Of a stretch of DNA of 64,000 bases, positions 1-64,000 are shown in pieces. Source of the DNA: Akkermansiaceae bacterium. GTDB lineage: Bacteria; Verrucomicrobiota; Verrucomicrobiia; Verrucomicrobiales; Akkermansiaceae. The stretch is from positions 1 to 64,000 of the forward strand of contig JABDRB010000003.1 in NCBI GenBank assembly GCA_013041925.1, read 5' to 3'. Position 1 is the first letter of the stretch. Each line of letters begins with the position of its first letter. Position numbers and translations under genes: made by a program. The notes below the pieces were generated by a model. It saw nothing but the letters and a program-made list of their open reading frames with translations, was not told the origin of the DNA and ran no database searches.

Positions 1-1
1 C

Positions 2-1666
2 CCCGCAAAAAAAGCCCCCCCTAAAAAAGCCCCCGCTAAAAAAGCAGCCCCTAAAAGCCGCATCGATACGCCTGAAATTCAGGAGAAAATCCGCGAACTC
101 ATCAAGCTGGCCAAGGAGCAAGAATACCTTACCTACGACGACGTCAACGACATCCTCCCCAACGACCTCGTCGACCCCGCCGACGTTGAGGCTATCCTCG
201 ATCGCCTCCGCAAAATGGAGTTCGATGTCATCGACGCCTCCGAAGTCGACTCCTACCGCGACCGCAAAAAGGATGCTGACGATGTCAACGCGACCAAAAC
301 CGACCAAAAACTCGACATCCTCGACGACCCCGTTAGGATGTATCTCAAGCAGATGGGTCAGGTCCCACTCCTCACCCGCGAACAGGAGGTGGAAATCTCC
401 AAACGGATCGAGGACGCAGAAATCGCAGCCAATGCCGAACTTCACAAATTTGGTTTCATCGCCACCTCATACCTCGACCTCGCCGACCGACTCGGCCGCG
501 GCAAGGAACGTTTCGACCGCGTCATCCAAGACAAAAAAATCGAAAGTCGCGAGCGCTACATGCGTGCCCTGCCAAAACTTTGCGAACAAGTCCGCAACCT
601 CCATGAGGACAACGACGATATTTTCCGCAAACTTCAGGCAAAAAACCCACGGGGTAAAAAGAAACTCATCGAGAGTTTCGATAAAAACCTCACCTCCATC
701 GCACGCCTCTATAACCGTTTCTATTACAAACAAAAAGTCGTTGAGGACTTCAACGTAGGCGTCGAAGATAGCCAGAAAAAACTCTGGAAATACCAACGCA
801 AACTCAAAACCAACCCCAGCGATAAGGAGTTCGAGACCAAGGTCCGCGAAATCCAACAACTCGCATGGAATAAGGTCGAAGATTTTGCAACCACACGCTC
901 AAAACTGCGCGAACGCACACGCGAGGCCTACCAAGCCAAAACAGAAATGGTCGAAGCGAACCTACGCCTCGTCATCTCCATCGCTAAAAAATACACCAAC
1001 CGCGGACTCTCATTCCTCGACCTCATCCAAGAAGGAAACATGGGACTGATGAAGGCCGTGGAGAAATTTGAATACCGCCGCGGATACAAGTTCTCCACCT
1101 ACGCCACTTGGTGGATTCGCCAAGCCATCACTCGGTCCATTGCCGACCAAGCTCGGACCATCCGTATCCCGGTCCACATGATCGAGACCATCAACAAGCT
1201 GATGCGTGTGCAAAAACAACTCGTGCAGGAATACGGCCGCGAACCCAGCCCCGACGAAATCGCCGAGGAAATCCACCTCCCGGTTGAACGTGTCCGCGCC
1301 GTGCTCAAAATGGCCCAACAGCCTATCTCCCTGCAAGCGCCCGTTGGCGATTCAGATGACACATCATTCGGTGATTTCATCGAGGACAAAGCCGCAGAAA
1401 ACCCGATGGAGGAAGCAGGCTTCGCGATGCTCAAAGAAAAAATCGGCGATGTGCTCGACACCCTCACCGAACGCGAACGCGAAGTTCTCGAACAACGCTT
1501 CGGCCTCAAAGACGGCTACTCACGCACCCTCGAGGAAGTCGGCCGCCAATTTCAAGTCACTCGTGAACGTATCCGCCAGATCGAAGCCAAGGCACTACGG
1601 AAAATGCGCCACCCGACCCGTATCCGCAAACTGGAAGGCTTTATCGAGCTCCCCAACCTCCCTTAA
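2..1666 (+). CDS. rpoD: RNA polymerase primary sigma factor (5' end outside window)
   Basis: This is the housekeeping sigma-70 factor that directs RNA polymerase to -35/-10 promoters. The reading frame is open from base 2, so the gene starts before the window; 554 residues are visible. The first visible stretch is Lys/Ala/Pro-rich, followed by a region 1.1-like segment ([15 protein letters not shown], then [11 protein letters not shown]). Region 1.2 follows ([17 protein letters not shown]), then a non-conserved insert, region 2 ([20 protein letters not shown] and [20 protein letters not shown]) and region 4 with the -35 helix-turn-helix ([20 protein letters not shown]). An internal ATG at 215 opens an apparent 483-residue ORF, but the coding continues upstream of it, so that is not the true start. 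A strong terminator follows the stop. Confidence 0.97.
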
Positions 1667-1680
1667 AAAACATTTCTCCA

Positions 1681-1715
1681 AAAGGCGGCCGGAATATTTC
1701 CTGCCGCCTTTTTTT
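1681..1715 (+). terminator. Rho-independent terminator of rpoD
   Basis: AAAGGCGGC (1681-1689) pairs with GCCGCCTTT (1703-1711). Inside it a second short stem, GGAA/TTCC, closes a TAT loop. The hairpin is followed directly by a T run. It lies 14 bases after the rpoD stop codon. Confidence 0.9.
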
Positions 1716-1765
1716 CTTTGATCGGCATTGATCACATCCCGTATCCCCACTAAAAACCACTCTCC

Positions 1766-2518
1766 ATGAACAAAATACCCGTCCAGATTTTTGCCGATGC
1801 CCAAGCCGCAGCAGCCCAACTTGCCACCGAAACTGCCGAACTCATCCGCCATAATGACAGTTCAGCCAAAGCCACCGTGCTCGGTCTAGCCACAGGGGCT
1901 AGCCCGATCCTTTTCTATCAAGAACTCATCCGGCTTCACAACGAGCAGGGCCTCACCTTCGCCAATGTCATCACCTTTAACCTTGATGAATACGCCGGCC
2001 TCCCACCCGAACATCCAGAAAGCTACTGGTCGTTCATGCACAACAACCTTTTCGATCACATCGATATCAAACCGGAAAACATTCACCTCCCGTCCGGAAC
2101 CGTTGCCGATGCCGACATCCCAGCCCACTGCAAGCAATACGAACAGGCTATTCTCAACGCCGGCGGCATCGACCAACAAATCCTCGGCATCGGACGCACC
2201 GGACACATCGGGTTCAACGAACCTGGATCACAAAAAAATTCACGCACACGTGCCATCCAGCTCAATCGTATTACACGCGAGGACGCAGCTCCCGCATTCG
2301 GCGGCATCAATCAGGTGCCCACCGCCGCCATCACCATGGGCTGTGGCACCATCCTTGCCGCTCGCAGGATCGTGCTCATGGCTTGGGGCACAGGTAAGGC
2401 ACCCATCCTCAAAGAGGCCATCCAAGGTCCACTCAACGATGAGGTGAGTGCCTCATTCCTTCAAGAACACACGGACGCTGTCTGTTACCTCGATCAAGAA
2501 GCCGCCTCCATGCTCTAG
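1766..2518 (+). CDS. nagB: Glucosamine-6-phosphate deaminase (Bacteroides-type NagB domain)
   Basis: Converts glucosamine 6-phosphate to fructose 6-phosphate and ammonia in the cytoplasm, feeding amino sugars into glycolysis. The 250 residues form one NagB/RpiA/SugI-fold domain: phosphate loop LGLATGASP (residues 39-47), FNLDEYAGL (71-79) and GIGRTGHIGFNEP (141-153). In E. coli NagB the last motif reads NDGHIAFNEP, so the Asp is Thr here. From memory, the long Bacteroides-type proteins share the GIGRTGHIGFNEPGS form but carry an extra C-terminal domain, which is absent here. The gene stands alone between the rpoD terminator and a ThuA-like gene, with no obvious Shine-Dalgarno site. Confidence 0.9.
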   Translation: MNKIPVQIFADAQAAAAQLATETAELIRHNDSSAKATVLGLATGASPILFYQELIRLHNEQGLTFANVITFNLDEYAGLPPEHPESYWSFMHNNLFDHIDIKPENIHLPSGTVADADIPAHCKQYEQAILNAGGIDQQILGIGRTGHIGFNEPGSQKNSRTRAIQLNRITREDAAPAFGGINQVPTAAITMGCGTILAARRIVLMAWGTGKAPILKEAIQGPLNDEVSASFLQEHTDAVCYLDQEAASML

Positions 2519-2603
2519 CCCACCCGTTCATCAAAAAATTTGAAACAATCTTCGATCCTGCTCGTAAATTAAAGCCACCCCATCACCCTGTTTTTACGTC
2601 ACC

Positions 2604-3563
2604 ATGCGACTTTTCATCCAACTCACCACCCTGCTCCTGATCTTCATCTCACCCGTTCTCGCAAAGAAAAAGATCCTCTTCCTCGCGGGCCCACCTAGCC
2701 ACGGCAGTGGCGAACACGAATTCCGTGCCGGATGCATGTTACTCGCTGATGCTCTCAACGAAAGCGGACTCGAGGTCGACGCCAAGGTACACTGGTATGG
2801 CTGGCCCAAGGATGAGTCCATTTTCGATGACGTCGATGCCTGCATCATCTACGCCGATGCCGGCGGCAAACTCGGCAATAAGGTCGAATTCCTCGACAAA
2901 AAAGTCAAAGCCGGCATGGGCATCATGTTTATGCACTACGGCGTCCACCCAAGCAAAGAGGTCGGCGAAAAATACTTCAAACACTGGATCGGCGGCTACA
3001 TGGAAACAGGATGGTCCGTCAACCCCCACTGGATCGCTGAAATGACAGCACGCCAAGGACACCCAGTGGCTCATGGACTGGATCAACCCATCGTCGCATT
3101 CGACGAGTTCTACTGGAACATGCGCTTCCCCACCAAGGACGAATGCGACGGCTGCCACCCACTCGCAACCGCCATCCCCACACCAGAAAAAATTGTCCAC
3201 TACATCAACCTCTGGAATCGGCACGGCGACGACTGCTTCGGCACCGAACAAGCTCTGATGTGGTGCCGCGACCCCCAACAAACGTCAAGAGGGCGTGGTA
3301 TCGGCTTCGTCGGCGGCCACTATCACCGAAACTGGGCAATCGATGATTTCCGCAAACTCGTGCTCAACTCCATCGTCTGGCTCGCCCGCGGCGATGTCCC
3401 AAAAAACGGCGTCAGCTCAAAACCCATCACCGAGGCCATGCTCAACGTTAATCTCGACCGATCCAAAAAAGACAAACGCGTCAAACTCCCAACGGATGCT
3501 CTCCTCCAACAAAAGCCGATGCAACGCCCCGACTTGTCCCAAAGAAAAAAAGGACGTCGATAA
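2604..3563 (+). CDS. Exported ThuA-like domain protein
   Basis: Secreted protein of 319 residues with a clear signal peptide (MRLFIQLTTLLLIFISPVLA, then KKK). The mature part begins KILFLAGPPSHGSGEHEF, the typical first strand and loop of the ThuA-like, class-I glutamine-amidotransferase-fold domain. Later segments GIMFMHYGVH and GRGIGFVGGHYHRNW also fit. ThuA was first linked to trehalose and related disaccharide use. Exported copies are very common in Verrucomicrobiota and Planctomycetota and usually have no known substrate. The C-terminus is Lys/Arg-rich and not part of the domain. It converges with the TonB-dependent receptor gene across a 63-base gap. The exact reaction is unknown. Confidence 0.82.
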   Translation: MRLFIQLTTLLLIFISPVLAKKKILFLAGPPSHGSGEHEFRAGCMLLADALNESGLEVDAKVHWYGWPKDESIFDDVDACIIYADAGGKLGNKVEFLDKKVKAGMGIMFMHYGVHPSKEVGEKYFKHWIGGYMETGWSVNPHWIAEMTARQGHPVAHGLDQPIVAFDEFYWNMRFPTKDECDGCHPLATAIPTPEKIVHYINLWNRHGDDCFGTEQALMWCRDPQQTSRGRGIGFVGGHYHRNWAIDDFRKLVLNSIVWLARGDVPKNGVSSKPITEAMLNVNLDRSKKDKRVKLPTDALLQQKPMQRPDLSQRKKGRR

Positions 3564-3626
3564 AAACACCGCGCGAGGTGTGCGCCCCCCCAAGAGTTCC
3601 CCCCCAAAGAGGCGAACGAGTTACTG

Positions 3627-5705
3627 TTAAAACGTCAGCTTGGCTCCGAGAATCGCGTTGATCCCCGCTTCATTTTGTCCCGATCCATGTATCCGATAAT
3701 CTTCATCGGTCAGGTTTTCTAAACCCAGTGTGAGCAATAAATCATCCGTCGCCTGCCAACCGGCATAAAGCGAGGCAATCACATACATAGGGGTGCCACC
3801 CGAAGGGATACGTTGCGTGTCTCCTTGGTCACGGGCGGAAAGCTTGTCCGCTTTTGCAGCTGCAGTCACGCGCCCTTCAATCCAGAAAGTCTCATCGGGG
3901 TGTGTCCAACGCAGAGCCATCGATCCCATCAACGGAGCGAGTCGGGAAATATAATCTTCCGTGCGTGGGCCTCCGATAAAGCTACTGGAGCGGGTGTCCC
4001 CCTCCTGCCATGATGCCTGCCCGAGTAATCGCCAGCGATCGTTCACATCCCAGATCGCCTCAGCTTCTACACCATAAACTTGTCCATCCTGACCATTGGT
4101 TGTCACCTGCGTCTTGCTACCCGCCGCAATAGGGACCCCCATAATCACACTCTCGATATCCGTCCAATAAGCCGAAACCGCAAGGCTCACATGATCCACC
4201 TCGTATCGCACCCCCATTTCATAGCTCAGAAATTTCTCTGGATCCAGATCAAGTGACCCCAACGAGGAGAGCCCAGATCGCGTTGTCAAATTTCCACTGA
4301 GGTCGTTTAAATTGGGTGCCCGAAACCCTTGGGAAATACCAGCGTAGATGTTCCAGCAATCGTTAAGGTCATAGAGAGCCCGACCACTCACAACCCAGTT
4401 TCTCCATTGTTTATCCGTAGATAAATCCGCGTCCAGCGTGGTGTCGTAATTCTTGCCAAGATACGCATCCGCATAGGTATAACGAATCCCTAACGATGTC
4501 TCCAACTTCGGCAAACGTGCGATTGGGTTCCACTTGTATTGCGCATAGAGGCCTAATAAATCGTAAGCCGAATCGTCTGCGACCGGCCGCTGACTCCGAG
4601 GATCTTTGCCAGTGCGTGTCCCCGATGCATTGACATCATCATGATAGTAATCGAGCCCATACAGAAGGGATCCCGCCCCGAGGTCCGACTCCATTTGCAA
4701 ACCTAGTCCCCACGTCTCCACATCGATGCTCTGCGTGCGGATATCGGTCAGGCTTCTATCCTGAAACTGGGAATCTTGAGACTTCTGGTAGGACAAGGTC
4801 GCCGACCAATTTTTCAACCACCCCACACCTTCCCCACCCGCAAGTTTTAGGTAAGTCAGGGATCGTTCCTGATCGTAGACACGGGCATTGTATTTCCCAG
4901 GGGTCGCCACATGCCCATCATGTCTCCAGCCTGGGTTGAAAATCGTCGAGTGCCAACGCCAGACGCCATCCTGATCGATGGATTGGTGCGCCAGCGTCAT
5001 AGTCGTGTCCGAGGAAACCGCATAGTCGAAACGGAAATCCATATCCAGCTCGTCATAGCCCGTGTTTTTCATGTGTCCCACGGCCGAGTCCTTGATGTCG
5101 CCAAAATCTTTGGAGGTGATTCCGAGTAAAATCCCCCACTTCCCACCTTGACCAAACGCACTTTCTATACGCCCCACTTGGCTGCGGCTATTGGTATCAA
5201 AACGGTAACTTAAGCTATGGTCAGCAAACCATCCCACATCATACTCGTTGAAATTGGACGAGCGAGTCAGCGTATTCAGTGTGCCACCAATGGCATCGGA
5301 CCCGTAAAGCACCGACCCCTGACCTTTGACCAACTCGAGGCGCTCGATGGCCTGACTATCAACCGTATTCCAATACTGCACCGGTCCACTGCGGAAGGTT
5401 GCATTATTAATCCGGATACCATCGACCAATAAAAGGTTTTGCCGTCCCGTAAATCCACGGATATAGGGTGAGCCGTGACCATGGGTCGTCTTTTGAATCA
5501 TCACTCCCGGCGTATTTTTTATCGCTTCTGGCAATGTTCGGATCGCCCCGTCTAAAAGTTCATCTTCTCCGATCACAGCCACACTGTATGGCGTGTTTTT
5601 AATCAGTTCTTCAGTCCGGTTGGCCGAAATCACCGTTTCGGGAAGCTGATCCGCCATCAAGGAAAATGAACCGGCTGTAAATGCAATAACGATCGTCGAT
5701 TTCAT
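3627..5705 (-). CDS. TonB-dependent outer-membrane receptor
   Basis: Outer-membrane beta-barrel transporter of 692 residues. A short signal peptide (MKSTIVIAFTAGSFSLMADQ) is followed by a TonB-box-like segment (ETVISANRTEE). The plug domain includes IRTLPEAIKNTPGVMIQ, SPYIRGFTGRQNLLLVDGIR and IERLELVKGQGSVLYGSDAI. The barrel ends in Phe (GAKLTF), as expected for BAM-dependent insertion. It resembles the BtuB/CirA/heme-siderophore receptor group, but I cannot assign a ligand from sequence alone. No ABC transporter or TonB/ExbBD gene lies next to it. It is the last gene of a minus-strand run after the DUF971 gene (gap 52 bases), so it may be co-transcribed with genes of unrelated function. Confidence 0.9.
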   Translation of the reverse strand: MKSTIVIAFTAGSFSLMADQLPETVISANRTEELIKNTPYSVAVIGEDELLDGAIRTLPEAIKNTPGVMIQKTTHGHGSPYIRGFTGRQNLLLVDGIRINNATFRSGPVQYWNTVDSQAIERLELVKGQGSVLYGSDAIGGTLNTLTRSSNFNEYDVGWFADHSLSYRFDTNSRSQVGRIESAFGQGGKWGILLGITSKDFGDIKDSAVGHMKNTGYDELDMDFRFDYAVSSDTTMTLAHQSIDQDGVWRWHSTIFNPGWRHDGHVATPGKYNARVYDQERSLTYLKLAGGEGVGWLKNWSATLSYQKSQDSQFQDRSLTDIRTQSIDVETWGLGLQMESDLGAGSLLYGLDYYHDDVNASGTRTGKDPRSQRPVADDSAYDLLGLYAQYKWNPIARLPKLETSLGIRYTYADAYLGKNYDTTLDADLSTDKQWRNWVVSGRALYDLNDCWNIYAGISQGFRAPNLNDLSGNLTTRSGLSSLGSLDLDPEKFLSYEMGVRYEVDHVSLAVSAYWTDIESVIMGVPIAAGSKTQVTTNGQDGQVYGVEAEAIWDVNDRWRLLGQASWQEGDTRSSSFIGGPRTEDYISRLAPLMGSMALRWTHPDETFWIEGRVTAAAKADKLSARDQGDTQRIPSGGTPMYVIASLYAGWQATDDLLLTLGLENLTDEDYRIHGSGQNEAGINAILGAKLTF

Positions 5706-5757
5706 GGTCTAGTTATACGTTTTTACCAATGGGTATCTTAGCATCAATTTGCCTTGG

Positions 5758-6060
5758 TTATTGTCCGAGCTCACGAAGTAATTCAAACGTGTAAATCCCA
5801 GAGCTGTGACCGTCCGCCCATGTCACCTGCAGCGCGTACCCCCCCACTTGCTGCATCCGCAGCGCCTGAAAACTTCGGTCGGTGTAGGTCACCGTCGGTT
5901 TAACAACAAATCCCATGGCATCGGGCTCACCCTGGCAAACAGCACACGGGCATGACTGCCTAAGCTCTTTAAGGCCGATATAGCTCTCATCCCCATCACC
6001 CCAAGCCAGCGCAAGCTGGTCCCCGATAACAACACTCTGCGTCAATGTAATAGCTGGCAT
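5758..6060 (-). CDS. DUF971 (GBBH-like N-terminal domain) protein
   Basis: Small cytoplasmic protein of 100 residues consisting only of a DUF971/gamma-butyrobetaine-hydroxylase N-terminal-like domain. The diagnostic stretch is LKELRQSCPCAVCQGE, with a CPCAVC cysteine cluster likely to bind a metal. It continues with ALRMQQVGGYALQVTWADGH and SGIYTFELLREL. Single-domain members are widespread, and some are encoded near iron-sulfur or Mrp-type genes, but the function is not settled. It sits 33 bases after yggS and 52 bases before the TonB receptor, all on the minus strand. Confidence 0.85.
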   Translation of the reverse strand: MPAITLTQSVVIGDQLALAWGDGDESYIGLKELRQSCPCAVCQGEPDAMGFVVKPTVTYTDRSFQALRMQQVGGYALQVTWADGHSSGIYTFELLRELGQ

Positions 6061-6093
6061 ACAATTATAAATACATCATTCAAATTTTACCGG

Positions 6094-6798
6094 TCAGGTG
6101 TAATCTCTTTGGCCAAAAATGGCCGAGCCCACACGGACGATCGTCGATCCTTCTTCAATCGCCACCTCAAAGTCCCCACTCATCCCCATGCTCAGACCTG
6201 GAAATAACACCCCAGCACGCACTTCAAGATCATCTCGTAACTCACGCAGTTGGGCAAACCACGGCCGAGCATCTTCAGGCGTCGTCGCAGCAGGAGGAAT
6301 ACACATCAAACCGATGATCGATACGTTCTCAAGCGACAATAAATCATCCAGATCACGGCGTAATGCGTCAGCTGCATATCCGTTTTTACGCTCCTCCCCC
6401 GCCAAATCCACCTGAAGATAAACGTTCGGTTTCTTACCGAGCTCACCTGCAATGTTCGAGGTGTAACGGGCCAGCTTGATCGAGTCGATACTGTGCAAGG
6501 TATCAAACAAGCCAAGTGCCTTACGCACCTTGTTGCGCTGAAGGTGCCCAATCAAATGCCAGTGGAGATCCTCTGTCACCATGGATGACAATGCAGGGAT
6601 TTTCCCCGCCGCTTCCTGCACCTTGTTTTCACCAAAGCATAGATGCCCAGCAGAAACCACCTCGGCAACTTTTGCCGCTGGCCACGTCTTGGAGACAACA
6701 AGCAACTCACAGGCATCGTCAGCACGTCCCGACCTCGCAGCCGCGCGGCCCATCAGCCGTCTGACTTCCAGCAATCTTTCCGAAGCACCATTAAACAT
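6094..6798 (-). CDS. YggS/PROSC-family pyridoxal-phosphate homeostasis protein
   Basis: Cytoplasmic PLP-binding protein of 234 residues with an alanine-racemase-like barrel fold. Family members buffer free PLP rather than catalyse a known reaction. The likely PLP lysine is K37 in VVSKTWP, followed by LCFGENKVQEA, WHLIGHLQRNK, LHSIDS and the closing phosphate-binding part LSMGMSGDFEVAI with VRVGSAIFG. The length is normal. It lies 27 bases after the protease gene and 33 bases before the DUF971 gene, pointing to one operon. pdxJ, the other vitamin B6 gene in the window, is far away at 46 kb. Confidence 0.93.
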   Translation of the reverse strand: MFNGASERLLEVRRLMGRAAARSGRADDACELLVVSKTWPAAKVAEVVSAGHLCFGENKVQEAAGKIPALSSMVTEDLHWHLIGHLQRNKVRKALGLFDTLHSIDSIKLARYTSNIAGELGKKPNVYLQVDLAGEERKNGYAADALRRDLDDLLSLENVSIIGLMCIPPAATTPEDARPWFAQLRELRDDLEVRAGVLFPGLSMGMSGDFEVAIEEGSTIVRVGSAIFGQRDYT

Positions 6799-6825
6799 GA
6801 CGAAATCGACAAGTGGGAACGATGA

Positions 6826-9081
6826 CTACCCCTTATTATTCTGCAACGCACCCGCCATGCGGGCCCGCTCAGTCGCTTCCACCAAATCAGCAAGGATGCT
6901 GATGCCCTCTCGCTTAATAGGATCAAGCGAACTCGGCCAGTCCGGCGTATCATCAAGGTCAGCAATACCATCTTTAGCTTGGCGCATATAACTCTCCTTA
7001 TCCTTATCGCGATCCATCTCAATCAACTCAGGAAGCTTAATATCAGCCAGATTCAAGCGAAAGAAACGGAAAACTTTCTTGTCGTCATCGACAAGTTGAC
7101 CAAATCGTTTACGGCGCTCCGCATTACGCGCATTGTTCCGCTCCTCGGCCCGAGCAATTTCTTTTTTACGCTCTTCCTTATTGAGGGAAATCGAGTTTTT
7201 CTTTCGCCGTTCGATCATACGTTTAGCATCCTCTGTCACATATTGAAAATCTTGTGACCGGCTAATCCGTGCGAGACTTTTCTCCTTCAGGGTGGGCAGA
7301 AATAGGTTACCTCGGTTCAACTCACGGAAACCAGGGGCACGGCGGATATTGTCGTGAGCCAACGCATAATCCAGGTATTTTTCCCCCACTTCAAAGGCAT
7401 CCAACAACGAGGGAAGGACAATGTCCGATTCCACCCCCTTGAGCTGGGTCGTGCTTCCCGCAACGCGATAAAACTTTTGAATTGTCGGCTTGAGCACGCC
7501 CGCCCGTCGCGCATCCGTCATAAAGGGCATCATCTTGCGGATTTCCATCGGCTGCTGCACCGTGCCCTTTCCAAAAGTGGATGTATCCCCCACAACAACG
7601 GCACGGTTATAATCCTGCAGCGCACCCGCAAGAATCTCACTGGCTGACGCACTCGTCTTGTCAATCAATACCACCATCGGCCCATTGTAAATTGGGTTGT
7701 GGTGTGACGAATCCTTCACTTCCACTCGACCTAAATGATTTTTCACCTGCACCACGGGGCCACGACCTGTGAAAAAACCCGTCATGCGGCGAACCTCCTC
7801 AAGCGACCCTCCACCATTGCCGCGGAGATCCATGATAACCCCCTCCACCTTCTCCGCCTTGAGGCGCATAACCAACTTCTCAACATCAATCGAACAGCGG
7901 GTTTTCCAACTTTTAAAGTCCGCGTAAAACGCTGGCAGCGTGATGAATCCTAATCGACGTTTCACCCCGTCCGGACGAACCATCTCGATCACTTCTGCCT
8001 TGGCTAACTCATCCTTAAGCTCGACCTTGCCACGCTTGATCACGATCAATTTGATTTCCCCAGGTGCTCCACCAGCTGGCTCCACTTTTAATCGAACCTC
8101 AACCCCCTCTTTCCCGCGGATCATGTCCACCACACGATCAAGCTTTTCAAACATGATGTCCACCATCGCATCTTCCGTCCCCGCATTGGTATGATCCACA
8201 CCCACAATCCGATCATTGAGCTTCAGATCTCCCCCTTTGTCAGCGGGTCCACCCACAACAATCCCCGTGATCTTGGTTGCCCCGTCGTCCTCAGCTTGAA
8301 GCAATGCGCCTATACCTACCAACGAGTTCTGCATGCCTGACATAAAACGCTCCATTTCCGACATACTGAAATAATCCGTGTGCGGATCGTAACTCTTGGA
8401 AATCGAACTAAAAAAACCATCAGCGATGTCTTCCTCGGTGGCCGTATTAATTTCCTGCAAGATGCGCTTAAACCTGAACGAAATCATTTCACCCGGTGCC
8501 TTCTTATCTTCCAATGGATCCACCTTCCCCTGCTTGACCGCCAAATCATGAACACTCTCTCGTCGCAGAATCTCGCTGAGTAACGCCTGCTCAACCTGAT
8601 CTCGCCACAATTGTTTCGCAGCTTCTTCACTCACAGGCCAGTTCGCATCCTTGCGACTAAGCATGACACTCCGCCCACTCTCAAATTGAAAATCCGCCCC
8701 ATGTGCCAGCAAACCCTGCGCGTATTTGATGTGAGCATTCGCACGGACACGGTAAACTTGATAAATTTCAGTCGCAGCCGCCATCGACTCCCCATCGAGC
8801 AACAGCTGATGCATATTCTTGCCGTATTTATGACGAAACATCTCTACATCCGAGCTGAGAAAATACCTTTTATTGCCATCCAGATGCTTAATATAAGAAT
8901 CAAAAAACTTGGTTCCTAGCTTTTCGTTAAAGGCATACCGCTCATAATGACTGTTGCGCAGCATGATAACCATCTGCTTGCCTACCTCATTGTAGTCCGT
9001 CTTCGCCCCCACACAGGAAACGGCCGTGGTCGCGACGAAAAAAATGCTAGCGAAAATTTTGAGGAGGGATGGTTGCTTCAT
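6826..9081 (-). CDS. Tail-specific (C-terminal processing) protease, S41 family
   Basis: Periplasmic serine protease of the Prc/Tsp type, about 751 residues. I place the start at the ATG at 9081: the protein then begins MKQPSLLKIFASIFFVATTA followed by VSC, a signal peptide and possible lipobox. The longer frame from 9150 adds 23 unlikely residues. Order of parts: N-terminal helical domain, PDZ domain (NSLVGIGALLQAEDDG, VVGGPADKGGDLKLNDRIVG), S41 catalytic core with nucleophile in SASASEILAGAL (about residue 480) and general-base Lys in TFGKGTVQ (about 504), then a charged C-terminal domain like that of Tsp. It probably trims envelope proteins. It is the first gene of the protease-yggS-DUF971-receptor run. 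Confidence 0.93.
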   Translation of the reverse strand: MKQPSLLKIFASIFFVATTAVSCVGAKTDYNEVGKQMVIMLRNSHYERYAFNEKLGTKFFDSYIKHLDGNKRYFLSSDVEMFRHKYGKNMHQLLLDGESMAAATEIYQVYRVRANAHIKYAQGLLAHGADFQFESGRSVMLSRKDANWPVSEEAAKQLWRDQVEQALLSEILRRESVHDLAVKQGKVDPLEDKKAPGEMISFRFKRILQEINTATEEDIADGFFSSISKSYDPHTDYFSMSEMERFMSGMQNSLVGIGALLQAEDDGATKITGIVVGGPADKGGDLKLNDRIVGVDHTNAGTEDAMVDIMFEKLDRVVDMIRGKEGVEVRLKVEPAGGAPGEIKLIVIKRGKVELKDELAKAEVIEMVRPDGVKRRLGFITLPAFYADFKSWKTRCSIDVEKLVMRLKAEKVEGVIMDLRGNGGGSLEEVRRMTGFFTGRGPVVQVKNHLGRVEVKDSSHHNPIYNGPMVVLIDKTSASASEILAGALQDYNRAVVVGDTSTFGKGTVQQPMEIRKMMPFMTDARRAGVLKPTIQKFYRVAGSTTQLKGVESDIVLPSLLDAFEVGEKYLDYALAHDNIRRAPGFRELNRGNLFLPTLKEKSLARISRSQDFQYVTEDAKRMIERRKKNSISLNKEERKKEIARAEERNNARNAERRKRFGQLVDDDKKVFRFFRLNLADIKLPELIEMDRDKDKESYMRQAKDGIADLDDTPDWPSSLDPIKREGISILADLVEATERARMAGALQNNKG

Positions 9082-9361
9082 AGGTAAGAGTGGCTGGGTG
9101 ATGCGCGGGGTTACGCCGAGGGCATATTGCTCTAGGCAGACTCGCCCCAATACGCCCCGTTGTCTATCCCTTTCCCCCTATTTTTCAATCTCTTTACCAT
9201 ATCCCCCCTCTCCTCTCCTACTCTAGGACCCCGCTCAACACCGAATCAACCAAGCCCCACCCTATCCAAGATCAATCCACCATCACCATGCCCCCTCAAT
9301 CCAGTCCATTTTACAAAACACAAGGACTCGACAGAACCACCAAAACTGCTAAACCCATCGC

Positions 9362-9823
9362 ATGAATAACGCTGACATTACCTTCGGCTCCCGTAACGAT
9401 AAAAAAATCGTCGAGGAAAAACCCGTCTTCGCCCCGAAATTTGACTCCGATGGACTCATCCCTGCCATGGCCATGGATGCCACCACCAAGGAACCCCTCA
9501 TGCTCGCCTACATGAACAAGCAGTCACTCAAAATGACCCTCTCTCTCGGCGAAGCCGTTTACTACTCACGCAGCCGACAAGAAATCTGGCACAAAGGTGC
9601 CACATCAGGCCATGTCCAAAAAATCCGCGACATCCGCACCGATTGCGATCAGGACGCCCTCATCCTCTACGTGGATCAAATTGGCGCCGGAGCCTGCCAC
9701 ACAGGCAGAAGCACCTGCTTTTATCGTTCCGTCGACCTCGAAGAAGGCAAAAACCCAGCAGCTCTCAAATTCACCGAAACCGACCTCACCTTCGACCCGA
9801 CATCCGTTTACGGAAACAAATAA
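9362..9823 (+). CDS. hisI: Phosphoribosyl-AMP cyclohydrolase
   Basis: Third step of histidine biosynthesis, opening the adenine ring of phosphoribosyl-AMP. The 153 residues hold one HisI domain: YYSRSRQEIWHKGATSGHVQ (residues 67-86), DCDQDALILYVDQIGAGACHTG and STCFYR. The three zinc cysteines are C95, C112 and C119, and Asp residues beside C95 fit the metal site. There is no fused HisE (PR-ATP pyrophosphatase) domain and no other his gene in the window. Divergent from the protease gene over a 280-base gap in which I see no clear regulatory element. Confidence 0.95.
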   Translation: MNNADITFGSRNDKKIVEEKPVFAPKFDSDGLIPAMAMDATTKEPLMLAYMNKQSLKMTLSLGEAVYYSRSRQEIWHKGATSGHVQKIRDIRTDCDQDALILYVDQIGAGACHTGRSTCFYRSVDLEEGKNPAALKFTETDLTFDPTSVYGNK

Positions 9824-9865
9824 CGCCGGCGCCCCTCAAACACTCCGCATCCTCACTCAGGCACC

Positions 9866-10507
9866 ATGAAGCTGATCATCTTCGATTGCGACTCCACCCT
9901 CTCGTCCATCGAAGGGGTTGATGAGTTGGCCCGCGCCCGCGGACCGGAAGCATTTGCCCAATCCGTGGCCCTCACCGAGGCCGCCATGAATGGAACGTCG
10001 CCCATCGATGAAATTTTTGCGCGCCGACTCGACATCATCCAGCCCCACGAATCGACCTGTAAAAACGTCGCTCAACTCTACATTGAGCACATTGAGCCTA
10101 CCGCCATCGAGACCGTCAAAAAACTTCGCACAGCCGACTGGCACATTGTCATCGTATCAGGTGGATTTACCCAGGTGATCACCCCCCTCGCCCACCACCT
10201 CGGCATCACCCGCGTCGAGGCAGTCTCCCTTACATTCCACCCAGACGGATCCTACGCTGGATTCGACACCTCAGCTCCTCCCACCCGCAATGGAGGAAAA
10301 CCAGAAGTGATTGCCCAACTCAAATCCGAACTTCAACCCAGCCAAGTGGTGATGGTCGGAGATGGCATCTCCGACCTCGAGGCCCAATCTGAAGTCGACA
10401 CATTCATCGGCTTCGGACGCTATGCCCAACGCCAACGCGTGCTCGCCGAGGCCGACCACTTCGTTCAATCCCTCGATGAAATCCCTGCCATCATCGAGGC
10501 CAGCTAA
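9866..10507 (+). CDS. SerB-like HAD phosphatase (probable phosphoserine phosphatase)
   Basis: HAD-superfamily phosphatase of 213 residues, most like phosphoserine phosphatase, the last step of serine biosynthesis. Motif I is FDCDST (nucleophile D7, acid/base D9), motif II IVSGGFTQV (S98), motif III Lys in GGKPEVI and motif IV VGDGISDLEA. The helical cap between motifs I and II (GVDELARARG, MNGTSPIDEIF) is of the PSP type. There is no N-terminal ACT domain. It starts 42 bases after hisI and is probably co-transcribed with it. Another small-molecule HAD substrate cannot be excluded. Confidence 0.85.
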   Translation: MKLIIFDCDSTLSSIEGVDELARARGPEAFAQSVALTEAAMNGTSPIDEIFARRLDIIQPHESTCKNVAQLYIEHIEPTAIETVKKLRTADWHIVIVSGGFTQVITPLAHHLGITRVEAVSLTFHPDGSYAGFDTSAPPTRNGGKPEVIAQLKSELQPSQVVMVGDGISDLEAQSEVDTFIGFGRYAQRQRVLAEADHFVQSLDEIPAIIEAS

Positions 10508-10670
10508 ACCACCACCAATCAGATCATCCCCAGCGAGCCCCCCCCCAAGGTCAAACACAAAGATATCTAAAACTAAAAAAACACGTGCCTCGGATATCAA
10601 TCAAATAAATCCCCCCTCTCGCTTCGCTAAGAAGTCAACAAGCTCATAAAAAGACAACCTACCAGCCACC

Positions 10671-11744
10671 ATGGATACAACCACCACGCCTCCCATTGAC
10701 GATGCCTCCGAATCAGTAGCCACCCCTATCGACCCCGCAGCGGCGGCAACCACCCTCCCCGCAGACGACGTGGCCGCCATCGATCAACTCGGTCAGGTTT
10801 ACCAAGAATTTAAACAAGAAATTGGCAAAGTCATCATCGGCCAAGAAGATGTCATCGAGCGCCTTGCCATCTGTCTGTTCTCAAGGGGGCACGCGCTGCT
10901 CATGGGAGTCCCCGGCCTCGCCAAGACTCTGCTCGTCTCATCCGTTGCTGAAACCATGGACCTGAGCTTCAACCGTATCCAATTCACTCCCGACCTCATG
11001 CCCGCCGACATCACTGGCACTGACATCATTCAGGAAACCGACACCGGGCACCGTGAATTTGAGTTCATCAAAGGCCCCGTCTTTGCCAACCTCGTCCTCG
11101 CCGACGAAATCAACCGTGCACCCGCCAAAACCCAGTCAGCGATGCTCGAAGCCATGCAAGAAAACATGGTTACCGTGCTCGGCAAAACCTACACGCTCGA
11201 CAAGCCCTTCTTCGTGCTCGCCACCCAAAACCCAGTCGAACAAGAAGGCACCTACCCACTCCCCGAAGCCCAGCTCGACCGCTTTATGTTCCTCATCGAT
11301 GTCGATTACCCAAGCCACGACGAAGAACTGCGCATCGCACGGGAAACCACCGGCATCGCCAAGACTCAACTCTCACACATCCTCAACGGCGAACAAGTCC
11401 AGCAATACCAAGACCTCGTCCGCCGAATCCCCGTGCCCGATCACATCTACCAATACGCCGTCGACATCGTCCGCAAAACACGCCCAGGCACAGATGAGGC
11501 TCCCGATTGGATCGGCGAATACGTCGGCTGGGGTGCTGGACCACGTGCCGTCCAATACCTAATCCTTGGAGCCAAAGCCCGTGCCGCACTCCACGGATCT
11601 TACATGGCCCGCCTCGAAGACATCGAAGCCGTCACCAGCCCCGTTCTGACCCACCGTGTGCTCACCAACTTCGCGGCTGAATCCCAAGGCATGACCGCGG
11701 CCAAGGTCGTCGAACGCCTCGTGAGTGAAATGAGGGAAGACTAA
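10671..11744 (+). CDS. MoxR-family AAA+ ATPase
   Basis: MoxR-type AAA+ ATPase of 357 residues, usually a chaperone acting with the vWA proteins encoded beside it. After a Thr/Ala/Pro-rich N-terminus of about 35 residues come IIGQEDVIERL, Walker A GVPGLAKTLL (residues 79-88), the MoxR signature PDLMPADITGTDI, Walker B LVLADEINRAPAKTQSAMLE and sensor segment FFVLATQNPVEQEGTYPLPE. The C-terminal lid includes VGWGAGPRAVQYLILGAKARA. It is the first gene of a four-gene cluster; the DUF58 gene follows after 23 bases. The 163 bases upstream show no convincing promoter by eye. Confidence 0.95.
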   Translation: MDTTTTPPIDDASESVATPIDPAAAATTLPADDVAAIDQLGQVYQEFKQEIGKVIIGQEDVIERLAICLFSRGHALLMGVPGLAKTLLVSSVAETMDLSFNRIQFTPDLMPADITGTDIIQETDTGHREFEFIKGPVFANLVLADEINRAPAKTQSAMLEAMQENMVTVLGKTYTLDKPFFVLATQNPVEQEGTYPLPEAQLDRFMFLIDVDYPSHDEELRIARETTGIAKTQLSHILNGEQVQQYQDLVRRIPVPDHIYQYAVDIVRKTRPGTDEAPDWIGEYVGWGAGPRAVQYLILGAKARAALHGSYMARLEDIEAVTSPVLTHRVLTNFAAESQGMTAAKVVERLVSEMRED

Positions 11745-11767
11745 GATCCTAGAACCAAGGTTCTTCC

Positions 11768-12664
11768 ATGAAATACGATTTCCTCGATCCTCAAGCCCTC
11801 GCCCGGCTCGGTGCCATCCCCTTAGAAGCACGCCATGCGATGTCTGGCAATGTCACGGGCCGTCACCGGTCACCCCATCGTGGCTCATCAGTCGAATTCG
11901 CCGAATACCGAAAATACGTCCAAGGTGACGATACCCGACGTCTCGACTGGAAAGCCTACGCTCGCTCAGATCGCTATTATATCAAGGAATTCGAAGCCGA
12001 TACCAACCTCCGCGCCTACTTCGTGCTCGATGCCAGTGGCTCAATGGGGTTCAGTGCAGAAGACGACGCCCGCATCCAGTTCGCACGCAAACTCGCCGCC
12101 ACCCTCGCCTACCTCATCGTTGATCAGGGGGATGCCGCAGGGCTTTCTATTTGTCAGGAAAAAATTCATCTGGAAATCCCACCCACCCGTCGCGCCGCAC
12201 ACCTCAACCACATCTTCGAGGTTCTTTCCCAAACAGAACCCACGGGCGAAACCGGCCTCGTTGAAGCTCTCCATACCATTGCCGAAAAAGTCGGCCAGCG
12301 AGCTCTCGTGATCATCATGTCCGATCTCTTCTGCGATACCAATGCCCTCGCAGATGCCCTCCAACACCTTCGATACCGAAAACACGATATCGCGGTCTTC
12401 CACTTACTCGATCAACAAGAAATCGACTTCGATTTCGAACGCCCCCACCGGTTTGTCGACATGGAAGATAAAACCTCCGTTGTCGCAGAACCCGCACTCA
12501 TCGCAGAGGACTACCGCAAAGCCATGCAAGACTTCATGCAAGCAGTGCAAACCAAATGCCACGACGTCCATGCCGATTACCATCTCATCACGACCAATCA
12601 GGACTATGAAGAAATCATTCACGATTTCCTCACCACTCGCCTCCCTAAAAAAGGCCAAAAGTAA
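11768..12664 (+). CDS. DUF58 domain (vWA-like) protein
   Basis: Cytoplasmic protein of 298 residues with the DUF58 signature GSSVEFAEYRKYVQGDDTRR followed by LDWKAYARSDRYYIKEFEAD. A vWA-like domain follows with an intact MIDAS start (FVLDASGSMGF). DUF58 proteins are almost always encoded next to moxR and are thought to be MoxR partners, but their biochemical task is open. The gene lies 23 bases after moxR and 31 bases before the membrane vWA gene. Confidence 0.94.
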   Translation: MKYDFLDPQALARLGAIPLEARHAMSGNVTGRHRSPHRGSSVEFAEYRKYVQGDDTRRLDWKAYARSDRYYIKEFEADTNLRAYFVLDASGSMGFSAEDDARIQFARKLAATLAYLIVDQGDAAGLSICQEKIHLEIPPTRRAAHLNHIFEVLSQTEPTGETGLVEALHTIAEKVGQRALVIIMSDLFCDTNALADALQHLRYRKHDIAVFHLLDQQEIDFDFERPHRFVDMEDKTSVVAEPALIAEDYRKAMQDFMQAVQTKCHDVHADYHLITTNQDYEEIIHDFLTTRLPKKGQK

Positions 12665-12695
12665 TCCCCCCTCCTGACTTAACGCATTCCCTCCC

Positions 12696-14663
12696 ATGTC
12701 CTTCCTTCAACAATCGCTCCTCTGGGGCCTGTTTGCTGCAAGCATCCCGATCATCATCCACCTGTTAAACCGCAGGCGACACCGCACGGTCAAATGGGCA
12801 GCCATGGAATTCCTGCTCAAGGCAACCCGCGAATCACGTGGAAAGAAAAAACTCAAATACCTCCTTATCCTTACCTGTCGAGCCCTCGCCATTGCGGCTC
12901 TCATCTTTGCCATCGCACGGCCACTCGTTGGTGGTTTCCTCGGCTGGGGAGGAACCCAAATCGACACCGTCATCCTTATCCTCGACCGCTCTGCCAGCAT
13001 GGAGCAACAAGCGTCCTACGGCAGCGGAGGCAACCGCGAGAGTAAACGTCAAAGCGCTATCGCCAGTGTGCGCCAATCACTCGAAAATCTCAACAACCCT
13101 CGACTTGTCCTCATCGACAGCGCCACCGGCAACAGCCAGGACGTACCGTCACCCGATGCCCTCGAAGAACTCAGCGCCACCTCCGCAACAGATACCCGTG
13201 CATCCATCCCCACGCTCATCTCCAACGCCATCGATTACGTCCTAGAAAAATCCCCAGGTCGTACCGAAATCTGGGTTGCATCCGATCTCCAGGAGTCCGA
13301 CTGGGCACCAGATCAAGGACGGTGGGAAGCCATCCGCACCGGACTTATTGATCTCCCACAAAAAACCACCCTGCGCGTCCTCTCCCTCGCCGCCCCCGCC
13401 AAGAACAACACCTCCATCCGAGTCACCTCATCACGCCGCAGCGGTGACGAACTCGTGCTCGACATCCAACTCACCCGCACCGATGACGAGACCCCTGAAG
13501 CCATCCCCATTACCTACAGCCTCAATGGAACCCGTAGTTCAAATAAAATTACCCTCAACGGCCAATCCTATCAGTTTCAAAAGCGCCTCCCACTCGGCAA
13601 GCGTGATGGCGTAGGTCACGGGTTTGTCTCTATTCCCTCAGATACCAACCCACGCGACAATGTCTGCTTCTTTGCCTACGGCGAGGACTCCCCCACCACC
13701 ACCTACCTCGTCAGCGAGGGCGGGGAATCGGCTGACTGGCTTAACCTCGCCTCAGCCCCTCCTGGTTTTGGACGCAGCCGATGCGTTGATATCAAACCTA
13801 ACTCAGCCCATAAGATCGAGTGGTCTAAAACCGCTCTGATTATCTGGCAAGCCAGCCTACCCAAAGGCCCCGTCGCCCAAGAATTAATACGCTACATCGA
13901 AGCCGGCGGTGCAGCCATCATGCTCCCTCCACGCAGCGAATCAGAAACCACCTTTCTCGGTCTCAACTGGGGTCAACAAACCATTTCACCACGCGACCAA
14001 TACTTTATTGTCGACGAGTGGGATCAATCAGACGGCCCGCTACGCAATGGAGCTGAAGGAACCCTCATACCCGTCCCTAAACTCAAAGCGATCAAACGCC
14101 GCCAAATCGTCGGTGAGGCCACCACACTCGCATCTTGGGATGACGCACAACCCTTCCTTGTCCGCCGCGTGATCGGCGACGGCACCGTTATTTTTGCAAG
14201 CACGCTGCCCGACTACACTTGGTCAAATCTTGGGGACGCCGATGTCCTGCTGCCAGTGGTTCAGAGAATGATTGCCGTGGGTGACACCCGGTTTGGCTCC
14301 GCCTTTGCCGCCATCTCTGGTAGCACCGAAGCTCAAACGGCGGAAGGAGAACTCCGCAACCGACTCGACAGCCACGCAGAATCAAACACCAGTAATGCCG
14401 CCTACGAAGCAGGCGTCTGGAAACTGGGTGACCGACTCCTTGCCACCAACCGCCCACCATCTGAAGACCAATGGCAAATCATCACAAAGACCCGACTCAA
14501 CGCCCTGCTCGAAGGCACGCCCTACAAACTCTTTGAAGACCAAGGCCAGTCCGACCCCCTCGCACAAGAAATATGGAGGGCCTTCCTCATCGCCATGCTC
14601 GTATTCCTCATCACCGAAGCGATCCTTTGCCTTTCCCCCAAGGCTGGAACGTCTCCATCCTGA
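12696..14663 (+). CDS. Membrane protein with BatA-like N-terminus and vWA domain
   Basis: Membrane protein of 655 residues. The N-terminus is the aerotolerance/BatA type: SLLWGLFAASIPIIIHLLNR, then RRHRTVKWAAMEFLLKA, then a second membrane segment near residues 55-75. A vWA domain begins with a MIDAS-like DxSxS (LILDRSASME, about residue 95). A long periplasmic-type region and one C-terminal membrane segment (AFLIAMLVFLITEAILCL) follow. It is likely held in the inner membrane and handled by the adjacent MoxR ATPase. The next gene starts about 25 bases downstream, with a frame that extends open back into this one. Confidence 0.88.
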   Translation: MSFLQQSLLWGLFAASIPIIIHLLNRRRHRTVKWAAMEFLLKATRESRGKKKLKYLLILTCRALAIAALIFAIARPLVGGFLGWGGTQIDTVILILDRSASMEQQASYGSGGNRESKRQSAIASVRQSLENLNNPRLVLIDSATGNSQDVPSPDALEELSATSATDTRASIPTLISNAIDYVLEKSPGRTEIWVASDLQESDWAPDQGRWEAIRTGLIDLPQKTTLRVLSLAAPAKNNTSIRVTSSRRSGDELVLDIQLTRTDDETPEAIPITYSLNGTRSSNKITLNGQSYQFQKRLPLGKRDGVGHGFVSIPSDTNPRDNVCFFAYGEDSPTTTYLVSEGGESADWLNLASAPPGFGRSRCVDIKPNSAHKIEWSKTALIIWQASLPKGPVAQELIRYIEAGGAAIMLPPRSESETTFLGLNWGQQTISPRDQYFIVDEWDQSDGPLRNGAEGTLIPVPKLKAIKRRQIVGEATTLASWDDAQPFLVRRVIGDGTVIFASTLPDYTWSNLGDADVLLPVVQRMIAVGDTRFGSAFAAISGSTEAQTAEGELRNRLDSHAESNTSNAAYEAGVWKLGDRLLATNRPPSEDQWQIITKTRLNALLEGTPYKLFEDQGQSDPLAQEIWRAFLIAMLVFLITEAILCLSPKAGTSPS

Positions 14664-14688
14664 TTCCTCAATCTCAATCTCTAAGGTA

Positions 14689-16926
14689 TTGAATTTCTCC
14701 ATTTTAAACCTAACATTCTCACCAACCCCAACCACATTCTGGATCGGGGTCGTTGCCTTGCTTGCCATCAGCTACCTCTGCGTGCTGGCCATCAGACGTG
14801 CCAGTCGACCCAAACGCACTGGAGCACTTGAACTGCTCCGCTTTCTCTGCGCCCTGATCGCTGTGCTGATGCTGTGGCAACCAGAATGGCGGGTGATCAC
14901 GGAGCCCGATAGCAAGCCAGAAATCGCAATCCTCTACGATGCCTCACTCTCCACCACCACCGCTGACGCCATCCTCCCCAGCTCATTGAGTGCCAACCAA
15001 GAGGTGGTCACCCGTCAAGAGTGGATGGAAAAAATACTCGCCAGTCATTATTTTGAACCGTTAAAAAAGGACGAGACAAACCGCGTCTTTGAACAACCGT
15101 TCTCAGCGCCCCCCAAAGACGCTGACCCCGCTACTCTGGCACTCGCAGGAACTGATATCTTCACAGCCGTCGACAAACTTCTGGAGGAGCACAACAACCT
15201 CCGCGCGGTAGTCATGCTCTCAGACGGAGATTGGAATATAGGCCAGCAACCCGTTGCCGCAGCTCAGAAAATGCGCCGCCGCAATATCCCCCTGTTTGCC
15301 ATTCCCACGGGAAGTGACAACCGCCTCCCTGATCTCGATATCTCCCATGTCACCGCCCCCACCTACGGAATCGTAGGTGAAAACGTGCAGATCCCCTTTA
15401 CCATCGTCTCCTCTCTCGATCGCGATATACGCACACTCATCCGCCTCCGCGATACCAAGTCAGGAAAAGAACGCACCAAAAACATCACGATCCCCGCTGG
15501 TGAAGATTACCATGATTCCATCCTCTGGCGCCTCAATATCGAAGGATCATCCACCCTCGAGATCTCTATCCCCGTGGCCAACGGCGAAAGGGTCGCCAAA
15601 AACAATAACCGCAAATTCACCATCGCAGGACGTAAGGAATCACTCAACGTGCTCGTCGTCGAAACCCTCCCGCGATGGGAATACCGCTTCATCCGCAACG
15701 CTCTCTATCGCGACCCCGGCGTCAAGCTTGATTGCCTCTTACTTCACCCATCCGTGGGTGTGGGCGATGGCCCAGGATACATCCAGAATTTCCCCGAAAA
15801 ACTCGAAGATCTCCAAAAATACGATGTCATCTTCTTGGGGGATGTTGGCATCGGAGAGGGTGGACTCAGCATGGAACAAGCCGAACTCCTCAAAGGACTC
15901 GTCGAAAAACAAGCCAGCGGCATCGTCTTTATCCCAGGAGCACAGGGCAATCAGTTCTCACTTGCCAATACCCCCTTAGGTGACCTCATCCCCGTCATCC
16001 TCGATACCAAGAAAAAGGAAGGTATCAGCGATGCCACCCCATCCAAACTCAACCTGACCAGCGACGGCAAAGGCTCCCTGCTCACCATGCTAGGCGACAC
16101 GGAGGAGGATAACCCCGTCATCTGGAAAAGCTTGCCAGGCTTCTACTGGCACGCACCCATCATTAAGGCCAAGGGTGGCTCCGATGTGCTCGCTGTGCAC
16201 GCCAACCGGTCCAACCAATTCGGTCGTATCCCCATGCTCGTCACTCGCACCGCCGGCAATGGTAAGGTCCTCTACCTCGGCCACGACTCCGCCTGGCGAT
16301 GGCGCCGAGGCGTCGAAGACCTCTACCACTACCGCTTCTGGGGCCAAGTCGCCCGCTGGATGTCCTACCAACGCAACATGGCCGCCGGTGAACGTATCCG
16401 CCTCTACTTCACCCCAGACCGACCAAAACCTGGGGACTCCGTCACCCTCAACGCCAATGCCTTCGATCAATATGGTGCCCCGCTTCAAGGGGGAGACGTC
16501 CTTGTTGACATCACTTCCCCCGATGGAAAAACCCGCCGCATCAGCCTCGACAAAGCAGAAGGGGCCTGGGGAAGTTACTCAGGCCGCTTCAAGATTGCCC
16601 AACCCGGCGCATGGAAAATCGCGGCCGCCGTCGGCGAAGACACCACCCACGGAATCAAGACCACCTTGCTCGCTCAGGGAAGCGAGATTGAAAAAACAGG
16701 GATGCCCGCCCGCGCGGATGTCCTTGAGGAAATGACCCGTGTCGCCAAAGGCCGACTCATGACCGGCGAAAAGATCAGCAGCCTGATTAAGGAAATTCAA
16801 GCCCTTCCCGACCCCAAGCCCATGGAGACGAGAACCCCACTCTGGTCACACTGGCTCACAGCTGCTGCACTCATCCTACTGCTCGCCATCTTCTGGACAG
16901 GCAGAAAACTCAACGGGACATTTTAA
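14689..16926 (+). CDS. Membrane vWA-like protein of the MoxR cluster, probable TTG start
   Basis: About 745 residues. The open frame runs back to 14272, but that part overlaps the preceding gene and reads as low-quality sequence. The plausible start is TTG 14689, giving two N-terminal membrane segments (FWIGVVALLAISYLCVLAI and LLRFLCALIAVLMLW). The first in-frame ATG comes only after those segments, so a non-ATG start seems required. A vWA-like domain has an intact DxSxS at D84 (LYDASLSTT). A periplasmic middle region and a ThuA/GATase-like segment (LNVLVVETLPRWEYRF, VLYLGHDSAWRWRRG) follow, ending in a C-terminal membrane helix. Verrucomicrobial MoxR clusters often end with such a protein; its role is unknown. 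Confidence 0.82.
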   Translation: MNFSILNLTFSPTPTTFWIGVVALLAISYLCVLAIRRASRPKRTGALELLRFLCALIAVLMLWQPEWRVITEPDSKPEIAILYDASLSTTTADAILPSSLSANQEVVTRQEWMEKILASHYFEPLKKDETNRVFEQPFSAPPKDADPATLALAGTDIFTAVDKLLEEHNNLRAVVMLSDGDWNIGQQPVAAAQKMRRRNIPLFAIPTGSDNRLPDLDISHVTAPTYGIVGENVQIPFTIVSSLDRDIRTLIRLRDTKSGKERTKNITIPAGEDYHDSILWRLNIEGSSTLEISIPVANGERVAKNNNRKFTIAGRKESLNVLVVETLPRWEYRFIRNALYRDPGVKLDCLLLHPSVGVGDGPGYIQNFPEKLEDLQKYDVIFLGDVGIGEGGLSMEQAELLKGLVEKQASGIVFIPGAQGNQFSLANTPLGDLIPVILDTKKKEGISDATPSKLNLTSDGKGSLLTMLGDTEEDNPVIWKSLPGFYWHAPIIKAKGGSDVLAVHANRSNQFGRIPMLVTRTAGNGKVLYLGHDSAWRWRRGVEDLYHYRFWGQVARWMSYQRNMAAGERIRLYFTPDRPKPGDSVTLNANAFDQYGAPLQGGDVLVDITSPDGKTRRISLDKAEGAWGSYSGRFKIAQPGAWKIAAAVGEDTTHGIKTTLLAQGSEIEKTGMPARADVLEEMTRVAKGRLMTGEKISSLIKEIQALPDPKPMETRTPLWSHWLTAAALILLLAIFWTGRKLNGTF

Positions 16927-16950
16927 AACGCCCCGCTAGATAATTCTTTT

Positions 16951-18009
16951 CTAGAACTTCCAATCCCCCTGATCCAATTCACACACACAAGCGGCGAGAA
17001 GTTTGATACAGGCTTCAATGTCCTTTTTATGGGACATTTCAATCGACTGATGGATGTGGCGTGTCGGGATCGAGATCGCCCCAGCAATCGAGCCACCAGG
17101 TGTCATGCGTTGCAGGCCAGCGGTATCGGTGCCACCCCCAGCAAGAATCTCTGGTTGCCACTTTACCTTCTTGGCCTCCGCCGTTTTTTTCATATAAGCC
17201 ACCATCCGGTAGTCACAGATGGTCGAGCTATCCATGAGTTTGATCGCAGCCCCATCGCCGAGGCTTGTGCAGCGTTCCTCAGGCTTGGACCCCGGCGTAT
17301 CAAAAGCAATCGTCGTATCAAGACCAAAGCCAAAATCAGGCTGAATCTGCAAGGTGCTGACATTCGCCCCGCGTAGCCCCACTTCCTCCTGCACCGTAAA
17401 GACCGCATAAAAATCATAAGCCGGCTTACGACGGCTCTTTTTAATCGAGCGTAGTGTCTCGAGCAAAACAAAGACAGACACACGGTTGTCCAGTGACTTC
17501 ACATTAACACAATCACCCAACTCCAACAGCTCATTGCGTCGTGTAATCGAATCCCCCACGGCAACCAACTTCTCCACCTGCTTTTTACTCATTCCAAGGT
17601 CGATAAAATAATCGCTGAGTTTCAAGGTTTTCCCTCGCTCTTCCGGTGACATAATATGCACTGGTTTACAGCCCATCACACCGATCACATCCTTTTTTCC
17701 ATGAATGATCACGCGCTGGGATGTCAACGTCTTAGGATCAAACCCGCCAAGTGGATTAAACCGGACAAAGCCATTGTCGTCGACATGGGTAACAATAAAT
17801 CCGATCTCATCCATATGCGCTGCCGCCATGGATTTCTTCTTCGATGATCGCCCCTTTTTTAAAGCGATCACATTGCCCATATTATCGAGGGTCACCTGAT
17901 CGGCGAGCCCTTTCAACTCCTTGAGAACCAGTTCACGGATTTCCTTTTCAAACCCCGGGGCACCGGGAGCTTCACAGATACGAGCAAGTAATGGAATATC
18001 GATAGACAT
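16951..18009 (-). CDS. M42-family aminopeptidase (glutamyl aminopeptidase/endoglucanase-like)
   Basis: Cytoplasmic metallo-aminopeptidase of 352 residues, family M42, forming large hollow oligomers that finish peptide breakdown. Recognised metal and catalytic segments are AAAHMDEIGF (His ligand), KSLDNRVSVFVLLETL (bridging Asp), TVQEEVGLRGA (catalytic Glu pair), GLDTTIAFDTPG and the final histidine in IPTRHIHQSIEM. The N-terminal ICEAPGAPGFEKEIRELV is typical. The YmdB-like gene lies 91 bases upstream on the same strand. The gene converges on the vWA-like gene over 24 bases. Confidence 0.94.
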   Translation of the reverse strand: MSIDIPLLARICEAPGAPGFEKEIRELVLKELKGLADQVTLDNMGNVIALKKGRSSKKKSMAAAHMDEIGFIVTHVDDNGFVRFNPLGGFDPKTLTSQRVIIHGKKDVIGVMGCKPVHIMSPEERGKTLKLSDYFIDLGMSKKQVEKLVAVGDSITRRNELLELGDCVNVKSLDNRVSVFVLLETLRSIKKSRRKPAYDFYAVFTVQEEVGLRGANVSTLQIQPDFGFGLDTTIAFDTPGSKPEERCTSLGDGAAIKLMDSSTICDYRMVAYMKKTAEAKKVKWQPEILAGGGTDTAGLQRMTPGGSIAGAISIPTRHIHQSIEMSHKKDIEACIKLLAACVCELDQGDWKF

Positions 18010-18100
18010 GGCAAAAAATTAAAGACTCGCCACACATTAGCCAGAAAAAAGGTGCGTCCCTATTTCCCACCTCGAGTTTAACTCCTGAAACCCGTTGCCT

Positions 18101-18913
18101 CTAGCCTCCTAGGTCGATGAGCTCGTTGTATCTTTCGATCGCGCAGGCTTTGCCTGTTTCCTCGTCGATATCTACGATCGCGCCACAGAGTCTTACCTGC
18201 CCTTTGGCAACAGGAAAACGGGTGGGCATCCCCGTTTTAAACCTCCAAACAATCGATTCCACATTACGACCTAAAACCGAAACGTCTGGGCCGCACATCC
18301 CCGCATCAGTCAGATGAGCCGTCCCTTTAGGAAGAATTTTTTCATCGGCCGTCTGCACATGGGTATGGGTGCCTACAACGGCAGAAACCTTACCATCAAG
18401 GTGCCAACCCATGGCAATGGACTCACTGGTGGTTTCGGCATGAAAATCGACAAAGATCACTTTGACCCCCTCTTCCTCGCGCAAGCGTTTGGCCTCGTCT
18501 TCCAGCCGGGTAAAGGGGTTCTCCAAGGGTGGATTCATAAACGTGTTCCCCTGCCCGTTCATGACAGCAATTTTACCCTTAGCGGTTTCGAGGACCACGC
18601 TGCCGTTACCCGGTGTGTCCTCAGGATAATTGATCGGTCGTAAAAGACGAGGTTCCGTAGGAAGATAATCGACTATTTCCTTCTGATCCCATATATGATC
18701 ACCTGACGTCAGCACCGCGATGCCACAGCGCAACAAATTGATGGAGATTTTAGGAGTAATCCCCCGACCCGCCGCAGAGTTTTCTCCGTTGGCGATGATA
18801 AAATCGATGTCCTTCTCACGTTTCAATGATGGCACACGCCCAATCACGGCCTTGCGTCCTGGCTCACCTACAATATCTCCTAAAAATAGAATACGAATCA
18901 CGCGACGAGTCAA
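18101..18913 (-). CDS. YmdB/TIGR00282-family metallophosphoesterase
   Basis: Calcineurin-like phosphoesterase of 270 residues, matching the YmdB group implicated in cleaving 2',3'-cyclic nucleotides or cAMP. Metal ligands lie in ILFLGDIVGEPGRKAV, IIANGENSAAGRGIT, LTSGDHIWDQKEI, VDFHAETTSE and VGTHTHVQTADEKI, and TAHLTDAGMCGP closes the fold. Length and motif order match the family. It is divergent from the amidase gene over 59 bases and upstream of the M42 peptidase gene. Confidence 0.93.
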   Translation of the reverse strand: MTRRVIRILFLGDIVGEPGRKAVIGRVPSLKREKDIDFIIANGENSAAGRGITPKISINLLRCGIAVLTSGDHIWDQKEIVDYLPTEPRLLRPINYPEDTPGNGSVVLETAKGKIAVMNGQGNTFMNPPLENPFTRLEDEAKRLREEEGVKVIFVDFHAETTSESIAMGWHLDGKVSAVVGTHTHVQTADEKILPKGTAHLTDAGMCGPDVSVLGRNVESIVWRFKTGMPTRFPVAKGQVRLCGAIVDIDEETGKACAIERYNELIDLGG

Positions 18914-18972
18914 TCACAGCTCAAGACATCAGCCAACCCTTATCCTTCCCTAGCCTCTTACCTTTTTGATTC

Positions 18973-20349
18973 ATGCCCGACACATCCAGCCATCGCCGAA
19001 AACCCAGCACCGTCAGTATCATTCTCCTGCTCCTTTTAATCGCAGCGGGCGCCTACATCATGATTCAGCATGAGAAGGGACGGAGGTCCTCGGCTGATTC
19101 CCGGGAGGGTTCAGAACAGACCGATGCCACGGTGACTCCCGCCCTGCCCAGCGGCCACGACACCACACTCGCTGATTTAGGAAATCGGCCTGACTGGAGC
19201 ACCTTGGACCTCTGGCAGGAAACGATCACGCGCGAAGATTTCCTCCGTTTACTCACCGAGGTCTACACCGTCGATGATACGTGGAAACGTTATATTGAGG
19301 TTTATGCCGACCACGCAATCATCCGCACAGACACCCGCAAGCAGGACATGAGCTACCGACTCAATTTCGCTCACTCCCTCAGCGACGCATCGCCCCACAG
19401 GAACTGGAATGCAGCGGGAGACCTCGCACCAGGAACCAAGGAAAAACCACTTGCAGGTGTCCACATTGCCATCGACCCCGGCCATATCGGCGGTGAGTTC
19501 GCTAAGACCGAGGGGCGTTGGTTCCAGATCGGTGACAACGCCCCGATTAAGGAAGGTGAGATGACGCTCGCCACGGGAAAGTTGATCAAAAAAAAGCTCA
19601 TCGCCCTCGGCGCGAAGGTGTATTTGGTCCGCGGATCGAACAAGCCGGTCAACCCACGCCGACCCGCGTTCTATCGTGATGCCGCCGTCGCCAAATCCCG
19701 CTCACTTGGAAAGCTCGATGAGGAAACCATCCAGCAATTTCAAAACAAATTCTTCTATCGAACGGGTGAGATCCGCGAGCGTGCACGCCGAGTCAACCTT
19801 GCCTTCAGCCCCGATCTTGTGCTCTGCCTTCACTACAATGCCGAAGCCTGGGATGACCCAACCAACCCGACGCTGACCAGCAACAACCACTACCATGTGC
19901 TCCTGCACGGAGCATTAACCCGAGAGGAGATCGCCCACGATGACGAGCGCTTCGAGATGTTGGTCAAGATCCTCCAGCAGACACATGATGAGGAAAAACC
20001 CATTGGTATGTATGTCGCCCATGCATTGGGTTTGACCACGGGTCTCCCAGCCTACGAATACACCTCAGAGAGCACCCGGGCGATCCGCATCCCCGACGTC
20101 CCCGGCCTCTGGGCACGGAACCTTCTCGCTAATCGACTCTATCAGTGCCCCGTCATTTTTCTTGAACCCTACGTCATGAACAATCAAGACGTTCACGATC
20201 GCGTCCAACTCGGCATCTACGAGGGCACAAAAACCATCCATGGTGCGGAAAAAAAATCCATCTACCATGAGTATGCCGATGCCGTTGTCTTGGCATTGAA
20301 GGAATACTACCTCGCCCACCGAATCATCTATCAATCGGAAGACGATTAG
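18973..20349 (+). CDS. Membrane-anchored N-acetylmuramoyl-L-alanine amidase (Amidase_3)
   Basis: Cell-wall hydrolase of 458 residues. One N-terminal membrane anchor (SIILLLLLIAAGAYIMI) is followed by a linker and a zinc amidase domain. Zinc and catalytic segments: HIAIDPGHIGGEFA (first His), KEGEMTLATGKLIKKKL (Glu), LCLHYNAEAW (second His) and IFLEPYVMNN (catalytic Glu). The domain contains family-unusual insertions between these motifs. It should cleave the bond between MurNAc and L-Ala in periplasmic peptidoglycan, as in daughter-cell separation. Its 3' end overlaps the convergent gene by 26 bases. Confidence 0.85.
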   Translation: MPDTSSHRRKPSTVSIILLLLLIAAGAYIMIQHEKGRRSSADSREGSEQTDATVTPALPSGHDTTLADLGNRPDWSTLDLWQETITREDFLRLLTEVYTVDDTWKRYIEVYADHAIIRTDTRKQDMSYRLNFAHSLSDASPHRNWNAAGDLAPGTKEKPLAGVHIAIDPGHIGGEFAKTEGRWFQIGDNAPIKEGEMTLATGKLIKKKLIALGAKVYLVRGSNKPVNPRRPAFYRDAAVAKSRSLGKLDEETIQQFQNKFFYRTGEIRERARRVNLAFSPDLVLCLHYNAEAWDDPTNPTLTSNNHYHVLLHGALTREEIAHDDERFEMLVKILQQTHDEEKPIGMYVAHALGLTTGLPAYEYTSESTRAIRIPDVPGLWARNLLANRLYQCPVIFLEPYVMNNQDVHDRVQLGIYEGTKTIHGAEKKSIYHEYADAVVLALKEYYLAHRIIYQSEDD

Positions 20350-21817
20350 TCCTCTGCGACGATGCGTCAGCGCCAAAAACACGCTGGATATGGTCGAGAT
20401 ACCTCAGCGTGGAATCATCTGCAGGAGGACGTAACCCCTCTTTTTCTAATGCCTGGATCAGCGCTCGGTATTGAGTAAAATCCCCACTGACCACATCAGA
20501 TTCTGTGATGTAATACCAATCGAGATAATCCCGGGCACGCTCACCGGATTTCTTCATCCTCACTCGCACATCTATCAGTTGGGTTAAGCGAGATGTGATC
20601 TCATGATCTTGACCTGCGATGACCTCGCGCAGGATCATCTCGTATTCGGCAATCAGTGGCCTGTAGGTGGGAAAACATCGGTAACTCAGCCGCCCTAACT
20701 CAGCCCGTGCACCTGCCACGGCCTCGTGTCGCTGCGCAGGTTGAAGCTGGGCGATCTCACGGTAACGATCGACCCCTACAACCACCGCCGCCCCCTGCGC
20801 ATCGCGAAACCTCAGCTTGAGGATACTCTCCAGCCGGTTTTCTGTTTCTAAAATGGAGTGCACTTGGGTGACTCGTGCCGTTCCCAGCTCCAGCATCGCG
20901 AGGTTGACCCACTTTTCCAAGCTATTGCGGGATTGGTTCATGCCAGGAAAATGTTTCCGCATCAGGTTCTCTGTCTCACCTTTAAATGTCGCAACATCCT
21001 GCAGGTAGGCGGCCATGCTGGGTCGCCCCTTAGGTTGTCGAAGCAGGGAGTTCACCATGGCACCGGAGATTGCGCGGAATGCCAATGGCCTTCTCCCGTC
21101 CATCTCCCGCCATTGTTTTTCACTCGCATCAAACAGCTCCTGCAGCGAAAGAATCTCGAAGTAAGCGATATCTGTCTGGTAGATCCTTTGATCTGCCTGC
21201 CCACTTTTAAGTTCGATGGCTTCGAGCATACCAACAATCAGCCATGGTTTGACCAATACACGTTCATCATCGACCACGACCTGTCCAGCTCCCAGACCCC
21301 GCTCGTAGAGCAGCATTTCCATCAAGTGATATCGCAGCAACTGATGATCCACCCCCTTGGCCATGTGGACGTGCAGCCTGAGTTGGTATTGGCCATGGAG
21401 CTGCTCGATCCGGCTGACGACGCTGCGCGGCTGCGCGGCATCCCCTTTTTCCCCGTGCAGCTGGATAATGATCGGGAGCTTTATCTTCCTTGCCGCATCG
21501 TTACAAAGTTTGTTGAGTTGCACCCGCATGGCTTCCGCCATGGATAAGATACCTCCCCGAGCATTCTGATTACTACCCACGACCGAGATTTTTCCAAACC
21601 GAGACACGCCCGCCTTCTCTCTGGCACCCAGCGTGGCCGACCCGTCCGGAGGCACCGGCAAATCTGGCTTAGCGGCGGGATCGGGCAATGTGCGGGGTAA
21701 TGGCTGGGGCGCAAGCTCAGGCTCCTGAGAGATCACAACCTGCACCATGGCCGTCCACAGTAAAAGGGACATCACCGTGCCGACAAATGGGACATGGTTC
21801 ATGGGGGAAACCATCAT
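20324..21817 (-). CDS. Exported protein of unknown function, metallopeptidase-like without zinc motif
   Basis: A 497-residue exported protein with a signal peptide (FVGTVMSLLLWTAMVQVVIS) and a Pro-rich spacer. No family is certain. The middle (LLRYHLMEMLLYE ... KPWLIVGMLEAIELKSG) has the layout of peptidase-MA/gluzincin proteins (RHExxH ... PWLxEGxAEyxE), but the zinc and catalytic residues are replaced. FPGMNQSRNSLEKWVNLAM matches the end of that fold. I infer a non-catalytic relative. Its ATG overlaps the stop of the upstream membrane-protein gene (ATGA at 21814-21817), indicating translational coupling. The next Met, at 21802, is an alternative start. Confidence 0.7.
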   Translation of the reverse strand: MMVSPMNHVPFVGTVMSLLLWTAMVQVVISQEPELAPQPLPRTLPDPAAKPDLPVPPDGSATLGAREKAGVSRFGKISVVGSNQNARGGILSMAEAMRVQLNKLCNDAARKIKLPIIIQLHGEKGDAAQPRSVVSRIEQLHGQYQLRLHVHMAKGVDHQLLRYHLMEMLLYERGLGAGQVVVDDERVLVKPWLIVGMLEAIELKSGQADQRIYQTDIAYFEILSLQELFDASEKQWREMDGRRPLAFRAISGAMVNSLLRQPKGRPSMAAYLQDVATFKGETENLMRKHFPGMNQSRNSLEKWVNLAMLELGTARVTQVHSILETENRLESILKLRFRDAQGAAVVVGVDRYREIAQLQPAQRHEAVAGARAELGRLSYRCFPTYRPLIAEYEMILREVIAGQDHEITSRLTQLIDVRVRMKKSGERARDYLDWYYITESDVVSGDFTQYRALIQALEKEGLRPPADDSTLRYLDHIQRVFGADASSQRTNRLPIDR

Positions 21818-22545
21818 CTTTTTTCAGGCCTTCTCGGATCAAGCGTCACTTTCCCTTCCTCAACGTGGATATCGAGAATTTTCTTATCGTAATACGGCTG
21901 CAACTCGTCCTCCAACTCGTATAGAAGATTGCTGAATGCCGACATAATGAGTCGGGCAAAACCACCAGGGACGCGCACCTGTCCGACGTGTGCCGAGTAT
22001 GGCTGCATGCTATACCCTCGTTCGCTGCGGGTAAACTTCACAAAGAGTGATGTCACGTGCAGACGCTCGCCAGGAAGTTCACGTTCAATGATGACCTCCA
22101 CCTCGTCCTCTTCAAAGTCCACCCAGATTCCACGTAATTCCACGAACGGGGAGAGCAGTCCACCCTGCTTGAGCTCCAGCCGTTTCCGCAGCCAGGCATT
22201 GATATCCTTTTCACTAAAGGAGACTGGGTATTTTTGTTCAATCGCCGTGGCAAGCCTTGCCTTGAGCAGAGGTGCGGCAATCGACTCCCCACGGATAAGT
22301 TCCTCCCTCCCCTCGATGCGATCGAGCTGATAACCTTGGATGGCAGGAAAAACCTTGAGCCCAGCCACATTGGCATCGATCACCATCTGGCTGATCTCAT
22401 CTACTTCATCGGCTGGCTGCCATAGGAAATAAATGTGGATGACGGCGTGAACCATCAAAAAGAACAACAGCAGAAAGAATAGCCGTTTGATACATCCACC
22501 CTTTTTTGGGGGCTCTGGTTTTTTTTCTTCTTTGCTTTTACCCAT
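21814..22545 (-). CDS. Single-pass membrane protein of unknown function
   Basis: Start taken at ATG 22545 (243 residues); the longer frame from 22716 adds 57 residues of poor quality that overlap the divergent sigma-factor gene. The charged N-terminus (MGKSKEEKKPEPPKK) stays inside, followed by one membrane helix (LFFLLLFFLMVHAVIHIYFL) and an extracytoplasmic domain of about 190 residues. Recognisable pieces are VSFSEKDINAWLRKRL and VRVPGGFARLIMSAFSNLLY, which I cannot assign to a named family. It overlaps the exported gene by four bases, so the two products probably act together in the envelope. Confidence 0.72.
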   Translation of the reverse strand: MGKSKEEKKPEPPKKGGCIKRLFFLLLFFLMVHAVIHIYFLWQPADEVDEISQMVIDANVAGLKVFPAIQGYQLDRIEGREELIRGESIAAPLLKARLATAIEQKYPVSFSEKDINAWLRKRLELKQGGLLSPFVELRGIWVDFEEDEVEVIIERELPGERLHVTSLFVKFTRSERGYSMQPYSAHVGQVRVPGGFARLIMSAFSNLLYELEDELQPYYDKKILDIHVEEGKVTLDPRRPEKR

Positions 22546-22707
22546 GTCCTCAGCAGAGTTATCAAATCCCCCGAGGCATGGAAAGCTCCGATTGCGATAT
22601 CGATCATCCACTAAATCCACTTGCATCCCGTGCCATTGAAGGAGAAAATGATTGCAACTCATCACCTGCTCGCGGGTTCCATCGGGTGCTCTCCCCATTA
22701 AGCTCAC

Positions 22708-23382
22708 GTGGATCACTCAATTACCATCTCCCTTAACCTGCCTACTGAAGCTCTGCCCGAAACGTCCATGCCTGAATCTCGCGTCCCTCCATCAGATGAC
22801 ACCATGGAGACATCGGCCAACGATGTTGATGTCGCCCTGATGCTGCGTGTCCGATCGGGAGACGAACTCGCGTTTGAAGAGCTCATCGAGCGTCACCAAC
22901 ATGCCATCATCGGCACTGTAGCCAAGATGCTTGGCAATGCCTCCGATGCTGAGGACATCGCTCAGCAGGTCTTTATTCGTCTCTGGAAAAGCGCCTCACG
23001 CTACAAGCCGACCGCTAAATTCACGACCTTTCTCTACACGATCACGCGCAATCTCGTTTTTAATGAAAGCCGGCGGCGCAGTAGAAAAAAAGAACATTCG
23101 ATCGACGAGAGGGAAGACGACTTTCACCTGCAGACGCCAGACACCCAGACGGCATCCCCCGATGAGGATATCCTCACCACCGAACTTCAACAGGCGGTTG
23201 ATCAAGCGATCGCCAACCTCCCAGAAAAACAACGTATCGCCGTCATTCTCCGACGTTATGAAGGCATGCCCTACGATGAAATTGGTCACATCCTCGAGCT
23301 GAGCATCCCAGCGGTTAAAAGCCAGCTGTTCCGAGCCCGCAATGCGCTACGCGATGCCCTTCAAGACTACTTAGACGCCTAA
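22708..23382 (+). CDS. RNA polymerase sigma factor, ECF-type
   Basis: Sigma-70 family ECF factor, up to 224 residues. Region 2 spans about residues 50-120 (ELIERHQHAIIGTVAKMLGN, DAEDIAQQVFIRLWKSA, TFLYTITRNLVFNESRRR) and region 4 about 165-215 (AIANLPEKQRIAVILRRYEG, YDEIGHILELSIPAVKSQLF). The first 30 residues are not conserved; ATG 22768 (MPESRVPP) is another possible start. No anti-sigma gene is adjacent. The sugar-dehydrogenase gene follows after 43 bases and the coupled envelope pair is divergent. Confidence 0.9.
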   Translation: MDHSITISLNLPTEALPETSMPESRVPPSDDTMETSANDVDVALMLRVRSGDELAFEELIERHQHAIIGTVAKMLGNASDAEDIAQQVFIRLWKSASRYKPTAKFTTFLYTITRNLVFNESRRRSRKKEHSIDEREDDFHLQTPDTQTASPDEDILTTELQQAVDQAIANLPEKQRIAVILRRYEGMPYDEIGHILELSIPAVKSQLFRARNALRDALQDYLDA

Positions 23383-23425
23383 TTTTCGCCTTCCCTCCCC
23401 GACTTCACCGCTCTAAATTCTCGGC

Positions 23426-24589
23426 ATGGCTCGTTTATCACCCCTAGTTTTATTAACGCTACTCGTTTTAACCCACCTCCCGACAGAGGCCAAAATCAGC
23501 ACTACCTTGCTGGCATCAGGATTTAAACAAACCGTCTGGGCCGAGTCCCCGCATGGCGTCCATGACTACCTCTGGGTGGTCGAAAAAGAAGGGAAGATCC
23601 GTATTCTCGACCGAAACCTCGGCACCAAGCACCCCTTTCTCGATATCACAGATCGCATCAAGATTCGGATGAATGAACAAGGGCTCCTCGGCATGGCCTT
23701 TGAGAAAAACTACCTGAGCACCGGACGTTTTTACGTTTATTACACCAACCACCAAGGTGACACCGAGATCTGCCGATTCACAGCACACGGACAAAATAAA
23801 CGCCATTGTCTCGCATCCTCACGCGAACTCCTGCTCACGATCAAACAGGACTACAAAAACCACAACGGCGGCTGGATCGGCTTCGGCCCTGACCAACTCC
23901 TCTACATCGGCACCGGTGACGGAGGCGCCGGCAACGACCCAAAAAATCACGGGCAAGACCTCACGTCCCACCTCGGAAAACTTCTCCGCATCGATGTCTC
24001 ACCCGAAAAAGGCTACCGCATTCCCAGCGATAACCCATTTAAAAACAACGCCAAGGCGAAACCCGAAATCTACGCCTACGGATTACGTAACCCGTGGCGA
24101 TGTTCTTGGGACAGGCAAACCGGTGACCTTTACATCGCCGACGTCGGCCAAAACCACTGGGAGGAAATCAATTTCATGCCCGCTGGCCAAGGGAAAGGCG
24201 CAAACTACGGCTGGCGACTCCGCGAGGGCAACGTCGCCACCCCCTCCCGAAAAGCCGGCGGCCCAAAACCCAACGGTGCCATCGACCCAATCTACGTTTA
24301 TCAACATGGAAGTGGCCCACGCGAAGGCGTTTCGGTCACTGGCGGCTACGTCTACCGAGGACCGATCAAGAGCCTGCAGGGGAAGTATTTCTTTGCCGAT
24401 TTCGCCAACCCACGCATCTGGTCGTTTGAGGTGAACCACGAGACCATGACACATTTTGAAGACTGGACCGATCGACTCAAACCCGACAGCGGGACCATCA
24501 AAACGATTGCCTCATTTGGTGAAGACAACAAGGGCAACCTCCTGATCATTTCCCATAGTGGACGGATCTGGCAGGTGGTGGAAAAATAG
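23426..24589 (+). CDS. Exported PQQ-type sugar dehydrogenase (GSDH family)
   Basis: Periplasmic six-bladed beta-propeller of 387 residues with a signal peptide (PLVLLTLLVLTHLPTEA). GSDH-type motifs: WVVEKEGKIRILD, LLGMAFEKNY, HNGGWIGFGPDQLLYIGTGD, ASHxG-like segment GQDLTSHLGKLLRIDV, YAYGLRNPWRCSWD and GDLYIADVGQNHWEEIN. Family members oxidise aldoses or related alcohols with PQQ, though many homologues have untested substrates. It directly follows the ECF sigma gene and converges on the MFS gene over 32 bases. Confidence 0.88.
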   Translation: MARLSPLVLLTLLVLTHLPTEAKISTTLLASGFKQTVWAESPHGVHDYLWVVEKEGKIRILDRNLGTKHPFLDITDRIKIRMNEQGLLGMAFEKNYLSTGRFYVYYTNHQGDTEICRFTAHGQNKRHCLASSRELLLTIKQDYKNHNGGWIGFGPDQLLYIGTGDGGAGNDPKNHGQDLTSHLGKLLRIDVSPEKGYRIPSDNPFKNNAKAKPEIYAYGLRNPWRCSWDRQTGDLYIADVGQNHWEEINFMPAGQGKGANYGWRLREGNVATPSRKAGGPKPNGAIDPIYVYQHGSGPREGVSVTGGYVYRGPIKSLQGKYFFADFANPRIWSFEVNHETMTHFEDWTDRLKPDSGTIKTIASFGEDNKGNLLIISHSGRIWQVVEK

Positions 24590-24621
24590 GTGAGGCGCTC
24601 TCAGCGTATCAAGCACCGAGA

Positions 24622-25872
24622 TCATGCCCCGCCATTGGGGGCGCGCCCGTATCCGTTGATAAAATAGACGGCGCATCCGAACACGGCAACCATGAGCCCC
24701 CCCCAGAAAAAGACCCAACCATTCACCAGATCAATCGTCACCCCATAATACCAACCACAGAGGAGGCTCCCTAAAAGGCCTCCGATGCCGCCGACCATGG
24801 TGCCCAACAACGCCTGCGCCTGACTGCGCATCCCAGGGGCCACCCGTCGATCGACCAACATCTGTCCCGTCACAAAATAGAAGGTGTAACAGGGCCCGTG
24901 TAAGGCGATCCCCAACCACAGCCAAGGCAAGCTTCCCGTCCATCCAGAATAGGCAAACAAGCCATAGCGCGCAACTCCCAGTGATAACGCAGCTATCAAG
25001 ACCCAGCGGAGTCGCCCTTTTGCCAAAAGCCCCGCCAACATCAGCATGGCTCCAATTTCAGTGACTTGCCCGAGCGCCATGGAAGCCGTGGGATGTCCGT
25101 CACCCAGCTCCTTGAGCTGGATCGGCGCATACATATAAAACGCCGCCAGCGGCACCGCAAAACATACCGAGGTCAGCAAAAACACCCGCAACGCAGGGTC
25201 CTTGAATAAAACCAAAGCATCCAGACCAAAATATTTCCTCCAGCCCGGCTTGCCCTGCTCAGGTTTCCCCTGCGGCTTGGTCTCAGGCATCATAAAACAG
25301 ACCAGACCAAACAGCACCCTGACTCCCGCAGCCGCCATACCCGCCCGTGGTGAACTGTCCCAATCTAAAAAACTCACCATCAAGCCCGCCATGATCCAAC
25401 CCACCGTCCCCCAAACTCGGAACAACGGAAACTTCTTCTGCGCACCATCCACACTCGCCAAGGTCACCGTCGAGAGCAGCGCCCACATCGGTGCGGCGAT
25501 CAGGGCATTCAGCGATTGAAACCCCAAGTAGGCCCACGGCCCCCAATTCATCTGCAGGGCAACAAATGCCATGCCCAAAAATCCTGCCCCCACCAGCGAG
25601 AGCGTGCCCGCCAACTTCTGAGCAGAAAACCGATAATCCGCCATCGACCCAAAAATCAATGGCGAAAAAAGCGCCGCCAGTGGGCCCACCGCAAAGGCAT
25701 ACGGCAGCACCCATTCGATCCCTCGCGCATGCAGCACATTCGGTAACGATGGCATCCACAGACCAGGCGCCAAGGAAAGCAGAAAAAAACCCACAGCAAT
25801 CCACCAGACCCCGCCTTTACCTAACTTCGATCTGATTCCGGACACGCCGACGTTGTAATCCCAAGACGCCAA
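24622..25872 (-). CDS. MFS transporter (nucleoside/sugar:H+ symporter type)
   Basis: Integral membrane protein of 416 residues with about 12 hydrophobic helices in two bundles. The first helix region is GVWWIAVGFFLLSLAPGLWM and the A-loop between helices 2 and 3 reads FGSMADYRFSAQKL. The general layout is like the NupG/LacY group, and several helices resemble the nucleoside H+ symporter domain (GIALHGPCYTFYFVTGQML with VDRRVAPGMRSQAQAL). Such proteins take up sugars or nucleosides by proton symport; the substrate cannot be read from sequence. It is divergent from rpoN. GTG or ATG starts a little downstream are possible. Confidence 0.88.
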   Translation of the reverse strand: MASWDYNVGVSGIRSKLGKGGVWWIAVGFFLLSLAPGLWMPSLPNVLHARGIEWVLPYAFAVGPLAALFSPLIFGSMADYRFSAQKLAGTLSLVGAGFLGMAFVALQMNWGPWAYLGFQSLNALIAAPMWALLSTVTLASVDGAQKKFPLFRVWGTVGWIMAGLMVSFLDWDSSPRAGMAAAGVRVLFGLVCFMMPETKPQGKPEQGKPGWRKYFGLDALVLFKDPALRVFLLTSVCFAVPLAAFYMYAPIQLKELGDGHPTASMALGQVTEIGAMLMLAGLLAKGRLRWVLIAALSLGVARYGLFAYSGWTGSLPWLWLGIALHGPCYTFYFVTGQMLVDRRVAPGMRSQAQALLGTMVGGIGGLLGSLLCGWYYGVTIDLVNGWVFFWGGLMVAVFGCAVYFINGYGRAPNGGA

Positions 25873-25913
25873 AGATCAACCCTCCTCCTTCAAAATATAT
25901 TTTTATGACATAA

Positions 25914-25930
25914 TGGCATATAAATTGCTT
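25914..25930 (+). promoter_or_regulatory. Putative sigma-54 (-24/-12) promoter of rpoN
   Basis: TGGCATATAAATTGCTT has GG at 25915-25916 and GC at 25927-25928 with exactly 10 bases between, and agrees with the consensus TGGCAC-N5-TTGCW at every defined position except one (T for C). It points toward rpoN, whose ATG is 74 bases beyond the -12 element. The surroundings are AT-rich, which raises the chance rate but also suits a bendable upstream region. Confidence 0.5.
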
Positions 25931-25938
25931 ATATTTCT

Positions 25939-25966
25939 GTGAAAACACTTCGTTTCGTTGTATAGT
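25939..25966 (+). promoter_or_regulatory. Possible alternative sigma-70 promoter of rpoN
   Basis: GTGAAA (25939-25944), a 16-base spacer and TATAGT (25961-25966) lie 36 bases before the rpoN start codon. The -35 match is weak. This could drive basal expression next to the sigma-54-type site. Confidence 0.3.
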
Positions 25967-26001
25967 CCGGCGCAGCCTCATAGAGACAGCACGCGCCCAC
26001 C

Positions 26002-27411
26002 ATGCCTCCAGGTATCCAACACGGCCTCCATCAAGGGCTCGCCCAACAACAAACGCTCTCGCCTCAGATGCGACAGAGTTTGAATATCCTGCAGGCAAAC
26101 ACCATGGAGCTCACGCAACTCCTACGTCAAGCGACCGAACTGAACCCCACACTGGAAATCATCGATGATGTCGATCCCATCGACGATACCCCGGAAAAGG
26201 ACGCCGAGGTCGACTATGAAAACCTTTCGGAATTTGATGACACCTGGCGTGAGGATCAGATCCTCATGCACGGCAACCCACAGCACAGCAAGGACGACGA
26301 GGAACGCCGGGAGTTCCTCTACAACTCAATCGTCGCGCCACAAACACTCCAACAGCACCTCTTAGATCAGCTGAACCATGCCGCGGTGGATGATGACAAA
26401 TACATGGCCGCCGAATACCTCATCGGCTGCATCAACGACAGCGGATTTCTCGACGACCCCATCGAGACCCTTGCCCAGCGGTCGTCATGGACATTAAAAC
26501 ATCTGCGCTCCGCCCAATCGCTGCTTCAAGGGTTTGATCCTGCCGGCATTGCCGTCGAGAACCTCACCGAATCACTCTTGCTCCAATTGCAGCTTCAGGG
26601 GCGCGGTGGTTCACTCGAAACGCGCATCATCGATGCTCACCTTGACGACCTTGCCCGTCACCGGTTTGCTGAAATCACACGCACCCTCGGCGTCTCCATG
26701 GAAGCCGTCGTTGAAGCCGCCGATCGCATTGCCCAACTCAACCCAGACCCAGGCGCCGCCTTTGACGCCACATCCAATCCGCACGTCAGTGCTGATCTTG
26801 AGATCAAAAAGGACCTCAATGGTGATTACTACGCCCACCTGACAGGCGACCATCTCCCGAAGATCCGCATCAGCAACCACTACAAGGACTTACTCACCAA
26901 GCTGACCTCAGACCCTAAGGCACGAAAGTATCTGCAAGAAAACATCCACACTGGCCGCCAGATCATGAATGCGGTCAGCCAGCGACAAGAAACTCTATTG
27001 AAAATAGGCACCGAGATCATCAACCGCCAGCCAGACTTTTTACAACATGGAAAGTCCAAGCTCCGACCAATGACCATGCATGATGTTGCCGAAATCATTG
27101 GCGTGCACGCTGCCACCGTCTCTCGTGCCGTCTCAGCCAAATACATCCTCACCCCCCATGGCCTGATGGAGTTTCGTGCCTTTTTTTCCTCTGGCTACAC
27201 CACCCAAGAAGGCACCGAGATATCCAACACTGGTGTGCGCGAGGCCATCCAACAAATCGTCGCCGCCGAAAACACCGCCAAACCCTTTTCCGATACAGCC
27301 ATTGAAAAACAACTCAAGGCCAAGGGGATTAAAGTCGCCCGCAGGACAATCGCAAAATACCGCGACCAGTTAGGCATCTTGCCTTCGCATTTACGCAAAC
27401 GGCACATTTGA
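26002..27411 (+). CDS. rpoN: RNA polymerase sigma-54 factor
   Basis: Sigma-54 of 469 residues, which needs an enhancer-binding AAA+ activator to open promoters. Region I is complete (QGLAQQQTLSPQMRQSLNIL, MELTQLLRQATELNP). An acidic region II follows (residues about 50-95), then the core-binding domain, the helix-turn-helix (MHDVAEIIGVHAATVSRAVS) and the RpoN box near the C-terminus (VARRTIAKYRDQLGI; the usual form is ARRTVAKYRE). No activator gene with a sigma-54 interaction domain is in the window. A sigma-54-type promoter lies just upstream, suggesting autoregulation. Confidence 0.97.
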   Translation: MPPGIQHGLHQGLAQQQTLSPQMRQSLNILQANTMELTQLLRQATELNPTLEIIDDVDPIDDTPEKDAEVDYENLSEFDDTWREDQILMHGNPQHSKDDEERREFLYNSIVAPQTLQQHLLDQLNHAAVDDDKYMAAEYLIGCINDSGFLDDPIETLAQRSSWTLKHLRSAQSLLQGFDPAGIAVENLTESLLLQLQLQGRGGSLETRIIDAHLDDLARHRFAEITRTLGVSMEAVVEAADRIAQLNPDPGAAFDATSNPHVSADLEIKKDLNGDYYAHLTGDHLPKIRISNHYKDLLTKLTSDPKARKYLQENIHTGRQIMNAVSQRQETLLKIGTEIINRQPDFLQHGKSKLRPMTMHDVAEIIGVHAATVSRAVSAKYILTPHGLMEFRAFFSSGYTTQEGTEISNTGVREAIQQIVAAENTAKPFSDTAIEKQLKAKGIKVARRTIAKYRDQLGILPSHLRKRHI

Positions 27412-27556
27412 TCACCAGCCCTCTGCCTCACGCGTCGTCTGCGGCGCCCATCATGATGAGATCGACGCTTGCTTCGCCCGCTTGCCAATACTAATTTGCC
27501 ATCAGTCCGAGCCATCCTGCACGGACCCACTCTCATTTCAAACATCTCAAACCATC

Positions 27557-29332
27557 GTGAAACAGATATTTTCTCTTGTCATCGTTTGCCTCGGATTCGC
27601 CACCAGTTTAATGGGGCAATCCTTTATGATGAACCCATACGGCTGTAAAGACGCCCACTCATTAAATGGTAAGTGGAATGCCATCATCGACCTCTACAGC
27701 CGTGGAGAACCGATGAAGTTTTACCAAAATCGCAAACCGGAGAAAAAAAGTCAGTTCATTGAATACACCTTTGATGGCGGCCTACGTCTTGATGTTCCAG
27801 GGGATTTTAACTCCCAAATCCCAGAGTTAAAATACTATGAAGGTAACGTCTGGTACCAGCGGTTCTTTGAAGCAAAAAAGTCACTCGGCAACCGCCAATT
27901 TATTTATTTTGCCGGTGTCAGCTATGAAGCGGCCGTCTGGCTTAATGGGAAAGAGATTGGCCGACATGAAGGTGGTTTCACCCCCTTTCAATTCGACGTC
28001 ACGGAGCACCTTGTCGATGGCAAAAATGATCTCATTGTGCTGGTGAACAACAACCGACGAGTCGATGGCATCCCCGCCATGAATTTTGATTGGTGGAATT
28101 ACGGTGGTATTCTTCGCGATGTATTTTTTATCGATCGCCCGAGCACGCATGTTCACGACTACAAGGTGCAGCTTAAAAAGGGAGAATCCAAGATCATTGC
28201 AGGCTATGTGCAGCTTCGAGGTGCCACCTCACCTCAGAAGGTGCAACTTACCATTAACGAGCTAGGCATTCAGCAAGTGCTCACCACAAACACCCAAGGC
28301 TACGTTGCTTTTGAAATACCAGCTACTCCCGAGCTCTGGTCACCCCAATCACCACGCATCTACGATATTTCCATCGCCGTCGGCCATGATCGTGTCAGCG
28401 ACGAAATTGGTTTCCGAACCATTGAAGTCAAAGGAGCCGACATCCTACTCAATGGCAAGTCAGTGTTCCTCAAAGGCATTAACTTCCACGAGGAAATCCC
28501 ACAACGCAAAGGTCGCGCCTATTCCGAGGCGGATGCAGCCATGATCATCAGCGAGGTGAAAGCACTTGGCTGCAATTTTGTCCGCACCGCGCACTATCCG
28601 CAAAACGAACACATCGTTCGCGTCGCAGAAAAAGCGGGGCTGATGATTTGGGAGGAAATCCCACTCTGGCAAGGGATCGAATTCTCAAACCCAGCGATCC
28701 TCAAAAAAGCGGAAACCATGCTGCGTGAAATGGTGTATCGCGATAAAAACCGCGCGGGCGTCATTATCTGGAGTGTCGCTAATGAAACAAGCCCATCGGA
28801 TTACCGTGATCAAACCCTGACCGATCTTGTGAGTCTGACACGTAGTCTTGATGATACCCGCCTTGTCAGTGCGGCATTCGACAACATGCGTTACAACAAA
28901 GAGACTTCTACTTTTTATATCAAGGACAAGGTCTCCGAGGTCGTTGATGTCGTTGGCATGAATAAATACATGGGATGGTATAACCCATTCCGTGATGAAC
29001 CCAAAAACATCAAGTGGGATGTCGCGACTGATAAACCGCTAATTATGTCGGAATTTGGCGGGGAGGCACTCTATGGTCAACGCGGCCCCGCCGATGTCGC
29101 CCACCACTGGAGCGAAGACTATCAAGAAACCATCTACCGCCAGAACTATCGGATGTTCGAAAACATACCGAACCTCCGAGGCACAAGTCCCTGGGTTTTA
29201 TTCGATTTCCGCTCACCCTACCGGTGCCATCAGACTTACCAAAATGGCTGGAACCGCAAAGGACTCATCTCCGACAAAGGCCAACGAAAAAAAGCTTGGC
29301 AGGTGGTCAAGGATTTCTATGAAAAACGCTAA
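27557..29332 (+). CDS. Exported glycoside hydrolase family 2 enzyme
   Basis: Secreted GH2 enzyme of about 591 residues from GTG 27557, which gives a good signal peptide (MKQIFSLVIVCLGFATSLMG); the frame open from 27482 adds 25 non-signal residues. Order: sugar-binding jelly-roll (YEGNVWYQRFFEAKK, WLNGKEIGRHEGGFTPFQFD), Ig-like domain, TIM barrel. The acid/base is E410 in WSVANETSPSD and the nucleophile E499 in IMSEFGGEALYG. FVRTAHYPQNEHIVRVAEKA is typical for GH2. Beta-glucuronidase or beta-galactosidase activity is likely, but the exact sugar is unknown. G+C is visibly lower than in rpoN (about 40% against 67% in two sampled 60-base rows), hinting at recent acquisition. Confidence 0.9.
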   Translation: MKQIFSLVIVCLGFATSLMGQSFMMNPYGCKDAHSLNGKWNAIIDLYSRGEPMKFYQNRKPEKKSQFIEYTFDGGLRLDVPGDFNSQIPELKYYEGNVWYQRFFEAKKSLGNRQFIYFAGVSYEAAVWLNGKEIGRHEGGFTPFQFDVTEHLVDGKNDLIVLVNNNRRVDGIPAMNFDWWNYGGILRDVFFIDRPSTHVHDYKVQLKKGESKIIAGYVQLRGATSPQKVQLTINELGIQQVLTTNTQGYVAFEIPATPELWSPQSPRIYDISIAVGHDRVSDEIGFRTIEVKGADILLNGKSVFLKGINFHEEIPQRKGRAYSEADAAMIISEVKALGCNFVRTAHYPQNEHIVRVAEKAGLMIWEEIPLWQGIEFSNPAILKKAETMLREMVYRDKNRAGVIIWSVANETSPSDYRDQTLTDLVSLTRSLDDTRLVSAAFDNMRYNKETSTFYIKDKVSEVVDVVGMNKYMGWYNPFRDEPKNIKWDVATDKPLIMSEFGGEALYGQRGPADVAHHWSEDYQETIYRQNYRMFENIPNLRGTSPWVLFDFRSPYRCHQTYQNGWNRKGLISDKGQRKKAWQVVKDFYEKR

Positions 29333-29369
29333 CGCCAGCTATTTTTACGCATCTGCAGGCAGGGCTGAC

Positions 29370-29395
29370 ATGGTCATTTAACAGGGACCATTTTT
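29370..29395 (+). terminator. Rho-independent terminator of the GH2 gene
   Basis: ATGGTC (29370-29375) pairs with GACCAT (29386-29391) around a 10-base loop and is followed by TTTT. It lies 38 bases after the GH2 stop. The stem is short, so strength is uncertain. Confidence 0.55.
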
Positions 29396-29433
29396 GCTAA
29401 ACTATCAACCTGTAAGTACTGCCGAGCGAACAC

Positions 29434-29470
29434 AAAAAGGCTCCCACTGATCGATTCAGCGAGAGCCTCT
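29434..29470 (-). terminator. Rho-independent terminator of metK-ahcY
   Basis: On the minus strand AGGCTC (complement of 29463-29468) pairs with GAGCCT (complement of 29438-29443) and is followed by TTTTTGTG. It lies about 40 bases beyond the ahcY stop and faces the GH2 terminator. Confidence 0.8.
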
Positions 29471-29506
29471 GACGTTGCCTAAGCAACGTGTAAAACCTTC
29501 CAACCG

Positions 29507-30937
29507 TTAGTAGCGGTAGTGATCGGGCTTGTAAGGTCCGTCAACCTGCACGCCAATGTAGTCGGCCTGCTCCGGGCTCAGCGTGGTCAGCTTACAGCCG
29601 ATCTTATCGAGGTGGAGACGGGCGACTTCTTCATCCAGATGCTTAGGTAAAACTTTCACTTCACCCGGCTTGTAGTTTTCCTTATTTTTCCATAGGTCAA
29701 TCTGAGCCAGCGTCTGGTTTGCAAAGCTATTAGACATCACAAAGCTAGGGTGACCTGTGGCGCAACCGAGGTTAACCAAGCGCCCTTCAGCAAGCATGTA
29801 GAGGCTATTTCCAGTGGGAAATGTATACTTGTCGACCTGTGGCTTGATGTTAAGACGGGTGACACCCTCGGCCTTGTTCAGGTTGTCGATCTGGATCTCG
29901 TTATCGAAGTGACCGATGTTACAGACGATCGCCTGATCCTTCATCTTCTCCATGTGCTCGAGGCGGATGATGTTGTAGTTACCGGTGGTGGTGACGTAGA
30001 TATCTCCCCAACCAAGTGTGTCTTCCACGGTGAGCACGCGGTAGCCTTCCATTGCAGCTTGCAGCGCGCAGATCGGGTCAACTTCGGTGACGACGACTTG
30101 TGCACCCTGGCCGCGGAGAGCCTGGGCACAGCCTTTTCCAACATCACCGTAGCCGCAAACAACGGCAACTTTACCAGAAATCATCACATCGGTCGCGCGT
30201 TTGATACCATCAACCAATGACTCACGGCAGCCGTAGAGGTTGTCGAACTTGGACTTGGTCACCGAGTCGTTGACGTTGATGGCGGGAACAAGGAGTGACC
30301 CTTCTTTTGCCATCTGATAGAGCCGATGCACACCAGTGGTGGTTTCTTCCGAAACACCTTTCCAGTCGGCAACAATCTTCGCAAACACACCGGGCTGCTC
30401 GGCACCAATTTTCTTGAGAAGGTTTTTGATCACCTGCTCTTCTTCCGAGTCGGCAGGGCCATTCACCCAGTCGGATCCGTTTTCCATTTCATAACCTTTG
30501 TGGATCAGAAGTGTGGCGTCTCCACCGTCATCAACAATCAGTTCTGGGCCAAGGTCGCCGGGGAACTGAAGCGCCTGCCATGTGCACCACCAGTATTCTT
30601 CGAGTGTCTCACCCTTCCAGGCAAACACAGGCACACCGGACTTGGCGATGGCGGCCGCCGCATGGTCCTGGGTCGAAAAGATATTACACGACACCCAGCG
30701 CACGTCGGCACCGAGGTCGGTAAGGGTTTCGATCAGGACGGCGGTCTGAATCGTCATGTGCAGCGAACCCATGATGCGGACACCTTGCAGCGGCTTTTCA
30801 GGGCCATACTTGGCACGGGTGGCCATCAGTCCGGGCATCTCGTGCTCGGCGATGTCGATTTCTTTCCGACCGAAGTCAGCAAGGGAGATGTCGGCAACTT
30901 TGTAGTCGGCGGTGGCTTTTTCTAGTGTAGTGGTCAT
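29507..30937 (-). CDS. ahcY: Adenosylhomocysteinase (SAH hydrolase)
   Basis: Splits S-adenosylhomocysteine to adenosine and homocysteine in the SAM cycle. The 476 residues show all family blocks: [67 protein letters not shown], the NAD-binding [30 protein letters not shown] and [14 protein letters not shown], ending with KPDHYRY. It follows metK by 25 bases. The coding strand is C-rich at third positions, unlike most minus-strand genes in the window, which fits high expression. Confidence 0.98.
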
Positions 30938-30962
30938 TTCTATATTAGGGTCAATGGATTGT

Positions 30963-32138
30963 TTATTGGGAAACGGCGGCTAAGAGAGCTTCCACCTTAT
31001 CGGTTTGTTCCCACGGAAGATCTGCATTTTCACGGCCGAAGTGACCGTAATTCGTGGTCTTGCTGTAAATCGGACGGAGCAGGTCGAGCTGAGCGATGAT
31101 GTCTGCGGGTTTGAAGGAAAACACTTCTTTGACCGCCGCAACAATAGCGGAATCTTCCACGTTGGCGGTGCCAAAGGTATCGATATCGATACTCACCGGC
31201 AAGGGATGACCAATCGCGTATGCCACCTGGATTTCTACCTTTTCGGCAAGTCCGGCAGCCACGATGTTTTTGGCAACCCAACGGCACATGTAAGCCGCTG
31301 AACGATCCACCTTGGATGGATCTTTCCCTGAGAAAGCACCACCACCGTGACGACCCATACCGCCGTAGGTATCAACGATAATTTTACGGCCAGTGAGGCC
31401 ACAGTCACCGACAGGTCCTCCAATCACAAACTTACCGGTTGGATTCACTAGGATCTCCGTGTTTTCAGTAATCAATTCAGCAGGAAGAACCTTGTTGATC
31501 AGCTGCTCTGTCAGCGTTTGTTTAATCTCCTCATGTTCAATACCATCCGCGTGCATGGTAGAAACAACGACCGCGGTAATCTCTTTCACCTGGTCATCGA
31601 CGTAGCGGCAGGACACTTGGGTCTTGGAGTCAGGACGAAGCCATTTGATTTCGCCGTCTTTTCTTAAACGTGTCAGTTCCTCACCCAACTGGTGTGAATA
31701 AATCACAGGGGCAGGCATCAACTGAGGAGTATCCTTACAGGCAAAACCAAACATCAAACCCTGATCACCAGCGCCTTGCTCGTTATGATTTTTCCCTTCT
31801 GCGTCATCCGCATCCACCCCTTGGGCGATGTCATTGGATTGCTGCCCCAGTGCATTGATAAAGACAAAACGCTCCGCGTGAAATGCACAATCGTCATAGG
31901 TATAACCGATTTCCTTAATCGCCTCATAAACAGCCGATTGATAATTAAACTCAGAATTTGTGGTGATTTCCCCCGCAAGCACTACCATGTTATCTTTAAC
32001 CAGCGTTTCACAAGCAACTCGGCTGTGCGGGTCATTTTCAAGGCAACGATCTAAAATGTAGTCGCTAATAGTGTCAGACACCTTATCGGGGTGACCTTCG
32101 GTGACGGATTCGGAGGAAAATATAAATTCGCGTGACAT
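30963..32138 (-). CDS. metK: S-adenosylmethionine synthetase
   Basis: Makes S-adenosylmethionine from methionine and ATP. The start is ATG 32138 (391 residues, [20 protein letters not shown]); the frame stays open another 79 codons into the divergent regulator gene, but that part is not MetK-like. Signatures: [45 protein letters not shown] and [20 protein letters not shown]. It is the first gene of the metK-ahcY unit, and its 5' region contains the inverted repeat shared with the ArsR-methyltransferase gene. Confidence 0.98.
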
Positions 32139-32163
32139 GGTATTATTTGTTGAGTAGATTCGC

Positions 32164-32187
32164 ATCAACGAATCTTGATACGTTGAT
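32164..32187. promoter_or_regulatory. Inverted-repeat operator between metK and the ArsR-type regulator
   Basis: ATCAACG (32164-32170) and CGTTGAT (32181-32187) form a perfect 7-base inverted repeat with a 10-base spacer. Nested in it is ATCAA-N6-TTGAT (32164-32179). The two start codons are only 64 bases apart, so a bound repressor here could control both directions. ArsR-family proteins typically bind such short palindromes. Confidence 0.5.
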
Positions 32188-32202
32188 TTAACCCAAATAT
32201 CC

Positions 32203-33117
32203 ATGCCGTCAATCCTGAAATCTTTAAAACTTCTCTCGGACCCAACCCGCATCCGTATTTTATTACTCTTGGCCGATGAGTCGCTCAACGTCGCAGAGCT
32301 CCAAGAAATCCTCGGCATGGGCCAGAGCCGCATCTCCACCCAACTCTCACAACTCCGGCAGGAGGGACTAGTCACCAGTAGCCGATCGGGAAAAAATAAC
32401 GTCTACACGATTTCCGCACCTGATGCGCTGATGGAAGTCGCGCGGCAGGCGGCAGGTGAGATCCCAGAGGTCGAGGCCGATTCTCAAACGCTCTCTCACA
32501 TCCTGCGGAAACGACGGGATAAAACGCGCGCCTACTTCGATGAACTCGCGGGAAAATTCGGCAAGCGATACGTGCCAGGCCGGTCATGGAAGTCGCTGGC
32601 TGAGGCGATGTTAAAGATCATGACCTATGACGTAGTCGCTGATCTTGGTGCCGGTGAGGGAACACTGGCACAGCTGCTTGCGCCGAGAGCCAAAAAAGTC
32701 ATCGCCATCGATAACGCACCGAACATGGTCGAGTTTGGCAAGAAGCTAGCGATGGAGCACGGCCTCTCTCACCTTGAATACCGACTGGGTGACATCGAGT
32801 CACCCCCCATCGACGACAACGCGGTGGACCTCGCTATTTTTTCCCAAGCACTGCATCACGCCGAGCGGCCGGAGCGTGCGATCGCGGCGGCACATCGCAT
32901 CCTTCAACCTGGCGGGAAGCTGGTCATCCTCGATCTCCTCCAGCACAGCTTCGATCAAGCACGTGACCTCTATGCCGACACCTGGCTTGGCTTTTCGGAG
33001 GTTGATCTTTTTAACATGATGAAAAAGACGGGATTCAAAGAGATCGAGACAACCATCGTGGATAAAGAGGCCGAAGCACCCCACTTCCAGACCCTCCTTG
33101 CGATCGGACAAAAATAA
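32203..33117 (+). CDS. ArsR-family regulator fused to a SAM-dependent methyltransferase domain (SahR-like)
   Basis: Two-domain protein of 304 residues. Residues 1-85 are an ArsR winged helix ([55 protein letters not shown]). Residues about 135-300 are a class I methyltransferase fold with SAM-binding motif [16 protein letters not shown], acidic [12 protein letters not shown] and [13 protein letters not shown]. Proteins of this build, SahR in Proteobacteria, are known to control SAM-cycle genes in response to S-adenosylhomocysteine. Its place divergent from metK-ahcY supports the same role, with the methyltransferase domain probably acting as the ligand sensor. I infer function from context; no metal-binding cysteine motif is seen. 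Confidence 0.85.
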
Positions 33118-33122
33118 TCCAC

Positions 33123-33971
33123 ATGCTCACGATGCGATACGCCATCCTCATGATCTGTGCCATCTCCTCGTGCACACCCTCAACACCCGTTTCCGTCACG
33201 ACTGAAAAACCCGTCCCCAACATCAAGCTCACTCAACCCCATCCAGAAAGTTTAGTTTATCAGTCGCCTCCCCCGCTGCCTGAGCAGCCGAACCTCCCGC
33301 TCGCCTACCATCACACATCACGAAGCGGGGTGATCATGTCACTTGTTTCTTTCGACGACCGCACCTTTCAGCTTCGTGTTGCCGATCAACCCAATGGCAT
33401 AGGAACGAGGTGGAGGAATGCGCAATCAGCCGCCGCCACCTACCGCGGACTCGCCGCCATCAATGGTGGGTTTTTCACCCCCACAGGAAATCCCCTCGGG
33501 CTTCTCATCGAGACAGGAACCAAACGCGGTGCCATCAACCGATCCTCACTCGGCGCGGGGATGTTTGTTTCCTCACCAACCAACAGCGCCATCATCCGCC
33601 GCCAGCATTACCAGACATCAAGCACTGCCGCCCGCGCCTACAATTTACTCCAATCAGGCCCCATGCTGGCAGCACACGGACAAACCATCAACGGACTCTC
33701 AAAAACAAAGCCCCGACCACGCAGCTTCATCGCATGGGATGGTAAAAACCACTGGGCCATCGGATACGCCGAGCCGTGCACGCTCGACGCCCTATCCCAA
33801 GCGCTCGCCGGCACCTCTCCCGCAGGATTCAACATCAACACCGCCCTCAATCTAGACGGAGGAAGCTCCGCCAACCTCTGGGTAGGACCAGATGCCCTCA
33901 ACGGCCACCAAACACACCGACCGTTCTTTCATAAGGCGGTGCGAAACTACCTCGTCCTCATACCACGCTGA
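33123..33971 (+). CDS. Lipoprotein with phosphodiester glycosidase (NAGPA-like) domain
   Basis: Probable lipoprotein of 282 residues: the signal MRYAILMICAISSC ends in a lipobox-like ISSC. The first ATG at 33123 or the second at 33132 could start it. The domain matches the phosphodiester glycosidase family (mammalian uncovering enzyme fold; bacterial relatives include YigE-like proteins): YRGLAAINGGFFTPTGNPLG, LLQSGPML and FNINTALNLDGGSSANLWVG. Substrate unknown. It starts 5 bases after the ArsR-methyltransferase stop, and its 3' end overlaps sixA by 14 bases. Confidence 0.8.
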   Translation: MLTMRYAILMICAISSCTPSTPVSVTTEKPVPNIKLTQPHPESLVYQSPPPLPEQPNLPLAYHHTSRSGVIMSLVSFDDRTFQLRVADQPNGIGTRWRNAQSAAATYRGLAAINGGFFTPTGNPLGLLIETGTKRGAINRSSLGAGMFVSSPTNSAIIRRQHYQTSSTAARAYNLLQSGPMLAAHGQTINGLSKTKPRPRSFIAWDGKNHWAIGYAEPCTLDALSQALAGTSPAGFNINTALNLDGGSSANLWVGPDALNGHQTHRPFFHKAVRNYLVLIPR

Positions 33972-34425
33972 TGGGCACCACCATTTCCAAAAATGCACCC
34001 TGCGAGGGTGGGCGGACATGACTAAACAAAATCATCGACGCCTTACGCGCGTGAATCCCACCCGCTTGACCGCCTAACAACCACTCAGCCAGGTAGGAAA
34101 AATCAGGTTCGTGACCGACGATGGCCACGCGCTGAAACGCGTCGTATGCGACAAGCTCCGAGATCGCCGCTGTCGGCCGCATCCCGCATGCCAACCACGG
34201 CTGCAATGATGGCGCGCTGATGCCTGCAGATGCACAAAGGACTTCCGCCGTTTCTTTGGCTCGGAGGTATGGACTAGCGAGTGTTAAGTCGGGCGCAAGA
34301 TCATTCTTTTTCAGAAAATGGCCCACCTTCTCGGCCTGATTGCGGCCCTTCTCAGTGAGCCTGCGCGAGGAGTCATCCATCGCAAAGTCCTCAGCCTTTG
34401 CATGGCGTATCATCAACAACTCCAT
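33958..34425 (-). CDS. SixA-like histidine phosphatase
   Basis: Histidine-phosphatase superfamily protein of 155 residues. The catalytic RHA is MIRHAKAEDF (H8), with RLTEKGRNQAEKVGHFL, SPYLRAKETAEVL and the second histidine in VAIVGHEPDFSYLAEWLL. Short proteins of this type (SixA) remove phosphate from histidine phosphotransfer domains or related phosphoproteins. It follows fabG by 48 bases on the minus strand. Confidence 0.88.
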   Translation of the reverse strand: MELLMIRHAKAEDFAMDDSSRRLTEKGRNQAEKVGHFLKKNDLAPDLTLASPYLRAKETAEVLCASAGISAPSLQPWLACGMRPTAAISELVAYDAFQRVAIVGHEPDFSYLAEWLLGGQAGGIHARKASMILFSHVRPPSQGAFLEMVVPISVV

Positions 34426-34473
34426 CTGTGTCAGGCCTTGGGGTTGGGCGTTTCAAGCTTAGGCATTTAACAC

Positions 34474-35220
34474 CTACATCGTCATGCCACCATCACTGGC
34501 AACAACCTGACCCGTGATGTAACGAGCTTCCGCACTGGCAAGAAAAAGTGTCAACGCAGCAATATCCGCCGTATTCCCCATTTCCTTGAGTGGGATATTC
34601 CCCACGATCGCCTCTTTTTGCTCGTCATTAAGCTCATCGGTCATGTCCGTGGCAATAAAACCAGGCGCAATAGCATTGCAGGTGACTTTTCGACCCGCAA
34701 GCTCGCGGGCAACCGATTTGGTAAAACCGATGAGACCCGCCTTACTGGCGGCATAGTTGACTTGGCCCGCATTTCCGATCAAGCCGATGACCGAGCTGAT
34801 GTTAATAATCCGTGGGTCAGCAGCCTTCATCATGGTGCGCTGAAAGGCTTTGACCGTGTTAAACGCCCCCTTAAGATTGGTGTCGAGCACCGTATCCCAA
34901 TCCTCACCCTTCATCCTCATCAACAAACCATCCCGGGTCACCCCCGCGTTGTTTACGAGGATATTCACCGAGCCGAAGTCAGCCACAATCTGTTTCCCCA
35001 TCGCCTGCACCGCCTCATGATCAGCCACATCCACGGCATAGGCTTTGGCTGCACCGGGATACTCAGCATTGATAGCGTCAGCTGCGCCACCGCAACTTCC
35101 TGCGCTCCGGCTCACCACCGCCACTTTTCCACCCTCGGCAGCAATTGCCTTGGCGATTTCCAATCCGATCCCGCGACCTGCGCCGGTAACCACTGCTACT
35201 TTATCTGTAAAACGTGCCAT
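34474..35220 (-). CDS. fabG: 3-oxoacyl-ACP reductase
   Basis: Short-chain dehydrogenase of 248 residues that reduces 3-oxoacyl-ACP in fatty-acid elongation. NADPH-binding TGAGRGIGLEIA, NNAGVTRDGLLMRMK, catalytic Ser in INISSVIGLIGNAGQ and YAASKAG, then IAPGFIATDMTD are characteristic of FabG. A GGAGGA site 6-7 bases before ATG 35220 favours this start over the in-frame ATGs at 35226 and 35235. No acpP or fabF is adjacent. Confidence 0.93.
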   Translation of the reverse strand: MARFTDKVAVVTGAGRGIGLEIAKAIAAEGGKVAVVSRSAGSCGGAADAINAEYPGAAKAYAVDVADHEAVQAMGKQIVADFGSVNILVNNAGVTRDGLLMRMKGEDWDTVLDTNLKGAFNTVKAFQRTMMKAADPRIINISSVIGLIGNAGQVNYAASKAGLIGFTKSVARELAGRKVTCNAIAPGFIATDMTDELNDEQKEAIVGNIPLKEMGNTADIAALTLFLASAEARYITGQVVASDGGMTM

Positions 35221-35531
35221 GCCCATTCCTCCCATGTTTCAGCACCCTTGCCAACCCTGAAAATCTCGGAAAATTAGTATCTCGCTAAAAAACCGCCACC
35301 CTGCTTAAATCTCGTAGATCTCTGCCACCCGCAAATACTCAGAGGCTTCGACTAAAGCCAAGCCTAAAGGCCCGAGCCATCCCGCTCGGCGATGACCGCA
35401 CACGGGTAATCGATCCCACCTATACACCAATCACAACCAAGAAACGCAGCACCCCCTTGAAACAGCGCGTCAGGGAGCTAGTTTTACAAGCAGTCCAAAA
35501 CCAAACGAAGCCTAATTATCCAATATCTGAG
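35221..35531. other. Intergenic region between fabG and the amidohydrolase gene, with two hairpins
   Basis: A 311-base gap without a convincing gene. Near the middle, AGGCTT (35343-35348) can pair with AAGCCT (35360-35365), and CCGAGC (35372-35377) pairs perfectly with GCTCGG (35384-35389). The two hairpins lie side by side about 140 bases before the amidohydrolase start. No T run follows, so they are not terminators. Confidence 0.4.
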
Positions 35532-37163
35532 ATGACAACCATTCACCATTCAACCATGACCTCAACTAAGAACCCTCCCGTAAAAAAGCAACTTTCTAGC
35601 AGTGGTTCGCACACCATCAGTCTTTGCCTCTTTTCCCTATGCGCTGCCATCTCCACCTGGTTCGCCGATGCCGACCCAGCAGCAAATCCGGAACAGCTCA
35701 ACCCGACGCAACTTCAGGCCTACCTGCTGATGGGTGGCGCCGGCATCGCCCAAGCCCAAGCCGTCCCTGCCGCAGACCAAACTACGCTGCTCAAGCGCTG
35801 CTGGATCATCAACAAGCAAGGGAGATGGGAGTCAGCCAAGGTCTCTGCTGGGGAATTACCCACCATCGGCACCGACACCCAGTCCTGGAGCGGACCCGCA
35901 CTGGACTTCGCCCAGGAAATGCTCAAGCAAAAACCCAAAGTTCAGATCGGCCTGATTTTCAATGCCCAGCCTGATACCAACATCGAAGACTGCTGTGGCA
36001 TAAAAACCCCCGCCTACCGCTTCAGCCGCAAATACAGCCGTATCGCCATAAAGCAAGGCACTCTCAAGGGCATGCTGTGGCAAGGAAGTGGCGCCATCAG
36101 CCCGCTCTTCACCGACCTCGACCACCTCGAAAACCTAATTTCGAACATACGCACCGATCTGCGTCTGCTGGAACTCCCCTTTGTCGCAGGTGAAACCCTA
36201 GGCAAAAAATCCGCCAACACCCAGCTGCACGCACTAACCCAGGACGTTCATGCCACCGCCGTGGCCCCAACAGGATCCGGCGGCGCGGGTTATGCCAAAG
36301 CCATGCTGCAACTCGAAAAGGAATGGCCAGACAACCTCCCCACTCCCAAGCCAACTGTCCCAGTCATCGACCCACACATCCACGCCATGGCGGCCAAGCC
36401 CGGAGGACTGGACATAGTGGCCGAGTGGATGAAGCGCAACGATGTCGAGCGCTGCATCACCAGCCCCCTCGGCCAATCGCGCGCCACCACCCTTGAAGAG
36501 CGGAAAATTATGCTCGAAAACCACCGCAAGTATCGCGGTAAAATCGATCGTTTCTGCCTGATCAAACCCGACGAAGTGGCAACACTCGAGGAAGCTGTCA
36601 AAATCCTTAAGCAGGAGAAAACCGAGGGTGCCGTCGGCTTCGGCGAGCATTACGGCCACGACCTGATGTTTGATGACCCCAAGAACGTTCTGCTCTATCA
36701 AGCCTGCGGCAAGGTCGGTCTACCGGTGATGTTCCATATCGACGCCAGCAAGAACATGGTCAAGCAAGGCATGCGCCGAGTCGAGCGGGTGCTCGAAATC
36801 TGCCCCGACACCAAGATCATCGCCCACGCCTACTGGTGGCTCCACCTACCCAACGGCACCTGTGAGCGTATGCTCTCCAAATACCCCAACCTCTATGCCG
36901 ATGTCTCAGGAACACGCATGGTCAGTGTACTCAACCGCGACCGCAACTACAGCCGCAAGTTACTGACCCAGTACCAAGACCGGATTCTATTCGCCACCGA
37001 TGCTGGCTGGTGGTCCTTTAGCAAGCCGATCAAGGAGCGCGAACTACAATTCGAGTTATTTGAGCGACTAGGGTTGCGGGGTGAGATCAAAGAGAAGATC
37101 TATCGAAAAAACGCGATGACGTTGTTTGGCTGGAAGCCGCAAATTGAAAGTCCTAAAGAATAA
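35532..37163 (+). CDS. Exported amidohydrolase fused to a SASA-like domain with altered active site
   Basis: About 543 residues from ATG 35532; TTG 35457 and ATG 35556 are alternatives. A signal-like segment (HTISLCLFSLCAAISTWFAD) precedes residues about 55-250, which follow the sialate-O-acetylesterase/CE6 (SASA) layout: YLLMGGAGIAQ, GPALDFAQEML, VQIGLIFNA, IKQGTLKGMLWQGSGA, LELPFVAGETLG. The usual catalytic GQSNMAG and WHQGE are replaced, so esterase activity is doubtful. The second half is an amidohydrolase_2-type barrel: VIDPHIHAM, VGFGEHYGHD, PVMFHIDASKN, TKIIAHAYW and ILFATDAGWW, with metal and catalytic residues present. The substrate is unknown. It converges on the DUF1080 gene. Confidence 0.78.
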   Translation: MTTIHHSTMTSTKNPPVKKQLSSSGSHTISLCLFSLCAAISTWFADADPAANPEQLNPTQLQAYLLMGGAGIAQAQAVPAADQTTLLKRCWIINKQGRWESAKVSAGELPTIGTDTQSWSGPALDFAQEMLKQKPKVQIGLIFNAQPDTNIEDCCGIKTPAYRFSRKYSRIAIKQGTLKGMLWQGSGAISPLFTDLDHLENLISNIRTDLRLLELPFVAGETLGKKSANTQLHALTQDVHATAVAPTGSGGAGYAKAMLQLEKEWPDNLPTPKPTVPVIDPHIHAMAAKPGGLDIVAEWMKRNDVERCITSPLGQSRATTLEERKIMLENHRKYRGKIDRFCLIKPDEVATLEEAVKILKQEKTEGAVGFGEHYGHDLMFDDPKNVLLYQACGKVGLPVMFHIDASKNMVKQGMRRVERVLEICPDTKIIAHAYWWLHLPNGTCERMLSKYPNLYADVSGTRMVSVLNRDRNYSRKLLTQYQDRILFATDAGWWSFSKPIKERELQFELFERLGLRGEIKEKIYRKNAMTLFGWKPQIESPKE

Positions 37164-37274
37164 TTTTTAGCGGAAGAACCGTGGCTCCACCGTCAGGATC
37201 ACTATATGCTCGGCATTGTTAACTTTTTAATTCTCGACGAGTGATGAGAGCGATCAGTGATCACAAAATCTGGA

Positions 37275-37922
37275 CTAGAGTTGCAAAATCTCAATGTTTC
37301 GCAGATAGATCGGAGCACCTCCATGCTTTCCTTGGAAGCCGATTTTACCACGCTGAGGCAAGTCCGCTGGAGGTTTCTTAAGCCAACGCGGCGTATTACT
37401 GCCGTCGGGATTAACCTTCGCGCTGGTGAATGCACGCAAATCGAATGTATTCACACGAGCCCCGTTAAGGTGAACGGTGACCATAGGTCCGGAACAAGCT
37501 ATGACCATTTGGTTCCACTCACCGGGCGGCTTAACCGCTCTTTTGTATGCACCTTGGCGACCAAAAAAAGCACCACACTGCCAGCTGCGAGGTTTTTTCA
37601 ACCACCGTTCGGCGAAATCGTCTGCGATCTGAACTTCAATCGAATCGGTAACCCATGCCTCCGTGTCACTCGCGTATAGAAAAACCCCGCTGTTCGTGCC
37701 CTCGCCATTCTTAAACTCCAACCGAAGCACGAAGTTCTCATATTCGTCATTACTCCAAATGATCTGATCCTTTGAAGCTGTGATGACACCACTTTCATCA
37801 CGTGTCCAGACACCCGATGGGAAGGTTGTATTGGACAAATCTTTGTTAAAGAGCGGCTTAAACTCACCGGCATGACAGATCGACGAGAGTGACAATAGTG
37901 ATAGAAAAAGTAAGCGGTTCAT
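37275..37922 (-). CDS. Exported DUF1080 (3-keto-disaccharide hydrolase-like) protein
   Basis: Secreted protein of 215 residues: signal peptide RLLFLSLLSLSSICHAG, then one concanavalin-like DUF1080 domain with FKPLFNKDLSNT, ENFVLRLEFKNGEGTNSGVF, DSIEVQIADDF, GEWNQMVIACSGPMVTVHLN and the closing GKIGFQGKHGGAPIYLRNIE. Members are very numerous in Verrucomicrobiota and Planctomycetota; some cleave 3-keto-glycosides. The local G+C is low. No partner gene (GFO/IDH oxidoreductase) is beside it. Confidence 0.88.
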   Translation of the reverse strand: MNRLLFLSLLSLSSICHAGEFKPLFNKDLSNTTFPSGVWTRDESGVITASKDQIIWSNDEYENFVLRLEFKNGEGTNSGVFLYASDTEAWVTDSIEVQIADDFAERWLKKPRSWQCGAFFGRQGAYKRAVKPPGEWNQMVIACSGPMVTVHLNGARVNTFDLRAFTSAKVNPDGSNTPRWLKKPPADLPQRGKIGFQGKHGGAPIYLRNIEILQL

Positions 37923-38112
37923 GGTAGTGATTGAGTTTTTATTAAGTTGATGGTTGCAGTTACCCCCTAAAGTAGCGTGGTGTTCTGGAGATCAGAAAGG
38001 ACTGAGAGGGAGAGAAACTATGATGCCACATGGCGGCACGACATTGATTATTAGACTGCGTTTAAGCAAGGGAGAAATCGCCAAGAAATAAAAACATAAC
38101 CATTTATACCTC

Positions 38113-38868
38113 TCAGATCACGCGGATTTCTGCAGCTTGTGAATACTGAATCACATCGCCATTGACCTCGACCGCCAATGTACCGTCATCGGCCAAGCCT
38201 ATCACCTTCCCAAGCATACGTTCTCCACTTGCCGTGAATTTAATGATTTTCCCGGTCAAAAAACACACCTCTCGGAGGCGCGCCACCTGAGAGTCAAAGC
38301 CATGCGCACAATACCTCACCTCTCCAAGCACCGATTCAAGAACCGCCGCCAGCACTCGCTCACGAGACACCGGCGAGTCTAAAACATCACAAACAGCAAT
38401 CGGCACCCCAACACCCGGCATCTCGACATCCGGCGCGGCCATCACATTGATGCCAACGCCGACAACGACAAAACCCTCACGAGCTTCTGCCAAAATACCT
38501 GCACACTTCCTGCCATGCACGTAAAGATCATTAGGCCATTTCACCTCAGCTGCCACCCCCCACTCGCTGCGCAACACCCGAGCTATCCCCCATCCTGTCG
38601 CAAGCGCAATCCGACTCCAGTATTTTTTTTCAAAGTTAGGGCGTAACACCAAGGAAAACAATAACCCGTCACCCGGATCGGACGCCCAGGCCGAACCCCG
38701 CCTCCCGCGCCCAGCGCTCTGGTGATCAGCAAGCACTACCGTGCCGTGCTCCGCTCCCTCAACGGCAAGCCTGCGCGCCTCGTCATTGGTCGACGCTAAC
38801 GCTTCATGGTAGCGTAAACGCAGATACCATTCAGGAGCAATGCTGGCGAACTGACGAAGGTCGAACAT
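38113..38868 (-). CDS. birA: Biotin--[acetyl-CoA-carboxylase] ligase, monofunctional
   Basis: Attaches biotin to the carboxylase carrier protein. The 251 residues contain only the ligase and C-terminal domains; there is no N-terminal DNA-binding domain, so it is not a repressor. Motifs: STNDEARRL, HQSAGRGRRGSAWASDPGDG (biotin and ATP loop), VKWPNDLYVHGRKCAGILAE and VGVGINVMA. Five bases separate it from smpB upstream, so it is in the same transcript. Confidence 0.94.
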   Translation of the reverse strand: MFDLRQFASIAPEWYLRLRYHEALASTNDEARRLAVEGAEHGTVVLADHQSAGRGRRGSAWASDPGDGLLFSLVLRPNFEKKYWSRIALATGWGIARVLRSEWGVAAEVKWPNDLYVHGRKCAGILAEAREGFVVVGVGINVMAAPDVEMPGVGVPIAVCDVLDSPVSRERVLAAVLESVLGEVRYCAHGFDSQVARLREVCFLTGKIIKFTASGERMLGKVIGLADDGTLAVEVNGDVIQYSQAAEIRVI

Positions 38869-38873
38869 GCGAT

Positions 38874-39332
38874 TTATCGGCGATTGAAGCGTGACATTTC
38901 ACGTTGAGCCTCACGCATCTCCGTGCGCTTTTTCAAGGCATGGCGTTGGTCACCATGGGTCTTCCCCTTACCCACTCCGATCTCGATTTTAACACGCCCC
39001 CCCTTCCAATACATCCTCAAGCACGGCAAGGTGCAGCCTTTCTGCGCAGTCACCTCGGAGAGATTGAGGATCTCTTTTTTATGCAGCAAGAGTCGGCGGG
39101 GGCGGGTCACCCCATGCTGAAACCACTCACCCGCTGTCTGCCACGGCTGAATGTGGCACCCATAAAGAAAGGCCTGCCCGTTTTCAATGCGCGCGTAGGC
39201 ATCGGCAATATTCGCCTTACCCTCACGGATCGATTTCACCTCGGTGCCTTTCAACTCAAGACCACACTCATAGGTTTCAGAGATATGATAGTCACGGCGC
39301 GCCTTTCGGTTATTTGCAATATCCGCACTCAT
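38874..39332 (-). CDS. smpB: tmRNA-binding protein SmpB
   Basis: RNA-binding partner of tmRNA in rescue of stalled ribosomes. Normal length (152 residues) with NRKARRDYHISETYECGLEL, KGTEVKSIREGKANIADAYA, LLHKKEILNL and the Lys/Arg-rich C-terminal tail after KGKTHGDQRHALKKR. It lies between rpoZ and birA on the minus strand. I found no ssrA gene next to it. Confidence 0.97.
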   Translation of the reverse strand: MSADIANNRKARRDYHISETYECGLELKGTEVKSIREGKANIADAYARIENGQAFLYGCHIQPWQTAGEWFQHGVTRPRRLLLHKKEILNLSEVTAQKGCTLPCLRMYWKGGRVKIEIGVGKGKTHGDQRHALKKRTEMREAQREMSRFNRR

Positions 39333-39389
39333 ACTCCGTCAATGGATCCACGAAGGATCTCGCTTCTCCGATGGTTCTCAGCAGAGAAT

Positions 39390-39659
39390 CTACTCCCCTT
39401 CGGGTTGGCTGATCACCACTTTACCCTCGATAATTTCTGTCAGCGCGATATCTGCAGCCCCCATGCTAGGCACGGTATCAATCAGCGGGGCACGCCCTTG
39501 GTTAAGCTGAGCGACTCGCTTGGAAACAACGTTTACAAGGATTTGAGGGTCTTCGATAATCGAGGATGCTTTGACGACAAGGCTGCTTTTCATGGATGTT
39601 GCGGGGACGCCGGAATTAGGCTTAGGCTGCTCAAACGGAATTATGTTTGAGTCATCCAT
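39390..39659 (-). CDS. rpoZ: RNA polymerase omega subunit
   Basis: Small RNA polymerase subunit of 89 residues. The omega signature is seen in SSIIEDPQILVNVVSKRVAQ, LNQGRAPLI and AADIALTEIIEGKVVI. The first 25 residues are variable. It is the first gene of the rpoZ-smpB-birA set (57-base gap to smpB). A 7-base inverted repeat (39707-39713 with 39729-39735) lies about 50-75 bases upstream. Confidence 0.85.
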   Translation of the reverse strand: MDDSNIIPFEQPKPNSGVPATSMKSSLVVKASSIIEDPQILVNVVSKRVAQLNQGRAPLIDTVPSMGAADIALTEIIEGKVVISQPEGE

Positions 39660-39964
39660 GGCGGTTTCCGAGAGGTGTGATTGAGATAAAAAAGAGAAAT
39701 GAATGAGACAACGTGCCTACGAACGATTCGTTGTCATCCGTAGTGCGGGCGAATTGAAAAGCATTAACCACCTCAAAAATCAAGCGTAATATGTTTTAAT
39801 TGATCATTTTCTGTCATTCAGCCGATGATATCAACCACTCGCATCGCATCCTGCGATTAACATCATTTTTCGCAAGACATTCGTCCGTCGATGAATCAAA
39901 GTATCGCCATCCTCTACGGCAGCCTTCTTTTCGCTGCGTTCTCCCACCTCATTTTCTAAGCCTC
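39660..39964. other. Divergent intergenic region between rpoZ and the Ppx-like gene
   Basis: A 305-base region. It holds the inverted repeat GACAACG/CGTTGTC (39707-39735) on the rpoZ side, an AT-rich middle part (about 39780-39830), and a tiny hydrophobic reading frame at 39891-39959. No firm promoter is called. Confidence 0.4.
39891..39959 (+). CDS. Possible 22-residue hydrophobic peptide upstream of the Ppx-like gene
   Basis: ATG 39891 to TAA 39957-39959 encodes MNQSIAILYGSLLFAAFSHL plus IF, a single membrane-helix-like peptide. Its stop is five bases before the ATG of the Ppx-like gene, so translation could be coupled. No Shine-Dalgarno site is seen. A frame this short can occur by chance. 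Confidence 0.25.
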   Translation: MNQSIAILYGSLLFAAFSHLIF

Positions 39965-41512
39965 ATGACCCCAGCCTCCCCTCCCTCGCTGCAAGCATCC
40001 ATCCACCTCGGAGCCAGCTCGATCTCGCTGCTGGTGGTGGAAAACCTCACCAACTCGGTCGGCGAACCCGTCGATTTCCTTGAGCAGTCAGTCCCTCTAG
40101 CCCAGGATATTTTCCAACGCGGCAGCATCCGCAGATCAACGATCGAGCGCTGCGTTTCCATCCTCAATGGCTACCGGGAAACCCTGCGCGAACTCGGCGC
40201 GGGCGATGACACCCCGATCCGAGCCGTCGCCACCAACGTGCTCGACGAAGCCCCTAACCAAGACGCTTTCATCAATCGCATCCAAATCGGCTGCGGACTT
40301 CACGTCGAAACCCTCGATGAGGGCGAGATGACCCGGCTGATCTACCTCAAAACCCGCCGCCGGCTACGCGACACCCCGTCGATGAAAAAATGCACCACCC
40401 TCGTCGTGCATGTCGGACCAGGAAACACGCGCGCCCTGCTTTTCAAAAATGGACAGATTTCTGACTACAGCAACTACCGCCTCGGAGTTTATCGCACCAG
40501 CGAGGCAATCACCAACAACCAAAACAGCCAAGACAGTGGTGCCAGCACCACCAAGATGATCCGTGAGCACATCCACAGTCAAATCAGTCAAATCCAGAAC
40601 GATTACGCGGATGCGGGTGTGCAGGAACTCGTCGTGATCGGATACGAAATCCAACACCTCGCCCACGAGCTCGCCAAACCTGGCAAAACGAAAAGCACCT
40701 ACCGAGCACTCGCCGAGACATCCGCTCAGATCGCCTCCATGACCGAGGAGATGCGGGTAAAAAACTACCAGCTTGATTACAACACCGCCCAAGCCGTCAT
40801 CCCCGCCTTGGAAATCAACCTCGCCATCGCCGAAACCCTCCAGGTAAAAACCCTGCGCCTTCCCGGAAGTGATTACGAACGTGGCCTACTGCTCGATATC
40901 CCTGCCTCGTTTTCACTCACCGAGGGGTTTCAAAAAGAGGTCCTTCGTTCCGCCGAGAGCCTTGCCCGCAAGTATCGTGTCCACCTTGCCCACGCGGCAC
41001 AAGTCACTCAGTTAAGTCAGCAAATTTTTGACGCCACCACCGAGCTCCATCAGCTCGATGAACATGACGCCCTCCTGCTGCGTTGCTCCGCCATTCTCCA
41101 CGAGTGCGGAAATTTCATCAACGCCCGCGCCCACCATAAACACTCGCAATACATCATCCAAAACAGCGAGGTTTTTGGACTAGGACAAAAAGACATCCAA
41201 ATCATTGCCCTAGTTGCTCGCTACCACAGAAAATCCATCCCGAAACCTAACCACCCGGACTACCGAGAGCTCAAATCACACGACCGGATGCGTGTCTCCA
41301 AACTCGCCGCCATCCTTCGCATTGCAGACGCTCTCGACCGGAGTCACTCGTCACGCATCGGAAAAATCAGCATCCGCGCAGAAAAACAAAAACTCAACAT
41401 TGACCTCCACGGCATCGCAGACGCCTCGGTAGAACGCATGGCCATGCGCTCGAAATCAAACCTCTTCCGAGACATCTACGGCCTCGTAGTTGCACTGCAC
41501 GAGAGCCTCTAA
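39965..41512 (+). CDS. Ppx/GppA-like protein with HD-type C-terminal domain, altered active-site motifs
   Basis: 515 residues from ATG 39965 (the frame opens at 39800 but earlier codons are unlikely). Overall it aligns with exopolyphosphatase/pppGpp phosphatase: N-terminal ASKHA domains (about 1-300) and an HD-like C-terminal domain (HLAHAAQVTQLSQQIFDA, AILHECGNFINARAHHKHSQ, ARYHRKSIPKPNHPDYR), close to E. coli Ppx. The active-site motifs differ: DxGSNS is HLGASS (H14), the GxEEARL glutamate region is EGEMTRL (120-125), and DIGGGST is HVGPGNT (149-155). It may be a non-catalytic or regulatory form. ppk follows 40 bases later. Confidence 0.83.
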   Translation: MTPASPPSLQASIHLGASSISLLVVENLTNSVGEPVDFLEQSVPLAQDIFQRGSIRRSTIERCVSILNGYRETLRELGAGDDTPIRAVATNVLDEAPNQDAFINRIQIGCGLHVETLDEGEMTRLIYLKTRRRLRDTPSMKKCTTLVVHVGPGNTRALLFKNGQISDYSNYRLGVYRTSEAITNNQNSQDSGASTTKMIREHIHSQISQIQNDYADAGVQELVVIGYEIQHLAHELAKPGKTKSTYRALAETSAQIASMTEEMRVKNYQLDYNTAQAVIPALEINLAIAETLQVKTLRLPGSDYERGLLLDIPASFSLTEGFQKEVLRSAESLARKYRVHLAHAAQVTQLSQQIFDATTELHQLDEHDALLLRCSAILHECGNFINARAHHKHSQYIIQNSEVFGLGQKDIQIIALVARYHRKSIPKPNHPDYRELKSHDRMRVSKLAAILRIADALDRSHSSRIGKISIRAEKQKLNIDLHGIADASVERMAMRSKSNLFRDIYGLVVALHESL

Positions 41513-41552
41513 CCCCCGCCCATCCCCTCATCCTCCTTTTCCCCATCCCACC

Positions 41553-43658
41553 ATGCCCTTTATCAATCGCGAATTATCCTGGCTTGAGTTCAATCAACGC
41601 GTGCTTAACGAAGCCCAACGTGAAGACCTCCCACTACTGGAACGACTCAAGTTTCTAGCCATCACGGCATCCAACTTAGACGAGTTTTTTCAAGTCCGTG
41701 TCGGTGGTCTTCACCTGCAACGCTCATCGGGTTCTCGCAAACATGGCATCACTGGGCTCACCCCGGGACAACAGCTCGTGGCAATCCGCACCCGGGCCAA
41801 AACCATGATTGAGGAGCAATACCACCTCCTCAATAGTCAGCTACTCCCCGCACTCGCCAACGAAGGATTACGGCTCACCGATGGCAAGACGATCACTCCC
41901 ATGGAGCATCAAACCCTCTCCAACCGCTTTGAAGATGTGATCTTCCCCTTACTCACCCCCCTCGCCTACGATCCAGAGAGTAAGGCTCCCCTCTTGCCCT
42001 CCATGCGGATCATTCTGGCATGCGAACTTGAAAACCATGACGACCACACCACGCGCTGCGTCTTCATCCCTGTGCCCGAGGGCATCTCACGTTTCACCCA
42101 TATTCCATCATCCGACACCTCCCCTGACACCCAGGAAGAACACATCATCCCCGTGGAGGAAATCATCACCCTCTTTGCTGGCGACCTATTTCCTGACGAG
42201 AAAGTTCTCTCGACCATGCCCTTCCGGATCACCCGAAACGGAGACATCGCCGTGCAGGAAGAAGACGCCATCGACCTCGCAGGTGAAATGGAGGAAGTCC
42301 TCGCCGCACGCAAAAATAGCCAAACCGTCCGGCTCGAACACGCCGCGAAAGTTCCAAGCCGACTCAAGCGCATCGTCCGCGAAGTCGTCTCAGCTGGCCC
42401 ACGTGAAACCTCCATCACCGCCGGCCCGCTCGCCCTCACCGACTTCATGAGCCTCGCCTTCACCTCCGGCTACAATCACCTGCGCGATGAAGTCTGGGAA
42501 CCTCAACCGTCACCAGACATCGAACCCGGAACATCCCTTTTTGAAACCCTCGCCGAGCGCGACATCCTGCTCAATCACCCCTATGAAAGCTTCGAGCCTG
42601 TGCTCCGCTTTTTAGAAGAAGCCGCCAGCGACCCGTCCACCATCGCCATCAAACAGGTCCTCTACCGCACCGCATCCGATTCCCGTATCATTGACGCCCT
42701 GATCAAAGCCGCAAACAACGGTAAACAAGTCACCGTCCTCATCGAGCTCAAAGCCCGCTTCGACGAAGCCCGCAACCTCATGCGGGCCGATGAACTCCAA
42801 CGCGCCGGCGTCCAGATCGTCTACGGTGTCAAAGGACTAAAAACCCACGCCAAAATCTGCCTCGTCATCCGCAACGAAGACGGTCAACTCAAACGCTACG
42901 TCCACCTCGGCACCGGTAACTACAACGAGTCCACCGCCCGACTCTACACCGACATTTCCTACCTCACCTCACGGCCAGCCTATGGTGCCGATGCATCACT
43001 CCTCTTTAATGCCATCACTGGGCGCTCCAAGCTCACACGGTTCCGAAAACTGATCCCCGCACCCACCCACATGAAACCAAGGCTGCTGGAACTCATCGCC
43101 GCCGAGTCGAAACGTGCCAAAAATGGCGAACCCGCAGCCATCACCGCCAAGGTGAACTCACTCCAAGACGAGGAAATCATCCGCGCCCTCTATCTCGCAT
43201 CCAAAGAAGGGGTCAAAATCAACCTCAATATCCGCGGAATTTGCTGCCTCAAAACAGGTAAACGCAAGGAGGCCAAAAATATCCGCGTCGTCTCCGTCAT
43301 CGACCGCTACCTCGAACACGCCCGCATTTTCTCATTCCACCACGGCGGCAGCCCGCTGGTCTTTATCGCATCAGCCGACTGGATGACGCGCAACCTCGAC
43401 AAGCGGGTCGAGCTGATGATCCCCATCGAAGACAAAACCTGCCGGAAACGTCTGCAAGACATCCTCAATGCCGCCTTCAAAGACAACAGCAACGGCTTCG
43501 AGATCCTCCCCGATGGGTCATCTCAACGGGTCGAACGCAGCAAAGGACAAAAACGCTTCCGCATGCAGGATCACCTCCAGCAACAAGCAAAACGCACCGC
43601 CCGCGCCCGCGCCCACGAACGCAGCACCACATTCGAACCCCATACTCCATCCGATTAA
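41553..43658 (+). CDS. ppk: Polyphosphate kinase 1
   Basis: Makes polyphosphate from ATP at the membrane face. Start ATG 41553 (701 residues, MPFINRELSWLEFNQRVLNE); the frame open from 41490 overlaps the preceding gene. Signatures: LKFLAITASNLDEFFQVRVG, HPYESFEPVLRFLEEAA, LYRTASDSRIIDALIKAANN, the phosphohistidine region GVKGLKTHAKICLVIR and the second conserved His in FSFHHGGSPLVFIASADWMT, RNLDKRVELM. All PPK1 catalytic residues appear present. The C-terminal 25 residues are basic and variable. It probably shares a transcript with the Ppx-like gene. Confidence 0.96.
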   Translation: MPFINRELSWLEFNQRVLNEAQREDLPLLERLKFLAITASNLDEFFQVRVGGLHLQRSSGSRKHGITGLTPGQQLVAIRTRAKTMIEEQYHLLNSQLLPALANEGLRLTDGKTITPMEHQTLSNRFEDVIFPLLTPLAYDPESKAPLLPSMRIILACELENHDDHTTRCVFIPVPEGISRFTHIPSSDTSPDTQEEHIIPVEEIITLFAGDLFPDEKVLSTMPFRITRNGDIAVQEEDAIDLAGEMEEVLAARKNSQTVRLEHAAKVPSRLKRIVREVVSAGPRETSITAGPLALTDFMSLAFTSGYNHLRDEVWEPQPSPDIEPGTSLFETLAERDILLNHPYESFEPVLRFLEEAASDPSTIAIKQVLYRTASDSRIIDALIKAANNGKQVTVLIELKARFDEARNLMRADELQRAGVQIVYGVKGLKTHAKICLVIRNEDGQLKRYVHLGTGNYNESTARLYTDISYLTSRPAYGADASLLFNAITGRSKLTRFRKLIPAPTHMKPRLLELIAAESKRAKNGEPAAITAKVNSLQDEEIIRALYLASKEGVKINLNIRGICCLKTGKRKEAKNIRVVSVIDRYLEHARIFSFHHGGSPLVFIASADWMTRNLDKRVELMIPIEDKTCRKRLQDILNAAFKDNSNGFEILPDGSSQRVERSKGQKRFRMQDHLQQQAKRTARARAHERSTTFEPHTPSD

Positions 43659-43751
43659 GAAAGTTCTTTGAAAAAGTGATTGCATCCCAGACAAATTTCA
43701 GCCAAACAACGCGCGTCTTCCAAGACACGTAGCCATTTTCGTCTACACTAT

Positions 43752-43827
43752 GCAGGAATAGCTCAGTTGGTAGAGCATCTCGTTTACACCGAGGCGGTCG
43801 GGGGTTCAAGTCCCTCTTCCTGCACCA
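43752..43827 (+). tRNA. tRNA-Val (anticodon UAC)
   Basis: Complete cloverleaf of 76 bases. Acceptor GCAGGAA (43752-43758) pairs with TTCCTGC (43817-43823), discriminator A, and the CCA end is encoded. D arm GCTCAGTTGGTAGAGC, anticodon stem TCTCG/CGAGG with loop TTTACAC, giving anticodon TAC. The T arm carries GGTTCAAGTCC. The gene stands alone, 93 bases after ppk. Confidence 0.97.
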
Positions 43828-43835
43828 TCTTTTTT

Positions 43836-43864
43836 AGGCTCAGATTAACCCCTGAGCCTTTTTG
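43836..43864 (+). terminator. Terminator after tRNA-Val
   Basis: AGGCTCAG (43836-43843) pairs with CTGAGCCT (43852-43859) around an 8-base loop and is followed by TTTTTG. It ends the tRNA transcript. Confidence 0.88.
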
Positions 43865-44248
43865 TTTCTGCGAAACCTTGTTTTTAACGAAACGCCACAT
43901 GCAGGCGATGAGCCCGATTCATTCTGAGCCATCGACATAAAAAAAAACATCACGCGTGTGAACAGCGGCACTACTTCAGCTATACATTATCCACCTCATT
44001 TCTTTCCAAACTTTGCATTTGCATCATCCATGAATTTATTGTTATACCTCAATTTAATGACTCTCTAGCTCGGAGCATTGTGTTGGAGAGATCAAACAGC
44101 CCCCCACCGTCAACCTCAATCAGATCACCTTACCCTAACACGCATCGCGGCTCGATCTCCGCCTGAACGGCAATCTCCCATCGATCACCTTGAAACACGG
44201 TGGCCAAAAATTCTCGACCCCCAAACAAAAACCAACAAAACCAATAAA
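43865..44248. other. Intergenic region upstream of the MscS-like gene
   Basis: 384 bases without a gene I can support. It holds a sigma-70-like promoter (44019-44047) and a weak CGATG/CATCG stem near 43908-43935 followed by an A run. The frame open from 44078 into the MscS-like gene is low-complexity and not conserved-looking. Confidence 0.5.
44019..44047 (+). promoter_or_regulatory. Sigma-70-like promoter of the MscS-like gene
   Basis: TTGCAT (44019-44024), a 17-base spacer and TTATAC (44042-44047). It implies a leader of about 195 bases before ATG 44249. The same -35 form, TTGCAT, is seen before rpoA. Confidence 0.45.
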
Positions 44249-45484
44249 ATGACCCAACAAATACAAACCCTCGCAGCAACAACCACCATTGGAGCCATAG
44301 GAACCCTAGGTGAAAAGCTCAGCGAATTCTTATCCACAGTCCAGCAAGGCATAGATACCCTTGGCCCTATCGGCGGCTTCATCCTCGCTATTGTCGTATT
44401 CCTCATCGGGCGAGTTGTTGCCCGTATGATCCGAGGCCTAATTGTCAAAGGTCTGGATAAAACCAGCCTCGACGATAAATGCGGCAAACTCCTCGGCTAC
44501 TCAAGCGGTGCAGGACAAGGCATTGCCAACTTCATCTATGGCCTTATGTTACTCTTCCTCGCCATTCTGGCATTGGGAGTCGCCAAGCTCGATAAAGTCA
44601 GCACACCTCTTCAGGCGATGCTCGAAGAGTTCTTAGGCTTCATCCCGAACCTCGTCGGAGCAGGAGTCCTACTCTATCTCGTGCTCATTGTGGCCAAGGT
44701 AGTCAAAAATCTTGCAGGCAATATTCTCCAAGCAGGCAAACTCGATGAACGCCTCGGAGCATCCAAGGGTGAGACACCTATCACTAGCGCCATCGTCATG
44801 GCTCTCTACTGCTTTATTGTTCTCCTGTTTATTCCAGCTGTCCTCGATGTGCTGAACCTTGCCAGCGTATCCAAACCCGTAGGTGGCGTTGTCCAACGCA
44901 TCCTCGATGCCGTCCCTAACATCATCCTCGCAGCAATCCTTATCGGCCTCGGTATTCTTATCGGTCAGATCGCGCGCCGCTTGGTGACCAATCTGCTCGA
45001 TGCAGCCGGAGCCAACCAGTGGCCAGCAAAAATCGGTCTGGATATCCCCACCGAAGGGGATCGCTCGCTCAGTAACATCACAGGTTTTCTGGTCATGATC
45101 AGTGTAGCCATACTCATGATTGGCGCGGCCATTGACCAGCTGAACATTGAACTCCTTGCCGGCGCATCCCAAGTCATCGTAGAGGGATTCTTTAATATCC
45201 TCATCGCCATCCTGATCTTTGGTGCAGGCATCCTGGCCTCAAAATTCGCCTACCGCAACCTGGCTGATAAAAATGTCATCCTCGCTAAGGTCGCTAAGGT
45301 TGCGATCCTTGTGGTCACTGGCGTCATTGCCCTGCAACGCACTGACCTCGCTCCCGAGCTTACAGGTCTGCCATACACCGCCACGATCTACGCACTGGCG
45401 TTTGCCGGAGGTGTAGGAGGAGCCATCGCCATAGGCCTCGGCGGGAAGGACTTTGTGTCCCGCAAGCTCGAAGATAAAAAATAA
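44249..45484 (+). CDS. Mechanosensitive-channel-like membrane protein (conserved TM-helix repeats)
   Basis: Inner-membrane protein of 411 residues from ATG 44249. It has several hydrophobic helices arranged as repeats of helix plus amphipathic segment: GGFILAIVVFLIGRVVARMI, FIYGLMLLFLAILALGVA, LVGAGVLLYLVLIVAKVVKN, PNIILAAILIGLGILIGQIA, GFFNILIAILIFGAGILASK. RMIRGLIVKGLDKTSLDDKC fits the conserved TM-helix (PF05552-type) domain linked to small-conductance mechanosensitive channels. A full MscS beta-domain is not evident at the C-terminus, so channel function is a family-level guess. Confidence 0.78.
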   Translation: MTQQIQTLAATTTIGAIGTLGEKLSEFLSTVQQGIDTLGPIGGFILAIVVFLIGRVVARMIRGLIVKGLDKTSLDDKCGKLLGYSSGAGQGIANFIYGLMLLFLAILALGVAKLDKVSTPLQAMLEEFLGFIPNLVGAGVLLYLVLIVAKVVKNLAGNILQAGKLDERLGASKGETPITSAIVMALYCFIVLLFIPAVLDVLNLASVSKPVGGVVQRILDAVPNIILAAILIGLGILIGQIARRLVTNLLDAAGANQWPAKIGLDIPTEGDRSLSNITGFLVMISVAILMIGAAIDQLNIELLAGASQVIVEGFFNILIAILIFGAGILASKFAYRNLADKNVILAKVAKVAILVVTGVIALQRTDLAPELTGLPYTATIYALAFAGGVGGAIAIGLGGKDFVSRKLEDKK

Positions 45485-45519
45485 AAATCTGAGCTGACCT
45501 ACACCCCATCGCCTGCACC

Positions 45520-45906
45520 CTAGCCCCCAGACAACGCCACCGCATTGGCGGCGGCGTAATGCTGGGCATGGGTCAGGCTGATTTTAATTTGCACCAGGTT
45601 ATTCACCTTGGCGAATTTCTCACCATCGCCCGATAAAAAAACCTCTGGCTCACCGCTCCCTCTGCGGCGGATTTCTATATCGAGCCAACTGAGATCCTTA
45701 CCAATTCCTGTGCCCAATGCCTTGGCTACCGCTTCCTTGGCGGCGAAACGTGCCGCGTAATGAATCGCCGGCCGATTCTGACTTTCACAATAGGACCGCT
45801 CAGATTCCGTAAATACCTTACTCGCAAAACGATCGCCAAACTCGGACATGGACGAGGCAATACGCTCGACCTCGACCACATCGATCCCTATCCCGAAAAT
45901 GCTCAT
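45520..45906 (-). CDS. acpS: Holo-[acyl-carrier-protein] synthase
   Basis: Transfers 4'-phosphopantetheine from CoA to acyl carrier protein. 128 residues with the magnesium-binding FGIGIDVVEVERI (D9) and AARFAAKEAVAKALGTGIG, plus KISLTHAQHYAAANAVAL at the end. Its ATG overlaps the pdxJ stop by four bases, so the two are translationally coupled. Confidence 0.95.
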   Translation of the reverse strand: MSIFGIGIDVVEVERIASSMSEFGDRFASKVFTESERSYCESQNRPAIHYAARFAAKEAVAKALGTGIGKDLSWLDIEIRRRGSGEPEVFLSGDGEKFAKVNNLVQIKISLTHAQHYAAANAVALSGG

Positions 45907-46649
45907 AGTGCGTATCCTTTCATGGCTGAACGCATTTCTTGAACGGCGACCGTAAGCCCGACCCGCACCGAGCGTGCTATCAAAGTGTGCCCGATATTAA
46001 GTTCGGATAAATGAGGGACCGTCAGTAACTCAGCGAGGTTTTGCACATTGATACCGTGCCCCGCATTCACTTGCAAACCAGATTGGTAACCAAGTTCGGC
46101 CGCTGATTTTAATCGATCCGTCTCTCCCGACCTGCCCTCACGGTCGGCATTGGCAAAACAACCTGTGTGTAATTCGATCATCTCCGCCCCTATACGACGG
46201 CTAGCCTCGACCTGGCACGGATCAGGGTCAATAAACATACTCACCTTGATTCCCGCCTGCTGGAGCTGGGAAACTGTTCCCTCGAGCGACCCGTATAAAC
46301 CGTTAACGTCCAAACCACCTTCGGTAGTCACCTCCTCACGCGTCTCAGGCACTAGGCAGACAAAGTCAGGACGGAGCTTCAATGCCATCGCGACCATCTC
46401 CTCCGTGTTTCCCATTTCAAAATTCAATGGCAGATCGATTTTCTCACGGATTTCAAAAGCATCTCGTTCCTGCATATGCCGGCGATCCCCCCGAACGTGA
46501 ATGGTAATCGAGTCGGCCCCACCCGCATGCGCGTCCTCGGCCGCAATCAACGGGCTAGGTTCCGCATTCATAGAATCCAACATATCCGCATAGCGGGCCT
46601 GTCGCAGCGTTGCCACATGATCAATATTCACACCGAGTAGAAGACTCAT
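45903..46649 (-). CDS. pdxJ: Pyridoxine 5'-phosphate synthase
   Basis: Last ring-forming step of DXP-dependent vitamin B6 synthesis. 248 residues in a TIM barrel: LGVNIDHVATLRQARYADML, AGGADSITIHVRGDRRHMQE, LNFEMGNTEEMVAMAL, VCLVPETREEVTTEGGLDV, IELHTGCFANA and the end LNIGHTLIARSV. The pdxJ-acpS order is common in bacteria. The secreted unknown gene is divergent, 88 bases away. Confidence 0.97.
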   Translation of the reverse strand: MSLLLGVNIDHVATLRQARYADMLDSMNAEPSPLIAAEDAHAGGADSITIHVRGDRRHMQERDAFEIREKIDLPLNFEMGNTEEMVAMALKLRPDFVCLVPETREEVTTEGGLDVNGLYGSLEGTVSQLQQAGIKVSMFIDPDPCQVEASRRIGAEMIELHTGCFANADREGRSGETDRLKSAAELGYQSGLQVNAGHGINVQNLAELLTVPHLSELNIGHTLIARSVRVGLTVAVQEMRSAMKGYAL

Positions 46650-46737
46650 GCAGGGGGAATAAGCAAGTTCGCTTCAAACTTCAAACTTCTAATATTCCCC
46701 GATTGCAATTTTTCTTTTGTGGGAGTTATCTGGATCT

Positions 46738-47592
46738 ATGAAAATGGTTTCTCACTTCACGGGATGTTTCCTGGCATGCTCCATCATCCTCGCCACGACC
46801 ACCGCCGCACAGGCTAATGAAGATCGCCCCCCGGTGATGCGACCCGCTGTCCCAGACGACCTGATCGATGACCCCCACGTGCGTGAGGAGCTGGGTGTAA
46901 ATGAGTTTACCGCCCCATCAATCAAACGTATTTTCGATGACCTCGACAAACTCGCCCCGCTACCCGCCGATGAACTCGTGCATGAAATGCCCCATCGTAT
47001 GCCACTCAACCGGACCGATCTCGCCCTTGAAATTGGATTTCTCATCGCCGACGGATTCATGGCGGTGCAAGCCGGCCACATGAACAAAATCGAAAAACTA
47101 GCCAAGGACCTCTCACGCTACGGCAGGGCGCTCGGAGCAGGTGAACGCGTCAACCGCCACGCCGCCAGTCTACTGGAAAATGCCCAAAAAAATAACCTCC
47201 AAGCACTCAAAAAAGAGCTCACGGCCACCCAACGAGATGTGGAAACCGACCTCATTCACTTGCGCGACGTCGACCTCGCTCACCTCATTTCTCTTGGAGG
47301 GTGGATCCGAGCCCTTGAAGTCGGCGCCCATGCTGTCGAAAAAAAATACACCCTCGAACGCGCGCAACACCTCTACCGTGAAGACATTGCCGATTACTAT
47401 GAGGGGTCGATCGGCGCGCTCGACCCACGTGTTTCCGAACGACCCGACATCAAAGCCATGCGTAACATCATTGGTGAGTTGCGTAACATGATGGTGCTTG
47501 GTGAAAAGAACGAACCGACCGAACAGGCCGTCAAGGAGATCGCCGCCGCCTCACGCAAACTCGCCACTCTCGCGCTCAACAGAAAAAAATGA
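46738..47592 (+). CDS. Secreted protein of unknown function, mainly helical
   Basis: 284 residues from ATG 46738; the TTG at 46717 is less likely. A signal peptide (VSHFTGCFLACSIILATTTAAQA) is followed by a helical domain without a family I recognise. Notable pieces: ALEIGFLIADGFMAVQAGHM, MNKIEKLAKDLSRYGRALGA, LKKELTATQRDVETDLIHLR and LAHLISLGGWIRALEVGAHA. The layout suggests a periplasmic helical bundle. It is flanked by pdxJ (divergent) and the Na/phosphate cotransporter gene (302 bases downstream). Confidence 0.7.
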   Translation: MKMVSHFTGCFLACSIILATTTAAQANEDRPPVMRPAVPDDLIDDPHVREELGVNEFTAPSIKRIFDDLDKLAPLPADELVHEMPHRMPLNRTDLALEIGFLIADGFMAVQAGHMNKIEKLAKDLSRYGRALGAGERVNRHAASLLENAQKNNLQALKKELTATQRDVETDLIHLRDVDLAHLISLGGWIRALEVGAHAVEKKYTLERAQHLYREDIADYYEGSIGALDPRVSERPDIKAMRNIIGELRNMMVLGEKNEPTEQAVKEIAAASRKLATLALNRKK

Positions 47593-47894
47593 CCCCGCCC
47601 CTCCCGACCTAATACCGCACGCTCGGCGACACGAATTTAAGAGGAAGGGCACTCACCCGATCGCCCAATCTAAATCCATTGACCTTACACCCAACTCGCT
47701 CATCACCAGCCCCTTAAAGAGGGCAAAACTTCACCCTCTCCTTGATCGTTGAAATCCCCCCTCAAAAAAGCTGACGCCCAGCTTGACTTTCCTCGTCTCT
47801 TCAAGGCATACCACCTGTGGTAAAGCTTATGTGATGAATTCGTCGCACAACCCATATTCCCCACCCTCACCTCAATCCCCCCCAGCCACTCGAT
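47593..47894. other. Intergenic region upstream of the Na/phosphate cotransporter gene
   Basis: 302 bases. A perfect short palindrome, TACCAC-CT-GTGGTA (47809-47822), lies 73 bases before the cotransporter start and could be an operator or small hairpin. TTGACT at 47783-47788 with CATACC 18 bases later is a weak promoter candidate. Otherwise nothing is seen. Confidence 0.35.
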
Positions 47895-49652
47895 ATGATC
47901 ATTTGGACCACACTCATCGCTATTCTTAAAATCCTCGGTTCTCTCGGAATCTTCCTCTATGGAATGAAGGTCATGTCTGAGGGCATCCAAAAGGCAGCCG
48001 GTAGCGGCATGCGGCATGCGCTCGCCACCATGACGCACAACCGAGCCAGCTCCGTGTTCACCGGATTCTTTACCACCTCAATGGTCCAGTCGTCGTCAGC
48101 AACCACCGTGCTTGTTGTCAGTTTTGTCAATGCCGGCCTGCTCACACTCACTGAATCCATCGGCGTGATCATGGGAGCCAACCTCGGCACCACCATCACG
48201 GCATGGCTGGTCGCGTGGATTGGAAAATTTAGCATCTCGGCCATCACCCTGCCGATCATTGGCGTGGGCCTGCCCCTGTTCTTTATCGGCAAAGCTAAAG
48301 CCAAAGCCTCTGGTGAAACACTGATCGGCTTCGGCCTCCTGTTTACCGGACTTTCTTACCTCAAAAAATCCGTGCCCGACCTCAAAAGCGGAGTCAAAGC
48401 CAATGCCGAACTGCAGGAAACTGTCCAAGGCGTCATCGATACACTCAACGGCTTCGGCTATGGCTCGGTGGTCCTTTTCCTGATTGCAGGCATCCTGCTG
48501 ACTCTGATTGTCCAGTCGTCATCGGCCGCCATGGCCATCACGATCACCTGCGCATGGAATGGATGGTTCGGAGCCGACCCCTACGAGGCATTTAAAATCT
48601 CAGCCGCCGTTGTCCTCGGTGAAAATATTGGAACCACGGTGACCGCATGGCTGGCATCCATCGGAACCAACGTCAGCGCCAAACGCGCTGCCCGCGCTCA
48701 CTTCTTGTTTAACGTTATCGGTACGATATGGGCACTGGCCCTGTTCTATCCTCTCTCAAAATTCATTTGGAGTATGACGGGCATCTTCCCAGATAGCATC
48801 GTCGAAATCAAAACAGCCAAGGGCGACGCCGCCAGCCAACTCACCATCGTCGCGTTCGCTGTCGCCCTATTCCACACCACATTCAACCTGATCAATATCT
48901 TCCTCCTCGTCTGGTTCGTTCCCCACATTGCCAGTGCTGTCAAAAAGTGGGTCAAAGACCCCGACTCCGACGAACAAGAAACCCACCTTCGATACATTTC
49001 ACAAAACCTCGTCGACCTCGGAGAACTCAACATTGCTGAGGCCGAAAATGCCGTCCGTAAAATGTCCCAACTCTGTGTGGATATGTTTAACGGATTTATC
49101 GATGTCTTTGAACACCCCAAAGACGACATGTCCGCTCAGGTAACCGCCCTCAAGAATATCGAGGATGAATCTGACCTAATGATGCAAGAGATCACCCTCT
49201 ATCTCGTCCGCTGCTCGTCCAAGGACATTGGTGACCACAATGCCACCCGCATCGCCGCCATGCTTAGAGTGACCCAAGAAATCGAGGAATGTGTCGACTG
49301 CATCTACCGCCTCGTCAAACTCAACGAACGCCGCTACAAAAAAGACCGCCAATTCTCAGCTGACCAACTCGACACCCTGCGTGAATACGCTGGTAGCATC
49401 TCCCAATTCATCAAGTTCACTGACGCCAACCTGCTGGCTCGGATCTCACCCGAAAACCTCAAAAAAGCCAAGGCGATGGAAGATACCTCCGACACCATGC
49501 GTAAAAAGTTTAATAAGAGTTCAATGAAGCGTATGGCCGATGGTAACGTCAAGCTGGAGATGATCTACATCGATATCAACAATCACTTTGAGGCCATCGC
49601 CAACCACGCCCTGAACATCGTTCAGACCAGCCAAACCATGCACGAGGATTAG
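47895..49652 (+). CDS. Na/phosphate cotransporter with PhoU-like C-terminal domain
   Basis: Membrane protein of 585 residues. Two inverted NptA repeats carry the QSSSA motifs: FTTSMVQSSSATTVLVVSF (near residue 60) and TLIVQSSSAAMAITITCAW (near 205), with GANLGTTITAWLVAW and GENIGTTVTAWLASI after each. Residues about 370-580 are a cytoplasmic PhoU-like helical bundle (LNIAEAENAVRKMSQLCVDM, DISNHFEA-type end IDINNHFEAIANHALNIV). It probably takes up phosphate with sodium, or exports it, with the PhoU part as regulator. Confidence 0.93.
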   Translation: MIIWTTLIAILKILGSLGIFLYGMKVMSEGIQKAAGSGMRHALATMTHNRASSVFTGFFTTSMVQSSSATTVLVVSFVNAGLLTLTESIGVIMGANLGTTITAWLVAWIGKFSISAITLPIIGVGLPLFFIGKAKAKASGETLIGFGLLFTGLSYLKKSVPDLKSGVKANAELQETVQGVIDTLNGFGYGSVVLFLIAGILLTLIVQSSSAAMAITITCAWNGWFGADPYEAFKISAAVVLGENIGTTVTAWLASIGTNVSAKRAARAHFLFNVIGTIWALALFYPLSKFIWSMTGIFPDSIVEIKTAKGDAASQLTIVAFAVALFHTTFNLINIFLLVWFVPHIASAVKKWVKDPDSDEQETHLRYISQNLVDLGELNIAEAENAVRKMSQLCVDMFNGFIDVFEHPKDDMSAQVTALKNIEDESDLMMQEITLYLVRCSSKDIGDHNATRIAAMLRVTQEIEECVDCIYRLVKLNERRYKKDRQFSADQLDTLREYAGSISQFIKFTDANLLARISPENLKKAKAMEDTSDTMRKKFNKSSMKRMADGNVKLEMIYIDINNHFEAIANHALNIVQTSQTMHED

Positions 49653-49826
49653 CCTTAATTAAGCGCTCTTCATAGAATGGGGTAGAGAAGACAGGACTCG
49701 TCTTCTTCCATCACAATGATGCTCGGCAATGCGGGCTCATAAAGATCTCCTCGTGACTGTGCGGTCACCCCAACGTGCCCACAACGCGTCCCTCAAAAAC
49801 CTGGCACAAGCTCAGGAAGCCCGGCT

Positions 49827-51329
49827 TCAGGACTCCTCTTCCACAAGGATTCTCAGTCCGTCCTCTGAGGTAATCACGACCGCTTTATCCGATGCGATAA
49901 ATCCATTAGCGGCTGTAATATCGAGCGTTTGATCACCAAACTCACCCTTGCCTGCAGGGCGCAAGTCCGTGGTCGTTACACCACGCAAACCGACGTGTTC
50001 TCCAGACCCACCCGATGAGGTGCCTTGTTCAGTCGCATTACCACTGGCCAACTCTTTGCTCATCACCAACGTGCTGAAAAGTGGGATATTCGGAAGAAAC
50101 CGCATCATTAAAATCATCAGCAAAGAGGACCCAATTAAACCGATTGCCATATTCAAAGATGGCCCATTCACAAAATCCCATGCCTGATCAGAATCCCACC
50201 CGCGTATATCGTTATCGGAAAACGCAAAATCATCCACCATCGCCATAAACAACGAGCCAAGAATTAAAACGCCACCGATCACGCCGGGAACAACCGCGCC
50301 TGGCAAAACCACCAACTCGACAATCACGAGGATCACCCCGATGACAAACAGCAGCATCAAGCCATAACCAGCCATATTCCCCGCTGCGTAGTTCCCAAAG
50401 AAAAAGAGGCCAAACGCCAGCAGTGATATTCCGCCACCGAGCCCAAACCCTGGCGTCTTCATCTCCAGATACGCGCCACCCATACCAATAAGGATCAAGA
50501 TCCCCGAAAACGCAGCCACCCAATAGGCAAACTGCTCCATCCCACTTAACTCCGCCACCATGACCTCCGCGTCAGCCAAACCCTCTCTTTCCAGCAATTC
50601 TTCAATGCTGCTGACAATCCCTTTCGCCAATAAAGGTTTCCCTTCAAACTCCATCACCGCCTCATCCGCCGTGAGCGTAAGAAGCTCCCCTTCTTCAACA
50701 TGAATGTCACCAAAGCTATAATACTCATTGGTAATCATCATCGCTCGGATCACATCGGGATTACGCCCTTTACTCTTTGCCACCGCACGGACAAAGGCAT
50801 TGAATGCCGATTCTATTTTCGCCCGCATCGTCTCTTCAATCTTCTCCCCGCCGCCACTCACGATCGCAGCCGCACCAATCGCTGACACCGGATGCATATA
50901 AATCGCATCTGTCCCCGAGGCCACTAGTGCCCCCGCACTGAGTGCCTTTTGATTCACAAAGGCATACGACGGCACCTTGATTTTCTGCATATCCACCATG
51001 ATCAGTTCCGCCGTATCAAATGCCAAACCACCAGGCGTATCCAAATCAAACACAACCGCCCTCGCCTGCTCGTCATTCACCCGTTTCAGCACACGACGCC
51101 AGAACTTAAAAGCATGCCCATTCATCAAATCTTTCTCACCCACCTTGATGACCACCACTTTCCCCGTAAACTTCTCCTCGTCAGACTTCCCAAAAACCCG
51201 CTTTTCCACCTTCTCTTTTCCCTCCGCTGCGGGAGACTCAACTTGAGCCGGATCACCCGCAGCAACCACAGACAAAGACAGACTCAAATACGACAATAAA
51301 CAGATCGTCAGGGTAAATATCGGCTTCAT
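49827..51329 (-). CDS. NfeD/ClpP-class membrane serine protease
   Basis: Membrane protein of 500 residues: signal peptide, ClpP-like protease domain, four or so membrane helices, and a C-terminal OB-fold NfeD domain. The protease part has VVFDLDTPGGLAFDTAELI, catalytic Ser131 in NQKALSAGALVASG and the following SAIGAAAIVSGGGEKI. Helices span about residues 275-375 (GILILIGMGGAYLEM and GGVLILGSLFMAMV among them). NfeD ends with VGLRGVTTTDLRPAGKGEFG and IASDKAVVITSEDGLRILVE. Partner stomatin-like genes are common elsewhere but absent here. Divergent from rpoA. Confidence 0.93.
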   Translation of the reverse strand: MKPIFTLTICLLSYLSLSLSVVAAGDPAQVESPAAEGKEKVEKRVFGKSDEEKFTGKVVVIKVGEKDLMNGHAFKFWRRVLKRVNDEQARAVVFDLDTPGGLAFDTAELIMVDMQKIKVPSYAFVNQKALSAGALVASGTDAIYMHPVSAIGAAAIVSGGGEKIEETMRAKIESAFNAFVRAVAKSKGRNPDVIRAMMITNEYYSFGDIHVEEGELLTLTADEAVMEFEGKPLLAKGIVSSIEELLEREGLADAEVMVAELSGMEQFAYWVAAFSGILILIGMGGAYLEMKTPGFGLGGGISLLAFGLFFFGNYAAGNMAGYGLMLLFVIGVILVIVELVVLPGAVVPGVIGGVLILGSLFMAMVDDFAFSDNDIRGWDSDQAWDFVNGPSLNMAIGLIGSSLLMILMMRFLPNIPLFSTLVMSKELASGNATEQGTSSGGSGEHVGLRGVTTTDLRPAGKGEFGDQTLDITAANGFIASDKAVVITSEDGLRILVEEES

Positions 51330-51433
51330 GTCTCAACTCTTAACACAAAGCCGCTAAAACGACACCGCAAATTCCTGTTTGTGCCCCGCAATGCAGAATT
51401 TGCATAAATCGCGATCAAATCAGAAAAAAACGA

Positions 51434-51462
51434 TTGCATTCCGGTTCCACATACCCTTAATT
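51434..51462 (+). promoter_or_regulatory. Sigma-70-like promoter of rpoA-rplQ
   Basis: TTGCAT (51434-51439), 17-base spacer and TTAATT (51457-51462), about 118 bases before the rpoA start. It explains expression of rpoA-rplQ apart from the usual ribosomal operon. Confidence 0.45.
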
Positions 51463-51580
51463 CCCGCCCCGCGAGCTAGCTAACTTGCCGTAGGTCCTCC
51501 GCAAATCTGCCAACTGTCAACTCTTGACGACCCGCTGATCCACGCTCGCCGGAGGGTAACCCGGTCACCCAGACAATACC

Positions 51581-52723
51581 ATGTCCGAAGATACATCCCA
51601 AACTACTGAAACTACAGAAACCACCGAAGAAGAAGAAGTCGATACGGCCTTTAAACTGGATCGCTTTGAACTCCCAAACCGCCTGACGAAGAACGAGGAC
51701 ACTGAGTCCGACACCTACGCCCAGTTCACCGCTGAGCCTTTCGAAAGCGGATACGGCCACACCATCGGTAACTCCCTACGCCGCGTGCTGCTCTCCTCAC
51801 TGGAAGGCGCCGCAATCACCTCCGTGCGCATCGCCGGTGTCCAACACGAATTTTCCAGCCTTCCCGGCTGCGTTGAGGACGTCACCGACATCATCCTCAA
51901 CCTCAAAAAGGTCAAATTCAAACACCACGGGAAAGAACCTCGTGTATTGACCATCAAAGCGGAAAAGGAAGGCGTCATCACCGCCGCTGACATCGACGAC
52001 GACAACATGTATGAAGTCGTCAATAAAAAGCAAGTCATCTGCACACTCGACCGCAAGGTGAAGTTCGACTGCGAATTCGAAGTCAAAGTCGGCCGTGGAT
52101 TTAATACAGGTGACGAAAACAAACGCCCTGACATGCCCATCGGCGTCATCGCAATCGACTCCATTTTCTCACCTGTCGTCCGCGTCAAATATGCTGTCGA
52201 AGCCACTCGTGTGGGTCAAATGACCGATTACGATAAACTCGTCTGCGACATCTGGACCGACGGCCGTGTCGAGCCATCCGATGCCCTCCTCCAAGCTTCC
52301 GCCATTCTCCGTCACCACCTCGACGTCTTCGTCAATTACGATGAAAACGCCGTCGACTTCGAAGAAGCACCCGCCGAGCAAAGCGAAGAGAACGCCGCAC
52401 TCAAGAAGCTCCTTAATATGAGCGTCAACGAGATCGAGCTTTCTGTCCGTGCCGCCAACTGCCTGAACAACGCCAACATCACCACCGTCGGCCAACTGGC
52501 AACCAAGACAGAAGCAGAAATGCTCAAATACCGTAACTTCGGTAAGAAATCGCTCAATGAGATCAAGGAAAAGCTCGTCGAGCTCGGACTTGGCCTCGGT
52601 ATGAACATCGATCCCAAACTCCTCACCGGTGCGCTGCCATCCGTCGCAGTGCCTCAACTCGGAGCCGAAGAAGAAGCACCCGTCGGACTTGCCGACCTCA
52701 TTGCACAAAACTTAAACGACTAA
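51581..52723 (+). CDS. rpoA: RNA polymerase alpha subunit
   Basis: Alpha subunit of 380 residues. The N-terminal 25 residues are Thr/Glu-rich and extra. The assembly domain has [57 protein letters not shown] and [13 protein letters not shown]-type sequence ([20 protein letters not shown]). The C-terminal domain is [38 protein letters not shown] and [21 protein letters not shown] further tail of about 45 residues follows. rplQ lies 29 bases downstream. No rpsM, rpsK or rpsD precedes it. Confidence 0.98.
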
Positions 52724-52752
52724 TCGTCCGTAAGGACTCAACCACTATTCCC

Positions 52753-53145
52753 ATGAGACACAGAAGAAAAACTGTCAAACTTCAACGCGACACCGCACAC
52801 CGCCGCTCGCTGCTCGCTAACCTTGCCTGCAGCCTGATCGAACACGGACGCATCCGCACCACACTCGCCAAGGCTAAAGCCCTGCGCCCCGTGGCAGAGA
52901 AAATGGTCACACTTGCTAAACGCGGTGACCTTCACGCACGCCGCCAGGCACTTGCGTTCCTCCGCCAAAAAGATACCGTGAAAAAGCTCTTTGACGAGGT
53001 CGGAAGCGCATGTGAAGACCGCAAAGGTGGATACTGCCGTATTACCAAACTCGGTGCCCGCATGAGCGACTCCGCACCAATGGCTTATATCGAGTGGACG
53101 GACATCGAGGACATGGCTCTCGCCAGCACCAATGAGGACGAATAG
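52753..53145 (+). CDS. rplQ: 50S ribosomal protein L17
   Basis: Ribosomal protein of 130 residues with the L17 signature [40 protein letters not shown] and [20 protein letters not shown]. Co-transcribed with rpoA. A terminator follows after about 60 bases. Confidence 0.98.
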
Positions 53146-53168
53146 GCCCCATTGGTTAAGTCATTACA

Positions 53169-53239
53169 GGTTAGCTGCGGCTAACCCATACTAACTCCAT
53201 AAAAAGCACATGTTTCTTACAGGAAGCATGTGCTTTTTT
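53169..53239 (+). terminator. Tandem hairpins ending the rpoA-rplQ transcript
   Basis: First hairpin GGTTAGC (53169-53175) with GCTAACC (53180-53186) and a 4-base loop, no T run. Second, the terminator proper: AGCACATG (53205-53212) with CATGTGCT (53227-53234) followed by TTTTTC. The first may protect the 3' end or pause polymerase. Confidence 0.82.
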
Positions 53240-53340
53240 CGTTGACCCGAACCGTAAAATAACTATTTTTCGATTGCGTCATTGGACAAAACACAATCTA
53301 TCATCTATTGTTAAATTGTAGAACCGCCCAACCGACACAA

Positions 53341-53356
53341 CACACACACACACACA
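53341..53356 (+). repeat. (CA)8 dinucleotide repeat at the start of the small AP2-like gene
   Basis: Eight perfect CA units end two bases before ATG 53359, preceded by more CA-like sequence (ACACAA). The tract sits where a ribosome-binding site is expected. Such tracts can vary in length by slippage. Confidence 0.9.
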
Positions 53357-53358
53357 AC

Positions 53359-53619
53359 ATGAAATCTAGAAAAAACCTAACCCGTTTCACCTACGAAACT
53401 ACAGCATTTCAGGGCTGGCGTTTATGCCTCAGCCGTACAGGTACAACCTTCACCAAGTATTTCTCTGACAAGAAATACGGTGGCGAGCGTAAAGCTCTCA
53501 AGGCTGCAGACGGCGCCCTAACGGAACTTAAAGAACTGCTTGAAAAATCACGCAAAGTGAATGGCAAGCTCAGCAAGACAACGATCAACAAAGCCCAGAA
53601 ACTGCTAAAGGCTGCCTAA
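53359..53619 (+). CDS. Small basic protein resembling bacterial AP2-like DNA-binding domains
   Basis: 86 residues from ATG 53359 (an upstream frame from 53308 would read through the CA tract). The strongly basic sequence has a strand-strand-helix look: FQGWRLCLSRTGTTFTKYFS then DKKYGGERKALKAADGALTE. The GW..R...G..Y.K.FSD.KYGG...AL.AA pattern resembles AP2-like domains in some bacterial and phage proteins. I think it binds DNA, but this rests on pattern memory. It is monocistronic, between the rplQ terminator and its own strong terminator, which suggests solid expression. Confidence 0.68.
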   Translation: MKSRKNLTRFTYETTAFQGWRLCLSRTGTTFTKYFSDKKYGGERKALKAADGALTELKELLEKSRKVNGKLSKTTINKAQKLLKAA

Positions 53620-53655
53620 ACACACATTGAAGTAACCTTTTTCAATCATCATCCA

Positions 53656-53689
53656 GCAGACGGGAAAATTCTTCCCGTCTGCTTTTTTT
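53656..53689 (+). terminator. Strong terminator of the small basic protein gene
   Basis: GCAGACGGGAA (53656-53666) pairs perfectly with TTCCCGTCTGC (53672-53682), 5-base loop, followed by seven Ts. It lies 38 bases before the psd start. Confidence 0.95.
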
Positions 53690-53726
53690 ATCCCCTGATC
53701 GCCACAGTGTGCTAGCGTGCGTCCCC

Positions 53727-54614
53727 GTGAAAGATATCCAGTTTTACAACCGCTATTCAGGAGAGATGGAAACCGAGCAGGTCTATGGTGAGGCATTCCT
53801 CAAATGGGCCTACGGCAATCCACTTGGCAAATTAGCACTCCACACCTTTGTCAAACGGCCTGGCTTCTCACGTTGGTATGGTAAACGCATGAACCAACCC
53901 AGCACCCGCCGCAAAATCGACCCTTTTATCAATGACTACGAGCTCGACACCTCAGAATTCGCTACACCACCCGAAAATTTTGCCACGTTCAACGAGTTTT
54001 TCTACCGCAAACTCAAGGCCAGCGCGAGGCCGATAGCATCCAGCGATATCGTCTTCCCAGCTGATGGGCGCCACCTCGGGTTCAGCAACATCGACAACAT
54101 CCCCGGCTTTTTTATCAAAGGCCAGACCTTCAATATCCACCAACTCCTCGCCAACTCGGATCTATCATCACGTTACCAAGGCGGAAGCCTCGTTCTCTCC
54201 CGCCTCTGCCCAGTCGACTACCATCGCTTCCATTTTCCTGTCGCTGGAACCCCAGATCAAACCCGCCTCATCAACGGCCCACTTTTCTCTGTCTCCCCCA
54301 TCGCCTTAGCTCGTAATCTCGCCTACCTCTGGCAAAACAAACGCACCCTCACCTCCATTTCCACCGAGACCATGGGGACCGTGCTCATGATGGAAATCGG
54401 CGCCACCTGTGTCGGCTCGATCGAACAGACCTACTCAGCCCATACCCCCATCCATCAAGGCGCCGAAAAAGGCTATTTTGCCTTCGGAGGTTCATCAACC
54501 ATCACCGTCTTCGAGCCCGGCAAAGTAAAACTCGCTGACGACTTACTCGATCAATCTTCGCGACAGATCGAAACTTACGCACGCATGGGTGATAGCATGG
54601 GCCATGCCAGCTGA
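53727..54614 (+). CDS. psd: Phosphatidylserine decarboxylase proenzyme
   Basis: Makes phosphatidylethanolamine. Start taken at GTG 53727 (295 residues); the ATG at 53709 adds six residues. Pro-enzyme features: FNEFFYRKLKASARPIASSD, FPADGRHLGFSNID, LSRLCPVDYHRFHFPVAG and the self-cleavage site AFGGSSTITVF, where the pyruvoyl-forming Ser is S256. The GGSS form replaces the LGST of E. coli and is usual in another branch of the family. Monocistronic between a terminator and convergent thiL. Confidence 0.93.
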   Translation: MKDIQFYNRYSGEMETEQVYGEAFLKWAYGNPLGKLALHTFVKRPGFSRWYGKRMNQPSTRRKIDPFINDYELDTSEFATPPENFATFNEFFYRKLKASARPIASSDIVFPADGRHLGFSNIDNIPGFFIKGQTFNIHQLLANSDLSSRYQGGSLVLSRLCPVDYHRFHFPVAGTPDQTRLINGPLFSVSPIALARNLAYLWQNKRTLTSISTETMGTVLMMEIGATCVGSIEQTYSAHTPIHQGAEKGYFAFGGSSTITVFEPGKVKLADDLLDQSSRQIETYARMGDSMGHAS

Positions 54615-54648
54615 AGCGGCATGAACACCTCCACAGGATCAGCGCGCA

Positions 54649-55575
54649 TCATCCATTTGACGCGCTAAAATGTGACCACCCTCCCAGTTGACCGGGAAGG
54701 GCTTCCCCACTTGCCTTATCCGTCAACTCACCAATCACGGTCAATGGCAGCGCCGGAAAGGCATGGCTCCAATCACGACAAAGCTTCGCCGCGGTCCGAC
54801 GCGACACGGTCAGTAGAAGTTCATAATCTTCTCCATCCCCTAAGGCCTGAGAAAGATCACAACCCCGATTGCGTGGAATCATTTTTTTATCGATCAAAAA
54901 ACCACAATCGCTCGCCATAGCCAACCTCGGCAAATCGCGCGCCAAGCCATCGGACAAATCCATCATCGACCGAATGCGGAACTGATCCACCAGCCATCTT
55001 GAGGCTTCCAGCCGCGGCAAAAAATTCAGATGTTTCCCCTTGATCGATCCCCCAAGTTTCCCCGTTACCAAAACAAGATCGCCCACCTGGCCACCGCTCC
55101 GTGTTACATATCGACTCTTTTTTACCCATCCTGTTCCTGCCACAGAAATCACCGCCGCAGATCCATCGGGAACAGAACTGGTTTCACCACCACAAATTTC
55201 AGCACCATATGCTGCCGCGCACTTGTTCATCCCGCGGTATAGACCGTCAACATATCGCACCTCCTTATCCGCAGGCATCGCAATGGTCACCAATAGCTGC
55301 CCTGGCCACCCCCCCATCGCAGCAAAATCGCTGATCACCCGCGCCACCGCCTTCCACCCGACCTTAGCGGCTGGGGTTTCTGCCAAATAGTGCACTCCCT
55401 CTACCAACGAATCAGTTTTCAACAACTGATATAACCCAGGTCTCCCCACATCGACCACAGCACAATCATCCCCCGGCCCAACCACCACTCTGTCGCCACT
55501 TTCGCCACCTCGATCAAGCCGATGAACGAGCCGCTCAATCAAAGAGTCTTCACCTATATCACTCAAACGCTTCAT
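54649..55575 (-). CDS. thiL: Thiamine-monophosphate kinase
   Basis: Phosphorylates thiamine monophosphate to the active cofactor. Start ATG 55575 (308 residues, MKRLSDIGEDSLIERL); the longer frame overlaps the divergent TPR gene. Motifs: VVGPGDDCAVVD, LLKTDSLVEGVHYL, VARVISDFAAMGGWPGQLLV, GAEICGGETSSVPDGSAAVI and MMDLSDGLARDLPRL, LGDGEDYELLLTV. No other thi gene or thiamine riboswitch lies nearby. Convergent with psd, divergent from the TPR gene over 87 bases. Confidence 0.95.
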   Translation of the reverse strand: MKRLSDIGEDSLIERLVHRLDRGGESGDRVVVGPGDDCAVVDVGRPGLYQLLKTDSLVEGVHYLAETPAAKVGWKAVARVISDFAAMGGWPGQLLVTIAMPADKEVRYVDGLYRGMNKCAAAYGAEICGGETSSVPDGSAAVISVAGTGWVKKSRYVTRSGGQVGDLVLVTGKLGGSIKGKHLNFLPRLEASRWLVDQFRIRSMMDLSDGLARDLPRLAMASDCGFLIDKKMIPRNRGCDLSQALGDGEDYELLLTVSRRTAAKLCRDWSHAFPALPLTVIGELTDKASGEALPGQLGGWSHFSASNG

Positions 55576-55662
55576 GTCCGCCCCATTCCATGCCAGATCA
55601 CGCAGAAACCCAAAACAATTCTGACCAAATTTATACGAACAATTTCTGTGATTTTGCCAATT

Positions 55663-58323
55663 ATGCATCATACTCGTTGCGTGCTCGCCCGACTGACTAT
55701 TCTCATCCTCTTATTAACACTCCCACTAGGGGCTGAGCCCAGCTCTCTGGCGCTACCATCTGGAGTGGCACAGGAACTGCAAAAACTCCCGCCCTACCAA
55801 GAAGGGGCCATGGCCATGGCAGACCACTTACCCGTCGTTGCCATCCATAAATTCCGCCGTGCTCTCACAGACACAACACTCAGTTCACAGGCACGCCCCT
55901 ATGTTGCCTTAGCTCTTGCCGAAGCCCTGGTCCGCTCCAGCAGCTCAGCACAAGGAAAAAACAAGCACGCCACTGAGGCGCTCGCGCTCCTCAAGGATAA
56001 AGAACTTGCGAAACTCGCATCCGCACCGATCTGGAGAGCTGAGGCTATGGCGGCACTTGGAAGATATCAAGAAGCTGAAACCGAACTCTCAACCGTCCTC
56101 ACCGATCACGCCCACTACAGTGAAATTCAACTTGCTCGGGCACGTATCCTCATCGCCCTGACCCGCACACCTGACGCACTCAACATCCTCGCGGAAGCCG
56201 CCAAATCAAAGATATCCAAAATCCGCAACGCGGCCAATTTGCTAACCACTGAAATTTACATCAATCAAACCCACTACGATCTCGCACTCAAAACACTCGA
56301 ACCTATCGATGATCAAAACCCCACCGATGCCAAACTCAAGGAATACCTCACCGCTCGCCTCGCCCTCGCCGAAGGCAAAAGCATCGAAGCCATCAACCGA
56401 TTTCAGTCCCTTATCACCGCACCAGACCGACTCAGTAAACGCATTTTTCACGCCTGTATTCTCGGGCTCTCCGATGCCCAAGCCGATAACCAACAAAACG
56501 ATAACGCCATCGCCACACTCGAGAAATTCATCACCGATCACCCAGATGCCCCCACACTTCGGTTCGCCTTTATTCGCCTCACCCAACTGCTCCCCGACAA
56601 TCTAGCCGACAACCACCCGTCCATGATCAAACTCCGCACATGGAGCGCCGAAGCCACCCTCCCACCTAACATACTCTACATCTCCGGTGACACCGCAGAT
56701 GCCATTCTTCCTTACCATTCCACCACAAGTGAAAATGACGATCTGGTCACCCTCGCACTCTACCACCGCGCCCTGCTGCTCACTCGCTCGGAGAATGAAA
56801 AAAACGACCGCCTCGCCATGGCATTACTGACCCGTCTCCGCTCCCTGCACCCAGCTCATTCCCTCCCCCCCACCGAACTCTACCTCGAGCTCTCATCCGC
56901 ATCTCTTCTTGAAACCGCCTACCTCCACCTCAAGCAAAATCAGCCCGATCAAGCCACCTTCACTCTTTCCGTTATGGAAAAAGTGGCTTTTTCCCCCCGT
57001 TTAAAAAATCATGCCAACTTTTTACGGGGCATCCTCCTCGCCAAAGAATCAAAACGCGAAGCCTCTCTGGCCGCCTTTAACAACGCCCGAGCATCAACTT
57101 CCGAAGACGTCGCCACCGCCGCCAGTATCAACACCGGCATCATGGCCCTCAAGGCCACCAACATGACTGCCTTCGATCAGGTCATCCAATCCACGCAAGA
57201 CAACAAAATCCGAACATCCCTTCTTTTAGAGCGCGCTCTCTGGAAATGCAGCCAACTCAACCCCGACGGCAGGTCCGATCTCGAATCATTTATCATCAAT
57301 CACCCAACGCACCCACGAAAAAATGAGGCCCGGATGGCTCTCGCATCGGCATGTGTCCATATCTCACCCGCTGATATCACCCTCGCCAAAGCCCAACTCG
57401 AAATCACCTCCCCCCAACTCCCCGACCCCGTCAACCAACTCGCCATCACACGAATCCTCATCCGCGCCGAAGAACTTAGTCAAAATTGGGCGGCTGCCGC
57501 CATGGCCGCTGAAAAATTTATCCTCACCTTTAATGAACATCCCAGCATTCCCCCCATCATGCTCAAACAAGGGCAGGCATACTATCACAATGAAGACTAC
57601 AACAAGGCGCGGCGCATCTTTCAGGACATCACGGCCAAATACCCAAAGAGCCCATCATCACCCTACGCCAGCTTCTATGCCGCCATGTCAGCCCGACTAG
57701 GTGGAACGATTCAGGCGCGCGAGGAATGCATCGGGCTTTTTCAAACGATCATTGACAGCCAACACGCGCTGTCATCAGAAGCTCGTATCCAACAAAGCCG
57801 AGTCCTCATTGACCTTCGTCAATACGCCGAAGCCGAAGCCTGCCTCAAGCCGCTGCTCGAATCAAAAAAAACGCCCGCCTTCATGTATCGCGGTGCCGGC
57901 GTCCTCATGGCCGACTGCCTCCACCGTCAGGGAGCAGCAGAACCTCAAAAATACAAACAAGCCATCGGCATCTATGACGATCTGCTGAAAGAAAAAAACC
58001 TGCCCCTCGCATGGCAAAACCGTCTCCACTTCCTCCGTGGCCAAACCTATGAAAGCATGCAAATTCGCAGCCATGCGTTTGACTCCTACTACGATGTCGT
58101 CATACGGGGTAACGTCCCCGCCGAAGGCAAACCGCACAAGGAAGAATGGCTCTGGTTCTACCGCTGCGGATTCAAGGCCCTCTCCATGCTGGAAAACGAC
58201 AAACACTGGGAAGCCGCCGTCCATCTCGCTCGCCGCATTGCCTCATTCAAAGGGCCTCGCGCAGAAGAAGCCGGTGACCGTGCCAAAAGCCTCGCCAAAA
58301 AACACATGATCTGGGAAAACTAA
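55663..58323 (+). CDS. Large exported TPR-repeat protein
   Basis: 886 residues from ATG 55663, which gives a signal peptide (LARLTILILLLTLPLGAEPS). Nearly the whole mature protein is helical repeat of TPR type; examples are ALAEALVRSSSSAQ, LARARILIALTRTPDALNIL, YNKARRIFQDITAKYPKSPS and LSSEARIQQSRVLIDLRQYA. The repeats near residues 630-760 look like the YbgF/BamD tandem units. No catalytic domain is seen. It is probably a periplasmic scaffold; the partner is unknown. coaD follows after 93 bases. Confidence 0.82.
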   Translation: MHHTRCVLARLTILILLLTLPLGAEPSSLALPSGVAQELQKLPPYQEGAMAMADHLPVVAIHKFRRALTDTTLSSQARPYVALALAEALVRSSSSAQGKNKHATEALALLKDKELAKLASAPIWRAEAMAALGRYQEAETELSTVLTDHAHYSEIQLARARILIALTRTPDALNILAEAAKSKISKIRNAANLLTTEIYINQTHYDLALKTLEPIDDQNPTDAKLKEYLTARLALAEGKSIEAINRFQSLITAPDRLSKRIFHACILGLSDAQADNQQNDNAIATLEKFITDHPDAPTLRFAFIRLTQLLPDNLADNHPSMIKLRTWSAEATLPPNILYISGDTADAILPYHSTTSENDDLVTLALYHRALLLTRSENEKNDRLAMALLTRLRSLHPAHSLPPTELYLELSSASLLETAYLHLKQNQPDQATFTLSVMEKVAFSPRLKNHANFLRGILLAKESKREASLAAFNNARASTSEDVATAASINTGIMALKATNMTAFDQVIQSTQDNKIRTSLLLERALWKCSQLNPDGRSDLESFIINHPTHPRKNEARMALASACVHISPADITLAKAQLEITSPQLPDPVNQLAITRILIRAEELSQNWAAAAMAAEKFILTFNEHPSIPPIMLKQGQAYYHNEDYNKARRIFQDITAKYPKSPSSPYASFYAAMSARLGGTIQAREECIGLFQTIIDSQHALSSEARIQQSRVLIDLRQYAEAEACLKPLLESKKTPAFMYRGAGVLMADCLHRQGAAEPQKYKQAIGIYDDLLKEKNLPLAWQNRLHFLRGQTYESMQIRSHAFDSYYDVVIRGNVPAEGKPHKEEWLWFYRCGFKALSMLENDKHWEAAVHLARRIASFKGPRAEEAGDRAKSLAKKHMIWEN

Positions 58324-58416
58324 AACCCAGCAACAATCACCCCCACCCGTCGGGCAATCTAAGACTCGGATCTGCACGACCAGAAACATTCAACTCACCG
58401 AAAAACCGACACCACT

Positions 58417-58908
58417 ATGCACACCGCCGTCTATGCAGGATCCTTCGACCCCCTAACCAATGGCCACCTCTGGATGATCGAAAAAGGACTTGAGCTCTTT
58501 GACCGTCTCTACGTAGCGATCGGCAGTAACCCATCAAAATCCTACACCTTCAACGTGAAGGACCGACTCAGCCAACTTCACGACTCCATCCCGTCCTGTG
58601 AACGCCTCACCATCGCCGAGTTTAAAAACCGCTACCTCGTCAATTACGCCCGCAGTGTCGATGCCCAATACATCCTACGCGGCATCCGCTCCAGCAACGA
58701 CTATGAATACGAACGCGTCATGCGCCACATCAATGGCGACATGTCCCCAGCCATCACCACCACGTTTCTGATGCCCCCGCGTGACATCGCTGAGCTATCC
58801 TCCAGCATGGTCAAAAGCCTCATCGGCCCAGAAGGATGGGAAGATTCCGTCCAACGCTATGTCCCGCCCGCTGTGTTCACCGCACTCCAAGAGATGGACC
58901 ACGAATAG
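58417..58908 (+). CDS. coaD: Pantetheine-phosphate adenylyltransferase
   Basis: Fourth step of coenzyme A synthesis. 163 residues with the nucleotidyltransferase TxGH-type motif AGSFDPLTNGHLWMIEKGL, NRYLVNYARSVDAQYILRGI, RSSNDYEYERVM and SSSMVKSLIG near the end. A normal single-domain enzyme. sdaA follows after 28 bases. Confidence 0.97.
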   Translation: MHTAVYAGSFDPLTNGHLWMIEKGLELFDRLYVAIGSNPSKSYTFNVKDRLSQLHDSIPSCERLTIAEFKNRYLVNYARSVDAQYILRGIRSSNDYEYERVMRHINGDMSPAITTTFLMPPRDIAELSSSMVKSLIGPEGWEDSVQRYVPPAVFTALQEMDHE

Positions 58909-58936
58909 GCACAGCCCCCCATCATCCTGCGCTCCT

Positions 58937-60328
58937 ATGATTTCCGTCCTCGACCTCTTTACCATAGGCATTGGTCCGTCCAGCTCACATACCGTTGGCC
59001 CGATGCGCGCTGCTTACGCGTTCACCCGACAACTGGCGGCAGACGACAACGCCCAACAGGTCAAGTCCCTCCAATGCGACCTCTACGGATCGCTCGCCGC
59101 CACGGGCAAGGGACACAATACCGACACCGCTATCATTCTTGGTCTGATGGGGAACCAACCCGAAACCATCAACACCGACGACATCGAGAATTTGTTAGCC
59201 ACTGTCCGCACAGAAAACTCCCTCCCCTGGAGCGCCACCAAATGCGTCGATTTCGACGAACACAAACACCTCACATTCAACCGACTCACCCCGCTCCCAC
59301 ATCACCCCAACGGCATGCATTTCACGGCCACGAACGCCGAAGGAAAGGTCATCTCAGAGGATATCTACTACTCACTCGGTGGTGGATTCATCGCTACCGA
59401 AGCGGAAATGAAAAACCCTCATTTCGGAACACAAACACCCCCAGTCTATCCATTTGAATCTGCGGATGATCTCACCCATCTTTGTGATCAACACGGACTT
59501 TCCATCCCGGACATCATCATCGCCAACGAAAACACCCTCCGCCCCGAAAAAGAAACTCGCGCCGCTCTCGACTCCATTTGGGAAACGATGCAGCAGTGTG
59601 TCCACAATGGCTGCCACCAACAAGGGGCTCTCCCTGGCAGACTTCAAGTCAAACGCCGAGCCTCCACGATCTTCCAAAACCTATCAACCCACCCCGAAGC
59701 ATCCCTAGCTGACCCGCTCACCATCCTTGACTGGGTCAACCTCTACGCCCTCGCCGTGAATGAAGAAAATGCCGCCGGTGGCCGGATCGTCACAGCTCCT
59801 ACCAATGGCGCCGCCGGCATCATCCCCGCCGTCCTCCACTACGCCACCCGGTTTAGACACAGCCCACATTCCACCCCACACAACCCAAACAATGCCGTGC
59901 ACCGCTTCCTGCTCACCGCCGGTGCCATTGCTACACTCTATAAAAAAAATGCTTCCATCTCGGGTGCTGACGTCGGCTGCCAAGGCGAGGTCGGTGTCGC
60001 CTGTTCCATGGCCGCTGGAGCCCTGGTTGACTACCTCGGGGGCGACCACCATCAGGTTGAAAATGCGGCCGAAATCGGGATGGAACACAACCTCGGTCTG
60101 ACCTGTGACCCGATCGGCGGCCTCGTCCAGATCCCATGCATCGAACGCAATGCGATGGCCGCGGTCAAAGCCATCAACGCCGCCCGCATCACCATGTCAG
60201 GAGATGGCACTCACTTCGTCTCACTCGATAAAGTCATCCAAACCATGCGGGAAACTGGCAAAGATATGCAGGAAAAATACAAAGAAACGTCTCGCGGAGG
60301 ACTTGCCGTCAACGTCGTTGAGTGCTAA
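58937..60328 (+). CDS. sdaA: L-serine ammonia-lyase, iron-sulfur type
   Basis: Converts L-serine to pyruvate and ammonia. Start ATG 58937 (463 residues); the frame open from 58781 overlaps coaD. One-chain form: the beta domain begins [20 protein letters not shown], and the alpha domain has [40 protein letters not shown] and [19 protein letters not shown]. Cysteines in the last two segments should hold a [4Fe-4S] cluster. Likely co-transcribed with coaD. Confidence 0.96.
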
Positions 60329-60413
60329 AAATACCAGACGACCCCGACAAATCCCCCATCCGCTTAAGACCCAACCAAGCCCCTCACCTTACGGCATACC
60401 GACTCCAATACTC

Positions 60414-61625
60414 ATGTCCGCACTTACCCTTCACCCCATCGACGAAATCCTCGTCGATATCGCCGCTGGCAAAATGGTCATCGTCGTCGACGACCCAGGA
60501 CGCGAAAATGAGGCTGACCTCATTGCTGCGGCCTCCATGGTCACCCCAGAGATGATTGCCTTCATGGCCAACTATGGCCGGGGCCTTATCTGTGCCCCCA
60601 TCAGCGCACAACGTGCCGATGAGCTCAGCCTCTCGCCGATGACTCGCCGCAATACCGAGTCACACCACACGGCCTTCACAGTTTCCGTTGATGCCGCCGA
60701 GGAGATCACCACAGGGATCTCCGCGGCAGACCGAGCCCGCACCATCCACCTGCTCGCCAACGCCGAGACCGGTTCGGCCGACTTTGTGCAACCCGGTCAT
60801 ATCTTCCCACTCCAAGCCGTCCCCGGAGGTGTCCTCCGCCGCTCCGGCCACACCGAAGCCGCCATCGACCTCGCCCGTCTCTCGGGGCTTCCCGAGGCTG
60901 GCGTGATTTGCGAAATCATGAACGATGACGGCACCATGGCCCGAGCCGGTGAACTCGGTGAGTTCCAACAACAGCACCAACTCAAAGCCTGCAGCATCGC
61001 CCAACTCATCGAGTTTCGACGCAAGTCTGAAAAACTCGTCCGACGGGGTGAAACCATCGACATGCCCACCGACTATGGCGCATTCGACTGCCATCTTTAT
61101 TATGTCGAGAACGCTGCCGCTGACAGCGACGCCCACCACCTCGCCTTCACTCACGGCAAGATCGATGCCGACATACCAACCCTCGTGCGTGTCCACTCGG
61201 AATGCCTGACAGGCGACGTTTTTCACTCGCAGCGCTGTGACTGTGGTGGTCAGCTCGATGCCGCCATGAAACAGATCGCCGAGGAAGATGGGGTCTTACT
61301 CTACCTGCGCCAAGAAGGACGAGGTATTGGACTGCCCGCAAAAATCCACGCCTACAAACTTCAAGAAGAAGGCTTCGATACCATCGAAGCTAACGAAAAA
61401 CTTGGATACGGGTCAGACCTGCGCGACTACGGCGTGGGTGCCCAGATCCTTTATGACCTCGGAGTGCGTAAAATCCGCCTACTGACCAATAACCCGAAAA
61501 AAGTCATCGGCTTAGAAGGCTATAAACTCGAAATCACCGAACAAATCCCGCTCAGCCTACCTGCGAACCCGCACAACAAAAAGTATCTGCAAACAAAAAA
61601 GGATCGTATGGGACACACCCTCTAA
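60414..61625 (+). CDS. ribBA: Bifunctional riboflavin protein RibBA (DHBP synthase / GTP cyclohydrolase II)
   Basis: Makes both early riboflavin precursors. Start ATG 60414 (403 residues); the longer frame overlaps sdaA. N-terminal RibB (about 1-205): [65 protein letters not shown]-terminal RibA (about 210-403): [20 protein letters not shown] with zinc cysteines, [20 protein letters not shown] and [14 protein letters not shown]. All key residues of both domains appear present. No FMN riboswitch is seen in the 85 bases upstream. Confidence 0.97.
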
Positions 61626-61750
61626 GGACTCTTGCGGTCAAATCAGCGCAGCCAGAGCGACCTCCCTGCCACAGCTTATTCACAGAATACGCAATGATGC
61701 CAAATATCCTCCTTGCAAGCGCAACGAGAGCGTTTATGAATCCATCCAAC

Positions 61751-62713
61751 ATGAGCGCAAACAACCACCTCGACCAACTCAAGCAGTTCACCACCGTCGT
61801 CGCCGACACCGGCGATTTCGCCTCCATGGAGGAATACAAACCCCAAGACGCAACCACCAATCCATCCCTCATTCTCCAAGCCGCCGCCAAGCCGGAATAT
61901 AAACCGCTTGTCGAACAAGCAATCCGTGAGCACGCAGAATCTAAGCTCTCAGGCGACGCCCTGATCGACAGCATCATCGATCGAATCCTTATCCTCTTTG
62001 GCGTCGAGATCCTCAAAATCGTGCCCGGCCGCGTTTCCACCGAGGTGGATGCCCGTCTCTCCTTTGATACCGAGGCCACCGTCAGCAAAGCCCTTCACCT
62101 GATCAATCTCTACGAAAAAGAAGGTATCAGCCGCGACCGCATCCTGATCAAGATTGCATCCACATGGGAAGGTATCCGTGCTGCCGAGCAACTCGAAAAA
62201 GAAGGAATCCACTGCAACCTCACCCTGCTCTTCTCATTCGCCCAAGCCGTGGCATGCGCTGAGGCTGGCGTGCAACTGATCTCGCCCTTTGTCGGACGCA
62301 TCTACGACTGGTTTAAAAAAGATAGCGGCATCGACTACCAAGGTGCCGAAGACCCCGGCGTGCTGTCGGTCCAAAAAATCTACAACTACTACAAAAAATT
62401 TGGATACAACACGGAGGTCATGGGCGCATCCTTCCGCAACACCGGCCAGATCACCCACCTGACCGGCTGTGACCTGCTTACTATCAGCCCCGGTCTGCTG
62501 GAAGAACTCCAGAACACCGAGGGAGAACTCGACTGCAAGCTCACCCCAGAAGCTGCCAATGCATCCGATCTCGAAAAAATCTCCCTCGATGAAAAGTCCT
62601 TCCGCTTCCTCTTTAACGAGGATGCCATGGCCACGGAAAAAACCGCAGAAGGCATCCGCAACTTCTCGGCCGACATCGACAAACTTGAGAAACTCATTGC
62701 CGAGATGATTTGA
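61751..62713 (+). CDS. tal: Transaldolase (TalB type)
   Basis: Pentose-phosphate pathway enzyme exchanging dihydroxyacetone units. 320 residues from ATG 61751 ([20 protein letters not shown]), matching E. coli TalB length; ATG 61736 and 61694 are other in-frame starts. [13 protein letters not shown], the Schiff-base Lys in [39 protein letters not shown] and [15 protein letters not shown] are diagnostic. Followed by a strong terminator. Confidence 0.96.
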
Positions 62714-62763
62714 AAATCACCAATAAAATCGGCTAACATCGATTTACAGAAAAAAAACCACAC

Positions 62764-62799
62764 AAAAACGGCCTGTTTTACCACAAACAGGCCGTTTTT
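62764..62799. terminator. Strong terminator between tal and ilvB
   Basis: AAAAACGGCCTGTTT (62764-62778) pairs perfectly with AAACAGGCCGTTTTT (62785-62799), 6-base loop. The A and T flanks make it work in both directions; the tal transcript is the likely client. Confidence 0.93.
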
Positions 62800-62854
62800 A
62801 GTTTTACAAAACCCCCATTTCAGCCTATTAAGCAGTCGAAACAGCAATTTTCAC

Positions 62855-64000
62855 ATGAGCACACAGAAATTCGATGGAGCGCAGGCTCTGATAAAAACTC
62901 TCGGCGACCTCGGGGTCGAATACATTTTCGGCTACTCCGGAGGTGCCGCCATCCCCATTTTTGACGCCCTCGTTACGGTCAAAACCAACATGAAGTTCGT
63001 TCTCGCCCGTCACGAACAAGGCTGCTGCCATATGGCCGACGGATATGCCCGCGCCACGGGTAAACCTGCTGTTGTCCTTGTCACCTCGGGGCCCGGTGCA
63101 GGAAACACGATCACCGGTATCATGACCGCACAGATGGACTCGGTCCCGATGATTATTCTTTGCGGCCAGCAGGTCACCTGGATGCTCGGCAAGGATGCCT
63201 TCCAAGAAGCCGACACATTCGGCATCACCATGCCCGTGGTGAAACACAACTACCTCGTCAAGGAAATCAATGACATTCCGCGCATTGCGCGCGAAGCCTA
63301 CCATATTGCAACCACCGGCCGACCTGGCCCCGTGCTCATCGACCTACCTAAAAATATCACTCAGGGAGATTTCAGTGGCGACATGGACCCCGAGTTTGAC
63401 TTGCCAGGCTACCAACCTCAAACGGCTTATACGGTCGACTCCACCACCATCGATGAAGCACTGCAACTCATCCACAAGGCCCAGCGCCCACTGATCCTCG
63501 CTGGGCATGGAGCGATGATTTCCGGTGCCGACGCCGAGCTCAAAGAGCTTGCGGAAACCCTGCGCTGCCCGGTCACATCCACCCTCCTCGGCAAAGGTGT
63601 CTTCCCCGAAGAACACGACCTCTCACTGGGGATGCTCGGAATGCACGGAACCGCCTACGCCAATAAAGCCGTCTGCGGCTGTGACCTCCTCATTAACATC
63701 GGCTCGCGCTTTGACGACCGCATCATCGGACAGGCCGAAAATTTCTGTAAGGATGCCCAGATTATTCACATCGACATTGACCCCTCTGAGATGAGCAAGA
63801 TGATCCGTCCGGACATTGAAATCGTCGGTGATGCCAAGGTGATCCTCCTTGAGATTAACAAACGTATTTCCGGTCTTGATACCGATCCTTGGCTCGCAGA
63901 AATCGATGCATGGAAAAAGAAATACCCACTCGCCTACCGCAAACAAGGCGGCCTCCGTATGCAGCAAGTCATCGACGAACTCTATCAAATCGCTGGGGGG
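62855..64000 (+). CDS. ilvB: Acetolactate synthase large subunit (3' end outside window)
   Basis: First common step of valine, leucine and isoleucine synthesis. ATG 62855 opens a frame that runs off the window; 382 codons are visible. ThDP-binding catalytic Glu54 is in LARHEQGCCHMADGYARATG (Ala-Ala is more usual at the Cys-Cys). Further blocks: VTSGPGAGNTITGIMTAQMD, GKDAFQEADTFGITMPVVKH, GRPGPVLIDLPKNI and INIGSRFDDRIIGQA, covering the N-terminal and central FAD-type domains. The ThDP domain lies mostly beyond the window. The small subunit may follow. Confidence 0.95.
   Translation, partial: MSTQKFDGAQALIKTLGDLGVEYIFGYSGGAAIPIFDALVTVKTNMKFVLARHEQGCCHMADGYARATGKPAVVLVTSGPGAGNTITGIMTAQMDSVPMIILCGQQVTWMLGKDAFQEADTFGITMPVVKHNYLVKEINDIPRIAREAYHIATTGRPGPVLIDLPKNITQGDFSGDMDPEFDLPGYQPQTAYTVDSTTIDEALQLIHKAQRPLILAGHGAMISGADAELKELAETLRCPVTSTLLGKGVFPEEHDLSLGMLGMHGTAYANKAVCGCDLLINIGSRFDDRIIGQAENFCKDAQIIHIDIDPSEMSKMIRPDIEIVGDAKVILLEINKRISGLDTDPWLAEIDAWKKKYPLAYRKQGGLRMQQVIDELYQIAGG

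Follow-up and report, generated by a model that had tools for sequence, protein, structure and literature searches.

Does a Ppx/GppA homologue that sits beside a polyphosphate kinase gene, and whose phosphate-binding motifs have been altered, still hydrolyse polyphosphate (polyP), and if not, what might it do instead? The question is raised by a gene pair (Table 1) in a window of 64,000 nucleotides, the stretch of Akkermansiaceae contig JABDRB010000003.1 analysed here. A forward sigma-70-like site was looked for in the intergenic region upstream of the pair, and none was found there.

Table 1. Positions of the features discussed, numbered from the first nucleotide of the window
Feature	Position	Strand	Remarks
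Intergenic region preceding pseudo-Ppx and ppk	39660..39964		
Predicted pseudo-exopolyphosphatase (pseudo-Ppx) gene, 515 aa	39965..41512	+	ATG at 39965; ASKHA domains I-II and HD-like domain III/IV
H14 codon	40004..40006	+	In place of the Mg-binding Asp (D7 of DrPPX); among 117 rows, 88 H, 22 Y, 6 F and 1 gap
M122 codon	40328..40330	+	Aligned with the catalytic Glu (E121 in E. coli, E114 in DrPPX); M in 117/117
HVGPGNTR loop (H149-R156) replacing DIGGGSTE	40409..40432	+	H149, P152, N154, R156 each 117/117
HD-type site stretch, domain III	40991..41329	+	H343, H379, E380, H393, H421, D455; 115-117 of 117
ppk (polyphosphate kinase 1)	41553..43658	+	ATG at 41553, 40 nt past the pseudo-Ppx stop

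Membership of the Ppx/GppA family by descent is clear from Pfam scores of 68.2 bits for PF02541 (cut-off 27) and 112.2 bits for PF21447 (cut-off 27.3). The AlphaFold model of the protein (pLDDT 90.8, pTM 0.87) contains the ASKHA pair and the HD-like C-terminal fold, and its best matches among solved structures are themselves Ppx/GppA structures (8jgp and 2flo, each with Z 26.1). Full-length fold and domain order are those of Ppx from E. coli (1U6Z) and D. radiodurans (DrPPX, 8JGO), and the same architecture is found in GppA (E. coli 6PBZ; H. pylori PPX/GppA 6PC0).

The catalytic cleft is another matter. The first-pass annotation had drawn attention to altered HLGASS, EGEMTRL and HVGPGNT motifs; all are present (as HLGASS, DEGEMTRLIY and HVGPGNTR), and alignment with E. 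coli Ppx, E. coli GppA and DrPPX places them on the metal/phosphate loops and at the catalytic glutamate. The Glu of "GEM" aligns with the non-catalytic E120 of E. coli Ppx and the Met with E121, while H149, P152, N154 and R156 correspond to E. coli D143, G146, S148 and E150. The last of these is a fourth acid change (DrPPX E143) that had been overlooked. Thus none of the four catalytic acids of DrPPX (D7, E114, D136 and E143) is kept, their places being taken by H14, M122, H149 and R156, and the net charge of the four columns averages +1.9, against -4 in E. coli Ppx (51 of 52 rows, one gapped row left out, His counted as 0.5). In DrPPX, according to the sections of PMC11234463 consulted, a single change to Ala at each of these acids lowers kcat/Km from 2.28 to 0.04-0.1. 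Since the same single-site mutants retain a residual kcat of 1.75-4.5 per s (PMC11234463), we infer the death of the pseudo-Ppx site from the four simultaneous changes. These losses, and the conservation of the new state throughout the order, support the earlier suggestion that the protein does not cleave at the Ppx site; on the sequence evidence it would be a pseudo-exopolyphosphatase, very probably without exopolyphosphatase activity.

The residues that would hold the substrate have changed as well. Those described in the same sections of PMC11234463 as holding polyP in DrPPX (H14, K35, R37, R271 and R302), together with R86, correspond here to S21, E40, S42, T274, E305 and D94, all neutral or acidic. 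Across the six columns the net charge averages -1.8, where E. coli Ppx has +5.5 (51 of 52 rows, the gapped row left out, His again 0.5). It had been proposed that the protein may still bind polyP; with these six positions neutral or acidic, binding in the canonical channel finds no support.

How general is this rebuilt cleft? Every one of 117 Verrucomicrobiales homologues has M122, H149, P152, N154 and R156. Rows scoring below 340 bits, 8 "mid" rows and others still more remote, were kept out of this set, and shared-stretch duplicates were removed before counting. One internal TGA occurs among the listed homologues (G132). The five residues are fixed both in the 52/52 homologues recovered by whole-protein search and in the 65/65 recovered by motif pattern, from a search in which 80 of 581 confirmed relatives were retained. 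The patterns contained the GPGNTR motif, so the agreement of the 65 rows at the motif columns is partly by selection; the other 52 rows are free of motif ascertainment. Conservation of the changed residues in relatives, which the first-pass annotation had named as a check on its reading, is therefore complete for the five. Synonymous codons vary at the new residues wherever the residue allows it, and because all 117 homologues share these residues, chance or sequencing error is excluded. A degenerate pseudogene was likewise rejected, the residues being invariant while their codons vary. As far as sequences can tell, purifying selection acts strongly on the new cleft residues throughout Verrucomicrobiales. 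The Met state has a single origin in a quick tree built without these columns, though the outgroup of that tree is not clean and it carries a long-branch warning. Sister lineages retain acids at most of the four sites, with the states DEDE, DEEE, DVEE and YAEE.

An ordinary exopolyphosphatase that tolerates its substitutions would be in keeping with the overall Ppx fold, with family membership and with a neighbouring ppk, as in E. coli. That said, wherever a homologue is not gapped at the site, one acid is replaced by H, Y or F and each of the other three by a single fixed residue; the basic residues that would hold polyP are gone as well. This makes the reading very improbable. A second, functional Ppx elsewhere in the genome was considered and rejected, as the protein discussed here is the sole Ppx/GppA match (one PF02541 match, one protein match). 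The DHHA2 protein of this genome was also turned down as another source of exopolyphosphatase activity; its match is to a Mn-dependent pyrophosphatase carrying CBS and DRTGG domains (NF011448, 627.7 bits, cut-off 562). Across 288 genomes of the order, only 3 of the Ppx matches listed reach scores like those of the canonical enzyme, the list being cut short at its weak end alone.

The cleft might instead have acquired a new catalysis that has no need of a metal site of the classical kind; H149, with R156 assisting, might for instance transfer phosphate. The cleft His, Arg, Asn, Pro and Met are extremely conserved, and a site that only binds often tolerates more change. Yet no homologue with such chemistry was found, and 28 of the 117 sequences have Y or F at position 14, so the His pair is not essential; we regard this chemistry as improbable.

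Still less probable is a role as a phosphatase or sensor of (p)ppGpp in the manner of GppA, despite the domain architecture common to both. The catalytic acids have been replaced, and no model match to a (p)ppGpp synthetase (RelA_SpoT, PF04607) was found in this genome (G000, 98% complete) or in 57 of the 58 genomes of the kinship set, 1 of the 58 being positive; the search control was positive in 11 of 14 genomes. Verrucomicrobia are also described as without RSH in the portion of PMC3153485 consulted. The binding of (p)ppGpp that had been proposed for this protein is thus left unsupported.

The connection to polyphosphate synthesis has fared better. The Ppk encoded downstream had been called intact-looking, and is borne out as such: it scores 785 bits against TIGR03705 (cut-off 466), matches E. 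coli Ppk identically at 232 of that enzyme's 688 residues, and has H453 and H472 where the E. coli enzyme has H435 and H454. In Verrucomicrobiales the pseudo-Ppx gene usually lies beside that of the polyphosphate-making enzyme. Ppk1 is downstream in 60 of 78 named loci, non-adjacent in the remaining 18, and downstream in 44 of 52 other loci; PPK2 lies upstream in divergent orientation in 36 of 70 named loci and 16 of 51 others (the two locus sets may share organisms, and gene distances were taken from stop-to-stop frames). A Ppk match is present in 38 of the 39 genomes having pseudo-Ppx, and PPK2 in 51 of the 58 genomes of the kinship set. The same high-scoring Ppk type occurs without pseudo-Ppx in genome G056, and Ppk is also found without it in most f2/f3 genomes. 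The sister clade has the same order of Ppx-like and Ppk genes, with an HD-CHAD neighbour in several cases; in this genome a search with PF05235 gave no match to a CHAD protein, and a CHAD-bound polyP partner was rejected for it. Adjacency and co-occurrence uphold the tie to polyphosphate kinase, and gene order makes pseudo-Ppx part of a polyphosphate module that has Ppk1 and, in many cases, PPK2. Control of the adjacent kinase by the protein would be a further step.

The HD-like C-terminal domain had been described as well kept, and it is, although its intact HD-type site, which could itself be a working site, had been overlooked. Domain III matches PF01966 (29.4 bits, cut-off 22) and aligns with HD proteins at Z of about 10-12 (2pq7 11.5 over 116 residues, SAMHD1 about 10-11, PgpH 10.0). 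It shares with these and with HD-GYP proteins the H..H..H..H..D series of potential ligands, but is fused behind an ASKHA pair. In E. coli Ppx, Q332 and V443 stand at the positions of H343 and D455. Such evidence would suit a domain that is itself catalytic, a phosphohydrolase that depends on metal and attacks polyP ends or a nucleotide, while the ASKHA half regulates it or presents the substrate; the activity of a two-site ancestor would then have shifted from one end of the protein to the other, opposite to the course taken by E. coli Ppx, whose HD site is degraded. Stand-alone and CHAD-fused relatives of the domain, moreover, bear the canonical HD dyad. Against this, the ligand set here (H343, H379-E380, D455) has an HE rather than an HD dyad, and neither E. 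coli Ppx nor GppA has the full residue set. The active DrPPX has the same HE site, so its retention may be structural. A passage of PMC12248826 likens domain III to the SpoT HD domain, while a search of open-licence papers found none assigning it an activity, metal or substrate. We hold an HD enzyme, the strongest competitor of the preferred reading, to be possible but doubtful.

The rebuilt and preserved Ppx relative of Verrucomicrobiales is probably a regulator or the bearer of new chemistry, and the best reading, with about an even chance of being right, is a pseudo-exopolyphosphatase that regulates the Ppk1/PPK2 polyphosphate module. The cleft between domains I and II would have lost metal-ion hydrolysis of polyP and may now bind either a protein surface or a small ligand that carries phosphate (Pi, PPi or a nucleotide), by way of a new basic patch formed by H149/R156 and H14. 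The linker would pass the state of occupancy on to the HD-like domain, setting the activity of Ppk1 and/or PPK2, and polyP would be spent by PPK2 and reverse Ppk1 and not by hydrolysis to Pi. A regulator class that unites a charge-inverted ASKHA pocket, metal-free binding of a phosphate ligand and an HD domain as active phosphohydrolase, controlling Ppk1/PPK2 without a recognisable exopolyphosphatase or (p)ppGpp synthetase, seems rather unlikely.

Partial parallels to the preferred regulator exist. Yeast Rtg2 is a Ppx-family (ASKHA) signalling regulator that departs at one acid, with Q165 for E150, but according to the sections of PMC5417653 consulted it retains both E137 and D158 and is believed to be an ATP binder, whereas pseudo-Ppx is without all four acids. 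M. tuberculosis Rv1026 is a Ppx/GppA homologue with undetectable exopolyphosphatase/pppGpp hydrolase activity; unlike pseudo-Ppx, it keeps the catalytic residues and has ATPase activity (PMC3411833, in part). Among open-licence papers, none was found on an inactive or pseudoenzyme Ppx, nor, among those on exopolyphosphatase in Verrucomicrobia or Akkermansia, any that deals with this protein.

The family is a natural example of a catalytic site that was exchanged and afterwards held constant, while its sister lineages display different states. It also suggests a testable way in which polyP kinase might be controlled in bacteria that seem to have no stringent response. In Verrucomicrobiales, including the gut microbe Akkermansia, the Ppx/GppA match, where present, is very probably no exopolyphosphatase in most genomes. 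If that is true, taking this gene as a sign of polyP degradation is a mistake across the order.

Pfam profiles PF02541 (Ppx-GppA; 68.2 bits) and PF21447 (Ppx-GppA domain III; 112.2 bits) both match pseudo-Ppx, the window's Ppx/GppA homologue with replaced catalytic acids, above their cut-offs, and the exopolyphosphatases of Deinococcus radiodurans (DrPPX; 8jgo, E 1.6e-46) and E. coli (E 4.7e-22) are among its nearest solved structures by sequence. A structure model based on the window protein together with 58 homologues (mean pLDDT 90.8, pTM 0.87) matches Ppx/GppA structures across almost its full length, including 2flo (Z 26.1, rmsd 6.7, 480 residues aligned) and 8jgp (Z 26.1, rmsd 15.7, 458 aligned), the high rmsd to the latter being due to domain arrangement. 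The neighboring ppk gene encodes a Ppk1 with histidines aligned with H435 and H454 of E. coli Ppk, which we take to be the catalytic pair.

The published account of DrPPX names D7, E114, D136, and E143 as catalytic acids, and replacing any one of them with alanine lowers kcat/Km from 2.28 to 0.04-0.1 (PMC11234463). Alignment to solved structures and multiple alignment place H14, M122, H149, and R156 of pseudo-Ppx at these positions, where E. coli Ppx has D17 (its motif-1 Asp, numbered on the translated gene), E121, D143, and E150. Polyphosphate is described as held in DrPPX by H14, K35, R37, R271, and R302 (PMC11234463); these residues align with S21, E40, S42, T274, and E305, and R86 aligns with D94. 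Counting histidine as 0.5, the charges at the acid positions sum to -4 in E. coli Ppx and +2 in the window protein, and those at the basic positions to +5.5 and -3, respectively. The changed residues occupy matching structural elements in the model (see table). Domains I-II have very probably lost metal-dependent polyphosphate hydrolysis. There is precedent in Rv1026 (PMC3411833) and Rtg2 (PMC5417653) that membership in the Ppx/GppA family does not secure activity, although in neither, as described in those sources, are all four acids replaced.

Positions of features in the window (nucleotides) and of changed residues in the pseudo-Ppx model
Feature	Position	Remark	Basis
SASA-type esterase domain + amidohydrolase (Amidohydro_2) domain	35457-37163	fused in a single frame	Pfam
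pseudo-Ppx	39965-41512 (+)	515 residues; ATG at 39965	
ppk	41553-43658 (+)	start 40 nt 3' of pseudo-Ppx	
tRNA-Val (tac)	43752-43827	directly after ppk	
terminator-like hairpin	43836	with tRNA-Val (tac) 3' of ppk	
membrane protein	44078-45484	three MscS-type conserved TM helix copies (PF05552), no further Pfam match	Pfam
Na+/Pi cotransporter with PhoU domain	47895-49652	about 4.2 kb 3' of ppk	Pfam
H14	end of strand 9-15		pseudo-Ppx model
M122	in helix 119-136		pseudo-Ppx model
H149	end of strand 144-150		pseudo-Ppx model
R156	in strand 155-161		pseudo-Ppx model

The first-pass annotation had read the N-terminal motifs as altered, and the alteration proves to be shared by relatives. Among 125 distinct full-length homologues aligned, 117 score at least 340 bits against the window protein, and in every one of these the five altered residues M122, H149, P152, N154, and R156 are fixed, as are N91, G120, Y168, R172, and R177. 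Position 14 is occupied by H in 88, Y in 22, and F in 6, with one gap. Synonymous codon variation is found at H149, P152, N154, and R156 (118 rows, window included). Since 65 of the 117 had been retrieved with patterns containing GPGNTR, the five residues were recounted on the 52 homologues from a whole-protein search, and all were present in 52 of 52. Three additional loci (L156-L158) have the same loops, and named hosts include Akkermansia, Rubritalea, Luteolibacter, Haloferula, Roseibacillus, Prosthecobacter, Verrucomicrobium, and Brevifollis. The rebuilt site is conserved rather than decaying.

Eight more distant homologues of the same class (families f8 and f10) carry D at position 14 in seven cases, E at 122 in six, and D or E at 149 and E at 156 in all eight. 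A tree of 47 rows, built without the trait columns, requires a single change for the Met state and has a sister clade with the states DEDE, DEEE, DVEE, and YAEE at the four catalytic-acid positions. Because this tree was built quickly, has long branches, and lacks a clean outgroup, nothing is drawn from it beyond the one change and the sister relationship. In three sister-clade loci (L056, L065, and L066) the catalytic Glu has gone in a separate loss, leaving V or A, and Glu is retained at the D143 and E150 sites.

The main rival account places activity in the C-terminal HD-type domain. There, H343, H379, E380, H393, H421, and D455 are retained in 115-117 of the 117 homologues, a set that presumably resembles the ligands of two-metal HD enzymes. 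E. coli Ppx differs in having Q and V at the H343 and D455 positions, and E. coli GppA has Q at position 421, whereas D. radiodurans PPX retains the entire set; the HD-type site therefore predates the pseudo-Ppx clade. A good model of the isolated C-terminal domain (pLDDT 94.0) finds Ppx/GppA structures first (Z 18-23) and HD proteins next (Z about 10-12 over 116-170 residues). The sister-lineage gene order is Ppx-like, Ppk, followed in L052, L053, and L065 (f8) by a fusion of domain III to CHAD, described as a polyphosphate-binding domain (PMC6537752); this arrangement is suggestive of an HD enzyme that acts on polyphosphate or close to it. In stand-alone and CHAD-fused relatives of domain III, the dyad is HD, whereas pseudo-Ppx has HE. 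An active HD domain in pseudo-Ppx is considered rather unlikely.

Across the order Verrucomicrobiales, PF02541 matches 181 of 288 genomes, with a single match in the window's genome. Among the matches listed, only three exceed 100 bits (G482, 275.4; G026, 125.8; G326, 107.9; next 74.5), and these three have canonical DxGSN and DxGGGS motifs. Several pseudo-Ppx genomes of one genus (g3), such as G084, G093, and G155, were missed by the profile in this search. An ordinary exopolyphosphatase thus appears, from these profile matches, to be gone from most genomes of the order. The sole DHHA2 protein of the window's genome was considered as an exopolyphosphatase and fits a pyrophosphatase instead.

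A GppA-like role is unlikely because RelA_SpoT is scarce and the RSH counts of PMC3153485 give zero for three Verrucomicrobia. The RelA_SpoT profile had no match in the window's genome and matched one of 58 genomes (G030), while a control search matched 11 of 14. That one match, at 11794-12120 of contig C127, lies in a frame of 331 aa.

Pseudo-Ppx keeps close company with polyphosphate kinases. In 60 of 78 named loci whose flank is long enough to show it, Ppk1 follows directly 3' in the same orientation (missing there in 18); the other loci give 44 of 52 (missing in 8). PPK2 lies 5' on the opposite strand in 36/70 named and 16/51 other loci; such divergent genes give a PPK2 / pseudo-Ppx / Ppk1 cassette. 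The window's genome has its PPK2 on another contig, C11. Among 58 genomes, comprising the window's own and those of its relatives, pseudo-Ppx is present in 39 (40 matches, one, a 65-residue fragment in G039, left uncounted), and 38 of the 39 have a Ppk match, that of G032 being a fragment at a contig end; in the exception, G003, the pseudo-Ppx gene ends with its contig. Among the 19 genomes without pseudo-Ppx, 14 have Ppk and 5 have none. Full-length Ppk scores 630-683 bits in f2/f3 family genomes without pseudo-Ppx versus 732-819 in genomes with it, except in G056 (783 bits, without pseudo-Ppx).

PPK2 occurs in 51 of the 58 genomes, so polyphosphate can be spent by phosphate transfer, and we infer that this is how it is actually spent. 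The best single account, to which we give about an even chance, is that pseudo-Ppx may serve as a regulator of the Ppk1/PPK2 module.
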